A stretch of 64,000 nt of DNA, from the NCBI RefSeq assembly GCF_019697375.1, contig NZ_JAHCDI010000004.1, forward strand, positions 1,785,324 through 1,849,323, read 5' to 3'. The position numbers were made by a program, and so were the translations under genes. Origin of the DNA: Micromonospora tarapacensis (GTDB lineage Bacteria > Actinomycetota > Actinomycetes > Mycobacteriales > Micromonosporaceae). A model generated the notes under the pieces. It was not told the DNA's origin, did not search any database, and saw nothing but the letters and a program-made list of their open reading frames with translations. Shown piece after piece: positions 1 through 64,000 of this stretch (the stretch's first letter is position 1; each line of letters opens with the position of its first letter).

Positions 1-1
1 C

Positions 2-541
2 GGGGTGGCGGTGCTGGCGGCCAACTACGTGGCGGCGCGGCTGCGCGGGCATTTCCCGGTGCTGTACGCGGGCAACAAGGGTCTGGTGGCCCACGAGTGC
101 GTCCTGGACCTGCGGCCGTTGACCAGGTCGACCGGGGTGAGTGTCGACGACGTGGCGAAGCGGTTGATCGACTACGGTTTCCACGCGCCGACGATGTCGT
201 TCCCGGTGGCGGGGACGCTGATGGTGGAGCCGACGGAGAGCGAGGACCTGGCCGAGCTGGACCGGTTCTGCGACGCGATGATCGCCATCCGGGCGGAGAT
301 CGACAAGGTCGGTTCCGGCCAGTGGCCGGCCGGCGACAATCCCCTGGCCAATGCGCCGCACACGGCGGCGATGATCGGCGGTGACGAGTGGCCGCATCCG
401 TATCCTCGGTCGGTCGGCGGCTGGCCGGCCGGGGTGGACCGGGCGGGGAAGTACTGGCCGCCGGTGCGTCGGGTCGACGGCGGGTACGGCGACCGGAACC
501 TGGTCTGCTCGTGCCCGTCGCCGCAGGCGTACGAGAGCTGA
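2..541 (+). CDS. gcvP: Glycine dehydrogenase (P-protein), C-terminal part
   Basis: This is the last ~180 residues of the pyridoxal-phosphate P-protein of the glycine cleavage system, which decarboxylates glycine and passes the aminomethyl group to the lipoyl H-protein. Conserved family stretches are visible: [25 protein letters not shown], and the C-terminal block [10 protein letters not shown] with [17 protein letters not shown]. The reading frame is open at the left edge, so the start and the PLP lysine lie outside the window. It ends in a normal stop. The assignment is secure. Confidence 0.95.
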
Positions 542-658
542 CCGGCGGATCCGGGGCGGTCAGCGCCGCCCCGGCACCGCGCCGACCTGGTCGTGGCGGT
601 CCCTGACGGGGGATTAGCCTGGGTCGGCGCGGGAAGGTTGTGACGAATCGTGATCGTG

Positions 659-892
659 TCAGGCGGCGAGTGCGTGTCGGGCGGGGCCGCGGTGCGGAGC
701 GACGCTGCTGCCGTCGGGGAGCAGCTCGCCGGTGTCCTCGAAGACGATGACGCCGTTGCAGAGCAGGCTCCAGCCCTGCTCACGGAAGCAGGCGATGACC
801 CTGGCGGCTTCCCGGTCGGTGGCGTCGGCGGAGGGGCAGGTGGGTTGGTGCTGGCACATCGGGTTCTCCGGACTGTGGGGGCACTGTGTCAT
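659..892 (-). CDS. DUF5999-type small protein
   Basis: A 77-residue protein that I recognise as the short actinomycete family DUF5999, with the core MCQHQPTCPSADA at the N-terminus and EQGWSLLCNGVIVFEDTGEL in the middle. Two cysteines and a histidine in MCQHQPTC could bind metal, but no function is known. An internal ATG at residue 12 (MCQHQ) fits the usual family length better than the first ATG. The gene is divergent from the small frame and chorismate enzyme to its right. Confidence 0.8.
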   Translation of the reverse strand: MTQCPHSPENPMCQHQPTCPSADATDREAARVIACFREQGWSLLCNGVIVFEDTGELLPDGSSVAPHRGPARHALAA

Positions 893-986
893 GGTTCACA
901 TGACCAGTGACGCACAGTACCAAGCGAAAGCACGCCGCATCGAGCAGATGTGCGCGTGGTGCGGGCGAAATCCGCTGAACGGATGA
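891..986 (+). CDS. Small CxxC peptide coupled to the pabB-like gene
   Basis: A 31-codon frame encoding a basic peptide that ends in MCAWCGRNPLNG, with a CAWC zinc-knuckle-like pair. Its TGA stop overlaps the ATG of the next gene (ATGA at 983-986), the usual sign of translational coupling. It may be a genuine small protein or the remnant of a longer zinc-ribbon protein. I cannot assign a function. Internal ATG at residue 4 is an alternative start. Confidence 0.35.
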   Translation: MVHMTSDAQYQAKARRIEQMCAWCGRNPLNG

Positions 987-2166
987 CCATGTATAGCCCA
1001 GACGTCGTGGAAACGCTCCCACGGATGGTTGCCGATCCGCCTGCCGTGCCCGCCCCGTGCCGGGGCCGCCTCGTCGAGCAGGCCCGCTGGCAGTGGCGCC
1101 CGGCCGACGGCGGTGACCCGGCCGCGCGTACCGAGGAGTTCCTCGCCGCCCACGGCCTGCACCTGGACGACCTGGCCCGCCCGACCCCCGACACGACCCC
1201 GACGGCGTCTGCGGCGCCGCGCTCTACGTCTCCGCCGCCGCCGGCGCCCTGCTGGCCGGCGGCGCACCCGGCCCGGCCAACCCGGCCGACCTGCCCGAGG
1301 TGGTGGCTGTCGTCTACGGCCACACCGACGCCCGCCCGACCCCGGTAGGCCCGCCACCCGACTGGTGGCGCGGCACCTGGACCGAGAGCTGGAATCCCCG
1401 CCAGCACGCCGACGCCGTCGACGCCGTCCGCACCGCCATCGGACACGGCGAGGTCTACCAGGTCAACCTGGTCGGTCACGCCGCCGCCGCGTACACCGGC
1501 GATCCGCTGCCGGCCCTGGCCCGACTCGGCCGGCTGCCCGGCGCCCGCTACGGCGGCGTGCTCACCGGCCCGGGCTGGGCCATCGGCTGCGCCAGCCCGG
1601 AGACCCTGATCGAGGTCCGCCACGGCACCCTGACCACCCGGCCGATCAAGGGCACCCGCCCGGCGACCGCCGCCGGCCGCGCCGACCTGCTCGCCTCGCC
1701 CAAGGAACGCGCCGAACACATCATGATCGTCGACCTGGAGCGCAACGACCTGGCCCGCGTCGCCCGCACCGGCAGCGTCCGCGTCGACGACCTGTTCGCC
1801 GTCCGCCGCTGGTGCGACCTGTGGCAGGCCGAGTCGACGGTACGCGCCGACATCGCCGACGGGCTCGGCCTGGCCGACCTGCTGCGCGCCGTCTGCCCCG
1901 GCGGTTCGGTCACCGGCGCGCCGAAGCTGGCCGCCCTGGACCACATCGCCGCCCTGGAACCCGTCGGCCGCGGCGCCAGCATGGGCGGCCTCGGCTGGGT
2001 CGGCCCGGGCCACGTCGACCTGGGACTGACCATCCGCACCGCCGCCGTCGACGGTGCGGCCGTGCACGTCTGGGCCGGCGGCGGCATCACCTGGGACAGC
2101 GACCCCGACGCCGAGGTCGCCGAAGCCGCCGCGAAGAGCACCCCGGTCCGCGCCACCCTCAGCTGA
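983..2166 (+). CDS. pabB: Aminodeoxychorismate synthase component I (PabB-like), one-base frame break
   Basis: A chorismate-utilising enzyme of the PabB/TrpE family. PabB turns chorismate and ammonia or glutamine into aminodeoxychorismate for folate. Signature motifs are HGEVYQVNLV, PIKGTRPA, DLERNDLARV and GGSVTGAPK. The lysine in PIKGT is typical of PabB, whereas TrpE proteins have PIAGT. The first ~72 codons are in a different frame from the rest. Adding one C to the four-C run at 1197-1200 restores a continuous protein of about 394 residues reading PTPDTTPDGVCGAALYVS, so the break is probably a sequence error. The ATG at 983 overlaps the stop of the upstream small frame. Confidence 0.8.
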
Positions 2167-2213
2167 CCACCCGGACACCGTACGACGTACGACTCCCGGC
2201 TAGGGTGCAGACG

Positions 2214-3004
2214 GTGAACACCGAGTACAGCGGCACCGGCGACCCGGCACGCAGCCTCGCCCTGCTGTGGCGCACCCGGGACCGCACCAGCCGCAAGGGA
2301 CACCCCGACCTGTCCGTCGACCGGATCGTGCGCGCCGCCATCGACATCGCCGACACCGAAGGGCTGGCCGCCCTGTCCATGCGCCGCGTCGCCCACACCC
2401 TCGACGTCGGCACCATGTCGCTGTACACCCACGTACCCGGCAAGGGCGAACTGCTCGACGTCATGCTCGACACCGTCCACGGCGAACTCACCCACCCCGA
2501 CCGCGACGCCGACGGCTGGCGGACCCGCCTGGAACACATCGCCCGCGCCCGGTGGCAGCTCTACCTGCGCCACCCGTGGCTGCTCCAGGTTGCCACCACC
2601 CGACCCGCGCTCGGCCCACACGTCATCGCCACCTACGAACGCGAACTGCACGCCGTCGACGGCATCGGCCTGACCGACCTGGAAATGGACGCCGTGCTCA
2701 CCCTCGTCACCGGGTACGTCCACGGCGCCGTCCGCACCGCCGTGGAGGCCGCCCAGGCCGCCGGCCGCACCGGCCTGACCGAACAGCAATGGTGGCAGGC
2801 CCACGCCCCGTACCTGGAGCAGGCCCTCGACCCGCGCCGCTTCCCCTCGCCGCCCGGGTCGGCACCGCCGCCGGCCAGCAGCACCAGGGCGCCGCCGACC
2901 CCACCCACGCCTTCGAGTTCGGCCTGACCCGCATCCTCGACGGCATCGCCGTCCTCGTCGACGCCCGCCCGGGCACCCCCACACCGGGCACCGCCAACCG
3001 ATAG
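2214..3004 (+). CDS. TetR-family regulator, one-base frame break
   Basis: An N-terminal TetR helix-turn-helix lies around residues 28-75 (LSVDRIVRAAIDIADTEG, then MRRVAHTLDVGTMSLYTHV), followed by an all-helical ligand domain with WRTRLEHIARARWQLYLRHP. It starts at GTG 2214. The C-terminal ~50 residues (AARVGTAAGQQHQGAADPTH and FEFGLTRILDGIAVLVDAR) lie in another frame. Adding one C to the run at 2843-2846 joins the two halves. The downstream neighbour is def, 10 bp away. No operator was recognised, and the ligand and target are unknown. Confidence 0.8.
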
Positions 3005-3014
3005 CCTTGCCCGC

Positions 3015-3521
3015 ATGACGATGCGGGACATCCGAATCATCGGCGACCCGGTGCTGCGCACCCCCAGCGAGCCGATCACCAGCTTCGACGCCGAACTGCG
3101 CACCCTGGTCACCGACCTGATGGACACCCTGCTCGGCGCGCCCGGCCGCGCTGGCGTCGCCGCCCCGCAGATCGGCGTCAACGCCCAGGTCTTCGTCTAC
3201 GACGCCGACGGACACCGCGGCCACATGGTCAACCCGACCCTGGACGTCTCCGAAGAACTCCAGGACGACGACGAAGGCTGCCTGTCCATCCCCGGCCTGT
3301 ACTTCCCGACCCCCCGCGCCCTGCACGCCACCGCCCGCGGCTTCGACCAGCACGGCGAACCGCTGACCATCGCCGGCACCGGTTTCCTCGCCCGCGCCCT
3401 GCAACACGAGACCGACCACCTCGCCGGGCGTCTCTACGTGGACATCCTGCGCGGCGAGACCCGCCGCCACGCCCTACGGGAGATCCGCGCCGGCCGTTTC
3501 GACTCATCCCACCGCGGCTGA
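3015..3521 (+). CDS. def: Peptide deformylase
   Basis: A 168-residue metal hydrolase that removes the formyl group from the initiator methionine of new proteins. All three catalytic motifs are present: GVAAPQIG (residues 47-54), EGCLS with metal ligand Cys89, and HETDH (131-135) with two histidine ligands and the catalytic glutamate. The ATG at 3015 is 10 bp after the TetR stop; a second in-frame ATG two codons later is possible. The 3' end overlaps by 18 bp the 3' end of the convergent acetyltransferase gene. Confidence 0.95.
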   Translation: MTMRDIRIIGDPVLRTPSEPITSFDAELRTLVTDLMDTLLGAPGRAGVAAPQIGVNAQVFVYDADGHRGHMVNPTLDVSEELQDDDEGCLSIPGLYFPTPRALHATARGFDQHGEPLTIAGTGFLARALQHETDHLAGRLYVDILRGETRRHALREIRAGRFDSSHRG

Positions 3522-4076
3522 CCCGGCCCACCACCGTTGCCGGGTGATCTCGTACTCCACCTCACCGTCCTGCGAACCCGGCAGCGGATCCGGCCACGGC
3601 TGGTGGAACGTACGCACGTAGCGCATCCCGACCGCCGCCATCGTCGCCCGCGACGCGACGTTGACCGCCATCGTCTCGGCGAAGATCCGCCGCAGACCGA
3701 GGTCGGTGAAGCCGTGCCGGATCAACTCCCGAGCCCCCTCACTGGCCAGCCCTCGCCGCCAGTGCCGGCGCAGCAGCCGGTAACCCAGCTCCGCCTGCCC
3801 CGCCACCGGCCCCTGGTCCGGCCGCGACGGCGGCTCCAGGATCCACCAGCCGACGAAACCACCATCGACGAACCCGGCCCAGAACCCCAAGCCCGGCACC
3901 CGCCGCGCCGCCGCCAACCGCTGCCGGTGTGCCCGCACCACCTCGACCCGGGAACGGACCGGCCCGAGATAGCGCATCACCTCCGGATCGGCGTCCAACT
4001 CGACCTCGTGGTCCAGATGCTCATCGGCCAACGGCACGAGCACGATCCGCGAACTTCGCAACGTCACCTGCGACAC
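3504..4076 (-). CDS. GNAT acetyltransferase, RimJ/RimL-like
   Basis: A GCN5-related N-acetyltransferase of the RimJ/RimL subfamily. It begins with the typical LRSSRIVLVPLADEHLD strand-helix, has the acetyl-CoA binding segment in GYRLLRRHWRRGLASEGA, then LGLRRIFAETMAVNVASR and a C-terminal VGMRYVRTF. I chose the GTG at 4076 because the residues from an upstream ATG at 4127 (Gly/Trp-rich) are not family-like. Its substrate (protein N-terminus, aminoglycoside or small amine) cannot be read from sequence. It converges on def with an 18-bp overlap. Confidence 0.8.
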   Translation of the reverse strand: MSQVTLRSSRIVLVPLADEHLDHEVELDADPEVMRYLGPVRSRVEVVRAHRQRLAAARRVPGLGFWAGFVDGGFVGWWILEPPSRPDQGPVAGQAELGYRLLRRHWRRGLASEGARELIRHGFTDLGLRRIFAETMAVNVASRATMAAVGMRYVRTFHQPWPDPLPGSQDGEVEYEITRQRWWAGSAAVG

Positions 4077-4146
4077 GGGCGCATTCTGCCCGGCGCCCCA
4101 CCGCCACCGCCACCCGCCGATGATCACACGCGCGGCGACGCGCCGC

Positions 4147-4926
4147 TCACCCGGCCACCCACTGGTCGTAGCCCAGCTTCGCCACCAACGCCAGCACCAC
4201 CACCAGCAGCACCGCCCGCACGAAACCCGACCCGCGACGCAACGCCATCCGCGCCCCCACCGTCGCCCCGACGATGTTGCACACCGCCATCGCCGCGCCC
4301 AGCAGCCACCACACGTTCCCGGTCACCGCGAACACCGCCAGCGCACCGGCGTTCGTGCCGGCGTTGACCACCTTCGCCATCGCCGAACCATGCACGAAGT
4401 CCGCACCCACCAGCGCGGTGAACGCCACCACCAGGAACGTGCCGGTGCCCGGCCCGATCAACCCGTCATAGCTCGCGATGCCCACCCCGGCCACCAGCAC
4501 CGCCACCACCATCCGGCCCCGCGTGCGCCGCCGCGGCACCGCCAGCACCCCCAGCCGGGGACGCAGCACCACGAACAACGCCACCGACACCAGCACCACC
4601 AGCACCACCGGCCGGTACGCCGACGGCGGCACCGCCCCGGCCAACGCCGCGCCCAGCCCGGCGCAGACCACCGCCAACGCCGCCGCCGGCCCCGCCACCA
4701 CCCAGTCGATCTTCGTACGGCGGGCATACGTCACCGCCGCCGTCGACGTACCCGCGATCGCCGCCAACTTGTTCGTGCCCAACGCCATGGCCGGCGGCAT
4801 CCCCGGCACGGCCACCAGCAGCGCCGGCAACAACAGCAGACCCCCACCGCCCACCACGGCATCCACCCAACCCGCCAGGGCCGCAGCGGTCAGCAGCGTC
4901 GCGATGGTCAGCGGATCCAACTCCAC
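4147..4926 (-). CDS. TSUP-family permease (TauE/SafE)
   Basis: A 259-residue integral membrane protein with about eight hydrophobic segments, arranged as two repeats. Family hallmarks are GWVDAVVGGGGLLLLPALL near the N-terminus, the AMALGTNKLAAIAGT loop, and the second-repeat GPGTGTFLVV and AKVVNAGTNAGALA. Members export or import sulfite, organosulfonates or related anions; the substrate here is not determinable. It starts at ATG 4926. The gene stands alone between the acetyltransferase and a short gap of about 180 bp. Confidence 0.85.
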   Translation of the reverse strand: MELDPLTIATLLTAAALAGWVDAVVGGGGLLLLPALLVAVPGMPPAMALGTNKLAAIAGTSTAAVTYARRTKIDWVVAGPAAALAVVCAGLGAALAGAVPPSAYRPVVLVVLVSVALFVVLRPRLGVLAVPRRRTRGRMVVAVLVAGVGIASYDGLIGPGTGTFLVVAFTALVGADFVHGSAMAKVVNAGTNAGALAVFAVTGNVWWLLGAAMAVCNIVGATVGARMALRRGSGFVRAVLLVVVLALVAKLGYDQWVAG

Positions 4927-4980
4927 GAGCCGCCATTCTTCCCATCCGGGGCAACCCGACGCCGCCGGCTGTGGCCAGCC

Positions 4981-5067
4981 TCACCGGCCGCGCCGACGCC
5001 GCAGCCAGATCCCCGCCGCGCCGACCGCCACGAACACCAGCATCGAACAGAGCAACAACCGCACCAT
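4981..5067 (-). CDS. Possible 28-residue single-span membrane peptide
   Basis: A short frame encoding MVRLLLCSMLVFVAV, AGIW and a basic tail RRRRGR. That is one hydrophobic span followed by a positively charged end, plausible for a small membrane peptide. No clear ribosome binding site precedes it, and such frames arise by chance in GC-rich DNA. It fills the gap between the TSUP permease and the divergent phosphatase-family gene. Confidence 0.22.
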   Translation of the reverse strand: MVRLLLCSMLVFVAVGAAGIWLRRRRGR

Positions 5068-5103
5068 CGGGCAACTGTGCCACGGCGTCGTTAAGGTGAC
5101 ACG

Positions 5104-5883
5104 GTGCGCCTGGCCACGTTCAACATGTTGCACGGCCGGTCCCTCACCGACGGCCTGGTCGACCCGGCCCGACTGGCCACCGCCGTCGCCGCTCTCGACG
5201 CCGACGTCCTCGCCCTGCAGGAGGTCGACCGCGACCAGTCTCGCAGCGGCAACCTCGACCTCACCGCCATCGCCGCCCAGGCCCTCGGCACTGCCGAGCA
5301 CCGGTTCGCCGCCGCCGTGGTCGGCACCCCCGGCGAGGCGTTCCGCCCACTGACCCACGACGACGACGGTCACGGCGAGCCCTGCTACGGCGTCGGCCTG
5401 GTCACCCGCCACCCGGTCACCACCTGGCGGGTGACGCGGCTACGCCCCGCCCCGGTACGCTCCCCGGTCTACGTGCCCGGCCCCGGCGGCGGGCTGATCC
5501 TGCTGCGCGACGAACCCCGGGTGGTGCTCGCCGCCGTGCTGGACACCCCACACGGCCCGACCACCGTCGCCGCCACCCACCTGTCCTTCGTGCCCGGCTG
5601 GAACGCCCGCCAACTGCGCCAGATCGTCCGCGCCCTACGCACCCTGCCCGCACCGCGGATCCTGCTCGGCGACCTGAACCTGCCCGCCTGGGCGGCCCGC
5701 GCCGCCTCCGGCTGGCACCTGCTGGGCCGCCGCCCCACCTACCCGGCCGGGCAACCACGCGTCCAACTCGACCACGCCCTCGCCGACCGGCAGGGCTTCG
5801 ACCGGCTGCCCCCGGTCACCGCCGTACGCACCCCCCTGTCGACCATCTCCGACCACCGGCCCCTGCTGGTCGACCTCGGCTGA
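5104..5883 (+). CDS. Endonuclease/exonuclease/phosphatase family protein
   Basis: A 259-residue member of the DNase I-like metallohydrolase superfamily. Expected active-site motifs are in order: TFNMLHG near the N-terminus, LALQEVD with the metal-binding glutamate, the GDLNLPAW motif, and the C-terminal SDHRPLLVDL. The GTG at 5104 starts directly at the first beta strand. There is no signal peptide, so it is probably cytoplasmic. The substrate (nucleic acid, phosphoinositide-like lipid or other phosphodiester) is unknown. The folD gene converges on it 30 bp downstream. Confidence 0.85.
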   Translation: MRLATFNMLHGRSLTDGLVDPARLATAVAALDADVLALQEVDRDQSRSGNLDLTAIAAQALGTAEHRFAAAVVGTPGEAFRPLTHDDDGHGEPCYGVGLVTRHPVTTWRVTRLRPAPVRSPVYVPGPGGGLILLRDEPRVVLAAVLDTPHGPTTVAATHLSFVPGWNARQLRQIVRALRTLPAPRILLGDLNLPAWAARAASGWHLLGRRPTYPAGQPRVQLDHALADRQGFDRLPPVTAVRTPLSTISDHRPLLVDLG

Positions 5884-5912
5884 GGCCGGCCAGACCGAAA
5901 CTCCCCGCCGCC

Positions 5913-6800
5913 CTACGACCGGTCCGCCAGACCGGCCGCTGACCGCGCCGCCCGCAACGCGTTGCGGAACAACATCGCCACCGTCACCGGACCCACCCCA
6001 CCGACCCGCGGCGTGATCGCCCCCGCCACCCGGTCACACGACGGATCCACGTCCGGCAACAACCGCCGCCCCGCATACCGCACCCCACCACCGACCACCA
6101 CCGCGCCCGGCCGCACGTGCTCCGGCCGCACGATCCCCGGCACCCCGGCCGCCGCCACCAGGATCTGCGCCCGCCGGGCGTACCGCGGCCAGTCCGCCAC
6201 CCCGGTGTGCACCACCGTCACCGCGGCGTCCGCCGTCGGCCGCTTCTGCGCCAGCAACATCGCCAACGGCCGGCCCAACGTCGCACCCCGCCCCAGCACC
6301 ACCACCTCACGGCCCGCCACCGACACCCCGTGGTACGCCAACAACGCCTCGATCGCCGCCGGCGTACACGGCAACGGACCCGGCAACCCCAACGCCAGCC
6401 GCCCCATGTTCACCGGATGCATCCCGTCGACGTCAGAATCCGGATCCAGGGCCTGCAACGCCCGGTCGTAGTCCAGACCCTCGGGTACCGGATGCTGCAA
6501 CAGCACACCGTGCACACCCGGATCCCTGTTGAAATCGGCCAGCACCGCACGCAGATCGGCCTGCGACGCCGAGCCCGGCAACCGCACGTGCGGCGAGGCG
6601 AAACCCAACTCCGCCGCCTGCCGCTGCTTGATCCCGATGTAGCCGGCACTGGCCGCGTCGTCACCCACCAGCACCGTCGCCAGCGCTGGCGTCACCCCCG
6701 CCGCCCGCAGCCCCGCCACACCCTCGGCCACCTCGGCCAGAATCGCCTCCGCCACCGGCCCACCCGGTAGCAACCGCGCCCTGCTCGTCACCGTCGACAT
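5913..6800 (-). CDS. folD: Methylenetetrahydrofolate dehydrogenase/cyclohydrolase
   Basis: A bifunctional NADP-dependent 5,10-methylenetetrahydrofolate dehydrogenase and methenyl-THF cyclohydrolase of 295 residues, the normal length. Visible are the substrate site Y54-x3-K58 (SAGYIGIKQ), GVLLQHPVPEGLD, the DSDVDGMHPVN segment, LPCTPAAI, the nucleotide-binding VVVLGRGATLGRPLA and the C-terminal RVGGVGPVTVAMLF. The catalytic lysine is present. It starts at ATG 6800. About 220 bp without a recognisable feature separate its 5' end from the stop of the upstream recombinase gene on the same strand. Confidence 0.95.
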   Translation of the reverse strand: MSTVTSRARLLPGGPVAEAILAEVAEGVAGLRAAGVTPALATVLVGDDAASAGYIGIKQRQAAELGFASPHVRLPGSASQADLRAVLADFNRDPGVHGVLLQHPVPEGLDYDRALQALDPDSDVDGMHPVNMGRLALGLPGPLPCTPAAIEALLAYHGVSVAGREVVVLGRGATLGRPLAMLLAQKRPTADAAVTVVHTGVADWPRYARRAQILVAAAGVPGIVRPEHVRPGAVVVGGGVRYAGRRLLPDVDPSCDRVAGAITPRVGGVGPVTVAMLFRNALRAARSAAGLADRS

Positions 6801-7020
6801 GGTCCACCCCGCCCGCGGAGGCCCAGGCGGACGACCTCCACGACGAGAGCTCCCCGATGGTCCAACCCATCCCCGGTGCCGCCAGTCGCGTCACCGCCGG
6901 TCTGCGTGCCCGCAGCGCGGGCGGGCAAGGATCGGCCAGGAATCAGGCGAAGACCACCGGCGGCTTCTCCGAGGAAGCAACGTGCCGCGCCCACCACCCT
7001 CCGCCGGCGATCCTCACCGC

Positions 7021-8022
7021 TCAACCGGCCTGAGGCCCCACCAGCCCCACCAACGCCCGGTTCGTGCGATTCGCCCGCGCCGCCTCCCGCTGCTGACCCG
7101 CGGTCACCTCGATGTACGTCTGCGACGACGCCAACGACGCGTGCCCCAACAACCGCATGATCTCCGACGCGCCCGCCCCGTCCTCCGCCAACCGCGTCGC
7201 GAACGTGTGCCGCAACGCGTGCAACCGCGCCCCACGCGGTACCCGGTCACCGATGCCGGCTCGCCGGAAACAGGACTCCACCAGATACTGCAACCCACCC
7301 CGACGCAGCGGCTCACCCCGCCGATCCACAAGCAGCGACGAATCCGGCCGCACCGCACGCGAACCGAACCGGCGCGCCCGACTGTCCAGATAGCCCACCA
7401 GCACCGCATCCAGGCCCGGCTCCACCGGCACCATCCGAGGACGCCCACCCTTGCCGGACACCTCCAGACGACGCTCGCCGGGCCGCCCGCCGAGCGAACC
7501 GACCCGCAGCGCCAGCAACTCCGACAACCGCAACCCCGCACACAGCGCCACCGCCAGCACCGCCACGTCCCGCTCCGGCCACGGGTCACGCTGCCGACCC
7601 TCGGCCCGCGCGGCCGAGGCGAGCAGGTGCTCCGGAGTGTCCTCGCCGCGCAGCGGCTTGGGTTGGGGGAGCGGAGCCCGAGGACGCCCCACCGCCGGCA
7701 TCGGATTTCCCGGCACCACCTGCTCGGCTACCAGGAAGGAGAAGAAGCCGTTCCAGGTCGACCAGGCCCGCCCGACCGAGGTGGCGGCCCGGGCGGCGGC
7801 GAACCGGGCGAACGCGGCCCGGATGAGCCTGGGGGAGAGGGCCGCGACACCTAGGTGATCAAGGGGGAGGGGAGGGCTGGCGAGCTCTGCCGCGAGCGCG
7901 GCGACGCTCGCCAGGTCCCGCCGGTACGCATCCTGGGTGTGGGGGGAGGGCTTGCGGGTGGCCCGGGTGGTCAGGAACTCCTCGATCAGCGTGACAACCA
8001 ACTTATCCGTTTTGTCATGCAT
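7021..8022 (-). CDS. Xer-like tyrosine recombinase
   Basis: A 333-residue tyrosine recombinase with an N-terminal SAM-like core-binding domain (SPHTQDAYRRDLASV, residues 26-40) and a C-terminal catalytic domain. All active-site residues are present: R165 (GLRLSELL), K191 (SGKGGRPR), H268 and R271 (LHALRHTFAT), H294 (LLGHASL) and the nucleophile Y303. Length and motif spacing resemble XerC/XerD more than phage integrases. Its ATG (8022-8020) lies inside a perfect 28-bp dif-like palindrome, so the recombinase probably binds its own translation start. No partner recombinase, excisionase or relaxase lies next to it. Whether it resolves chromosomes, belongs to a mobile element or is domesticated is open. 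Confidence 0.9.
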   Translation of the reverse strand: MHDKTDKLVVTLIEEFLTTRATRKPSPHTQDAYRRDLASVAALAAELASPPLPLDHLGVAALSPRLIRAAFARFAAARAATSVGRAWSTWNGFFSFLVAEQVVPGNPMPAVGRPRAPLPQPKPLRGEDTPEHLLASAARAEGRQRDPWPERDVAVLAVALCAGLRLSELLALRVGSLGGRPGERRLEVSGKGGRPRMVPVEPGLDAVLVGYLDSRARRFGSRAVRPDSSLLVDRRGEPLRRGGLQYLVESCFRRAGIGDRVPRGARLHALRHTFATRLAEDGAGASEIMRLLGHASLASSQTYIEVTAGQQREAARANRTNRALVGLVGPQAG

Positions 8023-8041
8023 AATGAGTATTATGCATGAC
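8014..8041. other. dif-like recombination site A (perfect palindrome)
   Basis: Left arm GTCATGCATAA, 6-bp centre TGAGTA and right arm TTATGCATGAC make exactly the 11-6-11 layout of Xer sites. The arms are perfect inverted repeats of each other. By eye, 17 of 28 positions match the E. coli dif sequence, including the core CATAATG and TATTATG. The site is AT-rich in a region of about 70% GC and covers the start codon of the recombinase gene. It could serve as recombination site, operator, or both. Confidence 0.65.
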
Positions 8042-8372
8042 TTTCGTGTTCCCGGCTATCGGGAGCCCCGGTCGATGTTGAAAGGGGGAGCCGCAAGCGG
8101 CAGGAACAACGCTTTCTGGGGTTCAGGCGCGGCGGAGCCGCCGGGCACCAACGTCGGGCGTCGGCGAAGTCATCACCACCACCTCCGGGCAGCGGTGCGC
8201 ACGCTGCTACGGCAGGGCGACCCCGCCGTAGCAGCGAGAACCTCTCTCGACGTACGGCGCACTCCGGACCGCCAACTTTACATAATGTAGATTATCGAAT
8301 CGGGACTCGTCGGGGATTACCGCACGCCTCACTCGACCGGCTGGGCCGGAGCGTTGAGCACCGGCGGATGGC
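8042..8372. other. Intergenic stretch between recombinase and small gene
   Basis: About 330 bp with no convincing gene. It holds dif-like site B at 8275-8302. A plus-strand frame starting inside the palindrome at 8034 has unlike composition and no ribosome binding site. Otherwise I see nothing here. Confidence 0.5.
8275..8302 (-). other. dif-like recombination site B
   Basis: Read on the minus strand, the arms are CGATTCGATAA and TTATGTAAAGT around the centre TCTACA, again 11-6-11. The stretch CGATAATCTACATTATGT closely resembles the actinobacterial chromosomal dif as I remember it (CGATAAT, two or three variable bases, ACATTATGTCAAGT). That comparison is from memory and needs checking. It is asymmetric, as true XerC/XerD sites are. 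It lies 233 bp from site A and outside any clear gene. Confidence 0.55.
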
Positions 8373-8549
8373 TCAGCGTGAATGAGAAGTGGCATCCCGA
8401 CCGGCCTGCTCGTCCGCCATGTGGCGGGCGTACCAGTCCGGCCAGTCCGGGTCGGGATGCCCGAGTTCCTCCTCGAAGCGGCCGTGCGCGGACGCCGCCC
8501 GACGCAGCGCGGCCGCCAGGTCCTCCACCGAGTCGTAGCTGGTCTGCAT
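8373..8549 (-). CDS. Small acidic actinomycete protein (58 residues)
   Basis: A 58-residue protein beginning MQTSYDSVEDLAAALRR, then AHGRFEEELG, and a conserved-looking core HPDPDWPDWYARHMADEQAG. Similar short proteins with DPDWPDWYA occur in many actinomycetes, but I know no function for them. A strong ribosome binding site, AAGGAG, lies 8 bp before the ATG. That site is the end of a 25-bp tandem duplication (8558-8607), so the leader of this gene has been duplicated. Confidence 0.75.
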   Translation of the reverse strand: MQTSYDSVEDLAAALRRAASAHGRFEEELGHPDPDWPDWYARHMADEQAGRDATSHSR

Positions 8550-8557
8550 CTGACTGC

Positions 8558-8607
8558 TCCTTCTTTGTCCGAACGGTGCTCATCCTTCTTTGTCCGAACG
8601 GTGCTCA
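8558..8607. repeat. Perfect 25-bp tandem direct repeat
   Basis: Two exact head-to-tail copies (8558-8582 and 8583-8607) of a unit beginning TCCTTCTTTGTCCGAACGG. On the minus strand each copy carries an AAGGA Shine-Dalgarno core, so the ribosome binding site of the 58-residue gene is duplicated. In the first copy AAGGATG creates an extra out-of-place ATG. Confidence 0.9.
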
Positions 8608-8618
8608 CCACGTCCCGT

Positions 8619-8699
8619 TCACCGTCCGGGCAGGCGCCTGGTAGAAGTCCTTGGCCGGTCCACGTCGGCGACCGGCAACACCACGACCTTGAGCTTCAT
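8619..8699 (-). pseudogene. Glyoxalase/VOC gene fragment
   Basis: The frame starts MKLKVVVLPVADVDR, the typical first beta strand of a glyoxalase/VOC protein (usual continuation DVDRAKDFYxxLGW). One missing base then puts AKDFY in another frame, and even there the similarity stops after DFY at about 8641. So only ~20 residues of a roughly 120-residue domain remain. It lies in the same direction as, and 29 bp after, the upstream SDR gene. I read it as a decayed remnant. Confidence 0.55.
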
Positions 8700-8728
8700 G
8701 TCCACGAAGCGTCTCCCCCGCGCCGTTC

Positions 8729-9508
8729 TCAGGCGCCCTGGCCCTGGTTCTGCATCAGGCCGCCGTCCACGAAGTACGTCGAGCCCGTCACGTAGTCGGC
8801 GTCGTCGCTGGCCAGGAAGACCGCGACCTTGGCGATCTCGGCCGGCTCGGCGGCCCGCTTCCAGGGGATGCTCTGCACCTGTTCCTCCAGGTACTTCGGG
8901 TCGTCGATAGCCTGCTGGTTGAACGGTGTCAGCACCATACCCGGCCCGACGTTGTTGACGTTCATGTGCATCGGGGCGACTTCCAGGGCGAGGCTCTTGG
9001 CGAACTCCAGCAGGGCTCCCTTGCTGGTGTCGTAGTCGGCTCCGCCGGCCCGGGCGACCTCCTGGTGGACTGAGGTCGTGTTGATGATCTTCCCGTGTCC
9101 CCCCTGGTCGCGGCGGTGCCGCACGAAGCGGCGGGAGCAGAAGAACGCGCCGTAGACGTTGATCCGGATGGCCCGGTCGAAGGTGTCGGTGTCCAGGTCG
9201 GCGACCGGAATGCCGGCGGCGTCCACCCCGGCGTTGTTCATCAGGATGTCCAGCGTGCCGAACTCCGCTAGGGCCTCGTCGAACATCGCCTCGACCTGGT
9301 GTTCGACGCTGATGTCGCCCTGCACCACGACGGCCCGCCGGCCGGCCTGCTCCACCATCGCCCTGGTGTGGTTGGCGCCGGCGTGGTCGTTGAGGTAGTG
9401 CACCACCACGTCGGCGCCCTCCCGGCCGAACTCGATGGCGGTGGCCTGCCCGATCCCCGAGTCGGACCCGGTGATGAGGGCGGTCTTTCCTGCGAGGCGT
9501 CCGGTCAC
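8729..9508 (-). CDS. SDR oxidoreductase, glucose 1-dehydrogenase-like
   Basis: A 259-residue classical short-chain dehydrogenase/reductase: cofactor motif TGSDSGIG (residues 14-21), NNAG motif (MNNAGVDAAG), catalytic Ser in NTTSVHQE and the YDTSK pair Tyr-x3-Lys, then the C-terminal VTGSTYFVDGGL. The family resembles glucose 1-dehydrogenases and general-stress SDRs. Its ATG overlaps the stop of the upstream GH15 gene by 4 bp (9505-9508), so the two are co-translated, which hints at a shared role in sugar or stress metabolism. The actual substrate is unknown. Confidence 0.88.
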   Translation of the reverse strand: MTGRLAGKTALITGSDSGIGQATAIEFGREGADVVVHYLNDHAGANHTRAMVEQAGRRAVVVQGDISVEHQVEAMFDEALAEFGTLDILMNNAGVDAAGIPVADLDTDTFDRAIRINVYGAFFCSRRFVRHRRDQGGHGKIINTTSVHQEVARAGGADYDTSKGALLEFAKSLALEVAPMHMNVNNVGPGMVLTPFNQQAIDDPKYLEEQVQSIPWKRAAEPAEIAKVAVFLASDDADYVTGSTYFVDGGLMQNQGQGA

Positions 9509-11355
9509 GATGATGCTCCTCCTTCCGTCCGTCCCGTACCGGCCGGCACGGGTTTTCGTGGCTGGCCCGCGGCGCGCCGTTCGACGGCCTCGGTGAGCCG
9601 GCCGGCGGCGTTGACGAGCCCGATGTGTGAGAAGGCCTGCGGAAAGTTGCCGAGTTGCTCGCCGGTGACGGGGTCGATCTGCTCCGCGAAGAGCCCCAGG
9701 TCGTTGGCCCGGGCGGCGAGTCGCCTGAAGAGCCGTTCGGCCCGGTCCACGTCACCGGCCAGCGCCAGGCAGGTGACCAGCCAGAAGGAGCAGATGACGA
9801 AGCCGGCCGGGTCGCCGGCCCAGCGGCGCAGCAGCCCGTTGTGGGAGAGTTCGCGCTCGATGACGCTCACCGTGGAGCGCATCTTCGGGTGGTCGGCCGG
9901 CAGGAAACCGACCAGCGGCATGATCAGCACGGAGGCGTCGAGGTGATCGGAGTCGAAGGCCCCGGTGAAGGTGCCGAGGTGCTCGTTCCAGCCGCGGGTG
10001 AGGACGGCCTCGCGGATCTCGTCGCGGGTGGTGGACCAGCGGGTCAGGTCGGGCTCGTCGCCGAGGCGGTGGCCGAAGCGGACGGCCCGGTCCAGCGCCG
10101 TCCAGCACTGCACTTTGGAGGAGACGTAGTGTCGCTCGGCGTCCCGGGCCTCCCACATGCCGGCGTCGGCGTGGTGCCAGTCCACGACCGCCTGGTCGGC
10201 GAGGTCGCGCAGCAGCTGTCGCACGTCGGGCGTCAGCGGGTCGAGGTAGTGGCGCATCAGCCAGGCCGCGTCGAGGACCTCGCCGAGTACGTCGCTCTGT
10301 CGCTGCTTCCAGGCGCCGTTGCCGATGGTGACCGGCCGGCTGCCGGCGTATCCGGCGAGGTGGTCGAGGTTGTGTTCGGTGAGGTCCCGCTCGCCCTCCA
10401 CGCCGTACATGATGGGCACTGGTTCGTCGCTGATCCGTCCTGTCGCGCGGGCCACCCAGTCGAACTGCCGGTTCGCCTCGTCGAGGCAGGCGGCCCGCCA
10501 GAGGGCCTGGATGGTGAGGCTGAAGTCGCGTATCCAGACGAAGCGGTAGTCGTAGTTGCGGTCTCCGCCCAGCGCCTCGGGCAGCGAGGTGGTGGCCGCC
10601 GCGACGATGGCGCCGCTGGGCTGGTAGGTCATTCCCTGCAGGATCATGGCGCTGTGCCGGACCTGGTCGCGGAAGAGGCCGCGGTACTGGTCGCGGTGCA
10701 GGTCGGCCCAGGACCGCCAGCCGGCGGCGGTGTCGGCGACGGCCTGGTCCGCGTCGGGCAGGGCGGGTGGGTCGGCGTCGAAGGCCGGCGCGTGTCCGAG
10801 GGTGAAGCGGTAGGTTTCGGCGGCCCTGACGGTGAAGTTGGCGTCCGCGTTGCCCTGTGCGCAGGTCAGTGGGACGTCGCCGCGCAGGCTCAGCCGGCAG
10901 GCGCCGGCGCTGGCGTCGACGACGCCGTCGTGTTCGGTCAGGTAGGCGGTCACCCGGCCGTATTCGAACCGTGGCCGGTAGTGCAGCCGGACGGGTACCT
11001 CTCCGGAGAGCCCTTCGACGACGCGGGCCAGTACCCGGGGTGAGTGCAGGCCGATGTCGTGGCCGCGGGCGCCGGGTTCCAGGGCGAGGGCGTCGGTCAG
11101 CGCCATGCGGCCGTGGCGGGTGGTGAAGACGGTACGCAGTACGAGGGTGTCGGGCAGGTAGGACCGTTCGGTGGTGAAGGGCTCTGCTGGTTGGATCGAC
11201 CAGTGGCCGGCGTCGTCGTCGAGCAGGCGTGCGAAGACGGAGGGTCCGTCGAAGCGTGGTGGGCTCCACCAGTTCACGGATCCGTCCCGGTCCACCAGGG
11301 CCGCGCTGCGCCCGTCCGCGAGGAAGCCGTGGTCGTCGATGCGTCCGTTCTGCAC
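9505..11355 (-). CDS. GH15 family glycosidase (glucoamylase/trehalase-like)
   Basis: A 616-residue cytoplasmic glycoside hydrolase of family 15. The N-terminal beta-sandwich begins IDDHGFLADGRSAALVDRDG. The (alpha/alpha)6 barrel contains GGDRNYDYRFVWIRDFSLT, with the catalytic-site WIRD motif, WHHADAGMWEARDAERHYV with a conserved glutamate, and LGLFAEQIDP with the likely second catalytic glutamate. Actinobacterial members of this type include trehalases, so trehalose hydrolysis is as likely as alpha-glucan hydrolysis. There is no signal peptide. It forms a 4-bp-overlap operon with the SDR gene downstream. The 140 bp before its ATG show no clear operator. Confidence 0.88.
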   Translation of the reverse strand: MQNGRIDDHGFLADGRSAALVDRDGSVNWWSPPRFDGPSVFARLLDDDAGHWSIQPAEPFTTERSYLPDTLVLRTVFTTRHGRMALTDALALEPGARGHDIGLHSPRVLARVVEGLSGEVPVRLHYRPRFEYGRVTAYLTEHDGVVDASAGACRLSLRGDVPLTCAQGNADANFTVRAAETYRFTLGHAPAFDADPPALPDADQAVADTAAGWRSWADLHRDQYRGLFRDQVRHSAMILQGMTYQPSGAIVAAATTSLPEALGGDRNYDYRFVWIRDFSLTIQALWRAACLDEANRQFDWVARATGRISDEPVPIMYGVEGERDLTEHNLDHLAGYAGSRPVTIGNGAWKQRQSDVLGEVLDAAWLMRHYLDPLTPDVRQLLRDLADQAVVDWHHADAGMWEARDAERHYVSSKVQCWTALDRAVRFGHRLGDEPDLTRWSTTRDEIREAVLTRGWNEHLGTFTGAFDSDHLDASVLIMPLVGFLPADHPKMRSTVSVIERELSHNGLLRRWAGDPAGFVICSFWLVTCLALAGDVDRAERLFRRLAARANDLGLFAEQIDPVTGEQLGNFPQAFSHIGLVNAAGRLTEAVERRAAGQPRKPVPAGTGRTEGGASS

Positions 11356-11494
11356 GGGGGTGGCTACCCGGGCGGGCGAGGTGGTATACCTCGGCGGGCT
11401 GGTTGGCTTCCGGGTTGTTCACCGGTCGCGGCGTCGAGGGGCCGGATTGGGGTTGTTACAGGGTGTTTCGTGCCCCGTTTCCCTGTCCCGGTGG

Positions 11495-12220
11495 TCAGAG
11501 GCCGCCGCCGACGCGGAGGATGGCGCCGGTGGTGTAGGAGGCGTCGGGGCCGAGGAGCCAGGCGATGGCGGCGGCGACCTCGTCGGGTTCGCCGGGGCGG
11601 CCGAGTGGGATGCGGCCGGCGGCGTGTTCGGGTCGGTCGGGTTGGCCGGAGAGGGCGTGGATGTCGGTGCGGATGATGCCGGGGGCGACGGCGTTGACCC
11701 GGATGCCGCGGGGGGCGAGTTCCTTGGCCAGGCCGATGGTGAGGGTGTCGGTGGCGGCTTTGACGGCGGCGTAGTGGACGTACTCCCCTGGGCTGCCGAG
11801 GGTGGCGGCGACGGAGGAGATGTTGACGATGGCGCCGTGGGTCATCCGGCGGGCGGCCTGTTGGGCGCAGAGGATGTAGCCGACGAGGTTGATGTCGATG
11901 ACGTCGCGCAGGTCGGCCAGGCGCAGCTCGGTGAAGGCTCCGATCGGGCTGGTGATGCCGGCGTTGTTGACCAGTCCGCTGATCGGGCCGAGTTCGGCGG
12001 CGGCGTCGAAGAGGGCGGCCACCTGGTCGGGGTCGCGGGTGTCGGCGGGTATGGCGATGGCGCGTACGCCGGTGGCGCGCAGCTCGGTCACGACGGTGTC
12101 GGCGGCGGTGTGGTCGCGGCGGTAGCCGAGTGCGAGGTGGTGGCCGGTGTGGGCGAGGCGGCGGGCGGTGGCGGCGCCGATGCCGCGGCTGCCGCCGGTG
12201 ATGACGGTGACGGGTGCCAT
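11495..12220 (-). CDS. SDR-family oxidoreductase
   Basis: A 241-residue short-chain dehydrogenase with the N-terminal TGGSRGIG cofactor loop (residues 8-15), LVNNAGIT, catalytic Ser-Tyr-Lys in NISSVAATLGSPGEYVHYAAVK, and the C-terminal TTGAILRVGGGL. It resembles FabG-type 3-oxoacyl-ACP or sugar-alcohol reductases, but nothing nearby fixes the substrate. It is divergent from the peroxiredoxin gene, with 133 bp between the two starts. Confidence 0.88.
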   Translation of the reverse strand: MAPVTVITGGSRGIGAATARRLAHTGHHLALGYRRDHTAADTVVTELRATGVRAIAIPADTRDPDQVAALFDAAAELGPISGLVNNAGITSPIGAFTELRLADLRDVIDINLVGYILCAQQAARRMTHGAIVNISSVAATLGSPGEYVHYAAVKAATDTLTIGLAKELAPRGIRVNAVAPGIIRTDIHALSGQPDRPEHAAGRIPLGRPGEPDEVAAAIAWLLGPDASYTTGAILRVGGGL

Positions 12221-12353
12221 TGTCCTCCCCCTGCCCGGCTGGTGTCGGGGAGGTTACCGCGGCGGTCGGGGGTGGCGGGCAGGGCGTGGTCGAGCGCACC
12301 GAGGTGGCGCGGGTGCGGGTGCATACGGTGACGGTGTCGAGTGAGGAGTGCGC

Positions 12354-12815
12354 GTGGCGGGTGTGGGTGTCGGTGACCTGGTCGAGGACTTCGAGTTGCC
12401 GGACGAGACGGGTCGTCCCCGGCGGTTGTCGGAGTTCCTGGCGGCGGGTCCGGTGGTGTTGTTCTTCTATCCGGCGGCGATGACGCGGGGGTGTACGGCG
12501 GAGAGTTGCCACTTTCGGGATCTGGCGGCGGAGTTCGCCGCGGTCGGGGCGCAGCGGGTGGGGATCAGTCGGGATTCGGTGCAGCGGCAGGCGGAGTTCT
12601 CGCGGCTGCACGGGTTCGACTATCCGCTGCTGTCGGATCGGGATGGTGTGGTGGCGGACCGGTTCGGTGTGCGGCGTCGGTTGCCGCTGGGGCCGTTGAG
12701 TACCCGGCGGATGACGTTCGTGATCGGGGTTGATCGGCGGATCGTCGAGGTGGTGCGCAGTGAGCTGGGCATGAACGAGCATGCGGATCGGGCGTTGCGG
12801 GTGTTGGGGGGCTGA
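12354..12815 (+). CDS. Peroxiredoxin, Bcp/AhpC-TSA type
   Basis: A thiol peroxidase of about 153 residues that reduces hydroperoxides. The peroxidatic cysteine sits in FFYPAAMTRGCTAESCHF, which has the Bcp-type TxxC(x4)C spacing and a nearby resolving cysteine. DYPLLSDRDGVVADRFGV and TFVIGVDRRI are typical of the family. GTG 12354 has GAGGAG 5 bp upstream and is preferred; GTG 12348 is the alternative. It faces away from the SDR gene, so a shared regulatory region lies between them. Confidence 0.9.
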   Translation: MAGVGVGDLVEDFELPDETGRPRRLSEFLAAGPVVLFFYPAAMTRGCTAESCHFRDLAAEFAAVGAQRVGISRDSVQRQAEFSRLHGFDYPLLSDRDGVVADRFGVRRRLPLGPLSTRRMTFVIGVDRRIVEVVRSELGMNEHADRALRVLGG

Positions 12816-12887
12816 TCTTCAGGTTGTCGCCGGCGGCTGGTATCAAGGCAGGCGGCTGAACATGTGTACGAGGGAAGAGGGTTGCTG

Positions 12888-13595
12888 ATGGGTGCCGCTG
12901 GCCAGGGTTTGTCCGATGACGAGGTGCGCGGCATCCGGGAGGCGTTGAGCGCGGGGCGCAAGCCGAAGGTGGTGTTCACGGCTGCGGCCGGTCAGGTCGC
13001 CGGTCAGTTGGGTCAGGTGGTGGAGTTGACGGATCCGGCGGTGTCCGACGAGTTCGTGGTGGTGCGGTTCGGGCGGGACGAGTTGCCCTTCTCCCCCGCG
13101 GATGTGGCGGTGGCGCCGCGGGGTGCGGGGCGTCGGCCGGCCGAGCCGGCGTCGGCTGAGCCGACGGTGGTGGAGCCGACGGTGGTGGAGCCGGAGTTCG
13201 TGCTGGATCGGGTGCCGCAGCCGCGCCGGGAGGAGTCCAAGGTGGAGACGGTGGAGACGAAGGTGGACGCGGTGGAGGCGAAGCCACCGGCGCGGCGGGT
13301 GGCGAAGGCGGCCAAGCCGAAGGGTCCGGCGGGGCTGACGGTGACGTTGGCGTACGCCGAGGGCGAGTGGACGGTGGCGGCGCAGCAGGGCGGGAAGGTG
13401 CTGGCCAAGCCGTATGTACTGAAGCCTGCGGAAGCGCTGCGGATGGTGGCGTTGGTGGATGTGCCGGGGGTGCATGAGGCGGTGGAGCAGATCCTGGCCA
13501 GTGAGCGGTCGGAGGCGGAGCGGCAGGCGGAGCGGCTGCGGGCGGAGTTGGCGGAGATCGAGGCCCGGTTGGCGGAGTTGCGCGAGGCGGGTTGA
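12888..13595 (+). CDS. Actinomycete protein of unknown function with C-terminal coiled coil
   Basis: About 235 residues in three parts. The first ~75 form a compact globular domain (LSDDEVRGIREALSAGRKPK, QVVELTDPAVSDEF). A Pro/Val/Glu/Lys linker follows, with the repeat EPTVVEPTVVEP and VETVETKVDAVEAK. The last part is a second domain (GEWTVAAQQGGKVLAKPYVL) that runs into a charged coiled coil, SEAERQAERLRAELAEIE. I think it matches a conserved actinobacterial DUF (possibly DUF6319) but cannot confirm this. ATG 12888 follows a purine-rich site; an upstream GTG at 12864 is possible. A GC-rich hairpin follows the stop. Confidence 0.65.
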   Translation: MGAAGQGLSDDEVRGIREALSAGRKPKVVFTAAAGQVAGQLGQVVELTDPAVSDEFVVVRFGRDELPFSPADVAVAPRGAGRRPAEPASAEPTVVEPTVVEPEFVLDRVPQPRREESKVETVETKVDAVEAKPPARRVAKAAKPKGPAGLTVTLAYAEGEWTVAAQQGGKVLAKPYVLKPAEALRMVALVDVPGVHEAVEQILASERSEAERQAERLRAELAEIEARLAELREAG

Positions 13596-13621
13596 CCGGC
13601 AGCGGTGGAGGTGCTGTGCCG

Positions 13622-13656
13622 AGGGGCCCGGCTGCGGTTTTCGCGGTCGGGCCCTT
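13622..13656. terminator. Hairpin between convergent genes
   Basis: Inverted arms AGGGGCCCG and CGGGCCCTT around a 17-nt loop lie between the unknown protein gene and the convergent OsmC gene. The position suits a bidirectional terminator, but the U-tract is weak. Confidence 0.5.
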
Positions 13657-13711
13657 GTGCTGGCGATGGCCGTGGTCGTGCCGCTTCGGGGTGCCGGGCC
13701 GGGCGGTGTGG

Positions 13712-14188
13712 TCAGGTGGCGGTGGTGGGTTCGTGGCGTACCGGGAAGTTGACGGAGTTGGCGATGAAGCAGGCGCGGTGGGCGTCGGTGTGCAGGGCGG
13801 TGGCGGTGTCGGCGGTGGTGGGGTCGGCGACGGTGACCTCGGGGTGCAGGACGGCCTCGGTGAAGTGGCCGGCGCCGGTGGCGTCGGTGGCGTCGGTGGT
13901 CATGGTGCCGGTGGCGTGGTCGACGTAGCTGGTGACGACGACGCCGTTGACGGCGCAGAGGTGCAGGTAGGCGAGCATGTGGCACTGGGACAGCGCGGCG
14001 AGCAGGAGTTGTTCGGGGTTCCAGCGGGTGGGGTCGCCGCGGAAGGTGGGGTCGGAGCTGCCGGCGATCGGTGGGCGGCCGTCGGTGGTGAGGTCGTGGT
14101 CGCGGCGGTAGTCGCGGTATCCGCTGGTGCCGGTGCCGAGGTTGCCGGTCCAGGTGACGGTGGTGGCGTAGTGGTGTGCGTGGGGCAT
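13712..14188 (-). CDS. OsmC/Ohr-family protein
   Basis: A 158-residue OsmC-like thiol peroxidase. The two reactive cysteines lie in LLLAALSQCHMLAYLHLC and in HRACFIANSVNFPV, with the helix-initial proline-rich DPTRWNPEQLL loop before the first. The family detoxifies organic hydroperoxides. It lies 5 bp downstream of a MarR regulator on the same strand, the standard ohr-ohrR arrangement, so it is probably repressed by that protein and induced by peroxide or another oxidant. Confidence 0.88.
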   Translation of the reverse strand: MPHAHHYATTVTWTGNLGTGTSGYRDYRRDHDLTTDGRPPIAGSSDPTFRGDPTRWNPEQLLLAALSQCHMLAYLHLCAVNGVVVTSYVDHATGTMTTDATDATGAGHFTEAVLHPEVTVADPTTADTATALHTDAHRACFIANSVNFPVRHEPTTAT

Positions 14189-14193
14189 GCGGA

Positions 14194-14679
14194 TCAGCTC
14201 TCCGGTTGGTCGGGGTGGGTGGGGTGGGTTGCGCCGCGGTGGTGAGTGAGGAGCCGGTCGAGCAGGCGGACGAGTTCGCGGCGTTCGGTGGGGTCGAGGG
14301 GGGCGAGCAGGGTGTCCTGGGCGGTGTCGAGGGCCTGTTGCAGGTGGGTGAGTTCGCGGCGGCCGGCGGGGGTGATGTTGACGACGTTGCGGCGCCGGTC
14401 GTCGGGGTCGGGGTCGCGTCGCACGAGGTGACGGTCGGCGAGGTCGTTGAGGGTGCTGACGATGTCGCTACGGTCGATGCCGCTGTGCCGGCCGAGGTCG
14501 GCCTGGCTGGTGGGGCCGGTCTCGTCGAGGGCGGCGAGGAGGCGGTAGTGGTAGCCGCGGGCGTGGCGGCGGTCGAGGGCCGCACTGACCAGGCGGCCGG
14601 CGTGGGCGGCGGTCTGGGTGAGCAGCCAGCTGGGTGTGGTGCGGAGGCGGTTGGGTGCGCTGGTGCCGGTGGGCTGCAT
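14194..14679 (-). CDS. MarR-family regulator upstream of osmC-like gene
   Basis: A 161-residue winged-helix MarR protein: recognition region TSQADLGRHSGIDRSDIVST (about residues 58-77), wing DDRRRNVVNITPAGRREL, and a C-terminal helix for dimerisation. There are no cysteines, so redox sensing by the OhrR cysteine mechanism is not expected. It is co-transcribed with the OsmC gene and divergent from a second MarR gene. The 90-bp gap holds TTGG/CCAA palindromes that are probably its operator. Confidence 0.85.
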   Translation of the reverse strand: MQPTGTSAPNRLRTTPSWLLTQTAAHAGRLVSAALDRRHARGYHYRLLAALDETGPTSQADLGRHSGIDRSDIVSTLNDLADRHLVRRDPDPDDRRRNVVNITPAGRRELTHLQQALDTAQDTLLAPLDPTERRELVRLLDRLLTHHRGATHPTHPDQPES

Positions 14680-14726
14680 GCCTCGACTCTACGCTTACCG
14701 TTGGCCATACCCACGATCGGTGTTAC

Positions 14727-14755
14727 GTTGGTCAAGCCAACATTGGTTCAACCAA
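14727..14755. promoter_or_regulatory. Divergent MarR operator array
   Basis: Two adjacent inverted repeats: GTTGG-TCAAG-CCAAC (14727-14741) and TTGGTT-C-AACCAA (14743-14755). They lie 16-30 bp before the start of the plus-strand MarR gene and about 50 bp before the minus-strand one. Two dimer sites in phase could co-regulate both genes. Confidence 0.6.
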
Positions 14756-14770
14756 CTGGATGGGGTCGTC

Positions 14771-15207
14771 ATGTCCACCACTCTCGACGGGCAGTTGCTC
14801 GGCCGGACCCACCACGCCACCCGGGCGGTGCTGGAGCGGGAACTGACCCGCCTCGGCCTCACCTTCGCGCAGTCGTTGCTGCTGACGATCCTGGTCCGCG
14901 CCGACGGCCCGCTCCCCGCGCCGAGGCGGCCCGGCGGCTGGCCGACACGCTGAAGCTCAGCGGCTCGGCGGCACACACCACGCTCGCCGAGTTGATCGCG
15001 GCGACGCTGGTGGCGCCGCTTGCCGAGGACGCCTCCCGGGTCGCGGTAACACCGACCGGACGGCAGGCCCATCGCCTGGTCGCCGCGGCCAGCGGTGAGA
15101 TCGGTCACCGGCTCTGGGCGGGCCTGCCCGCCGACGACCTGGCCGCCGCCGCCCGGGTGCTCGACACGGTGCGGCGCCGGGCCGAGGAGAGCCTGGCGGC
15201 GGCGTGA
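14771..15207 (+). CDS. Second MarR-family regulator, one-base frame break
   Basis: It starts MSTTLDGQLLGRTHHATRAV and continues, after a shift, as EAARRLADTLKLSGSAAHTT, a MarR winged helix with VAVTPTGRQAHRLV as the wing and a C-terminal helical tail. Adding one C to the four-C run at 14914-14917 gives a continuous protein of about 146 residues reading GPLPRAEAARRLADTL. The break is probably a sequence error. It is transcribed away from the other MarR gene and shares its operator region. A strong hairpin follows the stop. Confidence 0.7.
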
Positions 15208-15212
15208 ACGGC

Positions 15213-15247
15213 CGGGCCGGCGGTGGCGCACCCGCCCCGCCGGCCCG
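15213..15247. terminator. Bidirectional hairpin between marR and cydB
   Basis: Perfect 11-bp arms CGGGCCGGCGG and CCGCCGGCCCG around a 13-nt loop lie in the 46-bp gap between two convergent genes. They probably end transcription from both sides. Confidence 0.6.
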
Positions 15248-15253
15248 CCGGGC

Positions 15254-16252
15254 TCAGTGCCGCGGGATGTGGGCCACGCCGATGCGCTTGCGGAACACCC
15301 AGTACGTCCAGCCCTGGTAGGCCAGCACGATCGGCGTGAAGAACACCGCCACCCACGTCATGATCGTCAGCGTGTACGGGGTGGCGGCGGCGTTGGTGGC
15401 GGTCAGCGTGCCGGCCGGGTCCAGCGTGGAGGGCAGCACATTCGGGAACAGCGCGGCGAACAGGGTCGCCACGGCCAGGCCGATCGCCAGGGCGGTGCCG
15501 GTGAACGCCCAGCCCTCCCGGCGTACCGCGGCGGCGGCGAGACCACCGAGCAGCGCGAGCGCGGCGCCGACGGCGAGCACGACGGCCGCGGCGCTGGACC
15601 GGATGGTCAGCGTCCAGCTCAGGAAGGCCACCGCGAGGACCGCGGCGGCGAGGCCGAGGCGGACCGCGAGGTCGGCGGCCCGGCGACGGATGTCGCCGAC
15701 GGTCTTGAGGGCGACGAAGACGGCGCCGTGGGTGAGGAACAGCGCCGCGGTGGTCGCCCCGCCGAGCAGTGCGTACGGGCTCAGCAGGTCGAGCAGGCCG
15801 CCGGCGTACTCGTGGTCGGCGGCCAGCGGTACGCCGCGCAGGATGTTGGCGAAGGCGACGCCCCACAGCACCGCCGGGATCAGCGAGCCGACGAAGATCG
15901 CGACGTCCCAGCGGCGCTTCCAGGACTCCTCGGGCCGCTTGTGGCGGTACTCGAAGGCGACGCCCCGGGCGATCAGGGCCAGCAGGATCAGCAGCAGCGG
16001 CAGGTAGAAGCCGGAGAACAGGGTGGCGTACCACTCGGGGAAGGCGGCGAACATGGCGCCACCGGCGGTGATCAGCCAGACCTCGTTGCCGTCCCACACC
16101 GGCCCGATGGTGTTGATCATCACGCGGCGTTCCCGGTCGTCACGGCCGAGTACGGGCAGCAGCATGCCGACGCCGAAGTCGAAGCCCTCAAGGATGAAGT
16201 AGCCGGTGAACAGCACGGCGACGAGGAGAAACCAGATGGTGGTCAGGTCCAC
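15254..16252 (-). CDS. cydB: Cytochrome bd oxidase subunit II
   Basis: A 332-residue polytopic subunit of the cytochrome bd quinol oxidase. The N-terminus MDLTTIWFLLVAVLFTGYF is followed by the conserved LEGFDFGVGMLLP. NTIGPVWDGNEVWLITAGGA is diagnostic for CydB, and the C-terminal region includes TIMTWVAVFFTPIVLAYQGW. It pairs with CydA, which is 15 bp upstream on the same strand. The complex reduces oxygen to water with electrons from menaquinol and works at low oxygen. No cydDC assembly exporter follows. Confidence 0.95.
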   Translation of the reverse strand: MDLTTIWFLLVAVLFTGYFILEGFDFGVGMLLPVLGRDDRERRVMINTIGPVWDGNEVWLITAGGAMFAAFPEWYATLFSGFYLPLLLILLALIARGVAFEYRHKRPEESWKRRWDVAIFVGSLIPAVLWGVAFANILRGVPLAADHEYAGGLLDLLSPYALLGGATTAALFLTHGAVFVALKTVGDIRRRAADLAVRLGLAAAVLAVAFLSWTLTIRSSAAAVVLAVGAALALLGGLAAAAVRREGWAFTGTALAIGLAVATLFAALFPNVLPSTLDPAGTLTATNAAATPYTLTIMTWVAVFFTPIVLAYQGWTYWVFRKRIGVAHIPRH

Positions 16253-16267
16253 GATGGGGCTCCGGGG

Positions 16268-17698
16268 TCAGTAGGCGAAGGCGAGCGGCCGGTCGGCGTC
16301 GGTGTCGTCGGGTGCCGGGTCGGGCGTCACGTCGGGCACGCCGGCCCGGGCGTAGCGGACCAGCAGTTTCACCTCGATGACGGCGAGGGTGGCGTAGATG
16401 AGGGTGAAGGCGGTGAAGCTGGTGAGCACCTCGGCGAGGGAGACGCTGCGGGAGACGCCGTCGCGGGTGAGCATCTCGCCGAAGACGATCCACGGCTGGC
16501 GGCCCATCTCGGTGAAGATCCAGCCGAAGGAGTTGGCCAGCAGCGGCAGGATCGGCATGGCCAGGCCGGCGCGCAGCAGCCACCTGCTGCGCGGGGTGCG
16601 GCCCCGGCGCTGGCTCCACAGCACGAGCAGCGCGATGGCGGCGGCGGCGAGCCCGAAACCGATCATGAAGCGGAAGCTCCAGTAGGTGACCGGGATGATC
16701 GGGGTGTAGCTGCCCGGGCCGTACTGGGCGGTGTACGCGGCCTGTAGGTCGTTGATGCCCTGCACGGTGCCGTTGGGGTCGCCGGTGCCCAGGTAGGACA
16801 GCAGGTACGGGATCTTGAGGGCGAACAGTTCCCGGGTGCCGTCGAGGCTGCCGACGGTCAGTACGGAGAACGACGCGGGGCTCTCGGTGGCGTAGAGGCC
16901 CTCGGCGGCGGCCATCTTCATCGGCTGCACCTGAGTCATGATCTTGCCCTGGATGTCGCCGGTGATCACGACGGCGGCGGCGGAGAGCAGCGTGACCCAG
17001 GAGCCGAAGCGGGCGGCGAAGCGGTACGCCGGAGTGTCGGTGCTGTCGCGGTCGCGGATCAGGTGCCACAGGGCGACGGCCACCAGCAGCGACCCGGCGA
17101 CCAGGAAGGCGCCGGCGATGGTGTGCGGGAAGGTGATCAGGGCGACCTTGTTGGTGAGCACGGCGACGAAGTCGGTGAGTTCGGCCCGCCCGCTGTCGGG
17201 GTTGATCCGGTAGCCCACGGGGTTCTGCATGAACGAGTTCGCGGCCAGGATGAAGTACGCCGACAGGTTGGTGCCGATGGCGGCGGCCCAGATGCTGGCC
17301 AGGTGCAGGCGTGCGGGCAGCCGATCCCAGCCGAAGATCCATAGACCGATGAATGTGGATTCGAGGAAGAAGGCGACCAGGGCCTCGATGGCCAGGGGTG
17401 CGCCGAAGATGTCGCCGACGAAGCGGGAGTAGTCGCTCCAGTTCATGCCGAACTGGAATTCCTGCACGATGCCGGTGACGACGCCCATGGCAAAGTTGAT
17501 CAGGAAGAGTTTGCCGTAGAACCTGGTGAGCTTGAGGTACTTCTCGTCTGCGGTGCGGTGCCAGAGTGTTTGCAGGATGGCGACCAGGACGGACAGGCCG
17601 ATGGTCAGCGGTACGAAGAGAAAGTGGTAGACGGTGGTGACACCGAACTGCCAGCGGGCGACGTCCAACGCGTCCACCTGCGACCCCCAGCTGCTCAT
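16268..17698 (-). CDS. cydA: Cytochrome bd oxidase subunit I
   Basis: A 476-residue haem-binding subunit: N-terminal WQFGVTTVYHFLFVPLTIG with the haem-ligand histidine, GVVTGIVQEFQFGMNW, FLESTFIGLWIFGWDRLP, and TEMGRQPWIVFGEMLTRD, the GRQPW signature near the quinol site. The quinol-binding Q-loop region is of the short type. It starts at ATG 17698 and heads a cydAB operon. Its upstream region holds two palindromes that may bind a redox or oxygen regulator. Confidence 0.95.
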   Translation of the reverse strand: MSSWGSQVDALDVARWQFGVTTVYHFLFVPLTIGLSVLVAILQTLWHRTADEKYLKLTRFYGKLFLINFAMGVVTGIVQEFQFGMNWSDYSRFVGDIFGAPLAIEALVAFFLESTFIGLWIFGWDRLPARLHLASIWAAAIGTNLSAYFILAANSFMQNPVGYRINPDSGRAELTDFVAVLTNKVALITFPHTIAGAFLVAGSLLVAVALWHLIRDRDSTDTPAYRFAARFGSWVTLLSAAAVVITGDIQGKIMTQVQPMKMAAAEGLYATESPASFSVLTVGSLDGTRELFALKIPYLLSYLGTGDPNGTVQGINDLQAAYTAQYGPGSYTPIIPVTYWSFRFMIGFGLAAAAIALLVLWSQRRGRTPRSRWLLRAGLAMPILPLLANSFGWIFTEMGRQPWIVFGEMLTRDGVSRSVSLAEVLTSFTAFTLIYATLAVIEVKLLVRYARAGVPDVTPDPAPDDTDADRPLAFAY

Positions 17699-17738
17699 AC
17701 TACAAGACGTAGTAAATACTACAGCCCGTCGTACGACG
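17697..17738 (-). promoter_or_regulatory. cydAB promoter region with two palindromes
   Basis: GTAGT-AAAT-ACTAC at 17709-17722, with further ACTACA and CTAC copies at 17698-17704, and the perfect 12-mer CGTCGTACGACG at 17727-17738. The AT content is unusually high for the region. They lie within 40 bp of the cydA start codon, where a repressor would block initiation. The binding protein is unknown. Confidence 0.45.
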
Positions 17739-17853
17739 ATCGGCAGAGGCGGGCGACCCGAACCGGGTCGGGACCAATGACCCTGCTCACCTGCGCCGTA
17801 CGGCCCGCCCTGGGCGCGGCCGGGGCCGGACGCCGTGCGACCATGTCCCGCTG

Positions 17854-18633
17854 ATGGACACGGCCCACTCCCCCTGGCAGCCGCCGCTGATCTGGCGTGC
17901 CGCGCTGCTGCTCGCCCGCGTCCTGGTCGGGCTGCTGGCCCGGCTGGAGGTCACCGGCGACATCCCCGCCCGGCTGCGCGGCGGGCCGCTGATCCTGGCC
18001 GCCAACCACATCAGCCCGTTCGACCCGGTCGTGCTCGCCGCCGCCTGCCGGGCCCGCCGCGTCGCGCCGAGGATCATGGCCACCGGCGGGTTGTTCCGCG
18101 CCCCGGTCATCGGCGCCGCGATGCGCAGTGCCGGGCACATCCGCGTCGACCGGGGCACCGCCGGGGTGCACCGCGCCCTCGACGACGCCGCCGCCGCGGT
18201 CGGCGGCGGCGCGCCGATCCTGGTCTACCCCGAGGGGCGCATCGGGCTCGACCCGGGCATCTGGCCCGAACGCGGCAAGACCGGCGCCGCCCGGCTCGCC
18301 CTGACCTGCGGCGCCCCGGTCATCCCCGTCGCACAGTGGGGCTCCCACGAGGTGCTGCCCTACCAGGCGCCCAAGGGTCTCCTTCGCGGCATCGCCCGCG
18401 CGCTGGTGCGCCGCCCGACGGTGCGGGTGCACTTCGGCGACCCGGTGGACCTCGCCGACCTGGTCCACGGCGTGCCGGGCGGTGCCCGACGCGCCACCGA
18501 CCGGATCATCGACGCCCTGACCGACACCCTCGTCCCGCTGCGGCCGGACGAACCCGACCGGCCCCGACACGTGGACCTGGGCCGGCCGGTCGACACCAGC
18601 CGCGCCCACCGGCGCCGCCCCGCCGCCGGCTGA
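17854..18633 (+). CDS. 1-acyl-glycerol-3-phosphate acyltransferase (PlsC family)
   Basis: A 259-residue membrane-associated lysophospholipid acyltransferase. The catalytic NHISPFD motif (residues 51-57, NHx4D) follows an N-terminal hydrophobic helix, and YPEGRIG gives the substrate-binding EGR motif. GAPVIPVAQWGSHEVLP and TVRVHFGDPVDL complete the family pattern. It acylates lysophosphatidate or a related acceptor. It is divergent from cydA and converges on the 18649 gene 15 bp away. Confidence 0.88.
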   Translation: MDTAHSPWQPPLIWRAALLLARVLVGLLARLEVTGDIPARLRGGPLILAANHISPFDPVVLAAACRARRVAPRIMATGGLFRAPVIGAAMRSAGHIRVDRGTAGVHRALDDAAAAVGGGAPILVYPEGRIGLDPGIWPERGKTGAARLALTCGAPVIPVAQWGSHEVLPYQAPKGLLRGIARALVRRPTVRVHFGDPVDLADLVHGVPGGARRATDRIIDALTDTLVPLRPDEPDRPRHVDLGRPVDTSRAHRRRPAAG

Positions 18634-18648
18634 GCTGCCCCGTCCGGC

Positions 18649-19008
18649 TCAGGTCGCCTGCTGCACCGCCCGCAGCACCTCGGTCACGGCCGAGGCCACC
18701 GGGGCCACCGGCGCGGCCAGCTCCGCCAGGCGCCGCAGCAACGCCGTCACCCGGGCCGGTTCGGGATCCGGCCGGGCCAGCTGGGCGCGCAGCTCCGCCG
18801 CCACCGACCGCGCCTGCTCCGGCAACTCGTCGCGGTGCCGGTCGAGCGCGTCGACCAACTGGGCGACCAGGGCCGGTACGTCGACGCCGGGGGCAGTGGC
18901 CCACAACGCACCACCGACCGCCTGGGCGCCGTGACCCACCGCCTGACTGCCGACCTGGCTCACCCCACCGGACTGCTGGATGCCGTAGTTGGCCGACGAC
19001 TCGGACAT
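18649..19008 (-). CDS. Small helical protein with N-terminal GG-AVG motif
   Basis: 119 residues. Residues 7-28 read NYGIQQSGGVSQVG then SQAVGHGAQA, a Gly/Gln/Asn-rich motif that is repeated almost exactly at the C-terminus of the upstream protein. The rest is an Ala/Leu-rich helical bundle (ALVAQLVDALDRHRDELPEQ). No membrane span or catalytic motif is seen. It is the last gene of a three-gene minus-strand operon, 16 bp after the gene for the larger membrane protein. The shared motif suggests that the two proteins assemble with each other. The function is unknown. Confidence 0.7.
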   Translation of the reverse strand: MSESSANYGIQQSGGVSQVGSQAVGHGAQAVGGALWATAPGVDVPALVAQLVDALDRHRDELPEQARSVAAELRAQLARPDPEPARVTALLRRLAELAAPVAPVASAVTEVLRAVQQAT

Positions 19009-19024
19009 GCCTCATCCTCCGCTC

Positions 19025-20692
19025 TCACGCTGGTCGTGGTTTCTCGCCCGCCGGTGCCGGCTGCGCGTGCTGCTCGGCCCGGGCGCCGGCGCCGACCGCC
19101 TGGTTGCCGATCACGCTGAGCCCGCCGGTCTGGATGACTCCCTGGTTGAGGATCATCATCTGCCGGCTGTGGAACTCCGTGGTGTCCACTCCCCGATCGT
19201 CGAGAAAGTCCACGATCGCCGCGAGTACGTGCCGCTCCACCACCTTCAGATGCTTCGCGGCGTCCAGCATCTGGAAGTAGTTGTGGTAGTCGGAGCCGGC
19301 CGCCAACTCCCGCGCCCCCGCCCGCGCCCCGTAGTCGTAGCCGAGGTCCTCGCCGGCCAGCCGTCGCAACCGCGCCTGCCGCCGTTGGTGGCGCAGCGTC
19401 TGCACCAGCTCGTCGACGAGGCGCCCCACCGCGGTGGCCGCCGTGGTGAGCAGGGCGTGGGAACCGGCCGCGAGCAACTGCACCAGCTGGCTCGCCGGCA
19501 GCCACTCGGTCAGCCGGTCGACGTCGTGGTAGGCAAGCCGTGGGGGTTCCAGCACGGTCCGGGCGCACTCCAGGTAGAGCAACCGGCCGTCGGTGGAAAA
19601 ATGCAGGAAGGTGCTGGCCACCACCTCACCGCCCCAGGACGGCACCATCGCGCACAGGTAGTGCCGCACGGCGCCCTGCGGGTGGGCGGCGACCTGGTGC
19701 ACCTGCTCGCTCGTCCAGTGCTGCCGCGGCATCCGCTGCCGCACCGGAAGCAGCCGGGCGTCGTCGGTCAGCAGCCGCCCGACGACGAAGACCCGGTCCT
19801 GCAGCACCAGCCCCGCCAGCCGATCAGCGCCGCCGTCGCTGTCCAACGCGGCCAGCCGCTGCCGCACGTGGTCGATCAGTTCGTCGACGACGAAGGGCGT
19901 CGGCACCTGGTCACCGTCGGCGCGACGAGGGCCGACGACGTGCTCGGCCGGCCGGATCGGCAGGGCGAACGACCAACCTGCCACCGGGGTGCCATGCCCG
20001 ACGAAGGGGACGTACCCGCTGTAGACGGTGACATTGCCCCGTTGCGCCTCGTCGACGGCGGCCAGCCGGGCGGCGTACCGGGAGGGCACCGCCGCCTGCG
20101 CCGTCGCCTCCGCCGAGAACCGGTCACGTCGCAGTTGGGTCACGAGCAGCCACCGGGTGCCGTGCAGGTGGACCACGAGCGCCAGAAACGCGGCAATGCC
20201 GGCCGGCAACGCCAACCACGGCCGGCCGATGAGCCAGTTGGTCCCCTCGTTGGCGGCCACCTGGACCAGCAGCACCATGGCTGCGAAGGCCATCGAGATC
20301 ATCCCCAGCAGCGGCCCGAGCTGACTCTGCCGGGTCGGCCGGAACGGCGCCAGCGAGGTCGCGGCGCGCATCGCCACGGCCACCGTCACCGTCCACAGCG
20401 GTGCGAGCAGCACGGCCAGGGTGCCGAAGAGCAGCAGCAGCAGATCGCGTCGGCGGCGGCGCCGGCGGGCCGCCAGGCAGTGCCGCAGGACGGGCGACAG
20501 ATCGAAGTCCACCGACGGTGCGACGGCCCGCAGTTCGTCGCCGAGCACCTCGTAGAGCAGCCGGTCGGCGAACGTCTCGTCGACGTGCGCGGCGACGCAG
20601 AGGTACCGGGTGGCCTCGGTGTCGGCCAAAGGTTGCGGCGGTCGCTGCGGCGGCACCGTCGGAGTGCTGGATCGTAGAGTCAACTCAGCCAC
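19025..20692 (-). CDS. Multi-span membrane protein with C-terminal GG-AVG motif
   Basis: A 555-residue protein. A ~75-residue cytoplasmic N-terminus is followed by an arginine-rich stretch, then about four hydrophobic segments between residues 82 and 180 (DLLLLLFGTLAVLLAPLWTV, MISMAFAAMVLLVQV, LPAGIAAFLALVVHL). A large soluble domain follows (residues ~180-510; RGNVTVYSGYVPFVGHGTPV, TDGRLLYLECARTVLEPPRL). Residues 516-539 read NQGVIQTGGLSVIG then NQAVGAGARA, matching the N-terminus of the next protein. Its start overlaps the upstream gene by 8 bp. I do not recognise an enzyme family. The layout recalls signalling or effector partners that pair through a short assembly motif. Confidence 0.7.
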   Translation of the reverse strand: MAELTLRSSTPTVPPQRPPQPLADTEATRYLCVAAHVDETFADRLLYEVLGDELRAVAPSVDFDLSPVLRHCLAARRRRRRRDLLLLLFGTLAVLLAPLWTVTVAVAMRAATSLAPFRPTRQSQLGPLLGMISMAFAAMVLLVQVAANEGTNWLIGRPWLALPAGIAAFLALVVHLHGTRWLLVTQLRRDRFSAEATAQAAVPSRYAARLAAVDEAQRGNVTVYSGYVPFVGHGTPVAGWSFALPIRPAEHVVGPRRADGDQVPTPFVVDELIDHVRQRLAALDSDGGADRLAGLVLQDRVFVVGRLLTDDARLLPVRQRMPRQHWTSEQVHQVAAHPQGAVRHYLCAMVPSWGGEVVASTFLHFSTDGRLLYLECARTVLEPPRLAYHDVDRLTEWLPASQLVQLLAAGSHALLTTAATAVGRLVDELVQTLRHQRRQARLRRLAGEDLGYDYGARAGARELAAGSDYHNYFQMLDAAKHLKVVERHVLAAIVDFLDDRGVDTTEFHSRQMMILNQGVIQTGGLSVIGNQAVGAGARAEQHAQPAPAGEKPRPA

Positions 20693-21368
20693 CCTCGGCG
20701 GGACGATCGGCCGCGACGGGCCGCGTCACGAGCCAGGCAAGCAGCAGGCCGTAGACCAGACCGCCGGCGAGCGCACCCCAGGTGGCCGTCTCCGCGTCGC
20801 TCCACGGGCTACGACGCCCTGCCGGATTGTTGACGACACCGATGAGTGCGATGAATGCGACACAGGCGATGGCGCCGAGGGCGGCCACCACGGCGCTGAC
20901 CATCGTCGCTCCCAACACCGCCAGCGCCCGGTAGGCCCGGGCCGGCGAGGGCAGAGCGTTCAGCCGGCTCAGCAGCCACAGCGTGAGCGCGACGAACAGC
21001 AGGGTGCGGAGGTCGTTCCAGAGCCAGGACGAGTACGCCCGCGGGGTGTCCGGCGGCAGCTCCCACTGCGGCCACATCAATCCGATCAGCACGAACCTGG
21101 CCAGCTGCACTCCCGTGGCGGCGATCCCGTCGGCCCGGGGCAGGTCGCGGATCATCCCTGTGAGCAGGTCGTGTCCCGACGGGCTGCCGGCGACCAGCAC
21201 CAGCGGAACGAACACCCAGGTGCCTGCCGTCAGTCGGCGTACCGGTGGCGGCGGGGCGGGCGGCGTCAGTCGGGGTGGCAGCGGATCCACCGGCTGCGCG
21301 GTCAGCGCGCCCTGCGGCGCGGTCAACGTTCCAGGCTCTGCGGACGACGGCCACGGCATCACGTCCAC
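20685..21368 (-). CDS. Polytopic membrane protein of unknown function
   Basis: A 227-residue protein with a Pro-rich N-terminal tail (PPRLTPPAPPPPVRRL) and five or six hydrophobic segments, including GVQLARFVLIGLMWP, LLFVALTLWLLSRL and a long VSAVVAALGAIACVAFIALI. It heads the three-gene operon and overlaps the next gene by 8 bp, so the products are probably made in step. The first start is GTG 21368; ATG at residue 4 is also possible. No family was recognised. Confidence 0.65.
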   Translation of the reverse strand: MDVMPWPSSAEPGTLTAPQGALTAQPVDPLPPRLTPPAPPPPVRRLTAGTWVFVPLVLVAGSPSGHDLLTGMIRDLPRADGIAATGVQLARFVLIGLMWPQWELPPDTPRAYSSWLWNDLRTLLFVALTLWLLSRLNALPSPARAYRALAVLGATMVSAVVAALGAIACVAFIALIGVVNNPAGRRSPWSDAETATWGALAGGLVYGLLLAWLVTRPVAADRPAEGG

Positions 21369-21500
21369 ATGGTGCCGGCTGTGACCTGGATCGTGATCGT
21401 GACTGTCCGATATTCGGCAGTGGGTGCGGACCGACAGGTGGCACGCTTCCGTCGCCGGCCGGTCGCCCGCAGGTCACCGGGGCCGGGCATACTGCGCGGC

Positions 21501-22271
21501 GTGCCACCGACCCCGCACCCCTACCTCGACGCTCCGGCACCGCTGGCCTTCGCCCACCGTGGCGGCGCCGCCGACGGCGACGAGAACACCAGCGCGGCCT
21601 TCGCCCGGGCGGTCGGCCTGGGGTACCGGTACGTGGAGACCGACGTGCGCGGCACCGCCGACGGGGTGGCCGTGGTGTTCCACGACGACACCCTCGAACG
21701 GGTCACCGGGCAGCGCGGCCGGGTGGGCGCGCTGCGCTGGGCCGACCTCGCCTCGGTGCGCGTCGGTGGCGCGGCCGTGGTGCCCCGCCTCGACGAGGTG
21801 CTGACCGCGTGGCCGCAGGTGAGGTTCAACATCGACGTCAAGTCCGACCGGGCGGTGGCACCGACGGTGGCCACCGTCGCCCGGGCCGGGGCGGGTGACC
21901 GGGTGTTGCTGGCCTCGTTCAGCGACGCCCGGCTGGCCCGGCTGCGGGCCCTCACCCACGGGCGGGTCGCCACCAGCCTCGGCGTGCGCGGGGTGGCCCG
22001 GCTGCGGATGGCCTCGCTGACCGGCCGGCCGGTGCGGCTGCCGCCGTCGGTGGTGGCCGCGCAGGTTCCGGTGCGCTACGGCCGGGTGCCGGTGGTCGAC
22101 CGCCGGTTTCTTCGGACGGCTCACCGGCTCGGTTTGCAGGTGCACGTCTGGACGATCGACGAACCTGCCGAGATGCACGAATTACTTGATCGTGGTGTTG
22201 ATGGCATCATGACCGACCACGTCGGCGTGCTGCGCGACGTCTACCGCAGCCGCGGCCACTGGGCCGCCTGA
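21501..22271 (+). CDS. Glycerophosphodiester phosphodiesterase
   Basis: A 256-residue TIM-barrel phosphodiesterase that cleaves glycerophosphodiesters to glycerol 3-phosphate and an alcohol. The metal and catalytic motifs are FAHRGG (H19, R20), DENTSAAF, YVETDVRGTADGVAVVFHDD and the C-terminal VHVWTIDEP with DGIMTDH. GTG 21501 gives the right N-terminus; there is no signal peptide. It is divergent from the three-gene membrane operon and followed 22 bp later by an MFS permease, probably co-transcribed. Confidence 0.9.
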   Translation: MPPTPHPYLDAPAPLAFAHRGGAADGDENTSAAFARAVGLGYRYVETDVRGTADGVAVVFHDDTLERVTGQRGRVGALRWADLASVRVGGAAVVPRLDEVLTAWPQVRFNIDVKSDRAVAPTVATVARAGAGDRVLLASFSDARLARLRALTHGRVATSLGVRGVARLRMASLTGRPVRLPPSVVAAQVPVRYGRVPVVDRRFLRTAHRLGLQVHVWTIDEPAEMHELLDRGVDGIMTDHVGVLRDVYRSRGHWAA

Positions 22272-22293
22272 CCGACCGGGCAAAGGATCTCTC

Positions 22294-23688
22294 ATGGCCG
22301 AGACGGCGACGCCTGCCGCGCAGGACAACCCGCCACCGATGAGCACCCGCCGGGAGCGCACCGGCTGGTACTTCTACGACTGGGCCAACTCGGCCTTCCA
22401 GACCACCGTCATCACGGTCTTCCTCGGGCCGTTCCTGACCAGCGTGGCCAAGGTCGCCGCCGGGTGCGAACTCGGCGCCGACGGCTGCACCGGGTACGTC
22501 TACCCGCTGGGCATCAAGGTGGCCGCCGGCTCGTACTACCCCTACCTGATCTCGCTGTCGGTGCTGCTGACGGTCTTCGTGCTGCCGGTGATCGGGGCGA
22601 TCGCCGACCGGTCGCTGCACAAGAAGCGGCTGCTGGCCGCCACCGCCTTCACCGGCGCCGGTGCGACCGTCGGCATGCTCTTCGTCACCGGCGACCGGTA
22701 TCTGCTCGGTGGCGTGTTGTTCATCGTCGCCAACATCAGCTTCGGCGCGGCGATCGTGGTCTACAACTCGTTCCTGCCACAGCTGGGCGGGCCGGACGAA
22801 CGCGACGCCATCTCCAGCCGCGGCTGGGCGCTGGGCTACCTCGGCGGTGGCCTGCTGCTGGCGTTGAACCTCGTCGCGGTGCAGTCGTTCGACAACGGCA
22901 CCGCCGAGCGCACGCTCGACCTGGCCCGCTGGTCCATCGTCTCGGCCGGCCTGTGGTGGGCGGCGTTCACCCTGGTGCCGCTGCGGTGGCTGCGCGAGCA
23001 TCCCACCGCCGCGGCACTCGCCACCGGTGGTCGTGGCAACGTGCTCACCGACGGGTTCCGGCAGCTCGGCCGCACGCTGCGGGAGATCAAGGCGTACCCG
23101 CTGACGCTGTTCTTCCTGCTCGCGTTCCTGGTCTACAACGACGGCATCCAGACCGTCATCACGCTGGCCAGCCAGTACGGCACCGAGGAACTGCGGCTGG
23201 GGCAGAGCACCCTGATCGTGACGATCCTGCTGGTGCAGTTCCTCGCCTTCGGCGGCGCGCTGGCGCTCGGTGCGCTGGCCGGGCGGATCGGGGCGTGGAA
23301 GACCGTGCTGCTGAGCCTGGTGCTGTGGACCGTGGTGATCGTCGCCGCGTTCCGGCTGCCCGCCGAGGCGCCGCTGCCGTTCATGGTGCTCGGCGCGGCC
23401 ATCGGCCTGGTCCTCGGCGGCAGCCAGGCGTTGAGCCGGTCCCTGTTCAGCCAACTGATCCCCGCGGGCAAGGAGGGTGAGTACTACGGCTTCTACGAGA
23501 TCAGCGACAAGGGCACCAGCTGGCTCGGCCCGCTCGCGTTCGGGCTGGTGTTCCAGCTGACCAACTCCTACCGGGTCGGCCTGGTCTCTCTGTTGATCTT
23601 CTTTGTGGTGGGTTTCCTGCTGCTGCTGGCCGTGCCCGTCCGGCGGGCGATCGTCGCCGCCGGCAACACCCCGCCCCGGGTGCTCTGA
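22294..23688 (+). CDS. MFS permease, UMF1/Atg22-like
   Basis: A 464-residue, 12-span permease of the UMF1 (Atg22-like) branch of the major facilitator superfamily. Family features are the N-terminal GWYFYDWANSAFQTTVITVF, IGAIADRSLHKKR in the first cytoplasmic loop, YNSFLPQLGGPDERDAISSRG, and QALSRSLFSQLIPAGKEGEY with FYEISDKGTSW. Vacuolar relatives in fungi export amino acids; bacterial substrates are mostly unknown. It probably forms an operon with the phosphodiesterase before it. A hairpin follows. Confidence 0.88.
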   Translation: MAETATPAAQDNPPPMSTRRERTGWYFYDWANSAFQTTVITVFLGPFLTSVAKVAAGCELGADGCTGYVYPLGIKVAAGSYYPYLISLSVLLTVFVLPVIGAIADRSLHKKRLLAATAFTGAGATVGMLFVTGDRYLLGGVLFIVANISFGAAIVVYNSFLPQLGGPDERDAISSRGWALGYLGGGLLLALNLVAVQSFDNGTAERTLDLARWSIVSAGLWWAAFTLVPLRWLREHPTAAALATGGRGNVLTDGFRQLGRTLREIKAYPLTLFFLLAFLVYNDGIQTVITLASQYGTEELRLGQSTLIVTILLVQFLAFGGALALGALAGRIGAWKTVLLSLVLWTVVIVAAFRLPAEAPLPFMVLGAAIGLVLGGSQALSRSLFSQLIPAGKEGEYYGFYEISDKGTSWLGPLAFGLVFQLTNSYRVGLVSLLIFFVVGFLLLLAVPVRRAIVAAGNTPPRVL

Positions 23689-23706
23689 CCGGGCCGGCCT
23701 CCGGCC

Positions 23707-23736
23707 GCCGGTGGTGCGACGACCGACACCACCGGC
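23707..23736 (+). terminator. Hairpin after MFS gene
   Basis: 10-bp arms GCCGGTGGTG and CACCACCGGC around a 10-nt loop, 19 bp past the MFS stop and before the thymidine kinase gene. There is no U-tract. Confidence 0.4.
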
Positions 23737-23784
23737 CGGACCACCCGGTGAACGCCGGGAGACATCGCACTAGGCTGCCGGTCC

Positions 23785-24525
23785 GTGACCACCGACGACG
23801 CCGTACCAACCTGCCTGGCCCGCCCCCCGCTGCCCGCGGAGGGCGACAACCCCGCCGGGTGTGTCGCCGCCCGCGGCGTCGACGGCCGGCCGGCACACGC
23901 CGCCGCGCTGCGGTTCTACTGGGGGCCGATGGACTGCGGCAAGTCCACGATGGCGCTGCAGATGAACTACAACCACGCCCGGCAGGGCCGCCGGGGTCTG
24001 GTGACCACCCGCATCGACCGGTCGCTCGGCCCGCAGGTCACCACCCGCATCGGACTGGCCCACGAGGCGGTCGAGGTCACCGACTCCCTCGACCTGCGCA
24101 CCCTGGTCCGCGACGCCTGGGCCGATGGGGTCCGCGTGGACTACCTGATCTGCGACGAGGCCAGCTTCTACTCCGTCGAGCACGTGGAACAGATGGCCGA
24201 ACTTGTCGACAGCTACGACGTCGACGTGTACGCCTTCGGCCTGGCCACCGACTTCCGCTCCTGCCTGTTCCCGGCCGCGCAGCGGCTGTTCGAACTGGCC
24301 GACTCGGTGGCCCGCATCCAGGTGGAGGTGCTCTGCTGGTGCGGCCGGGAGGGCCTGCTCAACGCTCGCGTCGCCGGTGGGCGGGTGGTCCGCGAGGGCG
24401 AACAGGTCGTCATCGGTGACACCGCCGACACCGTCGACACCGCCGAGCTGCGCTACCAGGTGCTCTGCCGGCGGCACCACCGCACCGGCGACCTGGGGCC
24501 CCGCGGCACCACCGGCGGCGCCTGA
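23785..24525 (+). CDS. tdk: Thymidine kinase, type II
   Basis: A 246-residue thymidine kinase that phosphorylates thymidine in the salvage route. The P-loop GPMDCGKST spans residues 47-55, the Walker-B-like DYLICDEASF follows, then the lasso region. Zinc ligands are in CWCGREGLLNAR and LCRRHH. The N-terminus is ~40 residues longer than usual; a downstream start near residue 40 is conceivable, but GTG 23785 keeps the frame clean. It is the last gene before the ABC exporter cluster. Confidence 0.9.
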   Translation: MTTDDAVPTCLARPPLPAEGDNPAGCVAARGVDGRPAHAAALRFYWGPMDCGKSTMALQMNYNHARQGRRGLVTTRIDRSLGPQVTTRIGLAHEAVEVTDSLDLRTLVRDAWADGVRVDYLICDEASFYSVEHVEQMAELVDSYDVDVYAFGLATDFRSCLFPAAQRLFELADSVARIQVEVLCWCGREGLLNARVAGGRVVREGEQVVIGDTADTVDTAELRYQVLCRRHHRTGDLGPRGTTGGA

Positions 24526-24658
24526 GCGTCCCACCCGGCAGCACGCATAACGAAACGATCACTGCGCGAACCTTTCCCGAGTGCCCGCCCCTCCTGGTGG
24601 GTGGCAGTAGGCGACCACGGGCCGTACCGGCCCGCGAACCGGCGGGGGTAGAGGACGA

Positions 24659-27600
24659 ATGAGGTTCGCGTTGCGGCGCGTCCGGGCCACCAGCGGACTG
24701 CTGCTGGCCGCGGCCGGGGCGGCGCTGGTGGCGACCGTCGCGCTCACCGGCCTGGCCGCGTACAACCGGGACGTCGTCGACGCCGGCACCCGCAACGTGC
24801 TGGGCGCGGCCACCGCCGAGGAACGATCGATCCTGGTACGGGCCTCCGCCGGGCGCACCGCCGAGGCGCTGCGGGAGCGGGACACCGCGCTGCGGGAACG
24901 GGTGACCGCCGACCTGCGTGGACTGCCCGCCCAGGTCGCCACCGCCGGGTACGCGGCCGGCCGGCAGCTGCGCGGCGACACCGGTGACGCCGTCGCCGAC
25001 CGCACCGGCGCCACCTACGCGTCGGTGATGTTCCTCGACGACCTGCCCACCCACGCCCGACTGACCTCCGGTGCCTGGCCCGAGGCCGGGGCGCTGCCGG
25101 TGCAGACCGCCATCGCCGAGGCGGCGGCGACGACGCTGCGGGTGGGCGTCGGTGACCGCATCCCGATCACCGACGGGCTCAGTGGGCAGGTCACCGAGGT
25201 CACCGTGACGGGCGTGTTCACCCCCGTCGACCCCGACGCCGCGTACTGGCGGCTCGCGCCGGAGACCGCCACCGGGACGCTGCCGCAGGCGGCCACCTAC
25301 GGCCCGATGGCGGTCTCCCGCGACGACTTCGTCACCCGCTTCCTGGCCAACGCCTCCGCCGGCTGGCTGATCGAGCCCGACCTCGCCGGGATCAGTCCCA
25401 CGGTCCTGGACCGGCTGGGTGCCGCCGCCGCGCAGATCACCGGCGGCACCCCGGCCGAGGCCGGACTCGGTGACTCCGCGGTGACCAGCAGCGACCTGGT
25501 CGCCCTGGTGCGCCGCCTGCAACAGGCCACCCTCGCCGGTCGGTCCGCCCTGGTCACCCCGATGCTGCTGGTGGTGGTCCTCGGCGGGTACGCGCTGCTG
25601 CTGGTCGCGGTGCTGCTGACCGAGCACCGCCGCGCGGAGACCGCGCTGCTGCGGGCCCGGGGCGCGGCCCGCTGGCAACTGGCCGGGCTCACCGCCCGCG
25701 AGGCCGCCCTGGTCGTCCTGCCCGCCGCGGTCCTCGCCCCGCCGCTCGTCGTCGAGTTGCTGGGTCTCGCCGACCGGCTGCCCGGACTCGCCGCCGTCTC
25801 GCTGCGCCCGGACGCCCCGCCCGGCCCGATGCTCTGGCTGGTCGCCGGGATGGCCGCCGCCGGCTGCGCGCTGGCGATGATCGGGCCGAGCCTGCGCCGC
25901 GGCGACAGCTACGTCGCCGACCTGGCCAGCCGCTCCCGACCGAGCCGGCGCGGCATGGTGCAGCGGGCCGGGCTGGACGTCCTGCTGGTCGGTCTGGCCC
26001 TGCTCAGCTGGTACCAGCTCAGCCGGTACTCGTCGCCGCTGTCCCGCTCCCTCGGCGGCGAGTTGGGCCTGGACCCGATGCTGGCCGCCGCGCCCACGCT
26101 CGGCGTACTGGCCGGGGCGGTGCTCGCGCTGCGGCTGCTGCCACCGCTGGTCCGGCTCGCGGAACGCTGGGTGAATCGCAGGGCGTGGCCCGCCACCATG
26201 CTCGGCACCTGGCAGGCCGGCCGCCGACCGCACGCCGGCCCGGTGCTGCTGCTGGCCCTCGCGGTGGCGGTCGGCACCCTCGCCTGGTCTCTCGCCGGCA
26301 CCTCGCAACGTTCCCTGGACGACCAGGCCGCTCACCGGGTCGGCGCCGACCTGCGGTTGACCGAGAGCAACGGCTCCGCTCCCGAGGACCGGGCCGACCA
26401 ACTCGCCGCCCTGCCCGGCGCGCAGGCCGTGCTGGCGGCCTGGCGGGACACGGTGCGTCTCGGGCCGGCCGCCGAGCCGGCCACCATGCTGGCGGTGGAC
26501 GCCGGCGCCGCCGGCCAGGTGGTGCAGTTGCGGGCCGACCTGGCCGGCGGATCCACCGACCGGTTGCTCGGCGCCCTCGGCGACGAGCGGGTCGAGGCGC
26601 CGCAGACTTCCCTGCCGGCGGGTACCCGGCGGCTGACCGGGCAGCTGCGTACCCGCGTCGACGACTTCGACTCCGGCCCGCCCATCCGTCACCACGCGGT
26701 GCTCACCGACCCCGGCGGCGGCTACCGGCGGGTGGCGCTCGGCTCCACCGGCCGCGACGGCGCCGCACTGCGGTTCTCCGTCGAGCTGCCGGCCGGCGAC
26801 GGGCCGTGGCGGCTGGCCGGCTTCACCGCCGAGACCGTCGGTGGGTCGCGACTGACCTTCGACTGGCGGCTGGCCGGTCTGCGGGCCAGCCCGGACACCT
26901 CCGCCGGCACGCCGGTCGACCTGGCCGCGGACGGGCCGTGGCGGCTGGTGGACCGGGCCGGCGCCGCCACCGGGTCGACCGCGTCCGGCGGCACGCTGAC
27001 CGCCCGCTACGAACGCGACCTGCCGGCGGGCTGGTTCTCCCGCGGGACGCCCCTGCAACTGGCTGTCTCCCGGCCGGCCGGCGTGGCGCCGGTGCCGGTG
27101 GTGGCCACCCCGCGGGCCCTGGACATGCTGCATGTGGACGTCGGGACGCGGACCCGGCTGTTCCTGGGCGGTGCCGAGGTCGACGCCGCCGTGGTCGACG
27201 GCGTGACCGCCCTGCCCGGCGACGCCGAGGACGCGGCGCTGCTGGTCGACCTGCCGTCGTTGAGCACCCGGCTCTTCCACGACCACGGCATCGTCCGCTC
27301 GCCGCAGGAGTGGTGGGTCTCCGCCCGGCCCGGTGCGGCGCAGCAGGCTGCCGCGGCGGCCGCCGCGCTCGGCGGGTTGACCGTGCTGGACCGTGCGGAC
27401 GTCGCCGCCGACCTGGCCCGTGACCCGTTCGGTGTGGGAGCGCGCGGGGCGCTGTTCGCCGCCGCCCTCGCCGCGGTGCTGCTGGCCGCCGTGGGTGTCG
27501 CCGTGGACGTCAGTGCGACGGCGCGGCGACGGGCCACCGAACTCGCCGTGCTGCACACCCTCGGCGCCGGTCACCGCCTGGTGGCCCGGTCCCTGCTGGC

Positions 27601-27865
27601 CGAACAGTCGTTCCTCGCGGGCATCGGTGTGCTGGTCGGGCTGGCCGTCGGTGTCGGTGTGGCGGGGACGATGGCCCCGCTGGTCATCCTGACCCCGGCT
27701 GCCGACCGGCCCGATCCGCCGCCGCTGCTGAGCGTCGACTGGCCGCCGGTGCTGGCCACCGCCGTGGGCCTGCTGGCGCTGGCGCTGGTGTTCAGCGCGG
27801 CCGTGTCGATGGGCACCCGTCGGCGGCTGACCGCCACCCAACTCCGCATCGGGGAGGCCCGGTGA
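24659..27865 (+). CDS. FtsX/MacB-type ABC transporter permease 1
   Basis: A 1068-residue permease. It has an N-terminal transmembrane helix (LLLAAAGAALVATVALTGLA), a large extracytoplasmic domain, a first FtsX core (residues ~300-480), a second soluble domain and a C-terminal FtsX core (ALFAAALAAVLLAAVGVAVD, HTLGAGHRLVARSLLAEQ). It heads a four-gene exporter operon with a second permease and two ATPases. Proteins of this kind move lipids, peptides or drugs, or act as mechanotransmission devices; the substrate is not apparent. ATG 24659 has GAGG nearby. Its TGA overlaps a GTG that opens a 20-codon mini-frame. Confidence 0.85.
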   Translation: MRFALRRVRATSGLLLAAAGAALVATVALTGLAAYNRDVVDAGTRNVLGAATAEERSILVRASAGRTAEALRERDTALRERVTADLRGLPAQVATAGYAAGRQLRGDTGDAVADRTGATYASVMFLDDLPTHARLTSGAWPEAGALPVQTAIAEAAATTLRVGVGDRIPITDGLSGQVTEVTVTGVFTPVDPDAAYWRLAPETATGTLPQAATYGPMAVSRDDFVTRFLANASAGWLIEPDLAGISPTVLDRLGAAAAQITGGTPAEAGLGDSAVTSSDLVALVRRLQQATLAGRSALVTPMLLVVVLGGYALLLVAVLLTEHRRAETALLRARGAARWQLAGLTAREAALVVLPAAVLAPPLVVELLGLADRLPGLAAVSLRPDAPPGPMLWLVAGMAAAGCALAMIGPSLRRGDSYVADLASRSRPSRRGMVQRAGLDVLLVGLALLSWYQLSRYSSPLSRSLGGELGLDPMLAAAPTLGVLAGAVLALRLLPPLVRLAERWVNRRAWPATMLGTWQAGRRPHAGPVLLLALAVAVGTLAWSLAGTSQRSLDDQAAHRVGADLRLTESNGSAPEDRADQLAALPGAQAVLAAWRDTVRLGPAAEPATMLAVDAGAAGQVVQLRADLAGGSTDRLLGALGDERVEAPQTSLPAGTRRLTGQLRTRVDDFDSGPPIRHHAVLTDPGGGYRRVALGSTGRDGAALRFSVELPAGDGPWRLAGFTAETVGGSRLTFDWRLAGLRASPDTSAGTPVDLAADGPWRLVDRAGAATGSTASGGTLTARYERDLPAGWFSRGTPLQLAVSRPAGVAPVPVVATPRALDMLHVDVGTRTRLFLGGAEVDAAVVDGVTALPGDAEDAALLVDLPSLSTRLFHDHGIVRSPQEWWVSARPGAAQQAAAAAAALGGLTVLDRADVAADLARDPFGVGARGALFAAALAAVLLAAVGVAVDVSATARRRATELAVLHTLGAGHRLVARSLLAEQSFLAGIGVLVGLAVGVGVAGTMAPLVILTPAADRPDPPPLLSVDWPPVLATAVGLLALALVFSAAVSMGTRRRLTATQLRIGEAR

Positions 27866-27963
27866 GCGCGAGGAACGCAGCGCAGCGGAGTCCCGCAGTC
27901 GCGAACGAAAGGCCGGCCCGGTGAGCGCGAGGAACGCAGCGCAGCGGAGTCCCGCAGTCGCGA
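27856..27963 (+). repeat. 49-bp direct repeat at the permease gene joint
   Basis: Two identical 49-bp copies (27856-27904 and 27915-27963), each starting GGCCCGGTGAGCGCGAGGAA, are separated by 10 bp, giving a 59-bp period. Each copy contains a GTG start. The first GTG overlaps the stop of permease 1 and the second is the start of permease 2. I believe similar sequences recur at gene starts in Micromonospora genomes. Confidence 0.9.
27862..27924 (+). CDS. 20-codon mini-cistron between permease genes
   Basis: The first copy of the 49-bp repeat opens a frame starting VSARNAAQRSPAV and ending RPAR. Its GTG overlaps the TGA of permease 1, and its own TGA overlaps the GTG of permease 2. It therefore passes terminating ribosomes across the inserted unit. 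A functional peptide is unlikely; a coupling role is inferred. Confidence 0.4.
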   Translation: MSARNAAQRSPAVANERPAR

Positions 27964-30635
27964 GGCGGATCAGGGCGTACGGCGCCCATGTGGCGCTGCT
28001 GGCGGCGTTGGGTCTGGTGGCGGCCCTGCTGGTCACCGCCGCGCCCCGGCTGTCCAACGGGTACGCCGACCGGGGCTGCGCGCCGACGTGGCCCGGCTGC
28101 CGCACCTGGTGCGTGACCTGTCCCTCGCCGCCGAGCGGCCCGTGCCGGCCGCGGCCGGCCAGGCCGAGTTGGACCGGTACGCCGCCGCGCTGCCGCAGCC
28201 GCTGCCCGGCCTGGTGGACCGCCGGTGGTACGCCGCCTCGCTGGACGAGGAGCGGCTGCTCGCCATGGGCGACGACCCGCCGATGGACGGTGGCGCCTCG
28301 AAGATGTTCGGCCTTCGTGCCCAGACCGGCGTGGCGGAGGCGGCGGAACTGACCGCCGGGCGGTGGCCGCGCACCGGGGCGGACGGTCCGGCGGAGGTGA
28401 CGGTGTCGGCGGCGGTGGCGCAGACGCTGTCCCTGCGTACCGGCGAGCAACTGCGGTTCATCGGCCCGGACGGTACGGCGCGGGCGCGGATCGTCGGGGT
28501 GTTCGAGCCACGCGATCCCGGTGACCCGGTCTGGGACGACCTTCAGCAGGCACTGCACCCGATTCTCCCGCTGCTCGACGGTGACCCCTACATCGTGGTC
28601 GGGATCACCGACTGGGCCGGTGTGGACGCCGTCTCCGCCGCCAGCGGCGCGCCGACGGTGAGCGGTTGGCGGTACCGCCTCGACGAGCAGCGGCTGGACA
28701 CCGCGTCGGTGCCGGCCGTCACCGCGGCGGTGGCCGAGACCCGCCGCATGCGGTGGGCGGCGGAGGCGACGGTGCAGACGTCGCTGGACACCGCGCTGGC
28801 CCGCTTCGCCGGGCAGCTGTACGCCGTGCAGGCGCTGCTGGCCGTCGTGCAGGCCGGGCTGGTCGCCAGCCTGCTCGGGTTGATCCTGCTGGCCGCGCGG
28901 CTGGCCGTGCTGCGCCGCCGTGACGAGTTCGCGCTGCTGCGGGCCCGAGGCGCGTCGCTGGCCGCGATCGGCCTGCGTACCCTCGCCGAGGCCGCGCCCG
29001 TGCAACCGGTGGCCGTGCTGGTCGGCTGGCTGGCCGGCACCCGGGTGCCGGGGCGGGCCGGTGGGGTGCCCTGGCTGGTGCTGCTGCTGGCGGTGCTCAC
29101 CGTCGCCGTGGTTCCGGTGCTGGCCGTGCTCTCGCAGCGGCGGGTCGGGACGGTCGCCGGGCGCACGGACGTGGCGCGGCAGCGCCCGTCGGTGCGGCGG
29201 CTGACCGTCGAGGTGGGCGTGCTGGTGCTGGCGGGTCTGGGTGTGGTGCTGTTGCGGCGCCGGGGCCTCGACCCGGCCGAGGGTGTCGACGCGTACCTCA
29301 GCTCGGTGCCCGTGCTGGTCGCGGTCGCCGCCGCGCTGGTGGCGGTGCGGCTGTTGCCATGGCCGCTGCGGCTGGCCGGCCGGCTGGCCGTGCGGGCCCG
29401 GGGAGCGTTGCTGTTCCTCGGTGTGGCCCGCGCCGGGCGGGGTGCGCCGGTGTCGCTGGGTCCGCTGGCCGTGCTGATCGTCGCGGTCAGCACGGGCGTC
29501 TTCGGTGGGGTGGTCGCCACCACGGTCAGCGCGGCGCGGGACCGGGCCGCGACCCTGACCGTGCCGGCGGACGCCTGGCTGACCGGGTACACCTTCTCCC
29601 CCGACGCCGCCGACGCCCTGACCCGGGTGTCCGGGGTGGAGGCGGTGGCTCGGGTGTGGGTGGGCTCCAACCGGCGGCTGGTGCCGGCGGCGGGGGCGCC
29701 GTCGCGGCAGATCGGCACGGCCCGGGTGCTGGTCGTCGACGCGCCGGCCTTCGCCGAGGTGGTGGCGCGCAGCGGCGTCGACGTGAATGTGCCGGCCACG
29801 TTGCGCGCCGCCGCCCGGGGCGACGGGCCGGTGCCGGCGGTGGTGTCGGCGAAGGTGGCGACGCAGGCCGGCGACCGGGCCGCGGTCGACGTGCAGGGCC
29901 GGCTGTACGAGTTCCACGTCGCTGGTGTGGCCGACGCCTTTCCCGGGGTGGGGCTGGGCACGGAACGGTTCGTGGTGCTGCCGTGGCAGGCGCTGCCCGA
30001 GTACGAGTACACGCCGATCGTCCCGAACCGGTATCTACTCGCCGGCGACGACATCGACCAGGCGCAGCTGCTCGGGGTCGCCGACGAGACGCAGCGGCAG
30101 CGGCAGTCCGCGGTGCTCGGCGTGCCGGTGACCCGGACGCAGCTGCCGGCGGAGTTGCAGACCTGGCGGGCGTACCGCGAGGGGTTGGATCGCACCGGGG
30201 CCAACGACGTGCTGACGCTGGCGTTCACCGCCGGCGCGGTCGGCGGTGCCGCGCTGGCCGTGCTGGCCGTCGGCTTCGCGGTGGTCGCCGACGCCGCCGG
30301 GCGGGGCCGGATGCTGGTCCCGGCTGCGCACGCTGGGTCTGTCCGCCGGCAGTGGCCGCCGGCTGCTGGTCTACGAGCTGGTACCGCTGGTGGTGGTCGC
30401 GGCGCTGACCGGCGCGGCGGTGGGGGCGGCCCTGCCCTGGGTCCTGGGCTCCACCCTGGGATTGTCCGCGTTCGCGCCGGACGTGCCGGTCGGCTACCAC
30501 CTCGATCCGCTGATCGTGGCGTCGGTGTTGGGGCTGGTGGTGCTGGGCCTGGTGACGGGGCTGGCGGTGGAGAACCTGTCGAACCGGCGGATGCGCCTCG
30601 GTGAGGTGCTGCGGCTGGGAGAGGAGAACGCATGA
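27921..30635 (+). CDS. FtsX/MacB-type ABC transporter permease 2, two frame breaks
   Basis: A permease of about 905 residues parallel to permease 1: N-terminal helix (AYGAHVALLAALGLVAALLV), extracytoplasmic domain, first FtsX core (AVQALLAVVQAGLVASLLGL), second domain and a C-terminal core (YELVPLVVVAALTGAAVGAA). One missing G in the run at 28072-28075 separates the first ~50 codons. One extra base near 30314-30321 separates the last ~105 codons, which should read MLSRLRTLGLSAG. Both are probably sequence errors. The start is the GTG of the second 49-bp repeat copy, so the first residues (SARNAAQRSPAVA) are repeat-encoded. Confidence 0.75.
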
Positions 30636-30661
30636 CCGAGCGAAGCGGAGTGCCGTCATGA
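30632..30661 (+). CDS. Nine-codon mini-cistron before the ATPase gene
   Basis: A frame encoding MTERSGVPS. Its ATG overlaps the TGA of permease 2 and its TGA overlaps the ATG of the ATPase gene, both as ATGA. It occupies the same structural place as the mini-frame at 27862 but has a different sequence (GAGCGAAGCGGAGTG). A coupling role is inferred. Confidence 0.4.
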   Translation: MTERSGVPS

Positions 30662-31626
30662 CCGTCGTCCGGGACGTACCGGATCTCGCGACCCTGCAAC
30701 GGCGGGCGGCGGACCGAGCCGCCGCCCGCGCCGGCGGCGCGGACCGGTTGCGTGGGCACATCGTCTGCGACGCACTGGTGCGGATCTTCACCACCGAGGG
30801 CGTGGAGGTCGTCGCGTTGCAGGGCCTCGACCTGGTCGTCGACCGGGGTGAGCTGCTGGCCATCGTGGGTGCGTCCGGGTCCGGCAAGTCCACCGTGCTG
30901 AACATCCTGTCCGGGCTGGACACGCCGACGGCGGGGATCGCCCGGGTGGCCGGCTACGACCTGCTGACCATGTCGGCCCGTAAGCGCCTGCGGTACCGGC
31001 GGCACACCGTCGGGTTCGTGTGGCAGCAGACCGGACGCAACCTGTTGCCGTACCTGAGCGCCCGGGAGAACGTGGAACTGCCGATGCGGCTGTCCCGGCG
31101 GGGTGGCCGGTCCGGGCGGCGGCGGGCCACCGAGCTGCTGGAGATGGTCGGCGTCGGCTACTGCGCGGACCGCCGGCCGGGCCAGATGAGCGGCGGCGAG
31201 CAGCAGCGGTGCGCCGTCGCGGTGGCCGTGGCCAACGACCCGGAGGTGCTCTTCGCCGACGAGCCGACCGGTGAGCTGGACGAGGCGACGGCCGCGGAGG
31301 TGTTCGCCGCGCTGCGCACCATCAATGCCGAGTTGGGGGTGACCGTCGTGGTGGTCACCCACGACCCGCAGGTCGCCTCCCAGGTCCGGCGGACCGTCGC
31401 GATCCGCGACGGCCGCACCGCCTCGGAGGTGCACCGCACCGCGCGGGTCGGCGTCGACGGCGTCGAGGAACTGGTCACCGAGGAGTACGCGGTGCTGGAC
31501 CGGGCCGGACGGATGCAGTTGCCGGCCGGCTTCGTCGACGCGCTGGCGCTGCGGGATCGGGTGCGGCTGACCCTTGAGCCGGATCACGTCCAGGTCCGCT
31601 CCGGCGACGAGAGGGGTAACCGGTGA
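30658..31626 (+). CDS. ABC transporter ATPase 1 with C-terminal extension
   Basis: A 322-residue ATPase of the LolD/MacB class: Walker A GASGSGKST, Q-loop FVWQQTGRNLL, signature MSGGEQQRCAVA, Walker B VLFADEPTGELD and the switch histidine in VVVVTHDP. After the nucleotide domain about 75 extra residues (ELVTEEYAVLDRAGRMQLP, ALRDRVRLTLEPDHVQV) form a small domain often seen in actinomycete exporter ATPases. The segment after the signature, AVAVAVAND, replaces the usual AIARALAND. It is translated from an ATG coupled to the preceding mini-frame. Confidence 0.88.
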   Translation: MTVVRDVPDLATLQRRAADRAAARAGGADRLRGHIVCDALVRIFTTEGVEVVALQGLDLVVDRGELLAIVGASGSGKSTVLNILSGLDTPTAGIARVAGYDLLTMSARKRLRYRRHTVGFVWQQTGRNLLPYLSARENVELPMRLSRRGGRSGRRRATELLEMVGVGYCADRRPGQMSGGEQQRCAVAVAVANDPEVLFADEPTGELDEATAAEVFAALRTINAELGVTVVVVTHDPQVASQVRRTVAIRDGRTASEVHRTARVGVDGVEELVTEEYAVLDRAGRMQLPAGFVDALALRDRVRLTLEPDHVQVRSGDERGNR

Positions 31627-32324
31627 GCGAGCACGATCTGATCCGGGTCGAGGGGCTCAGCCGCGACTACGGCAGCGGCGAGCGGGTGGTCCACGCGGTG
31701 CGGGACGTGTCGTTGCGCGCCGGGCGGGGTGAGCTGGTCGCGGTGCGGGGGCGCTCGGGCGCGGGCAAGACCACCCTGTTGAACCTCATCGGCGGGTTGG
31801 ACCGGCCCACCTCGGGGCGGGTGTGGGTGGCCGGCCAGGAGATCACCGCGGCCGGCGAGAAGGATCTGCTGCGGCTGCGCCGGGACACCGTCGGGTTCGT
31901 CTTCCAGTCCTTCGGGCTGATCCCGATCCTGTCGGCGGCGGAGAACGTCGGGGTGCCGATGCGGTTGGCGAAGGTGCCGGCCGCGCGGCGCGAGGAGCGG
32001 GTGTCGGTCCTGCTGGAACTGGTCGGGTTGGGGGCGCACGCCGCGCAACGACCGTACGAGATGTCCGGCGGGCAGCAGCAGCGGGTGGCGATCGCCCGCG
32101 CGTTGGCCAACGATCCGGCGTTGTTGATCGCCGACGAGCCGACCGGCCAGCTGGACTCGGAGACCGGCCGCGCGGTGATGGACCTGCTGCGGGCGCTGGT
32201 GCGTGCCCGGGGAATGACCGCGCTGGTCGCCACGCACGACCCGACGCTGGTGGAGCTGGCCGACCGGGTGCTGGTCCTGCGTGACGGCCGGCTGGTCGAG
32301 TCGACCGAGCCGGCACCCGTGTGA
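31623..32324 (+). CDS. ABC transporter ATPase 2
   Basis: A 233-residue ATPase with Walker A GRSGAGKTT (residues 43-51), Q-loop FQSFGLIPILSA, canonical signature MSGGQQQRVAIARALAND, Walker B LLIADEPTGQLD and ALVATHDP. It has no C-terminal extension, unlike ATPase 1. Its GTG overlaps the stop of ATPase 1 by 4 bp. Two different ATPases for two permeases suggest either a heterodimeric exporter or two machines made together. Confidence 0.9.
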   Translation: MSEHDLIRVEGLSRDYGSGERVVHAVRDVSLRAGRGELVAVRGRSGAGKTTLLNLIGGLDRPTSGRVWVAGQEITAAGEKDLLRLRRDTVGFVFQSFGLIPILSAAENVGVPMRLAKVPAARREERVSVLLELVGLGAHAAQRPYEMSGGQQQRVAIARALANDPALLIADEPTGQLDSETGRAVMDLLRALVRARGMTALVATHDPTLVELADRVLVLRDGRLVESTEPAPV

Positions 32325-32840
32325 TCAGTACGGATCGCCGCAGACCCGCCAGCCGCCGTCCTCCCGCACCACCGACAGGTCCCGTTGCTCGGTGTCGCCG
32401 GTGTCGCGGGTCAGCCGCACGGTGACCTCGCCGTGCGGCTGACCGCCGCGGGTCGCCACCGACACGTCCACGATCTCGTAGTCGCGCACCACCGGCGGGG
32501 TGCGTACCCAGCTGGTGAAGCCGAGCTGGCTCCACCGGGTGCGCGCGTCGGCGCAGAGGCGCTCGTACGCGCTGTCGGTGTCACCCGCGGTGACCTCCCG
32601 CAGGAACCCTTCCGCGGTCTCCCGGACCGGGCCGGCGGCCCGGGTGACGAGTTGCACGTTCCAGGCACCCAGCCCGGCGATCCCGACGCAGCACAGCGCC
32701 GTCGCCGCCGCGGCGACGGCGAGTCCGGTCCGCGCCGGATGGCGTCGCCGGGCCGGTCTGCTCCACGGTTGTGCAGCGCCCACACCATTCGACGGTAGAG
32801 AATCGGCCGCTCCGGCGGGCGGAAAGCCGGCCGGGCGCAC
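32325..32840 (-). CDS. Membrane-anchored small protein, DUF4878-like fold
   Basis: 171 residues: a basic, proline-rich cytoplasmic start, one hydrophobic span (LAVAAAATALCCVGIAGLGA) and an extracytoplasmic domain of about 110 residues. That domain begins ETAEGFLREVTAGDTDSAYE and ends with YEIVDVSVATRGGQPHGEVT and GGWRVCGDPY. This pattern matches the NTF2-like/DUF4878 lipoprotein-like proteins common in actinomycetes; the function is unknown. The stop lies directly next to the stop of the convergent ATPase gene. Confidence 0.65.
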   Translation of the reverse strand: MRPAGFPPAGAADSLPSNGVGAAQPWSRPARRRHPARTGLAVAAAATALCCVGIAGLGAWNVQLVTRAAGPVRETAEGFLREVTAGDTDSAYERLCADARTRWSQLGFTSWVRTPPVVRDYEIVDVSVATRGGQPHGEVTVRLTRDTGDTEQRDLSVVREDGGWRVCGDPY

Positions 32841-32925
32841 CGGCCCGGTGCGCCCGAGGCCGGGCGGCTCGGCTGCGCCGGCCGGCCACGGCCTCGTCTC
32901 CGTCCCGGTCGGGGCCGGCCGCGGG

Positions 32926-33351
32926 TCAGCCCTTGATCTGCCGGCGGCCGTCGCCGGTCGCGCTGATGGTCACCCGGCGGGGCTTGGCCCGCTCGGCCAC
33001 CGGGATCCGCAGCGTCAACACACCGTTGTCGTAGCCGGCTTCGAGCTTGTCGGTGTCGAGGGTGTCGCCGAGGAAGAGCTGCCGGCTGAACACGCCCATC
33101 GGGCGTTCGGCGGCGACGAGCTCGACGGTCTCGCCGGCGGGGCGGCGACGCTCGGCGCGGACGGTGAGCACGTTGCGCTGCACCGTGCAGTCGATGCTCT
33201 CCGGGTCGACGCCGGGCAGGTCGAACGCCGCGTAGAAGTGGTCGCCGTCGCGGTAGGCGTCCATGTGCATGACGGCCGGACGGCTGGTGGTGCCGAAGAA
33301 CTGCTCGGCGAGCCGGTCGATCTCACGGAACGGGTCGGTGCGCATCAGCAT
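32926..33351 (-). CDS. Small heat shock protein, Hsp20 family
   Basis: A ~141-residue alpha-crystallin-type chaperone. It begins MLMRTDPFREIDRLAEQFF, has the ACD core (DGDHFYAAFDLPGVDPESID, NVLTVRAERR, GVFSRQLFLGDTLDTDKLEA) and the closing NGVLTLRIPVAERAKPRRV. ATG 33351 has GAGGAGG 9 bp upstream; a longer frame to 33408 would run into the regulatory region. It holds denaturing proteins in solution under stress. A HAIR-like inverted repeat lies 38 bp upstream. Confidence 0.9.
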   Translation of the reverse strand: MLMRTDPFREIDRLAEQFFGTTSRPAVMHMDAYRDGDHFYAAFDLPGVDPESIDCTVQRNVLTVRAERRRPAGETVELVAAERPMGVFSRQLFLGDTLDTDKLEAGYDNGVLTLRIPVAERAKPRRVTISATGDGRRQIKG

Positions 33352-33388
33352 CTCGTGCCTCCTCGGTTCTCCTGGCCGAAGGTTCCTA

Positions 33389-33409
33389 GTTGAGCCTGGT
33401 GGACTCAAC
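33389..33409 (-). promoter_or_regulatory. HAIR-like operator of hsp20
   Basis: On the minus strand GTTGAGT-N7-GCTCAAC, close to the HspR-associated inverted repeat CTTGAGT-N7-ACTCAAG. It lies about 40 bp before the hsp20 start. HspR (not in this window) would repress at normal temperature. Confidence 0.7.
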
Positions 33410-33517
33410 TTCCACTTCAGTATTTAGCGCTCGCACCGCCGTGCCGTCAACCCGGTCGCGGGTGACGTGGGCGACACCGGTTTCCGCAGCCGGGTGCCGG
33501 TGTCGCCCACGCCGGCG

Positions 33518-33940
33518 TCAGCGGTCGCGCCTCGGCATCAGGGCGATCAGCGCGGCGGGCACCGCCAGGTGCATCGCACCCAGTGCGACCTTGGCGCCGC
33601 CCGTCGCGTCGACCTGGAAGAGCGGAACGAACGACAACAGGGCAACCGCCACCGCCAGTGCGATCCAGACGACCGTGGCCCGGCGGCCGACGAATCGCTC
33701 CATCAGGGCGAGGGCCGCCCAGCCGAGCAGTGCCGAGCCGAGCGAGAAGGCGACCACCGGGACGAGGTTGACGACCGCCTCCGGCTGCCCCGGGCTGCGC
33801 ACGGCATAGTCGACGCCGCCGAGCGCGCCGATGATCCAGATCACCACACAGGACGCGGCGGCGACGAGCACGCCGACGGCGCGGCGGCGGCGCGGCGAGG
33901 TGGTGCTGCTGACGGGTTGCGCGGTAGTGCTCACGGCCAC
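33518..33940 (-). CDS. Four-span membrane protein (DUF6069-like)
   Basis: A 140-residue protein with a short basic N-terminus and four hydrophobic segments: VGVLVAAASCVVIWIIGAL, VVAFSLGSALLGWAALALME, VVWIALAVAVALLSFVPLF and LAVPAALIALM. It resembles the small actinomycete DUF6069 membrane family. The function is unknown. It is followed on the same strand by a ~110 bp gap and the hsp20 regulatory region. A MarR gene sits 63 bp upstream on the same strand. Confidence 0.7.
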   Translation of the reverse strand: MAVSTTAQPVSSTTSPRRRRAVGVLVAAASCVVIWIIGALGGVDYAVRSPGQPEAVVNLVPVVAFSLGSALLGWAALALMERFVGRRATVVWIALAVAVALLSFVPLFQVDATGGAKVALGAMHLAVPAALIALMPRRDR

Positions 33941-34003
33941 TCCTCAGGCGGGGGGACACCAACGGCCCGACCGTAACAGATTATCTCGTACGGGACTATA
34001 TTT

Positions 34004-34474
34004 TCAGCAGACCGATCCGGTCGTACCACAGGAGCCGGTGCCGGAGAAGCGCTCGTCGACCAGACGCCGGATCGCCCGCAGGAACACCTCCCGGTCGACC
34101 TCGGGCAGCGCGGCCAGCACGTCCTCCTCCAGCCGGGCGGCGATCTCCTGTGCCTGACCGAGGACCCGTTCGCCCTCGGCGGTGACCTCGACCAGCCGGG
34201 CGCGCCTGTCGGTCGGCGTCGGCACCCGCCGCGCCAGCCCGGCCGCCTCCAACTGGTCCAGGGTCACCACCATGGTGGTCTTGTCCACCCCGCACAGCTC
34301 ACCGATCTGCCGCTGGGTGAGGCCACCGGCCCGGGCCCGGGCCAGCACGCAGTGGGCCCGGGGTGAGATGCCGAGCTCGGCCAGGCCGGCGGCGTGCTCC
34401 GCGCGCAGCGCGTGGCTGGCCCAACTGAGCAGAAACATCAGGTCCGACGGGCGACCCGGCGACGGGAAGGTCAT
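34004..34474 (-). CDS. MarR-family regulator
   Basis: A 156-residue winged-helix regulator: DLMFLLSWASHALRAEHAAG, recognition helices LTQRQIGELCGVDKTTMVVT, wing VPTPTDRRARLVEVTAEGER, and a C-terminal dimer helix ending in a Cys-rich tail (GTGSCGTTGSVC). It could control the four-span membrane protein gene that follows on the same strand. The AT-rich stretch in between (33976-34003) may contain promoter elements, but no clean operator was seen. Confidence 0.85.
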   Translation of the reverse strand: MTFPSPGRPSDLMFLLSWASHALRAEHAAGLAELGISPRAHCVLARARAGGLTQRQIGELCGVDKTTMVVTLDQLEAAGLARRVPTPTDRRARLVEVTAEGERVLGQAQEIAARLEEDVLAALPEVDREVFLRAIRRLVDERFSGTGSCGTTGSVC

Positions 34475-34617
34475 TCACCGAGGCTAACAAGATGTTCCGG
34501 CGCGGGATCGTTGTCCGGTCAGGTAGTCGCCGGGCCGGTGGTCGCGGCGCGTGACGTTGGGTGACGGTATGTGTCGGCAACGCCACGCTCCCCCTACCGG
34601 CGGGCTAGGGTGCTGCG

Positions 34618-35397
34618 ATGGGCACGCATTCCGCCGCGGTCGAGGCGCTCAAGGCCGACCCCACCACCGCCTCGCTGCGCCGATCGTTGGAGGTCTACTA
34701 CGGAGACCCGGGGCGGGACGCCGCGATGGACGCCTTCTACGCCCGCTTCGTGCGCCCCGGCGACCTGGTCTTCGACATCGGTTCGCACGTGGGCGACCAC
34801 ATCGGCAGCTTCCGCCGGCTCGGCGCCCGGGTCGTCGCCGTCGAACCGCAACCGCTGTGCCTGCGTGCGCTGCGCGCCATCTACGCCGACGACGACCAGG
34901 TCACCCTGGTCGAGGCGGCCTGTGGTGCCCAGCCCGGCCGGATCGGGTTCCTGGTGAACTCCGCCAACCCGACCGTCTCCACCGCCTCGACCGACTTCGT
35001 CGCGGCAGCCGCCGGCGCCGGTGGCTGGGAGGGCCAGGTCTGGGACGGCCAGATCGAGGTGCCGGTCACCACCGTCGACACACTGGTCGCCGAGCACGGC
35101 ACGCCGACCTTCGTCAAAATCGATGTGGAGGGCTTCGAGGACGCCGTCCTCGCCGGTCTGAGCCGCCCACTGCCCACGCTGTCGTTCGAGTTCACCACGA
35201 TCGGGCGGGCGGTGGCGCTGCGGTGCCTGCAACGGCTCGCCGCACTCGGCTTCGGCGGCTTCGACCTGGCGCTCGGCGACCAGAAGGCGCTGACCCTCGG
35301 GCGGTGGGCCGCGGCCGAGGAGATGGCCGCCCACCTCCTCGCCCTGCCGCACGAGGCCAACTCCGGCGACGTGTACTGCGTCAGCCGGCCCTCCTGA
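34618..35397 (+). CDS. FkbM-family methyltransferase
   Basis: A 259-residue SAM-dependent methyltransferase of the FkbM class. The SAM-binding motif is LVFDIGSHVGDHIGSFRRLG with VVAVEPQP after it, then TPTFVKIDVEGFEDAVLAGL, the FkbM hallmark, and LSFEFTTIGRA. Such enzymes O-methylate sugars, lipids or polyketides. No biosynthetic cluster surrounds it. Its 3' end runs directly into the remnant of another methyltransferase gene coming from the other strand. Confidence 0.88.
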   Translation: MGTHSAAVEALKADPTTASLRRSLEVYYGDPGRDAAMDAFYARFVRPGDLVFDIGSHVGDHIGSFRRLGARVVAVEPQPLCLRALRAIYADDDQVTLVEAACGAQPGRIGFLVNSANPTVSTASTDFVAAAAGAGGWEGQVWDGQIEVPVTTVDTLVAEHGTPTFVKIDVEGFEDAVLAGLSRPLPTLSFEFTTIGRAVALRCLQRLAALGFGGFDLALGDQKALTLGRWAAAEEMAAHLLALPHEANSGDVYCVSRPS

Positions 35398-35430
35398 TCG
35401 GGCCGGCGTGGCCCGGCGTCGACCTGCTTA

Positions 35431-35749
35431 CGACCGCATCGGCGCTGTGGTCGGCGGCGGGCAACGCTCGGGCGTCCCCCAGGCTGGCGCTCACCCCGGG
35501 CCGGGCCACGGCCTCCGCCACGTGTTCGGGCACCGGATCGACCACATGCACCCGGTAGCCGGCTCACGTCAGTGGCTCGGCGTACACGCCGGTCGCGCCG
35601 CCGACATCCAGCACCGTCGCCGGTGGTCCGGGCAACACCCGGGTCAGCACGTCCCACGTACGCAGGAACTCCAACCTGCCCTCACCGGCAGCGCGCCGAT
35701 CCCGGTCGCCGCCCCGCCGGTAGTAGTCCACGATCTCCGGTCTCAGCAT
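35431..35749 (-). pseudogene. Truncated SAM methyltransferase remnant
   Basis: The frame starts MLRPEIVDYYRRGGDRDR, has the SAM motif ATVLDVGGATGVYAEPLT, then an in-frame TGA (35566-35564), and continues in the same frame as AGYRVHVVDPVPEHVAEAV and ASLGDARALPAADHSADAV. After that, at about 35431, similarity stops and the sequence meets the 3' flank of the FkbM gene. Only the N-terminal ~105 residues of a ~270-residue enzyme remain. Both a nonsense codon and a truncation point to a real pseudogene, next to a tyrosine recombinase gene. Confidence 0.7.
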
Positions 35750-35812
35750 TCCGCCGATACTGCGACCGGCACCGGCGGCGGCCAACCGGTTACCGCTCGC
35801 CGCGTCGGCCGG

Positions 35813-36810
35813 TCAGCCCCGGCGGCGGGCCCGGGCGGCCCAGATCGTGTATGCCGGGTCGCGGTCGAGGTTGTGCCGATCCCGGTCGTACCGGCGGGTG
35901 GTGCGCGGGTCGGCGTGACCCATCGCGTCCTGCACGTCCTCCAGCGGCACCCCCTCGGCGCGGGCCGTGGTGGCGAAGGCGTGCCGCAGCGAGTGCGGTG
36001 ACAGTCGTGCCCACGCGGGTATCCCGGCGCTGCGGGCAAGCCGCCGGACCAGCCGGAACACCGAGTGCCGGTCGAGACGGGCACCGCTGGCGGTGACCAG
36101 CAACGGCCCGGTGAGCTGATGGGCTGCCACGCCCTGATTGGCGGCCCGCTGGGCCAGGTAGGCGTCCACCGCGTGCGCCGTGCCGGGGTCAGCGCCCGGC
36201 GGCGCGGCCGGCCGCCCTTGCCGACGAAGCGCACGCTGCGATGCCCCTGCTCCACCGCGAGGTCGGTGACGTCCAGCGAGACCAGTTCGCCGACCCGCAG
36301 CCCGAGGTCGGCCAGCAGGCTGACGGTGGCGCGATTGCGGGCGGCGGTCGGTCCCGTCTCGGCATCGGCGGCGGCGAGCAGCGCGTCCACCTCGTCGGGG
36401 GCCAGGCCGACGGTGGCCGAGTGGTCGCGATCGATCCGGGGCCGGTCGGCGTCGCCGACCGGATTCGCGTCGACCGCCCGCAGTTTGACCAGGAAGTCGT
36501 ACCAGCTGGACAGGGCGGACAGCTTCCGGGCCACGGTCGCCGGGGTCATCGGGCGGCCGGTGCGGGCGACCAGGGTTGCTTCCAGCGTCCGCCCGTACTC
36601 GTTGACGTGCAGGAAGTTCGCCCGCAGCGGATCGAGCCGGCGGGCACTGCACCAGGTCAGCCAGTTGGCGACGTCGCGGCGGTACGCGTCGCGGGTGTGC
36701 GCACTCAACCGCCGGTTACGCAACCACGCGTCGGTGACGGCCATCGGCCCGTCGGGCAGGGCCGGGTGGGCCGGCGGGCGATACAGCACCGGAGTGTCGA
36801 GCGGACGCAT
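35813..36810 (-). CDS. Tyrosine recombinase/integrase, one-base frame break
   Basis: A recombinase of about 332 residues. The core-binding domain reads LSAHTRDAYRRDVANWLTWC. The catalytic residues are R172 (DLGLRVGELVS), K198 (VGKGGRPRRR), the HSLRH box, GHADPRTTRRYDR with the second histidine, and the nucleophile tyrosine. The frame breaks after RRRALTP. Adding one C to the run seen as GGGG at 36185-36188 restores GTAHAVDAYLAQRAANQG. A short inverted repeat GAGAA-ATG-TTCTC (36813-36825) precedes the start. Neighbours are a broken methyltransferase on one side and an HNH protein and low-GC DNA on the other, so it may mark an old integration. Confidence 0.8.
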
Positions 36811-36973
36811 GCGAGAAATGTTCTCAGCCCCGTTTCGGGTTGCCGATCAGGCGCGCCGACGCGATCAACGTCCGGCACGCCGAGGCCGGGACGGATCCCG
36901 GCCGCGTTCACCAACCGCCGCGAGGCCGACCGCCGAGCTGGGCCGCGGCGTCGGGCCCGACCCGTACGCTGAC

Positions 36974-37444
36974 GTGGTGCTGTCCCAGATCAACGGTCTG
37001 TCCCGACACTTCACCGAGGACACTCTCCGGGCGTACCTGCTGAGCCGATCGGAGCGCACCGAGAGCGGATGTCTCATCGTTCGCGGCTACGGCGACCAGC
37101 GCGGCGTGCACCAGAAGCTCGCGGGCCGGGCGTGGGCACACATCGCGGCGTACGTGGTCTTTGCCGGCGGCTACGACCCCGCTCGCGAGATCCACCACGA
37201 CTGTGCGGTGCCGGACTGCATCGAGCCGACCCACCTACGTCAGCTCAGCCACGCCGACAACTGCCGTGAACGGAGCCAGCGCCCGCGTTGTCGCAACGGA
37301 CACGACCGGGAGGTCGAGCCGGCGACCGGCCGCCTGCGGCGGTCCTGCCGGATCTGCAACCGCCAGGCGCAGCAGCGCTGGCGCGAGCGTCAGGCCGCGG
37401 AAGTCGCCGAAGCACGTGCGTCGTACGGGCGGATTCCTACCTGA
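36974..37444 (+). CDS. HNH endonuclease-like protein
   Basis: A ~156-residue protein. The HNH core is REIHHDCAVPDCIEPTHL, then QLSHADNCRER, followed by a zinc ribbon CRNGH...RSCRIC and a basic tail QAQQRWRERQA. It resembles small HNH/homing-type nucleases carried by actinophages and mobile elements. GTG 36974 or 36977 is the likely start. It is divergent from the tyrosine recombinase gene, with about 160 bp between, which supports a mobile or prophage-derived origin. Confidence 0.75.
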   Translation: MVLSQINGLSRHFTEDTLRAYLLSRSERTESGCLIVRGYGDQRGVHQKLAGRAWAHIAAYVVFAGGYDPAREIHHDCAVPDCIEPTHLRQLSHADNCRERSQRPRCRNGHDREVEPATGRLRRSCRICNRQAQQRWRERQAAEVAEARASYGRIPT

Positions 37445-37666
37445 TCCGCGGCCCGCCGGAGGGATCCGGGTCGAATCGGCAGGGATTTACACCAGCCTAA
37501 GTGCTTACGCACACTAACAGCCATTATGGTGTGCTCACAGCATGTCCCTTTTGTGGCTTTGATTATCTGAATGTCGTAACTGGTAATCCGGTAATTAGCT
37601 CAGGTCGGTGCGACGCCGGTGACCGAGGCATCCGCCCCGCATCCGCCCCGCATCCGCCCGACTTGA
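37445..37666. other. Low-GC patch with possible zinc-ribbon fragment
   Basis: Bases ~37500-37610 are far more AT-rich than their surroundings. In one frame they read THTNSHYGVLTACPFCGF then DYLNVVTGNPVI, which looks like the CPFCG start of a phage-type zinc ribbon. There is no convincing start or downstream continuation. It is probably foreign or remnant DNA next to the HNH gene. Confidence 0.45.
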
Positions 37667-38275
37667 TCAGTCCTCGGCGTTCGACCCCGGTGTCGGGCGA
37701 GTGCCCAGGACTCTGGCGGTGAAGGCCGCCAGTTGCGTCCGCATTCGTTCGGGCGGTACGCGCTCCTGGCCGGCCAGGTGTTCGACGAGGTCGGCTCGGG
37801 TGGCGGCGAGTAGTGCATGGGCGATGAAGTCGCTGTCGGCCATACCGGGAATCTGCTCCAGCATGACCTTGAGCAGGCTGTGCCATCGCTCGTAGTTCGC
37901 TGCCCGGTAGGGGCCGGCGCCCGCCGTTCCCTCCAGGGCCAGCGCGAGACGGCGGTTGTCGAGCTTGAAGCACAACAGGGCGTCGAGCAGGGCGGGTATG
38001 CGCGCAAGCGGCGGGGTGGTGGGCCCCAGGGGTGGCGGACCTGCCTTGACGGCGTCCATGGTCGGTTCGAGTCGCGCCTCGTACAGCGCCCGGAGCAGCC
38101 CGGTGCGGTCACCGAAGGCACGGAACAGCGTTGCTTTGCCGACACCGGCCGCCGCTGCGATGTCAGCCATGGTGAGGTCCTCCGGGCTCTCCCGGCGATT
38201 GAAGAGGGCGTCGGCGGCGGCCAGGACGGCCATCCGGTTACGGACGGCGTCCTTGCGGGGCCTGCGCTCGGTCAT
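37667..38275 (-). CDS. TetR-family regulator
   Basis: A 202-residue TetR protein: MTERRPRKDAVRNRMAVLAA, HTH MADIAAAAGVGKATLFRAFG (residues ~37-56), and a ligand domain with LLDALLCFKLDNRRLALALE. It is divergent from a SnoaL-like/NAD(P)-binding operon. The 86-bp intergenic region has two copies of CGGACCnnnGGTCCG, the obvious operators. It probably represses both itself and the operon and responds to a small hydrophobic ligand. Confidence 0.9.
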   Translation of the reverse strand: MTERRPRKDAVRNRMAVLAAADALFNRRESPEDLTMADIAAAAGVGKATLFRAFGDRTGLLRALYEARLEPTMDAVKAGPPPLGPTTPPLARIPALLDALLCFKLDNRRLALALEGTAGAGPYRAANYERWHSLLKVMLEQIPGMADSDFIAHALLAATRADLVEHLAGQERVPPERMRTQLAAFTARVLGTRPTPGSNAED

Positions 38276-38295
38276 GCGACTCCCTGTTTGCGATC

Positions 38296-38341
38296 CGGAC
38301 CTCGGGTCCGTATCTTTGGGATTCCGGACCGCTGGTCCGGA
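38296..38341. promoter_or_regulatory. Two TetR operators
   Basis: CGGACC-TCG-GGTCCG at 38296-38310 and TCCGGACC-GCT-GGTCCGGA at 38323-38341, centres 29 bp apart. Both share CGGACC-N3-GGTCCG and lie between the divergent starts, 20 bp from one start and 21 bp from the other. Confidence 0.8.
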
Positions 38342-38361
38342 TTTCGAGATGGAGATTACCC

Positions 38362-38787
38362 ATGTCCGTACACACCCCGCCAGCGGACCTGTTCCGCAAC
38401 AGTCTGCGGCTGCTGCTGGACAAGAACATTGCCGCCTGGGTCGACCTGTGGGCCGAGAACGGGCAGCTGGAGTTCCCCTTCGCCCCCGACGGCTGGCCCA
38501 GTCGTCTGGCAGGTAAGGAGGCCATCGCCGCCTACATGCGCCACTACCCCGACCACATCGACCTGCACGACTTCCCCGACCTGACGATCCACCAGACCAC
38601 CGACCCGGAGACCATCGTGGTCGAGATGCGCGGTATCGGACGCCTGAGGGAGACCGGCAGCCCCTTCGACATGACCTACGTCGCCGTCGTCGCGATTCGG
38701 GACGGGCGCTTCACCTCCTACCGCGACTACTGGAACCCCCTCGCCGTCGCCGAGCCCGGCACCGACTTCACCAGGAGCAGCCGATGA
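38362..38787 (+). CDS. SnoaL-like (NTF2-fold) protein
   Basis: A 141-residue protein of the SnoaL/ketosteroid-isomerase-like superfamily: DLFRNSLRLLLDKNIAAWVD, LWAENGQLEFPFAPDGWP, RLAGKEAIAAYMRHYPDHID and DGRFTSYRDYWNPLAV. Relatives act as small-molecule isomerases or cyclases, or as PhzA/B-like proteins. Its stop overlaps the start of the next gene by 4 bp. It is under the control of the divergent TetR regulator. Confidence 0.85.
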   Translation: MSVHTPPADLFRNSLRLLLDKNIAAWVDLWAENGQLEFPFAPDGWPSRLAGKEAIAAYMRHYPDHIDLHDFPDLTIHQTTDPETIVVEMRGIGRLRETGSPFDMTYVAVVAIRDGRFTSYRDYWNPLAVAEPGTDFTRSSR

Positions 38788-39632
38788 CCACCACCGGCAC
38801 CACTCTGGTCATCGGCGCCACCGGCACCACCGGCAGCCGCACCGCCGCACGGCTGACGGCCGCGGGCCACCGGGTCCGAGCGGCCAGCCGGCAGGCCACC
38901 CCCGTCCCCGGTACGGAGCCGGTCACCTTCGACTGGTACGACCCGGCCACCCACCTCGACGCCCTCGACGGAACCGACCGCGTCTACCTCCTGCCACCCC
39001 TGGGCGAATCCGACCCGGCGCAGGTCATGCTGCCGTTCCTCCACCGGGCCCGCGCCGCCGGCGTACACCGCGCCGTGCTGCTCAGCTCCTCGGCCATCGC
39101 CCGAGGCGGCCCGGCGGTGGGAATGGTGCACCAGGCCCTGCCCGACCTGTTCGAACAGTGGGCGGTGCTGCGGCCATCCTGGTTCATGCAGAACTTCACC
39201 GGTACGCACGCGCACGCCGTGAGCATCCGTGCGGACGGCACCATCTGGACCGCAACCGGGAGCGGCCGGGTCGGCTTCGTCGACGCCGAGGACATCGCGG
39301 CCGTCGCCGTCCACGCCCTGACCGACGAACACGGCCCCAACACCGACCTCATCCTCACCGGTCCCGAGGCACTCAGCTACGACGACATCGCCACGATCAT
39401 CACCGAGGCCACCGATCGACCCGTGGCCCACCGCCGCCTGCCCTACGAGCACATGCGCGATCGCCTCACGGCGCTGATGCCGGTGGAGTTCGCCGCGATG
39501 CTGGCCGACATGGACAGGGCCATCGCCGAGGGGTCCGAAGACCGCGTCACCGACACCGTCCAACGCCTCACCGGCCGGCCCCCACGCAGCTTCCGTGCCC
39601 TGCTGGAGAAGGAGACGCCATGGAACGATTGA
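38784..39632 (+). CDS. NAD(P)-binding protein, NmrA/azoreductase-like
   Basis: A 282-residue extended-SDR-type protein. The N-terminal Rossmann motif is LVIGATGTTGSRTAARLTAA, followed by RVRAASRQATPVPG. Conserved blocks HRAVLLSSSAIARGG, LRPSWFMQNFTG and VGFVDAEDIAAVAVHAL are typical of NmrA-like reductases and ergot-type NAD(P)-binding proteins. It has no SDR catalytic tyrosine motif of the classical kind. It is coupled to the SnoaL-like gene; the pair may convert a hydrophobic or phenolic compound sensed by the TetR protein. Confidence 0.88.
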   Translation: MTTTGTTLVIGATGTTGSRTAARLTAAGHRVRAASRQATPVPGTEPVTFDWYDPATHLDALDGTDRVYLLPPLGESDPAQVMLPFLHRARAAGVHRAVLLSSSAIARGGPAVGMVHQALPDLFEQWAVLRPSWFMQNFTGTHAHAVSIRADGTIWTATGSGRVGFVDAEDIAAVAVHALTDEHGPNTDLILTGPEALSYDDIATIITEATDRPVAHRRLPYEHMRDRLTALMPVEFAAMLADMDRAIAEGSEDRVTDTVQRLTGRPPRSFRALLEKETPWND

Positions 39633-39727
39633 CGTGCACGGACGACCAACAGTGCTGGTTCGAGACCCTGCGCACCTTCGGCCTGGCCGTCGACGCCGGT
39701 GGAGCCGGCATTCCAGCGGCGGCATAG
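39620..39727 (+). CDS. Possible 35-residue peptide at operon end
   Basis: A frame starting MERLTCTDDQQCWFETLRTF, with the ribosome binding site GGAGAAGGAGA inside the end of the previous gene. It overlaps the NmrA-like stop by 13 bp. It could be a small protein, a remnant or chance. No similarity was recognised. Confidence 0.3.
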   Translation: MERLTCTDDQQCWFETLRTFGLAVDAGGAGIPAAA

Positions 39728-39798
39728 CAGCCGCTGCCAGCCTCGGAGATGATCAGGATGTCGCCGCCGCGTCCTCGGCGCCGGTTCCGCCGACTGCC

Positions 39799-40002
39799 GT
39801 GTTGACCGCGTGTCTGGCGGTCCCCGTCGCCGTCGTGCTGGTCGGCTGGTGGCTGCCGCTACTCGTGCCCATCGGTATGCCGCTGGCCGCGATCTGGCTG
39901 ATCGCACTGTGGCTGTTGCGGGCAGCCCGACGGGTGGACCCACCAACTCGACCAGGCCCACTTTCCGGTCCCACGACGACCCGGTCGATCAAACTGGATT
40001 GA
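39799..40002 (+). CDS. Possible small membrane protein
   Basis: About 67 residues with two hydrophobic segments (VAVVLVGWWLPLLVPIGM, LAAIWLIALWLLRAARRV) and a polar tail. The start is uncertain and no good ribosome binding site is seen. Its end overlaps the operator of the ArsR-ArsC gene. Apart from this frame and the 35-residue frame, the 384 bp between the NmrA-like and ArsR-ArsC genes hold nothing recognisable. Confidence 0.3.
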   Translation: MLTACLAVPVAVVLVGWWLPLLVPIGMPLAAIWLIALWLLRAARRVDPPTRPGPLSGPTTTRSIKLD

Positions 40003-40003
40003 T
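39988..40003. promoter_or_regulatory. ArsR-type operator
   Basis: A perfect ATCAA-N6-TTGAT inverted repeat, 14 bp before the ATG of the ArsR-ArsC fusion. Its position and form are typical of an ArsR-family autoregulatory site. Confidence 0.65.
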
Positions 40004-40016
40004 GTATTGTCCGGTC

Positions 40017-40781
40017 ATGGCCTTGTCGCAACCCGCTCCGGCGTTCATCCGTCTGGCCGGGCACCCGTTGCGCTGGCAGTTGCTCGCCGCCCTCGCCCGC
40101 AGCGACCTGCGGGTCCGTGAGCTGGTCGCCCTGGTCGGCCGGCCGCAGAACCTGGTGTCCTACCACCTGCGGCTACTCCGCGACGGTGGCCTGGTCGCGG
40201 CCACCCGCAGCAGCTTCGACGGCCGCGACAGCTACTACCGCCTGGATCTCGACCGCTGCGCCGACGCGCTGGCCGGCAGTGGCGCCGCCCTGCACCCCGC
40301 CCTGCACCTGGGCAGCACCACACCGCCCCGGCCCGGCCGGCTGGCCCACCTCTCGGTGCTGTTCGTCTGCACCGGCAACAGCGCCCGGTCACCGATCGCC
40401 GAAGCCCTGCTCCGCCGGCACACCGCCGGGCGCGTGCGGGCGACCAGTGCGGGAAGCCACCCCCAAGCACGGCTGCATCCCCACGCGGTGCGGGTGTTGG
40501 CCGACCACTTCGACGTCGACGTCGCCGCACAACGCCCCCGGCACCTGGACACGCTCACCGGCGGCCGGTTCGACTACGTGATCACCCTGTGCGACAGGGC
40601 CCGGGAGATCGGTCTCGACGTCGGCGGCCGACCCCGCCTGATGCACTGGAGCGTTCCCGACCCGGCCGGCGGCGGTGCCGGCTACTCCGCCTTCACCGCG
40701 GTCGCGGCCGGCATCGACACCCGGGTGCGGCAGCTGCTGCCCGTCCTCGCCACCACCAACCCGAAGGAGGTCCAGCCGTGA
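40017..40781 (+). CDS. ArsR-type HTH fused to LMW-phosphatase/arsenate reductase domain
   Basis: A 254-residue fusion. Residues 5-85 are an ArsR-like winged helix (PLRWQLLAALARSDLRVREL, LVSYHLRLLRDGGLV). Residues 112-245 are a low-molecular-weight phosphatase/ArsC domain with the P-loop CTGNSAR (C118-x5-R124), C192 in LCDRAREIG and general acid D215 in HWSVPDPAG. The HTH part has no CxC pair, so metalloid sensing by the classic ArsR helix site is unlikely. It autoregulates, probably through ATCAA-N6-TTGAT. Its GTGA end overlaps the next gene. Arsenate reduction is likely but not proven; a tyrosine-phosphatase role is possible. Confidence 0.85.
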   Translation: MALSQPAPAFIRLAGHPLRWQLLAALARSDLRVRELVALVGRPQNLVSYHLRLLRDGGLVAATRSSFDGRDSYYRLDLDRCADALAGSGAALHPALHLGSTTPPRPGRLAHLSVLFVCTGNSARSPIAEALLRRHTAGRVRATSAGSHPQARLHPHAVRVLADHFDVDVAAQRPRHLDTLTGGRFDYVITLCDRAREIGLDVGGRPRLMHWSVPDPAGGGAGYSAFTAVAAGIDTRVRQLLPVLATTNPKEVQP

Positions 40782-41182
40782 CCGGAGCCGATGAGTACGC
40801 CAGCGTCCGCTACCTCGTCGACGACGTACAAGCCGCCGTCGACTTCTACACCACCCACCTCGGCTTCCGCCTCAACACCAGCGCCGCGCCGGCCTTCGCC
40901 GACGTGGTGCGCGGGCCGCTGCGGCTGCTGCTGTCCGGATCCGCCAGTTCCGGCGCCCGCGCCACTCCCGTCGACGCCACCGGCCCCGGCCGCAACCGCA
41001 TCCACCTCGTCGTCGACGACCTGGACGCCGACATCGCCCGTCTTCACGATGCGGGCCTGTCGTTTCGCGGCGAGCCGGTCGCCGGGCCCGGCGGGCGCCA
41101 GATCCTGCTCGCCGACCCCGCCGGCAACCTGATCGAGCTGTTCCAACCCGCCCACGAATCCCCTGCCGCGCCCACCGGCTGA
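40778..41182 (+). CDS. Glyoxalase/VOC-family protein
   Basis: A 134-residue vicinal-oxygen-chelate fold protein: VRYLVDDVQAAVDFYTTHLG, IHLVVDDLDADIARLHDAG and the metal-ligand-type end ILLADPAGNLIELFQPA. GTG 40778 has a perfect AAGGAGG 6 bp upstream and overlaps the stop of the ArsR-ArsC gene. It contains no cysteine, so it is not an ArsI-type C-As lyase despite its position. It may be a glyoxalase, a dioxygenase or a resistance protein. Confidence 0.85.
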   Translation: MTGADEYASVRYLVDDVQAAVDFYTTHLGFRLNTSAAPAFADVVRGPLRLLLSGSASSGARATPVDATGPGRNRIHLVVDDLDADIARLHDAGLSFRGEPVAGPGGRQILLADPAGNLIELFQPAHESPAAPTG

Positions 41183-41296
41183 CCACGGCCCGCCTCGGCA
41201 GTGGCCGGACCGCCGGGTGGGACGCCAGACCAGGCTCGTCGCCCGATCGTCGGGTCGTCGCTGGAAGACGCTACGGCCCGGCCGGGCCGACCTCGG

Positions 41297-41881
41297 TCAC
41301 CCGCCGCCGGCGGCGGCGGAACGGGAACCAGGACCGCCGGGGCGCGGGCGACGCCGTCGGCGGGCCGGCCGTGGGCGGCGCGCCGGCGGCGGGACGCGGC
41401 CCTCGGCCCGCCAACCCGCCACGATGGCGTCGGCGTTGACCGGACGCACCGCGACCCGGGGGCCGGACGGATTGCGCAACCATGCCATCACCTCGGCGTT
41501 CAGGTCGGCGACGCACGCCCGTACGGCCTGCTCGGTGGGCAGGTCGCGGACCTCGTCGGGCAGGCGTTCGATCCGGCGGCGCAGCAGCAGCGGGGTCGGC
41601 AGCAGCAGGTCCGTGGGCAGCTGCTCACGCTCCAGGAAACTCCTGATCCACCAGGACTCGTCGTAGGGCAGTCCTCGGCCGGGGATCGGTTTGCCTGCGC
41701 CGGGCAGGTTGTCGAACTCACCGCGTTCCTGTGCCGACCGGATCTGCGCCTCGACCGAGGCCGCCCACGCCTTGTCCAAGATCCGCCTCCTCCCAGGGCC
41801 AACCGTAACGTGCCGGCCGTCTCTCCGAACGGCAGCGCCGCCGCCTGGGCCGGCATTCCCCGGTGGCCTAGGCTCGGGCAT
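41297..41881 (-). CDS. DUF1992 (DnaJC28-type) protein
   Basis: About 194 residues. The core AASVEAQIRSAQERGEFDNL then PGAGKPIPGRGLP matches the DUF1992/DnaJ-homologue-C28 family. WWIRSFLEREQLPTDLLLP and LRRRIERLPDEVRDLPTEQA continue it, and a basic proline-rich tail ends the protein. The true start may be GTG 41809 just before the conserved core, because the first ~24 residues are not family-like. The function is unknown. It is divergent from the LysE-type exporter gene. Confidence 0.8.
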   Translation of the reverse strand: MPEPRPPGNAGPGGGAAVRRDGRHVTVGPGRRRILDKAWAASVEAQIRSAQERGEFDNLPGAGKPIPGRGLPYDESWWIRSFLEREQLPTDLLLPTPLLLRRRIERLPDEVRDLPTEQAVRACVADLNAEVMAWLRNPSGPRVAVRPVNADAIVAGWRAEGRVPPPARRPRPARRRRRPRPGGPGSRSAAAGGG

Positions 41882-41903
41882 GACGTGGGACGGGGGTCAC
41901 GCA

Positions 41904-42554
41904 ATGGTGAGTACCGCAGGGGTCGTCGGGATCGGGCTGGTCGCCCTGGGGCTGGTGCTGACGCCGGGGCCGAACATGGTCTACCTGGTGTCCCGGTCGG
42001 TGACCCAGGGCCGGCGGGCCGGGTTGATCTCGCTGCTCGGGGTGGCGGCCGGTTTCGCGGTCTACCTGGCCGCGGCGGTGGCCGGCATCGCCACCGTGTT
42101 CGTGCTGGTGCCCGCGCTGTACACGGCCGTCAAGCTGGCCGGTGCGGCGTACCTGCTCTGGCTGGCCTGGCAGGCGGTGCGTCCGGGCGGGCACTCGCCG
42201 TTCACCCCGGCGCCGCTGCCGCCGGACCCGGCCCGGCGGCTGTTCACCATGGGACTGGTCACCAACCTGCTCAACCCGAAGATCGCCATCCTGTACGTCT
42301 CACTGCTGCCGCAGTTCATCGACCCCGCCCGGGGCAACGTGGCGGCCCAGAGCCTGCTGCTCGGGCTGACCCAGATCACCGTGGCGTTGACCCTGAACGC
42401 GCTGATCGTGCTGACCGCCGGTGGCATCGCCGGTTTCCTGAGCCGGCGACCGCTGTGGCTGCGCGTACAGCGGTTGCTGATGGGTACGGTGCTGGCCGCA
42501 CTGGCGGTACGGATCGCCGCCGACCGCTCCCGTGCCGCCGTGGCCACGCCCTGA
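41904..42554 (+). CDS. LysE/RhtB-family exporter
   Basis: A 216-residue, six-span amino-acid exporter. The family signature GLVLTPGPNMVYLVSRSVTQ is followed by RAGLISLLGVAAGFAVYLAA and FTMGLVTNLLNPKIAILYVS. ATG 41904 is preferred, with an upstream ATG at 41880 possible. Such proteins export lysine, homoserine, threonine or similar compounds. The gene converges on the beta-galactosidase gene; the two stops lie inside one short palindrome. Confidence 0.88.
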   Translation: MVSTAGVVGIGLVALGLVLTPGPNMVYLVSRSVTQGRRAGLISLLGVAAGFAVYLAAAVAGIATVFVLVPALYTAVKLAGAAYLLWLAWQAVRPGGHSPFTPAPLPPDPARRLFTMGLVTNLLNPKIAILYVSLLPQFIDPARGNVAAQSLLLGLTQITVALTLNALIVLTAGGIAGFLSRRPLWLRVQRLLMGTVLAALAVRIAADRSRAAVATP

Positions 42555-42567
42555 CCGGACCGGTCAG
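42551..42567. terminator. Palindrome covering two convergent stops
   Basis: CTGACCGG-A-CCGGTCAG includes the TGA of the LysE-type gene and the TGA of the GH42 gene on the other strand. It is short for a terminator but lies exactly at the convergence point. Confidence 0.35.
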
Positions 42568-44597
42568 CCGGTGCGCTCGCGGAGCACGGCGACGCCGCCG
42601 GGCGGCAGGGTCACCGCCGCCTCGACCGGTTTCGCGGAGAGCAGTTCCACTCCCCGGGCCGGTACTCGCTGCTCGCGGTCGGTGTGGTTGAACAGGAACA
42701 GCCAGCTCGCGTCCTCGTCGCGGCGGCGTACCGCCTCGACGCCCTCGGGTGCGGTGGCGCAGACGGGGGCGACACCGGCGGTGCGGGCGACGGTGTCGAG
42801 CAGCCCACGGTAGGTGGCGCCGTCGGGCCGGGTGGACACGTACCAGGCCGCGCCGGCGCCGGCCCGGTGGCGGGTGACGGCGGGCCGGCCGTCGAGCACG
42901 CCCCCGGCGTACGAGGCGACGGTGTCGGCTCCGCTCAGGCGTAGCGTCTCGGCCCAGATCCGGCCGGTCCCGCCGTCGTCGAGGCGGACGTGGTCGTCGT
43001 CGGCGAGCGGGTGGAACTCCTCGGCCAGGACGCCGAGCAGGTCGCGCAGGGCACCCGGGTAGCCGCCGAGCCGCACCCGGGCGTGCTCGTCGGCCGCGCC
43101 GCTGAGGTACGTCGCCAGGAGGTGACCGCCGCCGCGGACGTACCCGCTCAGCCAGCCGGCGGTGGCATCGTCGACCAGGTAGAGAGCGGGCAGGACGAGC
43201 AGCCGGTACCCGTCGAGGGGGTCGCCGGCGGTGACGGTGTCGCAGCCGAACCCGGCGCGCCACAGGGCCCGGTGGACGGCCGCGACCTCCTCGTGGTGGC
43301 CCAGTCGGGTCGACGGCAGGCCCGGATGGCGCAGCGCCCAGCCACTGGCCGCGTCCACGACGAGCGCCACGGACGCCTCGACGGTGCCGCGAACCTCGCC
43401 GAGCCGGTCCAGCGCGGCACCGAGTTCGACGGCCTCGCGGAACACCCGGCTGTCCGGGCCGGCATGCGGCACCAGCGCGGAGTGGAAACGCTCCGCGCCG
43501 CCGGCCGGCGCCCGCCACTGGAAGAACATCGCGCCGTGGGAGCCGCGGGCGACGTGGCCGAGGCTGTGCCGGAGCATCCGCCCCGGCTCCTTGGTGTGCA
43601 TCCGCCCGGCGGTGTGGATCTGGTTGGGCGCGCTCTCCATCAGCAACCAGGCCCCGGCGGTACCCGGCAGGCCGGCCGGCGGTGGTGCGGTGACCGGCCG
43701 GCGGCCGGCGGCGTGCCGGGCCCAGCCCCGGGCCAGGTCGGCGACGAGGGCGGTCTGCTCCTCGGCGGCGCCGTCGACGGCCGACGGGTAGTGGTCGACG
43801 GCGACCAGGTCCACCTCGGTGGCCCAGCGGGCGTGGTCGACCGGCACCCAGTCGCCGAGGACGTAGTTGGTGGTGACCGGGATTGCCGGGTTCGCGGCGC
43901 GCAGCCGGTCGCGCTGTTCGGTGTACGCGGCGAGCAGCGTGTCCGACCAGAAGCGGCGGAAGTCGAGCAGCTGACCGGGATTGGCCAGGTACTGGGTGGC
44001 CCGGGGGGTGCTGACTTGCGCCCAGTCGGAGTAGTGCTGGCCCCAGAAGCTGGTGACCCAGGCGTCGTTGAGACCGGCGAGGTCGCCGTGCCGGGCGGTC
44101 AGCCAGCGCCGGAACGCCCGGGCGGTGTGCTCACAGTGGCAGGTGGTGCCGTACTCGTTGTGCACGTGCCACAGCGCGACGGCCGGATGGTGGGCGTACC
44201 GGTCGGCGAGGGCGGCGGCGATGCGCAGCGCGGCGGTCCGGTAGGCGGGCGTGGCGGCGCAGTAGGTGTCCCGGCTGCCGTGGTGCAGGCGGACGCCGTC
44301 GGCGGTGACCGGCAGCGCGCCCGGATGGGCCAGGGAGAACCACGGCGGCGGCGAGGCCGTGGGGGTGGCCAGGGCGACCCGGATGCCGCCGGTGTGCAGC
44401 AGGTCGAGCACGTCGTCGAGCCAGTCGAAGGTGTACCGGCCGGGTGCCGGTTCCAGGCGGGACCAGGCGAACACGCCGACGGTGACCAGGGTGACCCTGG
44501 CCTGTCGCATCAGCGCGACGTCCTCGGCCCAGACCCGCGCCGGCCACTGCTCCGGGTTGTAGTCGCCGCCGTAGCAGAGCCGATCGCCGATCCCCAT
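42564..44597 (-). CDS. Beta-galactosidase, GH42
   Basis: A 677-residue family 42 beta-galactosidase that removes terminal beta-galactose. It begins CYGGDYNPEQWP, the GH42 hallmark. The acid/base is E148 in ALWHVHNEYG and the nucleophile E321 in AWLLMESAPNQ. C113 with C153 and C155 (TTCHCEHT) may form the zinc site seen in some members. There is no signal peptide, so it acts on imported oligosaccharides. It is divergent from the GH31 alpha-xylosidase gene, with ROK-type operator sequence between them. It belongs to the sugar island. Confidence 0.92.
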   Translation of the reverse strand: MGIGDRLCYGGDYNPEQWPARVWAEDVALMRQARVTLVTVGVFAWSRLEPAPGRYTFDWLDDVLDLLHTGGIRVALATPTASPPPWFSLAHPGALPVTADGVRLHHGSRDTYCAATPAYRTAALRIAAALADRYAHHPAVALWHVHNEYGTTCHCEHTARAFRRWLTARHGDLAGLNDAWVTSFWGQHYSDWAQVSTPRATQYLANPGQLLDFRRFWSDTLLAAYTEQRDRLRAANPAIPVTTNYVLGDWVPVDHARWATEVDLVAVDHYPSAVDGAAEEQTALVADLARGWARHAAGRRPVTAPPPAGLPGTAGAWLLMESAPNQIHTAGRMHTKEPGRMLRHSLGHVARGSHGAMFFQWRAPAGGAERFHSALVPHAGPDSRVFREAVELGAALDRLGEVRGTVEASVALVVDAASGWALRHPGLPSTRLGHHEEVAAVHRALWRAGFGCDTVTAGDPLDGYRLLVLPALYLVDDATAGWLSGYVRGGGHLLATYLSGAADEHARVRLGGYPGALRDLLGVLAEEFHPLADDDHVRLDDGGTGRIWAETLRLSGADTVASYAGGVLDGRPAVTRHRAGAGAAWYVSTRPDGATYRGLLDTVARTAGVAPVCATAPEGVEAVRRRDEDASWLFLFNHTDREQRVPARGVELLSAKPVEAAVTLPPGGVAVLRERTG

Positions 44598-44611
44598 CGC
44601 ACCACCACCAT

Positions 44612-44635
44612 TTAGTTTAGGATGTGTCCAAACTA
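44612..44635. promoter_or_regulatory. ROK-type operator between GH42 and GH31
   Basis: TTAGTTTAGG-ATGTGT-CCAAACTA, an inverted repeat resembling XylR/ROK boxes (TTAGTTT...AAACTAA), 15 bp before the GH42 start. A similar repeat precedes the solute-binding protein gene at 50919. Confidence 0.5.
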
Positions 44636-44693
44636 TGGACCGAATTTGCCCATGTCAACGGCGTCCGCCCGTCTGAGATTGATGACCCTCGTT

Positions 44694-44724
44694 GACAGTT
44701 CGTTGGATACTTAAAGAAACTGTC
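44694..44724. promoter_or_regulatory. Inverted repeat in GH31 promoter region
   Basis: GACAGTT and AACTGTC arms around 17 bp, in an AT-rich stretch with TTGACA at its left edge, 33 bp before the GH31 start. It may be an operator or promoter element. Confidence 0.35.
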
Positions 44725-44756
44725 GGCACCGCCCGAACGTCGTCGAGGAGACGCCG

Positions 44757-47103
44757 ATGCCGTACCGACCGCCCCTGGTGCCGTACGAGACCTTCGTCGC
44801 CGACCCACCCGACCTGCCCGTGCGTGCCCCCGGCGAGGGCGGCCCGGCCGTGGTGAGCCGGGCCGAGGTCGCCGGCACCGACCCCACGGCGCGACGTTCA
44901 AGGCCGCGCTGGCCGACGGGGTGACCGCGGTCGTGCGGGTGGACGCGGCCGGCGACGGGGTGATCCGGGTACGCCTCGCCGAGGATCCCCGGGCCCGCAG
45001 CCGCTCCGCCCGCGTCATGCCGCTGGTCCGGCCACGCGCCCACCCGGCCATGGTCACCGCCGACGACCGGTACGTGCACGTCGACGCCGGTGCGGTGGTC
45101 GCCGAGATCCGGCTCGACCCGTTCCGGATCCGGTTCCTGCGCCCCGACGGTTCACCCCTGCTCGAGCAGGACGCCGGTACGGTCGACATCAGCGGCCGGC
45201 GGCGCACCCTGCCGTTCGGACACTCCACGGCCGACGGGGTCCGGGTCGCCTGGCACGAGAGCTTCGTCGCGCCGGGCGACGAACGGTTCGTCGGCTTCGG
45301 CGAGAAGTTCACCCCGCTGGACAAGCGCGGCCAGCGCGCCCTGATGTGGAACTTCGACGCGTTCGGCAGCGAGTCCGACCGGGCGCACAAGAACGTGCCC
45401 TTCTACCTGTCGAACCGGGGCTACGGAATGCTGGTCGACAGCGGGCTGCCGGTGCAGTTCGACGTCTGCCAGTCGACCCACAGCGCGGTGCAGATCCTGG
45501 TCCCCGACGAGCTGCTCGACTACTACGTGCTGGCCGGGCCCTCCCCCGCCGAGGTGCTGGGCCGCCTGACCCGGCTGACCGGCCGGCCGTACCTGCCGCC
45601 CCGATGGACCTTCGGCACCTGGATCTCCTCGGGCTTCTATCCCGACAGCCAGCAGCAGGTGCTGGATCGGGCGGCCCGCATCCGCGAGCGGGACGTCCCC
45701 TGCGACGTGCTGCACCTGGACTGCTACTGGCAGGTCGCCGGGAACTGGTCGGACCTGCGGTGGGACGCCGAGGCGTTTCCCGACCCGGCCGGGATGCTGC
45801 GTACGCTCGCCGGGCAGGGGTTCCGGGTCTGCCTGTGGACGAACCCGTACCTGATGACGGCGAGCCCGCTGTACGCCGACGCCGAGCGGGCCGGCTACTT
45901 CCTGCGCCGGCCCGACGGCACCACGTACGTCGCCGACGTGTGGCACGGCAGCTATCCGGCCTCGGCCATCGTGGACCTCACCAACCCGGAGGCGGTCGGG
46001 TGGTTCACCGGGCTGCTGCGCCCGCTGCTGGAGCAGGGCGTGGCGGTGTTCAAGACCGACTTCGCCGAGGGCGTGCCGGCCGACGCGGTGGCCCACAACG
46101 GGATGACCGGCGTCGAACTGCACAACGTGTACGCCCTGCTCTACAACGACGTCGTCGCCGGGGTCACCGACGAGGTGGCCGGCCACCGGGCGGTCTGGGC
46201 CCGCTCGTCGTACCTGGGTGGGCAGCGGCACAGCGCGCAGTGGAGCGGAGACGCCAACGCCACCTGGCCGGCGCTGGCCAGCACGATGCGCGGCGGGCTG
46301 TGCCACGGCCTGTCCGGGATGCCGTTCTGGAGTCACGACACCGGCGGGTTCCACGGCACCCCCGAGCCCGAGCTCTACGTCCGCTGGTCGCAGTTCGGCG
46401 CGCTGTCACCGCTGATCCGGTTGCACGGCACCACCAGCCGGCTGCCCTGGGACTTTCCGGCCGAGGCGGAACGGCTCGCGGTCGACGCGCTGCGGCTGCG
46501 CTACCGGCTGATGCCGTACCTCTGGTCGGCGGCGGTGCAGGCGGCTGCCACCGGCGTACCGATGATGCGTGCCCTGCTGCTCGACACGCCGGACGACCCG
46601 ACGGCCTGGACCACCGACCTGCAGTACCGCCTCGGCACTGACCTGCTGGTCGCGCCGGTCACCGGTCCGTCCGGCCGGCGCGACGTCTACCTGCCCGCGG
46701 GCGACGACTGGCTGGACGCCAGCAGCGGCGAACGGCACCCGGGCGGCCGGCACCTGCGGGTGGCGGTGCCGCTGTCCCGGATGCCGCTGTACGTCCGCCG
46801 GGGGCGCTGCTGCCGCTGGTCGCCCCGGGCGCCACGGTCGGCGACGGGCCGTTCCGGGACGTCACCCTGGTCAGCTGGGGGGCGGTGGACGGGCACACGG
46901 TGGTGCACAACGTCGACGGCGACACGATCATCGAGGCGGTCCGCGACGGCGAGGAGTTGCGGATTCGGACCCGGGGGCCGCTGCGGGTGGGGCAGTTGGC
47001 TCTCGCGGGGGTCGGCGACGCCGACCGACCGGCCCGGTCACTGCTCAACGGTGCGGTGGTGACCGTCGTGCCCTTCGCGGGGCTCTTCCCCGCGCCGGGC
47101 TGA
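44757..47103 (+). CDS. Alpha-xylosidase, GH31 (YicI-like), two frame breaks
   Basis: About 783 residues when two one-base deletions are repaired: one C in the run at 44882-44885 (giving DPHGATFKAALADG) and one G in the run at 46800-46804 (giving YVRRGALLPLVAPGATVG). The N-domain has FVGFGEKFTPLDKRGQ, then the barrel with DVLHLDCYWQV. The nucleophile Asp is in VFKTDFAEGVP and the acid/base in QWSGDANATW. FKTDF is typical of alpha-xylosidases, which remove xylose from xyloglucan side chains. There is no signal peptide. A strong terminator follows directly. Confidence 0.85.
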
Positions 47104-47155
47104 CCGTCCCGCGCGGCGCCCGGCACTGGACGGGGCCGGGCGCCCCGCGGGACGG
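47104..47155. terminator. Strong hairpin between GH31 and ABC permease
   Basis: 21-bp arms with one mismatch (CCGTCCCGCGC... and ...CGCGGGACGG) around a 10-nt loop, starting at the GH31 stop. It probably terminates the two converging transcripts. Confidence 0.75.
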
Positions 47156-47181
47156 GGCCGGACCCGCCCGCAGCGACCCGG

Positions 47182-48159
47182 TCAGCCCTTCACCGCCCCG
47201 GTGATCACGCCCTTGGTGAAGTGCCGCTGTACGAACGGATAGATGATCACGGCGGGGACGACCGTCACCACCACCACCGCCATCTTGACCGCGAGCGTCG
47301 GTGGGTACGCGGTCACCCCGGGCAGGTTCACCGCCGTACCGGAGACGTTCGGCGACTGTCCGGCCAGGATGTAGCTCTGCAGCACCCGCTGGATCGGGAA
47401 CTTGTCGTTCGAGTCGATGTAGAGCACCGCGTTGAAGTACACGTTCCAGTAGCCGACGGCGTAGAAGAGCCCGACCACGGCGATCACCGCCCGGGACAGC
47501 GGCAGCACGATCCGGGTCAGGATGCGCAGTTCACCGGCGCCGTCGATGCGGGCGCTGTCGAGCAGCTCGGCCGGCACGTTCATGAAGAACGCCCGGATCA
47601 CCACCAGGTTGAACACGCTGATCGCGCTGGGCAGGATCAGCGACCAGATGCTGTCCTTGAGTCCCAGCCCGGTGACCACGAGGTAGCTCGGCACCAGCCC
47701 GGGGAAGATCAGGAAGGTGAGCAGGAAGTAGAAGAGCAGGCTCCGGTGGGCCACCGAGCCGGGTCGCGACAACCCGTACGCGGCGAGCACGGTGAGCACC
47801 AGGCTGACCGTGGTGCCGAGCACGGTGACCATGGTGCTGATCCACACGGCCCGGGTCACGTCGCCGCCGCTGAAGATGGTGATGTACGCCGACGGGTCGA
47901 TCTCCCGGGGCACCATCACCATGCCGCCCGCCTCGTCGATGGTACCCCGGGAGGCCAGGCTGGTGACCAGCACCGCCCACAGTGGCACCAGCACCGCCGC
48001 CACCAGCAGGGCGAGCACGACCGCCCCGGCGACCGTGCCGGGCGCCGAGGACGGGCCCTCCCAGACCGGTCGGCCCGACCGCCGCCGTCGACGAGGTGGC
48101 GGGGACGCGCTCGCGGGCGACGCCGGCGCCGGGCCGGCGCCACTGACCCGTGCGGTCAT
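47182..48159 (-). CDS. Sugar ABC permease, LplC/YtcP-like
   Basis: A 325-residue permease with six spans. After a basic N-terminus come VVLALLVAAVLVPLWAVLVT and DPSAYITIFSGGDVTRAVWI. The EAA-type loop reads NVPAELLDSARIDGAGELRI, and the C-terminus ends YPFVQRHFTKGVITGAVKG, typical of the second permease in oligosaccharide importers with large binding proteins. Its ATG overlaps the natural stop of the upstream permease gene by 4 bp. No ATPase gene is near; a shared MsmK-type ATPase is probably used. Confidence 0.9.
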   Translation of the reverse strand: MTARVSGAGPAPASPASASPPPRRRRRSGRPVWEGPSSAPGTVAGAVVLALLVAAVLVPLWAVLVTSLASRGTIDEAGGMVMVPREIDPSAYITIFSGGDVTRAVWISTMVTVLGTTVSLVLTVLAAYGLSRPGSVAHRSLLFYFLLTFLIFPGLVPSYLVVTGLGLKDSIWSLILPSAISVFNLVVIRAFFMNVPAELLDSARIDGAGELRILTRIVLPLSRAVIAVVGLFYAVGYWNVYFNAVLYIDSNDKFPIQRVLQSYILAGQSPNVSGTAVNLPGVTAYPPTLAVKMAVVVVTVVPAVIIYPFVQRHFTKGVITGAVKG

Positions 48160-49163
48160 TTCGAGTACACCCCCTGCTCGCCCAGCCGGTGGGCGATCTT
48201 GTTCGCGGTGAGGATCAGCACCAGCCCGACCACCGCCTTGAACAGGCCCGCCGCGGCGCCGAGCCCTCACTGCTGGGTGCTGATCGCCTGGTAGTAGACG
48301 AAGGTGTCGAGCACCTCGGCGGCCTCCCGCCCGACCGCCTCGCGTTGCAGGATGAACTGCTCGAAGCCGACCGACAGCGCGTCGCCGAGTCGTAGGATGA
48401 GCAGCAGCACGATCACCGGCCGCAGGCCGGGCAGGGTGATGTGCCACAACCGGCGCCACCGGCCGGCACCGTCGGCCGCCGCCGCCTCGTACAGATTCTG
48501 GTCGATGGCCGACAGCGCGGCCAGGAAGACGATCGCACCCCAGCCGAGGTCCTTCCACACCGCCTCGGCGGTCACCAGCACGATGAAGGTGTCCGGGTTG
48601 GTCATGATCTCCCAGGGCTCCAGGCCGGCCTGGCGCATCTCCTGGGCCAGCAGCCCGGCCCCGCCGAGCATCTGCACGAAGAACGTCACCACCAGCACCC
48701 AGCTGAAGAAGTGCGGCAGGTAGACCACGCTCTGCACGAAGCCGCGCACCCGGCCGGAGACGACGCTGTTGAGCAGGAGCGCCAGCAGGATCGGCAGGGG
48801 GAAGAAGAAGACCAGCTGGAAGGCGGTGATGGTCAGCGTGTTGCGCACCGCGTCCCAGAACGCCGGGTCGCGGAAGAGTGCCTCGAAGTTGCCGAAGCCG
48901 ATCCACTCGCTGTGGAGGAACGCGTCCACGGGATCGTCGCCGACGAACGGGTTGTAGTCCTGGAAGGCGATGATGTTGCCCAGGGTCGGCAGGTAGTGGA
49001 AGACCAGCAGCAGCGCCGCCGCCGGCGCGGCCATCGCCAGCAGCGGCCAGTCCCGGCGCAGCCGGGCGCGCAGCGTACGCCGGCCCCGCCGGGTGCGGCG
49101 CGGCGGCGGACGCCCGGCCGGTGTCTGCCGGCCGGGCGTCGGTGTGACGGTGGGGGCGCTCAC
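48156..49163 (-). CDS. Sugar ABC permease, LplB/YteP-like, with in-frame TGA
   Basis: A permease with six spans: WPLLAMAAPAAALLLVFHYL, FGNFEALFRDPAFWDAVRNT, VVYLPHFFSWVLVVTFFVQM, and the EAA loop NLYEAAAADGAGRWRRLW. The frame stops at TGA 48269-48267 after YYQAISTQQ. It continues in the same frame as GLGAAAGLFKAVVGLVLILT and ANKIAHRLGEQGVYSK, the normal family C-terminus. It then ends with an ATGA overlap to the next gene. A tryptophan (TGG) is usual at that point, so one substitution explains the stop. GTG 49163 is the start. It may be a real nonsense mutation, an error or read-through. Confidence 0.8.
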
Positions 49164-49194
49164 GCCGGCGTTTCCCGGTGCCGCGTTCGCATGC

Positions 49195-50862
49195 TCACCG
49201 GCCGTTGTCGGCGAGCGCCTTCTCGTGGAACGCGCGCCCCTCTTCGCCGCCGGAGTCCATGAACTCCCTGCGCACCTGTTCGAGGTCGCCGACCGGGCGG
49301 CGGCCCCGCACGATGTCGCGGATCTTGTCGTCGGTAGGTTGGATGATCTTCGACCAGTTCGCCGGCAGTTCCAGCTTGATCCCGGCGAACAGGTCCTTCT
49401 CCATCGAGTCGATGTGCTTGCGGTAGTAGCCGATGTAGTCCTGCACGTAGTCCGGGGTGTCACCGCTGCGTACCTTGACCGGCACCCGGCCACCGATGTG
49501 GGTGTACTGGGCACCCAGTTCCGTGCGGCCCAGCTCGGTCGGGGTCGGTGTGCCGTCGGTGCCCCGGGTGAAGTGCTGCCCCTCCGCGCCGTACTCGCGC
49601 AGTTCGAATTCCCGGCTGCCGAAGGGCGCCGCGCACCAGTCGAGCACCCGCAGCAGCTCGTCGACCCGCTCGGGAGGCAGGTCCTTCTTGAGGAAGGTGT
49701 AGAAGACCGGCTTCTCACCGCCCCAGATGACCGGCTGCGTGCCGCTGGCGCCGAAGACCGGCAGGGGCTGCATGTCGAAGGTGGGCAGTTCCTTGACCCG
49801 CTCGCTCTGCATGCCCTGCCAGGCGCCGAGCCCGTCCTGGTACATCAGGATCTTCCCCGCCTTGAACAGCTGCTTCTCGTCGGCGCCCTTGCTGGCCAGG
49901 GTGTCCGGGTGCACCAGGCCCTCGGCGAACAGCCGGGCGGTGAACTCCAGCGCGGCGGCGAAGGCCGGGTTCTCGAACTTGTGCTCCAGGCCGCCGTCGG
50001 GCGCCTTGCGCCAGGTCTGCTGGCAGCCGAAGAGCTGCTGGACCATCTCGAAGACGCTGCCGAAGGCCCACACCCCCTTGGCCGGGTCGGTGGCCTTCTT
50101 GCCGAACTCGTACAGTTCCTCCGGGGTGGTCGGTGCGGCCAGGCCGGCGGGGGCGAGCAGGTCCCTGCGGTGGAACAGGGCGTAGGCGAACGGCCCGTCG
50201 GTGGGAAACGGCACCGCGTACAGCCGTCCGCCCCAGACCGAGTACTCCCAGGAACCGGTCGGCAGCGAGGCCAGGTACGGGTACTTCGCGGCGGCGTCGC
50301 CCTTGAGGTGGTCGGTGAGGTCGGTGAACAGCGCCTTGACCGCGTCGGAGAATCGCGCGACCTTGTCGACCTCCCAGTTCGGGGCGGACAGCAGGTCGGG
50401 CACGTCCCGGGCGCCGAGCATGGCGTTGAGCTTGTCGGCGTACAGGTTGCCGTCCTGCAGGCTCGGGTCGACCTCCACGCCGAGTCGGCCGTTGACCGCC
50501 GCCAGGTACGCGTTGCGGCCCAGCGGCGGCGGGGCCGGTCCCCACCAGGGGCTCATCGTCCGGATCGGTGGGCCGCCCCGCCCCGGTGCCTCGGTGACCG
50601 CGTCGACGAGTCGGCTCGGGTAGCTGAGGTATCCGTCGGGGATCGGTCCCTCGCCGGCGATGTCCGGCTTGAGCAGCTCGACCCGTTGGTAGGTGGGCAG
50701 CACGGAGCGGATGGCGTCGGCGCCGGTGGCACTGCCCTGACTGCCGGCCTCCTTGCTGCACCCGGCCAGGGTGGTGCCGCCGACGGTCGCGGCGGCACCG
50801 AGGCCGAGCAGCCGCAGCATGGTCCGGCGGTCGGTGGATGCGCCCGGCAGGGAAGGCTTCAC
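49195..50862 (-). CDS. Extracellular sugar-binding lipoprotein
   Basis: A 555-residue solute-binding protein of the large LplA type. The N-terminus has a twin-arginine-like TDRRTMLRLLGLGAAAT and a lipobox LAGC, so it is probably a Tat-exported lipoprotein. Typical blocks are VPDLLSAPNWEVDKVARF, YAVPFPTDGPFAYALFHRRD, ELYEFGKKATDPAKGVWAFG and FGSREFELREYGAEGQHF. GTG 50862 has AAGGGAG 9 bp upstream. It delivers oligosaccharide to the two permeases that follow. It is divergent from the ROK regulator gene. Confidence 0.9.
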   Translation of the reverse strand: MKPSLPGASTDRRTMLRLLGLGAAATVGGTTLAGCSKEAGSQGSATGADAIRSVLPTYQRVELLKPDIAGEGPIPDGYLSYPSRLVDAVTEAPGRGGPPIRTMSPWWGPAPPPLGRNAYLAAVNGRLGVEVDPSLQDGNLYADKLNAMLGARDVPDLLSAPNWEVDKVARFSDAVKALFTDLTDHLKGDAAAKYPYLASLPTGSWEYSVWGGRLYAVPFPTDGPFAYALFHRRDLLAPAGLAAPTTPEELYEFGKKATDPAKGVWAFGSVFEMVQQLFGCQQTWRKAPDGGLEHKFENPAFAAALEFTARLFAEGLVHPDTLASKGADEKQLFKAGKILMYQDGLGAWQGMQSERVKELPTFDMQPLPVFGASGTQPVIWGGEKPVFYTFLKKDLPPERVDELLRVLDWCAAPFGSREFELREYGAEGQHFTRGTDGTPTPTELGRTELGAQYTHIGGRVPVKVRSGDTPDYVQDYIGYYRKHIDSMEKDLFAGIKLELPANWSKIIQPTDDKIRDIVRGRRPVGDLEQVRREFMDSGGEEGRAFHEKALADNGR

Positions 50863-50918
50863 GGCGCACTCCCTTCGTGTTCGGTGGTGGTTTGCTGAGC
50901 AGGAGACTCCAGCTAGGA

Positions 50919-50943
50919 TTAGTTGGGGTTCTAGCCGAACAAA
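50919..50943. promoter_or_regulatory. ROK-type operator upstream of binding-protein gene
   Basis: TTAGTTGGG-N7-CCGAACAAA, an imperfect inverted repeat between the divergent binding-protein and ROK genes. Its half sites resemble those at 44612-44635. Confidence 0.5.
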
Positions 50944-51012
50944 GTAATCGACGGTAATCCGTCCCACAAGACAGGGCGGGCGGCCTGGTCGGTCCCGCCA
51001 GCGCGGTACGCG

Positions 51013-52273
51013 ATGATGGACGCGCGCCGCGACACCGGCGCAGGGAGCGGGCAGATCGTGATCAGCATCGACAACGAGCCGCAGGCGACCGATCTGGGCG
51101 ACGTGCGGGTCGCCAACCGGGCGGTGGTGCTGCGGCACGTACGCCTACACGCCCCCTGCTCCCGAGCCGACATCGCCGCCCGCACCGGGCTCAACAAGGC
51201 CACCGTCTCCAGCCTGGTGACCGAGCTGATCGGACAACGGCTGGTCCGCGAGACCGGGCTGACCGAGAACCGGGTCGGCCGGCCGGCGACGATGCTCGTG
51301 CTCGACGGCGAGCCGTTCGCCGCCCTGGGCCTGCAGATCGGTGCGGACGAGCTGGCGGCCGTCGCCATCGACCTGGCCGGCAACCGGCTGCTCACCTGGC
51401 GGCGGGCCTTCGCCGCGACCGCCGCCTCCCCGCCGAGACGCTGGCCGCGCTGGCCGCGCTGGCCCGCCGGGCGATCGGGCGGGTCACCACGCAGGGCCGC
51501 GCCGTGCTGGGTCTCACCGTCGGCGTGCCCGGGCTGGTCGACGCGGCCGGCGCCGTGCCACTGGCCACCGCCCTCGGCTGGCGCGACGTCCCGGTCGCGG
51601 CCGACCTGCAGGCCGCGCTGCGGAGCCGACCTTCACCGTCGGCGTCGACAGCGTCGCCAACCTCGCCGCCCTGGCCGAGCAGCGGCACGGTGCGTACGCC
51701 GGCACGACCGACCTGGTGCACCTGACCGGCGGGATCACCATCGGCGCGGGCATCATCGCCGCCGGCCGGCCGCTGCGCGGCGGGCGCGGCTTCGCCGGCG
51801 AGGTCGGGCATCTGCCGCTCGACCCGTCGGGCCCGGCCTGCGCCTGCGGGACACGCGGCTGCCTGAGTGCCCTGGTCGGCCTGCCCGCCGTGGTGCGCCG
51901 GCTGCTGCCCGACGCCGAGGTCGACGGCCAGGTCGTCGACTACCTGCCGGAACTGGAGCGCATCGTCGCCCTGGCCCGGCAGGACGACCCCACCGTGTGC
52001 AGCGGGCTGGCCGAGACCGGCCGGCACCTCGGTCGCGGCGTGGCGGTCCTGGTCGACCTGCTCAACCCGGAGGCGGTGGTGCTCGGCGACCACTTCGCGG
52101 CCCTGGCACCCTGGCTGCTGCCGGCCGCCCGGTCCGAGCTGGCCGCCCGGGTTCACGCGCCCGGCGCCGGCGGCTGCCGGCTGGAGGCCTCCACACTGGA
52201 TCCGGCCGCCGCCCTCGGAGGTGCCACCGCCGCGCTGGCCGCCGTGGAGGCGGGACGCCTGCCCGCCCGCTGA
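51013..52273 (+). CDS. ROK-family regulator, two frame breaks
   Basis: About 420 residues after repair of two one-base deletions: one C in the run at 51428-51431 (SPAETLAALAALARRAIG) and one base near 51618-51626 (before PTFTVGVDSVANLAALAE). The N-terminal winged helix reads CSRADIAARTGLNKATVSS. The ROK sugar-kinase-like domain has HLTGGITIGAGIIAAG and the zinc motif GEVGHLPLDP with CACGTRGCLSAL. It probably senses a sugar and represses the importer and glycosidase genes. Operator-like repeats lie in both promoter regions. Confidence 0.82.
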
Positions 52274-52355
52274 TCCGTCCCGGCCCCGTCGGCGCGGCCG
52301 GGGCGGGCCGCCACCTCGTCGAGTCTTGACCCGATCCGTCGTGGGTGCCAACCTC

Positions 52356-52397
52356 GAAGCAAGCCGTTCCGTTCGGGCATTCGGAGCGGCTTGCTTT
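52356..52397 (+). terminator. Hairpin between ROK and GH3 genes
   Basis: A 16-bp stem (GAAGCAAGCCGTTCCG with CGGAGCGGCTTGCTTT, two G-U pairs) around a 10-nt loop, 80 bp after the ROK stop. It separates the ROK transcript from the GH3 operon. Confidence 0.55.
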
Positions 52398-52408
52398 CCA
52401 CGGTTTGT

Positions 52409-52497
52409 CGAAGCGCTTCGCCAGCGTCCGGGCCGACGACCGTCATCCACCATGACCTGCGATGCCGCTCGGCCATCCGCCGTCGAAGCGCTTCGAC
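52409..52497 (+). promoter_or_regulatory. Two LacI-type operators before GH3
   Basis: The palindrome CGAAGCGCTTCG at 52409-52420, and the longer GTCGAAGCGCTTCGAC at 52482-52497, with centres 75 bp apart. The central CG and symmetric arms are typical of LacI-family sites. The LacI gene of the same operon (54975) is the likely partner, giving autoregulation with possible looping. Confidence 0.8.
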
Positions 52498-52535
52498 CTC
52501 CGGCGCGCCGGGCACTGGAAGGCGATCCACCATGA
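52452..52535 (+). CDS. Possible 27-residue leader peptide of the GH3 operon
   Basis: ATG 52452 opens MTCDAARPSAVEALRPPARR and ends EGDPP; its TGA overlaps the GH3 ATG (ATGA). The block ATCCACCATGACC precedes both starts, so the region looks partly duplicated together with the operator. The ribosome binding site is weak. It might couple or attenuate GH3 translation. Confidence 0.25.
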   Translation: MTCDAARPSAVEALRPPARRALEGDPP

Positions 52536-54978
52536 CCGACCACCCCACGCCCGCACCCCGCGACCGGGTCGGCGACCTGCTGGCCCGGCTCACCCTGCCG
52601 GAGAAGATCGGCCTGCTGCACCAGTGGCAGGCCCCCGTCCCCCGGCTCGGCCTGCCGGCGTTCCGCACCGGCACCGAGGCGCTGCACGGTGTCGCCTGGC
52701 TCGGCCCGGCCACCGTCTTCCCCCAGGCTGTCGGCCTGGCCAGCAGCTGGAATCCCGACCTGGTCCGCGCCGTCGGTGTCGCCGTGGGCGACGAGGTACG
52801 CGCCAAGCACCACAGCGACCCCGAGCGGGTCGGCCTCAACGTGTGGGCCCCGGTGGTCAACCCGCTGCGCGACCCCCGCTGGGGACGCAACGAGGAAGGC
52901 TGGTCCGAGGACCCGTGGCTGACCGGCCGGCTCGCCACCGCGTACGCCGAGGGTCTGCGCGGCGACCATCCCCAGCGGCTGCGTACCGCCCCCACCGTCA
53001 AACACTTCCTCGGCTACAACCACGAGACCGACCGGGCCACCACCTCCAGCGACCTGCCGCCGCGGGTGCTGCACGAGTACGAGCTGCCGGCCTTCCGGGC
53101 CCCCCTCGCCGCGGGCGCGGCGGTTGCCGCGATGGCCTCCTACAACCTGGTCGACGGGGTGCCGGCCCACCTGAGCCCGCTGATCGACGGCGAGTTGCGC
53201 CGGTGGGCGCCGAACGACGTGCTGGTCGTCGGCGACGCGGGCGCGGTGAGCAACCTCGCCGGCGTGCAGGGCCACCTGCCCGACCACGTCAGCGGGTTCG
53301 CCGCCGCGTTGCGCGCCGGCATCGACAGTTTCACCGAGGACGACAGCGACAGCGCCCCGACCCGTGGCCGGCTGACCGAGGCCCTGGCCCGAGGGCTGAT
53401 CACCGCGTCGGACGTGGACCGCGCGGTCCGCCGCGTGCTCGCCCTCCGGCTGCGCCTGGGTGACCTCGACCCGCCGGACACCGACCCGTACGCCGTGACC
53501 GGCCCGGACGTCGTCGACTGTCCGGCGCACCGGGAACTCGCCCGCGAGGCCGCCCGCCAGTCGATCGTGCTGCTGCGCAACCGCGGGCTGCTTCCGCTCG
53601 CGCCGGGGCCGCGGATCGCCGTACTCGGCCCGCTGGCCGACGTCGTCCAGCAGGACTGGTACAGCGGCACCCTGCCGTACGCGGTCACCGCCTACCAGGC
53701 ACTGGCCGGGCGACTGGCCGAGGTCACCACCCATCCGGGCACCGACCGGATCGCCCTGCGCGTCGGCGAGCAGTACGTGAGCTGCGTCGACACCGCGGAC
53801 GGCGGTCCGCTCACCGTCGGCGCCGACCCCGCCTGGTTCGACGTGTTCGACTGGGGACGCGACACGGTGGCGCTGCGCGCCGCCGGCAACGGCCGGCACG
53901 TCGGCGCCGGCGACGACGGCGTCCTGCTCAACGACCGTCCCGGACCGGAGGGCTGGGTGGTCCGGGAGACCTTCCAGTTCGACCCGCTGCCCGACGGTGT
54001 CGTGCTGCTGCGCCACCTCGGCACCGACCGGTACGTCACCGTCGACGGCGAGGGCGGCTGCGCGTCGGCGGCGACGACCCGCGGGCCGGCACCGCCTTCG
54101 GTATCGAACTCGTCGACGACGGTGCCGCCCGCGCCGCCGCGCTGGCCGCCGCCGCCGATGTGGCCGTGGTGGCGCTGGGCAACCACCCGATGGTCAACGG
54201 ACGGGAGACCGAGGACCGCGTCGACCTGGCCCTGCCGGCCCGGCAGGAGGCGCTGCTGCGCGCCGTGCACGCCGCCAACCCGCACACCGTGCTGGTGCTG
54301 ACCAGCAGCTACCCGTACGCCGTCGGTTGGGCGCAGGAACACCTGCCGGCGGTGCTGTGGTCCGCACACGGTGGGCAGGAGCACGGCACCGCCCTGGCCG
54401 ACGTGCTGCTCGGCGACGCCGAACCCGGCGGCCGGCTCACCCAGACCTGGTACGCCGACGCCGCGGACCTGCCCGACCTGCTCGACTACGACGTGATCGG
54501 CGCCGACTCCACCTACCTGTACTACCGGGGCGAGCCGCTGTACCCGTTCGGCCACGGGCTCTCCTACACCCGGTTCGACTACACCGACCTGCGGTTGAGC
54601 ACCGCCAGCGCGATCGCCGGCGAGGAGGTCGAGGTGCGCGTGGACGTCACCAACACCGGCGGCCGGGCCGGCGAGGAGGTGGTGCAGCTGTACACCCGGC
54701 AGCGGCGTTCCCGGGTCAAGCAGCCGTTGCGGCAACTGCGCGACTTCGCCCGGATCGTCCTCACCCCCGGTGAGCGGCGCACCGTCACCCTGCGGCTGCG
54801 CACCGCCGAGCTGGGCTGGTGGGACGCCGAGCGGGATGCCCTGGTGGTGGAGGATGCCACGCACACCGTGCTGGTCGGGCGCTCTGCGGCCGACGTGCGG
54901 CTGGTCGGCGCCGTGGCGGTACGCGGCGAGCCGGCGGGGCGGCCGTCGCGGCTGCGCGCCGCGAGCGGCGCCCGGTGA
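52532..54978 (+). CDS. Beta-glucosidase, GH3, with inserted fascin-like domain, one frame break
   Basis: About 816 residues. The (beta/alpha)8 domain has LTLPEKIGLLHQWQ, PRWGRNEEGWSEDP, TVKHFLGYNHE and the nucleophile Asp in VLVVGDAGAVSNL. An insert (~residues 400-530; FDVFDWGRDTVALRAAGNGR, LLRHLGTDRYVTVDGEGG) resembles a beta-trefoil/fascin-like domain found in some GH3 enzymes. It is followed by the rest of the sandwich (VVALGNHPMVNGRETEDR, YPFGHGLSYTRF) and an FnIII-like end. One missing base near 54055-54058 splits the insert. There is no signal peptide, so it hydrolyses imported beta-glucosides. Confidence 0.85.
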
Positions 54979-56087
54979 GCCGGCGGGGACGGGTGCCGTC
55001 CGGCCAGCCCACCATCGCCGACGTGGCCCGGCACGCCGGTGTCGCGGTGAGCACCGTGTCGTACGTGCTCAGCGGCAAACGGGCCATCTCCGAGCTGACC
55101 CGCAACCGGGTGATGGCCAGCATCCGGCTGCTCGGCTACCACCCGAACGCCGGGGCGCGGGCACTGGCCAGCCGACGCGCCAACGTGATCGCGTTGGTGC
55201 TGCCGCTACGCTCGGGCATCCAGGTGCCGGTGGTGATGCAGTTCGCCACGGCCGTGGTGACCGCTGCCCGCCGGCACGACCACGACGTGCTGCTGCTCAC
55301 CTCCGACGAGGGCCCGGCAGGGCTCCGACGCATCGCGGCCGGCGCCCTGGTCGACGGGGTCCTGGTGATGGACGTGGAGCTGGACGACGTGCGGGTCCCG
55401 CTGCTGCGGGAGCTGGGTCGACCCAGCGTGCTGATCGGCCTGCCCGCCGGCACGGACGGGCTGACCTGTGTGGACCTGGACTTCCATCGGGCCGGCCAGG
55501 TGTGCGTGGAGCATCTGGCGGGGCTGGGGCACCGGCGTGTCGCGCTGCTCGGTGCCCCGGCCGCCGTCTACGACCGGGGCACCGGGTTCGCACACCGCAC
55601 CCGGGCCGGCGTGGTCGAGGCGGCGGCCCGGCACGGTGTCGACGCGCTGACCCTGGCCTGCGAGGAGAACGCCGCCGAGGTGCACCGCCGGGTGGTCGAC
55701 CTGTTCGCGCAGCATCCCGGACTGTCCGGTCTGGTGGTGCAGAACGAGGCGGCGGTCGGTCCGGTGCAGGCGACGCTGGTGGCGTTGGGTCGGCGGGTGC
55801 CGCAGGACGTGTCGGTGGTGGCCGTCTGCCCGGACCAGTTCGCCGAGCACGCCAGTCCCCGTCTGACCTCGGTGCCGGTGCCCGCCGAGGAGATCGGCCG
55901 GCAGGCGGTGTCGTTGCTGATGCGCAGGCTGCACGACGAGCCGGTGCCGGAGGTGACGCTGCTGCAACCCCGGCTGACCGTCCGGGACAGCACGGCCACG
56001 GCCGCCGGACCGGCCGCGGCGCTGGACGGCACGGCCACGGCCGCGCGGGCGGCCGTGGGGTACGGCGGCCCGACGGTGGCGCGGTGA
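54975..56087 (+). CDS. LacI-family regulator
   Basis: A 370-residue LacI protein. The HTH and hinge read PTIADVARHAGVAVSTVSYV and LSGKRAISELTRNRV, then the periplasmic-binding-like domain (ANVIALVLPLRSGIQVPVVM, DGVLVMDVELDDVRV, RLTSVPVPAEEIGRQAVSLL). GTG 54975 overlaps the GH3 stop. It probably binds the CGAAGCGCTTCG operators ahead of GH3 and derepresses on binding a sugar. Its tail (STATAAGPAAALDGTATAAR) is an Ala-rich extension. Confidence 0.9.
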   Translation: MSRRGRVPSGQPTIADVARHAGVAVSTVSYVLSGKRAISELTRNRVMASIRLLGYHPNAGARALASRRANVIALVLPLRSGIQVPVVMQFATAVVTAARRHDHDVLLLTSDEGPAGLRRIAAGALVDGVLVMDVELDDVRVPLLRELGRPSVLIGLPAGTDGLTCVDLDFHRAGQVCVEHLAGLGHRRVALLGAPAAVYDRGTGFAHRTRAGVVEAAARHGVDALTLACEENAAEVHRRVVDLFAQHPGLSGLVVQNEAAVGPVQATLVALGRRVPQDVSVVAVCPDQFAEHASPRLTSVPVPAEEIGRQAVSLLMRRLHDEPVPEVTLLQPRLTVRDSTATAAGPAAALDGTATAARAAVGYGGPTVAR

Positions 56088-56191
56088 CCGGGCCGGTCCA
56101 CCGGATCTGGGCCACCGCCCCGGCCGTCATCTGGGAGGACGCGTTCCTGTCGGGCAACGGTGAGTACGGGATCATGGTGCACGGCCGGCCG
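56084..56191 (+). pseudogene. Start of a GH95 alpha-L-fucosidase gene, truncated
   Basis: GTG 56084 overlaps the LacI stop and opens VTGPVHRIWATAPAVIWEDA then FLSGNGEYGIMVHGRP. This matches the N-terminus of GH95 fucosidases (W..A...W..A.P.GNGR.G.MV.G). Similarity ends at about 56191, 21 bp before the next gene, and no more of the ~750-residue enzyme is present. A deletion has joined the first 36 codons to the upstream edge of the following gene. Confidence 0.6.
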
Positions 56192-56211
56192 CCCACTAGA
56201 CTGCCCGTTCG

Positions 56212-57347
56212 ATGGACGACCAGCCCGCCCCCGACATCCGTTCCTGCGCCCACTGCGGACGCGACGTGCCGCAACGTGCCGGTGCCGGCCGCCCCTTCCG
56301 GTACTGCCGCGACAACGACGGGGCCTGCCAACGGGCCTCCCGCAACAGCCGGATGCGCCACCGCAACGCCCCGGGCCTGCCCGGCCAGGTGGCCCGCACC
56401 TGGGAGGCGGTGGACCGGCTCGACCAGATCGTGGAGACCCTCACCGACGCGCTGCACGCCGAGCTGTCCCCGGCCGGTGTGGAACGGCAGCTGGCCCAGG
56501 TCCGCGCCGAGACCGCGCGCGCGGTCGCGGCGGCGCAGACGGAACGCGACGAGGCGCTGCTGGCGGCCGAGGACGCCGCCGCGCGCGCCGAGCGGGACCG
56601 CCGGCAGGCGCAGGCCGCGACGGCGCAACGCGACGCCGCCCAGGTCGACGCCGTCCGGGCCGGCGAGCTGGCGGCGGCGGCCACCGACCGCGCCGAGCGG
56701 GCGGAGGTGGCCCGCGACGAGGCACGCCGGGCGGCGGCCGCCGCGGAGGCGTTGCGGGCGCAGGCCGAGTCCGACCGGGACGGCCTGCGCGCGCAGGTGG
56801 CGTCGCTGCGCGCCGACCTGGACACCGAACGGCGCCGGGCCACCGAGCTGACCGCCGAACGGGACGCCGGCCGCGCCGACGCCCGGCGCGCCGCACGCAC
56901 CGCCGCCGAGGCGAGCGCGCAGGCCGCGCAGTTGCGGGTCGACCTCGGACAGTTGCGGGTCGACGCCGAGCAGACCCGCGCCGACGCCGCGCGGGCCCGC
57001 ACCGAGGCCGAGCAGGCCGACGCGCGGGCCGACGCGGCCCGCGCCGACGCCGAGCGGGCCGGGGCGGCCCACGCGCGGGCCGACGCCGATCGTGCCCGGG
57101 CGCAGCAGGCGGCCCGGCAGGCCGGCGAGGAACTGGCCGCCGTCACCGCCCGCCTGGAACCGCTGCACACCGACCTGCAGGCCGCCCGCGCGGCGGGGAG
57201 CGCCGCCGAGGGTCAGGTGGCCCAGCTGACCGCACGCCTACGCGAGGTCGAGGCCGACCGCGACGAGGCCCGGCAGCGGTGGCGCAACTCGTCGGCCAGG
57301 TCGGCGACCTCGCCGCCGCCCTGGCCCGCCTCGCCCCCACCCCCTGA
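56212..57347 (+). CDS. Zinc-ribbon protein with long coiled coil, frame break near end
   Basis: About 378 residues. The N-terminus has a four-cysteine ribbon, CAHCGRDV then FRYCRDNDGACQRAS (residues ~13-40). From residue ~75 to the end it is a nearly continuous Ala/Glu/Arg coiled coil (RAETARAVAAAQTERDEALL, LRVDLGQLRVDAEQTRADAA). A missing base near 57281-57286 shifts the last ~20 codons; repaired, it ends RQLVGQVGDLAAALARLAP. It could bind DNA or act as a scaffold; some similar proteins are loosely called SMC- or KfrA-like. Its normal promoter seems lost, because the GH95 stub abuts it. Confidence 0.7.
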
Positions 57348-57464
57348 CCCGGCGCCGATCACAGGTGTGGCGGCGACGAAAGCCGCCGACGGTACGTCTC
57401 GACGACCACAGGCGCATGATCGCCGCGGGCGTCGGGTGTCGGGGCGGCGGGGGACGATGGTGTC

Positions 57465-58058
57465 ATGGGTAAAAGGTATGAACGCATCGACGGGCGGCTA
57501 CGGGAGTTCATCGAGGCACAGCCGATGTTCTTCACCGGCACCGCGCCGCTGGGCGGCGACGGCACGGTCAACCTGTCCCCGAAGGGCCTGCGCGGCTGCC
57601 TCGCCGTGCTCGACGAGAGGACCGTCGCCTACCTGGACTTCGCCGGCAGCAACGCCGAAACCATCGCCCACCTGAGGGAGAACGGCCGGATCACCCTGAT
57701 GTGGTGCGCCTTCTCCGGCCCGCCGACCATCGTGCGGGTGCACGGCCACGGTGAGCCGGTGTTCCGCGACGACCCCCGCTTCCCGGGCCTGCTGGCGAGC
57801 TTTCCGGACATCGACCCGAGCGGGCACGGGCTGCGGGCGATCATCGTGGTGCACGCCCGGCTGATCCGTGACACCTGCGGCTACGCGGTGCCGTTGATGA
57901 CCTACGACGGCGACCGGGACCTGCACGCCCGGCGGTTCGCCCGGGAGGACGACGTGTCGCTGGGCACCTACTTCGCGGGCAAGGACGACATCGCCACCAG
58001 CATCGACGGCCTGCCCGGCCTGCCGTTGCCACTGCCGCCGACCCCGCGGGCCGGCTGA
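57465..58058 (+). CDS. Pyridoxamine 5'-phosphate oxidase-family protein
   Basis: A 197-residue split-barrel flavin-binding protein: RLREFIEAQPMFFTGTAP, GTVNLSPKGLRGCLAVLDER, YLDFAGSNAETIAHLRENGR and ITLMWCAFSGPPTIVRVHG. The family includes PNPOx-like flavoproteins and F420-binding reductases; the short length and SPKG motif suggest a general flavin or F420 reductase rather than PdxH. ATG 57465 is 117 bp after the coiled-coil gene. Confidence 0.88.
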   Translation: MGKRYERIDGRLREFIEAQPMFFTGTAPLGGDGTVNLSPKGLRGCLAVLDERTVAYLDFAGSNAETIAHLRENGRITLMWCAFSGPPTIVRVHGHGEPVFRDDPRFPGLLASFPDIDPSGHGLRAIIVVHARLIRDTCGYAVPLMTYDGDRDLHARRFAREDDVSLGTYFAGKDDIATSIDGLPGLPLPLPPTPRAG

Positions 58059-58299
58059 CGTCCCCGGCGCGTCACCCGCCGCCGCGACCGTGGGTGCGCC
58101 CGGGCCGGTACGATTCCGCTGGCGGCGGCGGTCCGCCGAGACGACCCGGCCGGGACGACCCCGCCGGGCGTGCGTGATGGCCGGTTACCCTTGACCTCGC
58201 ACCCGCGGGAGCGGGCCCGCGTGGGGCGTGGGGAATGGCCCGGCGCAGGCGGACCGTTACACCGACAGGACCAGCACCACCGAAGAGGGGAAGTCGATC

Positions 58300-58641
58300 A
58301 TGGGCGAGCGCATGCTGCGCGGTAGCCGGCTGGGCGCGGTCAGCTACGAATCCGACCGCAACACGGAGCTCGCGCCGCGGCAGACCCGCGAGTACCTGTG
58401 CGCGAAGGGACACCAGTTCGAGGTGCCGTTCGCCGTCGACGCCGAGGTGCCGACCACCTGGGAGTGCAAGTTCGACGGCAGCGTGGCCCGGCTGGTCGAC
58501 GGCAACGAGCCGGAGCAGAAGAAGGCCAAGCCGCCGCGCACCCACTGGGACATGCTGCTGGAGCGCCGCTCGATCGCCGAGCTGGAGGAGATCCTCGCCG
58601 AGCGGCTGCAGGAGGTCCGCACCCGCCGCGGTCGCGCCTGA
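58300..58641 (+). CDS. rbpA: RNA polymerase-binding protein RbpA
   Basis: A 113-residue actinobacterial transcription factor that binds RNA polymerase and principal sigma factors and stabilises the open complex. The sequence fits well: RGSRLGAVSYESDRNTELAP, core domain REYLCAKGHQFEVPFA with VPTTWECKFDGSVARLVDG, and the sigma-interacting THWDMLLERRSIAELEEIL helix. ATG 58300 has AGAGGGGAAG upstream. A perfect terminator hairpin follows 9 bp after the stop. Confidence 0.97.
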   Translation: MGERMLRGSRLGAVSYESDRNTELAPRQTREYLCAKGHQFEVPFAVDAEVPTTWECKFDGSVARLVDGNEPEQKKAKPPRTHWDMLLERRSIAELEEILAERLQEVRTRRGRA

Positions 58642-58649
58642 GTCACATC

Positions 58650-58691
58650 ACGACGGCGCCCCCGGGACAGTTCTCCCGGGGGCGCCGTCGT
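58650..58691 (+). terminator. rbpA terminator
   Basis: Perfect 18-bp arms (ACGACGGCGCCCCCGGGA and its complement) around the 6-nt loop CAGTTC. It lies between convergent rbpA and fxsA-like genes and probably works in both directions. Confidence 0.85.
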
Positions 58692-58708
58692 GCGTGTGGG
58701 CGGCTCGC

Positions 58709-59257
58709 TCAGCCGTTGCGCGGCTCCACGATCTCTCCCTCGATGGCCCCCGCATCGTCCACCGGCCGCGGGGCCGACTGCGGCGACGGGCCGGTCGGCT
58801 GGGGCGGGGCCGCGGCCGGCTGCTCGGGCGCGCCCCGGTACACCCGTACCCGGCGCGGGCCGAACATGTCCCCGGCGGCCATCGACGACACCCGGCGCTC
58901 AGCGGCCCGCTGCATCCCACCGCGGGCCAGCCGCCGCACCGGCGGCACCAGCAACACCAGCCCCACCAGGCCGCTGACCAGCCCGGGGGTTGCCAGCAGC
59001 AGCGCACCGAGCAACCCCACCAGCCCCTCGGTCACCTGCCGACCCGGCGGCCGGCCGGACTGCGCGGCCTCCCGGAAACCCCGCCACGCCCGGATGCCCT
59101 CCCGGCGCAGCAGCACCAGCCCCACCAGCGAGGCCGCGAACACCAGCAGGGTCGCCGCGCCGAAGCCGATCGCCCGGCCCACCACCACGAACACGGCCAG
59201 CTCCGCGGCCACGGACACGAGCAGGGCCAACGGTACGAACCTCAGTGCTCGGCGCAT
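58709..59257 (-). CDS. FxsA-family membrane protein
   Basis: A 182-residue protein. N-terminal spans are PLALLVSVAAELAVFVVVGR and GAATLLVFAASLVGLVLLRR, then the FxsA-type REGIRAWRGFREAAQSGRPP, a long hydrophobic pair (GLVGLLGALLLATPGLVSGL) and a proline-rich cytoplasmic tail. The best known member, E. coli FxsA, lessens phage T7 exclusion by F; the role in actinomycetes is unknown. It is convergent with rbpA. Confidence 0.85.
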   Translation of the reverse strand: MRRALRFVPLALLVSVAAELAVFVVVGRAIGFGAATLLVFAASLVGLVLLRREGIRAWRGFREAAQSGRPPGRQVTEGLVGLLGALLLATPGLVSGLVGLVLLVPPVRRLARGGMQRAAERRVSSMAAGDMFGPRRVRVYRGAPEQPAAAPPQPTGPSPQSAPRPVDDAGAIEGEIVEPRNG

Positions 59258-59346
59258 ATCACCCCATCCGCCTCACGGCGTCTCGTCGACTCCGCCACAC
59301 CCGGCGGGCGCAGGCGCCCCGTCCATCCAGCATGACACGCCTGCGC

Positions 59347-60147
59347 TCACGGCCATCGGGCCTGTCCCGCCGTGGCGCCGAGCAACCCGCGCCGCATCGC
59401 CGTACGCCGGTCACGCACCGCCCAGCCGGTGATCCGCCACAGCGCCTCGGCCACGATCAGCGGGCTCATCTTGCTGGCGCCGCGTTCCCGTTCGGCGAAC
59501 GTGATCGGCACCTCCACGATCCGCGCACCGGCGCGGTGGGCCAACCGGGACAGCTCCACCTGGAACGAGTATCCCTGCGAGCACACCGACTCCAGGTCCA
59601 GAGCCTCCAGCACACTCGCCCGGTAGACCCGGTAACCGCCGGTCGCGTCGGCCACCGGCATACCCAACGCCAGCCGCGCGTACAGGTTGCCGCACCGCGA
59701 CAGCAACAGCCGCCGCAACGGCCAGTTGACCACCCGGGCGCCGCGGGTCCACCGCGACCCGATCACCACGTCGGCGTCGCGGGCCGCGGCCAGCAGCGCC
59801 GGCAGATCCTCCGGGGCGTGTGAGCCGTCGGCGTCCATCTCCACCACGGCGTCGAAGCCACGCTGCCGCGCCCACGCGAAACCCGCCAGGTACGCCGCGC
59901 CGAGGCCCTGTTTGCCCTCCCGGTGCAGCACGTGCACCCGCTGGTCGGCGCGGGCGATGCCCTCGGCGATCTCGCCGGTGCCGTCGGGGCTGTTGTCGTC
60001 GGCGACGAGGATCTCCACCTGCGGCGCGGCCTCGCGGACCCGTCGCACGATCGCCGTGACGTTGTCGGCCTCGTCGTAGGTCGGGATGACCACCAGCACC
60101 CGGCCCACTCCGGTCACCACCGCACGGATGTCGGTCCTGTGCACCAC
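59347..60147 (-). CDS. ppm1: Polyprenol monophosphomannose synthase
   Basis: A 266-residue GT2 glycosyltransferase that transfers mannose from GDP-mannose to polyprenyl phosphate for lipoglycans and O-mannosylation. It has VLVVIPTYDEADNVTAIVRR, the nucleotide-binding ILVADDNSPDGTGEIAEGIA, EMDADGSHAPEDLPALL (DxD-type) and SQGYSFQVELSRLAHRAGA. There is no fused Lnt domain here; instead lnt is the next gene upstream on the same strand, 10 bp away, an operon equivalent of the mycobacterial Ppm1 fusion. Confidence 0.93.
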   Translation of the reverse strand: MVHRTDIRAVVTGVGRVLVVIPTYDEADNVTAIVRRVREAAPQVEILVADDNSPDGTGEIAEGIARADQRVHVLHREGKQGLGAAYLAGFAWARQRGFDAVVEMDADGSHAPEDLPALLAAARDADVVIGSRWTRGARVVNWPLRRLLLSRCGNLYARLALGMPVADATGGYRVYRASVLEALDLESVCSQGYSFQVELSRLAHRAGARIVEVPITFAERERGASKMSPLIVAEALWRITGWAVRDRRTAMRRGLLGATAGQARWP

Positions 60148-60157
60148 CGCTGCCCCC

Positions 60158-61803
60158 TCACCCCGGGCCGCCGGCCGCCTGTCCGGGTCGGCCGCCCCAC
60201 CGTCGCCGCAGCACCGCCGCGCCGGCCAGCGCGGCCACGGCCAGCCCGGCCAGTGCCACCTCCGGCAGCACCCCGACCCGGGTGGCCAGCGTGCTTCCCT
60301 CGGTCAGCCGCAGCTGCCGCACCACGACCGCGCGGGTGTTGAACCCGGTGGCGTCGCTTACCCGCCCGTCGGGGGTGACGAACCCGGACACCCCGACCGT
60401 CGAGGCCATCAACGCCGGCCTGCCGTGCTCGACCGCCCGCAGCCGCACCATGGCCAGCTGCTGACGCGCCTCGGCCACGTCGAACGTGGCGTTGTTGGTC
60501 TGCACCACCAGCAACTGCGCCCCGCCGACGACGGTGTCCCGGACCAGCCCGTCGTAGGCGACCTCGAAACAGATCACGTCGCCGAGCACCGTCGCACCGG
60601 TGTCCACCACCCCCGGTGCGGTGCCGGCGACGAAGTCGGCCCGTACCCGGTCCACCTGGTCGCTGACCAGGCGGGCGATCCGGCGCAGCGGCACGTACTC
60701 GGCGAACGGCACCGGATGCCGCTTGGTGTACAGCTGCTCCAGGTCGGGTCCGCTGCCCGGGCGCCACAGCAGCCCCGCGTTGCGCACCTGTCCCCGCTCC
60801 GGCCCGACCAGCACGGCGCCGACCAGGATCGGCACGCCGACGGCGTCCGCGGCGGCCGAGATCCGGCTGCCGGCGGCCGGGTTGCGCAGCGGGTCGATGT
60901 CGCTGGAGTTCTCCGGCCACACCACCAGGTCGGGTCGGGGCCGGGTGCCGGCGGCCACCTCGCCGGCCAGCGCGATGGTGGCGTCGGCGTGGTTGTCGAG
61001 GACCGCCTGCCGCTGGGCGTTGAAGTCCAGCCCCAGCCGCGGCACGTTGCCCTGCACGATGGCCACCGTGACGGTCCCGCCGGGGCGGGTCGTGGCGACC
61101 GGCACCAGCAGCCCACCGGCGAGCAGCAGCACCACCGCGGCGGCGCACCCGGCCGCGGGCACCCACCACCGGCCGTCGGTCGCGCCGCGGCGGGACCGGA
61201 CCGCCCACCAGGCACCGGTGACGAGCAGCCCACCGGTCAGCGCCACCGCGAACGTCACCAGCGGCGCACCGCCCAGCGCGGCCAGCCGCAGCAGGGGCGA
61301 GCCGTCCTGGCCGAAGGCCAGCCGCCCCCACGGGAACCCGCCGAACGGAGTCCGGTCGCGCAGCGCCTCCTGCCCCACCCACAGCACACCGGTCAGTGCC
61401 GGCCACCCGGCCGGCACCCGGTCGGCCAGCGGCGACACCCACGCCGTGGCCAGGCCCAGCAGCGCCAGGTAGCCCGCCTGTAGCAGGGACAGCAGCACCC
61501 ACGGCAGGTAGCCGGTGTGCAGGTTCGTCCAGGCCAGCAACGGCGCGAACAGGGCCAGACCGGTCAGGAAACCCAGGCCGGCGCCGGCACGCAGCCGGCG
61601 CCGGTGGGTCGCGGCGGCCAGCAGCGCCACGCCGACCGGCGCCAGCGGCCACCACCCGTACGGGGAAAGGCCACCAGCAGCGCCAACCCGGCCGCCACCG
61701 CCATCGCCACGGCCACCGGCAGGCGCACCGGGTCGGGGCGCCCGCGCCGGTCCGCCGGGTCGGCGCGGTCCACGGTCGTCACGGGCGTTTCGGGCGCGAT
61801 CAC
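60158..61803 (-). CDS. lnt: Apolipoprotein N-acyltransferase, one-base frame break
   Basis: About 548 residues. N-terminal spans come first (VAVAMAVAAGLALLVAFPPY, then GLGFLTGLALFAPLLAWTNL), followed by the nitrilase-type domain with the Glu of VVWPENSSDIDP, the Lys of LYTKRHPVPFAEY and the Cys of GDVICFEVAYD. It adds the third acyl chain to lipoproteins. The first ~45 codons are in another frame; adding one base to the G4 run at 61662-61665 (C on the coding strand) joins them as AFPPYGWWPLAPVGVALLAA. GTG 61803 is the likely start. It is translated just before ppm1. Confidence 0.88.
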
Positions 61804-61923
61804 GCGCCGAAGGCTACCTGGCCGACCCCGCCGCCCGCGGCGCCGCCCGCCACCGGCTCCCACCCGCTGCCCGCCTGCCTGGCCGACCGGCGGGCGGCCC
61901 AGACGGGGCCGGGGCCGAACCGG

Positions 61924-63503
61924 CTACCGGCGGCGGGTCAGCAGGACGGCGTCGTGGACCGTGCTGTCGCGGCCGTCCGGATCCACCACCGACCGGGGCC
62001 GGGCCTGGGCCGCCAGCACCTCGAAGCGCGCCGGGTCCAGTTCCGCGGCGACCTGCTCGGCGGTGAACATCATCTCCGGGTAGTGCATGCGGTGCACCGT
62101 GGTCCACAGGTCCGACGGGTGGTGCCCGACGATCAGCAGCCGGCCACCCGGTGCCACCGCGTCGGCGAGCCGGGTGAACAGCTCCCGCCGCTGCTCCGGC
62201 GGCAGGTGCATGAACTGCGCCGACACCAGGTCGTAGGCGCCCGCCGCGGGTGGCTGCCGCCGCAGGTCGGCGTGGCTCCACTCGATCCGCCCGGCCACCT
62301 CGCCGCCGGCGGCGTCCGCGTGGGCGGCGGCCCGCGCCAGCGCGACGGTGGAGATGTCCACCGCGGTGACCCGCCAGCCCCGCTGCGCCAGCCACACCGC
62401 GTCGGCGCCCTCGCCACAGCCCACGTCCAGGGCCCGGCCGGGGGCCAACCCTGCCACCTCGGCGACCAGTTGCCGGTTCGGCCGGCCGCTCCACACCACC
62501 GGTGCGGAGCGGTAGCGCTCCTCCCAGGCCACCTCGGTGAACATGACCTCCCGCTGCCGCCGGTGCTCGGTCACCGCGTCGCGGGTGTCCTCCGCCACCA
62601 GATCCATGTTGATCATCGCTGCGGCCGTCATGCCGGCGCCGGCGGCGCGGATCACCTGGGCGGACACGTCGGCGACGTTGCCGGCCACCCAGACACCCGG
62701 CACGGCGGTGGCGCCGGTCGCGTCGGCCGGGATCTGCCGCCCGACGACATGACCGGCGTTCTCCACGTCGACCGGGGTCAGCCCGAGCGACTCCAGCAAC
62801 GCCGAACGGGCGGTCATCCGCGACGCGACCACCACCGCGTCGAGCTCGACCACCTCGCCGGAGGCCAACCGCACCCCGGTGAGCCGGTCGTCGACCACCT
62901 CCAGCGCGGCGACCCGGCCGGGTACGACGGCGATGCCCCGCGCGGCCAGCCGCTCGGCCTCCTCGGCCCCGGCTGCGCCGCGTCGTGCAGCAGCAGCCGC
63001 ACGTGCGGGCTCCACTGCCGCCACAGCTGTGCCTGGTGTGCGGCGAGCGGCCCGGTGGCGAGCACCCCGATGCGCCGGTCCCGGGCCTCCCAGCCGTGGC
63101 AGTACGGGCAGTGCAGCACGTCGCGGCCCCACCGCTCGGTCAGCCCCGGCACCTCGGGCAACTCGTCCACCAGCCCGGTGGTCACCAGCAGCCGCCGGGC
63201 CCGCACCGCGCGCCCGCCGTCGACCGTGACGACGAAGCCGGTCCCGTCGCGGGCGACCGCGTCGACCCGCCCGGCCACGATCTGCCCGCCGTAGCCGGCG
63301 ACCTCGTCCCGGCCGGCCGCCACCAGCTCGGCCGGGGGCGTCCCCTCCCGGCCGAGATAGTTGTGCACCCCGGCGGCGGGAGCGTTGCGCGGCTGACCTG
63401 CATCCACCACCAGCACCGTGCGTCGCGCCCGGGCCAGCGCCACCGCCCCGGCCAGTCCGGCGGCACCGCCGCCGACCACCACCACGTCGTACCGGTCGTC
63501 CAT
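61924..63503 (-). CDS. Thioredoxin-reductase-like flavoprotein fused to SAM methyltransferase, one frame break
   Basis: About 526 residues. The first ~310 are a TrxB-like FAD/NAD(P) oxidoreductase: YDVVVVGGGAAGLAGAVALA, the CPYC redox pair in VLHCPYCHGWEARDRRIGVL, and GVWVAGNVADVSAQVIRAAG. The last ~200 are a class I methyltransferase: GRALDVGCGEGADAVWLAQR, YDLVSAQFMHLPPEQRRELF. Adding one base to the C4 run at 62967-62970 restores QPGAEEAERLAARGIAV and one continuous chain. ATG 63503 is the start. The combination is known from databases as a bifunctional protein; the substrate is unknown. It is divergent from the XRE-cupin regulator. Confidence 0.85.
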
Positions 63504-63575
63504 CTGGTCCCCCTCGTCGCTCAGTTGCCCACAGCCTGCATCGACCGCCGGAAGACGACAAGTAATCTTGCCGCT

Positions 63576-64000
63576 ATGGCAAACGAGGAGGCGGCGGTGC
63601 TGGCGGCGGTGGGTCCCCGGTTGCGGGCCCTGCGTAAACACCGCGGCACCACCCTGAGCGAACTCGCCGACACCACCGGCATCTCGGTGAGCACCCTGTC
63701 CCGGCTCGAATCGGGGCAACGCCGCCCCACCCTGGAACTGCTGCTGCCGCTCGCCCGCGCCCACCAGGTGCCGCTCGACGAACTGGTCGGCGCGCCGGCC
63801 GTCGGCGACCCCGGGTCCGCGCCCGCCCCATCGTCCGCCACGGCATCACGTTCCTGCCGCTGACCCGCCGCACCGGCGGCCTACAGGCGTTCAAGCAGAT
63901 CCTGCCACCCCACACCCCCGCCGACCCGCAGCCACAGTCCCACGAGGGCTACGAGTGGCTGTACGTGCTCTCCGGCCGCCTCCGGCTGCGCCTCGGCGAA
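63576..64000 (+). CDS. XRE-cupin transcription regulator, partial, one frame break
   Basis: The N-terminal XRE helix-turn-helix (TTLSELADTTGISVSTLSRL, then ESGQRRPTLELLLPLA, residues ~24-60) is followed by a cupin domain (GGLQAFKQILPPHT, HEGYEWLYVLSGRLRLRLGE) that runs off the window. Adding one C to the run at 63809-63812 gives DPRVRARPIVRHGITFLP and links the two parts. It lies 72 bp from the divergent flavoprotein-methyltransferase gene, which it may control. Confidence 0.82.

Follow-up and report, generated by a model that had tools for sequence, protein, structure and literature searches.

Why should a chromosome that has XerC- and XerD-like genes and a dif site keep a further Xer-like recombinase gene beside that dif, with its start codon inside a perfect palindrome? 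The question is raised by a stretch of 64,000 nucleotides (C4:1785324-1849323, below simply the window) within a 6.9-Mb genome of four contigs; the nearest named relatives of the window are Micromonospora. We approached it by asking in turn what the gene and its two neighbouring sites are, how they are conserved and where their relatives occur, and which role of the palindrome best accommodates these observations.

The recombinase gene and its two neighbouring sites

The gene (7021..8022 on the minus strand, stop codon included) is an open reading frame of 333 amino acids and encodes a Xer-like tyrosine recombinase: the catalytic domain PF00589 and the N-terminal domain PF02899 both score above the Pfam cut-offs, and the six catalytic residues R165, K191, H268, R271, H294 and Y303 are all present. 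Its top sequence match among solved structures is 1a0p (69 bits), which we take to be XerD of E. coli, and its closest paralogue in its own genome is 31 percent identical. Because a XerD-like gene (C4:2708206) and a XerC-like gene (C4:3617657-3618682) lie elsewhere in the genome, the recombinase is a third Xer. Against the XerC and XerD models it scores 156 and 130 bits. The same two models give the XerD-like gene 266 and 307 bits and the main piece of the XerC-like gene (C4:3618170) 219 and 193. As the curated cut-offs of these models are passed by no gene of this genome, the cut-off itself is not decisive, and we rejected orthology with XerC or XerD on the ground that the recombinase is not the genome's best-scoring gene for either. 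Identity with XerS was likewise rejected, the XerS model NF003462 giving 56.7 bits against a cut-off of 267. An ERLR...HPRA tail common to the host XerC and XerD is absent from the third recombinase. A second Xer-like match in the window (35888-36720, minus strand) consists of two adjoining pieces, G000:C4:1821211-1821501 and 1821507-1822043, and is possibly a broken gene.

The first-pass annotation had described a complete recombinase with its ATG inside a perfectly symmetric site, and both parts of that description are borne out. The start codon (8020..8022, minus strand) falls within the right arm of site A (8014..8041), our proposed private Xer site and operator, which reads GTCATGCATAA-TGAGTA-TTATGCATGAC with 11 of 11 arm pairs complementary; the ATG lies within the arm in most relatives too. 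We rejected the idea of a chance palindrome on three grounds. The sequence of A is unique in the window at up to three mismatches (0 expected); the window has four perfect 11-6-11 palindromes where 12 first-order simulations average 0.25, and the three besides A are GC-rich; and no such site was found upstream at 10 other recombinase loci (nine genes) of the same genome.

Site A also contains a probable -10 element, CATAAT, read from the sequence at 8028..8035 on the minus strand, which lies 7 nt before the ATG and is overlapped by TAATAC. Given the spacing rule for -10 elements of leaderless transcripts, a leaderless start of the recombinase gene at this element is plausible. In Micromonospora loci site A is immediately preceded by a conserved stretch, approximately GAACnCGAAA (positions -28 to -19 relative to the ATG), which is perhaps part of the promoter or an accessory site. 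The spacer that follows A (8042..8274) carries a potentially hairpin-forming inverted repeat at 8203-8235, with arms at 8203-8213 and 8225-8235 (GCTGCTACGGC/GCCGTAGCAGC), which is perhaps a terminator or some other hairpin.

Beyond the spacer lies site B (8275..8302, minus strand), reading CGATTCGATAA-TCTACA-TTATGTAAAGT on that strand. The core ATAATNNNCATTAT, at up to one mismatch, matches in the window at A and B only (0 expected). Site B had been annotated as a second dif-like site of the same 11-6-11 layout, and its position and register stand. It is not a second symmetric site, however: complementarity extends to just 6 of its 11 arm pairs, so that its arms are asymmetric like those of an ordinary dif. 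That it might be the chromosomal dif had also been proposed, and here the proposal fares well. The pattern GATAATNNACATTATGT, at up to two mismatches, has a single match in the genome, exact and at site B (the control, the same pattern read backwards, also has one match at this tolerance). Site B agrees with the dif of Frankia alni, given as CACGCCGATAATGCACATTATGTCAAGT in the quoted text of PMC3025954. In the family, CGATAATNNACATTATGTNAA at up to one mismatch occurs once each in 85 of 121 genomes, against 0 matches for its backward control. In its own genome site B is 0.48 of the genome away from dnaA. We located dnaA in all 30 genomes chosen for this comparison, 29 of which have it on one contig with dif or the gene (the gene position replaced that of dif in G046 and G004), and the separation is 0.47-0.50 of the genome in 28 of the 29 and 0.384 in G032, with genome sizes rounded to 0.1 Mb. 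At about 8 kb in the window the GC skew switches sign, a signal that is locally confounded by gene strand. By its match to the actinobacterial consensus, its uniqueness and its place opposite the origin, then, site B behaves as the true chromosomal dif, as far as sequence can tell.

The locus thus combines a recombinase gene with a dif-like site near the terminus, as a single-recombinase module does; because a XerC/XerD-like pair and a separate dif are present as well, the recombinase is not the sole candidate for dimer resolution, and the module is a variant of the single-recombinase Xer/dif type. The same coexistence extends to relatives, with two or three matches to the XerD model (E <= 1e-48) in all 34 gene-bearing genomes tested of the 60 described below.

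Conservation of the palindrome and linkage to the terminus

A whole-genome protein search at E <= 1e-35 found the gene in 60 of 121 genomes of the family Micromonosporaceae and 20 of 44 genera, in one copy each and with at least 291 bits. The 61 genomes without it at this threshold include G116, in which the contig ends inside the gene. In a sample of the phylum, 8 of 396 genomes pass the same threshold, two of them in the window's own genus. We also kept 80 named loci of 281 found, of which one (L068) starts inside the gene, leaving 79. These loci were picked by six peptide patterns, and as one of the patterns, MHDKTDKL, is partly encoded by the right arm of A, the set is biased towards intact sites; the main counts are therefore those of the protein search.

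Linkage to dif is a persistent feature. In 53 of the 60 genomes a dif at up to one mismatch lies on the contig of the gene, 255-5381 bp away (median 445), in the same orientation as the gene in 50 and the opposite one in 3. Four of the other seven have a site with two to three mismatches at 681-3421 bp, in opposite orientation, and no dif was found in the stretch around the gene in G004, G083 and G066, the last being cut by a contig end. All seven cases of opposite orientation belong to a single deep group of ten in the gene tree, supported at 92/93, whose remaining three members are the genomes in which no dif was seen. Each of the 79 readable named loci has a single dif-like site, oriented as the gene is and located 292-1432 bp upstream, with no mismatch in 65, one in 10, three in 3 and four in 1. 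The distance between A and dif differs widely between relatives, and the linkage persists, in both orientations, while the neighbouring genes vary. Among the dif stretches of genomes without the gene, 5 of 15 retain the neighbouring gene of the endonuclease/exonuclease/phosphatase family. Four genomes of one genus (L166-L169) have dif and this neighbour and no recombinase, a state that suggests either loss of the recombinase or a stage before its gain.

Two ideas raised in the first-pass annotation find no support in these comparisons. A present-day mobile element or dif mimic, including an IMEX, sits ill with a gene that throughout the family occurs in one copy and close to dif; we rejected it as the 79 readable loci have one dif each within up to 4 kb on either side and no duplicated exact A occurs in the 121 family genomes. 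Nor does the segment 8042-8274 look like an invertible switch: neither the arms nor the centre of A are those of B, the orientation is constant in 50 of 53 genomes, and opposite orientation of dif was seen in the one deep group of the gene tree only.

The palindrome itself is conserved with the gene. Its inner part, TGCATAA-N6-TTATGCA, occurs once each in 47 of the 121 family genomes. Of the 60 genomes with the gene, 45 have this palindrome there; the two further matches are in G116, whose contig breaks off after 43 codons of the gene, and in G004, where the match lies elsewhere. Conservation of these sites beside homologues of the recombinase, whose absence had been named beforehand as the refuting observation, was accordingly found, and the view that gene and site A form a conserved unit, with a symmetry suited to a single recombinase, gains from it. 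The other 15 gene-bearing genomes, G004 included, comprise one in which a single base differs (G092), three that retain the 6-bp inner arms (G035, G040 and G062), one with a weak palindrome (G007) and 10 with no A-like palindrome. In G040 and G062 the palindrome precedes the assigned start and is in a different frame, so that a start codon cannot by itself account for the palindrome. At the named loci CATAA-N6-TTATG is at the start in 74 of 79 and a variant of it in 5. In the window's own genus, A is matched at up to one mismatch in 154 of 160 genomes; four of the six without it have no gene at E <= 1e-30, G620 has its gene truncated by a contig end, and in G641 (L250) an intact-looking gene stands beside an A one base shorter in its centre, a case that would separate promoter function from crossover function. 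Exact inner A is present in at most one copy in all 121 family genomes. Two of the 160 genus genomes have an extra match at up to one mismatch, in G558 a one-mismatch site on a different contig and in G610 a match outside the 4 kb around its gene.

Whether the two arms change together was examined in 69 distinct family sites with 2000 permutations, which ignore relatedness. The inner arm pairs scarcely vary. Among the outer pairs, the sequences give clear covariation for L3-R26 only, which is complementary in 45 of 69 sites against 33.1 expected, a value reached by 0 of 2000 permutations. The signal at L4-R25 is weak (complementary in 32 of 69; reached by 169 of 2000), L5-R24 passes on 4 sequences only, 3 of them not complementary, and no covariation signal was found at L1-R28 and L2-R27 in this set. 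On the gene tree, matched changes of the arms appear in separate places, namely GGTGCATAA/TTATGCACC in L155 and L133, CCTGCATAA/TTATGCAGG in L113, L083 and L090, GCTGCATAA/TTATGCAGC in L080 and L082, and CGTGCATAA/TTATGCACG in L107 and L086; many sites are mismatched at these positions, for example GCTGCATAA/TTATGCATG. A conservation profile was built from 75 rows (from the 80 loci and the window) chosen for having the inner palindrome, and the conservation of the palindrome columns in it follows from that choice.

In the protein, the catalytic R, K, H, R, H and Y are retained in 125 of 125 family sequences read (the window, 79 named loci and 45 G loci, sets that overlap, so that these are sequences and not genomes). 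The recombinase match of G076 is interrupted by one in-frame TGA.

Plasmid relatives and the role of site A

Outside the family, the nearest relatives of the recombinase are plasmid-borne. Homologues at E <= 1e-20 are found in 58 plasmid records (Mycobacterium 32, Rhodococcus 18, Mycolicibacterium 6, Prescottella 1 and Dietzia 1), with 37-41 percent identity among the 40 listed of the 58. We inspected 10 of the 58, leaving out clinical mycobacteria, and four have a clear 11-6-11 site 46-102 bp before the start: DN22 p1 (11/11 pairs at -81), R. opacus (10/11 at -102) and the plasmids of M. crocinum and M. gallinarum (10/11 at -46). M. chubuense reaches 8/11 only, equalled by 43.5 percent of shuffles, and upstream of the gene in M. 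vanbaalenii and four Rhodococcus plasmids no such site was found. The 48 bases around A, compared with plasmids by blastn, matched once, at E = 10. The protein on a 199256-bp contig of G158 (L134) is identical to that of M. crocinum. The chromosome-sized contig of the same genome (5.97 Mb) carries a fragment of a plasmid-type relative (L140, query residues 15-227), with an upstream palindrome of 9/11 that is reached by 3 percent of shuffles. A further homologue (L135, in G298) has a 9/11 palindrome over its start, reached by 5.5 percent of shuffles, and the remaining four phylum homologues, L136-L139, lack one. The six catalytic residues are intact in 12 of 13 outside relatives, the exception being the fragment L140.

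How might these observations be drawn together? The reading that we favour, with slightly better than even confidence, is that a plasmid-type Xer module with a single recombinase has been retained at the chromosome terminus, with A as a private crossover site that is also promoter and operator. The recombinase would bind both arms of A, which are alike; two copies of A meeting on a chromosome dimer at division would undergo crossover in the 6-bp centre, and A would thereby act as a second, private dimer-resolution site adjoining dif. The 6-bp centre, the ATAA/TTAT ends and the alike arms suit one Xer acting on its own site, as happens in XerS/difSL (PMC5357621) and XerH/difH (PMC2731167). As A contains the probable -10 and the start codon, bound recombinase would also block expression of its own gene and so limit its level; self-repression at A, already suggested in the first-pass annotation, is plausible. 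Linkage to the terminus points the same way: a cis-acting site for dimer resolution works only there, and one placed within the gene start would tie the gene to that region. A diffusible protein with its operator could lie anywhere. In this reading the anatomy, the conservation, the terminus linkage, the retained catalytic residues, the plasmid-borne relatives with similar sites and the coexistence with XerC/XerD-like genes and dif come directly from the computations, and binding to A, crossover there, self-repression and a plasmid origin are inferred from them. The bolder form of this reading, in which two independent dimer-resolution systems stand a few hundred bases apart and the private site doubles as leaderless promoter and start codon, we put forward tentatively, at a little short of even confidence; if true, it would couple the supply of recombinase to the occupancy of its site.

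Several features of A would be expected as well if it were a promoter and operator only, repressed by the recombinase or by another regulator, with the true substrate elsewhere: the plausible -10 lies 7 nt before the ATG, the start codon is overlapped in most loci, exact A occurs once per genome, and G641 keeps its gene with an A one base shorter, a change from which a 6-bp crossover centre should suffer more than a promoter. We nevertheless regard a purely regulatory A as unlikely, since it leaves the persistence of the gene near dif unexplained, the layout, 11-6-11 with inner ends ATAA/TTAT, is the one known from Xer crossover sites, and in plasmid relatives the palindrome is separated from the start codon by 46 to 102 bp on its upstream side. 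Tight linkage to dif, together with the core common to A and B, could also mean that the recombinase, by itself or partnered by XerC or XerD, has the canonical dif (B) as its target and A as its operator. This seems to us quite improbable, because dif at up to one mismatch is found in 85 of 121 genomes against 60 for the gene and so occurs without it, the arms of B are asymmetric, XerC/XerD-like genes accompany the gene in all 34 genomes tested, and linkage offers no gain to a protein acting in trans.

Finally, the unit could be the relic of an element once inserted beside dif and staying there by inertia, as its plasmid-borne outside relatives, its patchy presence in 20 of 44 genera and the mobility of DNA that the terminus favours (as stated in an excerpt of PMC2731167) might suggest. 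Very little probability falls to such a relic in our estimate: the catalytic residues are retained in all 125 sequences, no second dif was found around the 79 loci, and linkage to dif survives differing neighbours and flips of orientation.

Known single-recombinase systems and viral contigs

In its working, the module appears closest to XerS/difSL of streptococci and lactococci, where, according to the excerpted text of PMC5357621, a single Xer gene adjoins its own terminus site as one module. Both have a single recombinase gene beside its own site at the terminus, and as XerS is described there as being without the residues by which XerD contacts FtsK, so the third recombinase is without the ERLR...HPRA tail of the host XerC and XerD. 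The differences are just as clear: difSL has 31 bp, an 11-bp centre and imperfect arms, whereas A has 28 bp, a 6-bp centre and symmetric arms, and XerS is presented as the alternative to XerCD, whereas the recombinase here coexists with XerC/XerD-like genes and dif. XerH/difH of epsilon-proteobacteria is similarly, in the excerpted text of PMC2731167, a single Xer linked to its site in most species; it is the group-defining sole system without a XerCD pair, unlike the present module, which is an addition to XerCD/dif. XerL of Legionellales resembles it in single-recombinase dimer resolution, a likeness by description only, and in Coxiella xerL is plasmid-borne and adjoins a dif-like site; its hosts are without any other Xer in the excerpt of PMC9765430, whereas here there are three Xer proteins and two sites.

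By sequence the nearest units outside the family are those of large actinobacterial plasmids, in which a recombinase gene is, in some, accompanied by an upstream 11-6-11 site. The unit described here differs in being chromosomal, tied to dif and provided with a site over the start codon, where the plasmid sites lie 46-102 bp upstream. An overlap of crossover site and recombinase promoter, combining crossover and self-repression in one region, is familiar from the res/TnpR systems of Tn3-type transposons, although TnpR is a serine recombinase with another chemistry and site architecture.

Among the matches listed from a search of open-licence literature (titles and abstract starts), we found no paper on a dif-linked third Xer in actinomycetes and none joining dif, XerC, XerD and Micromonospora. 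Reviews, as far as their excerpted text goes, describe one dimer-resolution system per chromosome, either XerCD or a single Xer. If our reading is correct, many filamentous actinomycetes would retain a plasmid-type resolution module at the chromosome terminus, and the locus would be a natural case of crossover site, promoter and start codon coinciding in a single sequence. One could then test directly whether two Xer systems serve as backup for one another, compete or differ in timing, for example between vegetative growth and sporulation, and these hosts would gain a terminus-specific recombination tool.

Traces of the locus also turn up in viral sequence collections. Phage records gave no match to the recombinase at E <= 1e-20, and the pattern of A was found in four stretches of viral contigs (L185-L188). 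In L186 and L187 the recombinase, A and dif lie at the edge of predicted IMG/VR proviruses, and these look like host terminus DNA included in the provirus prediction; L185, judged by sequence only, resembles them. We set L188 aside, as its match falls within a coding frame of an unrelated contig. The exact actinobacterial-type dif core is carried by 62 viral-contig stretches, three of which are L185-L187, and contigs of this kind are possible users of dif.
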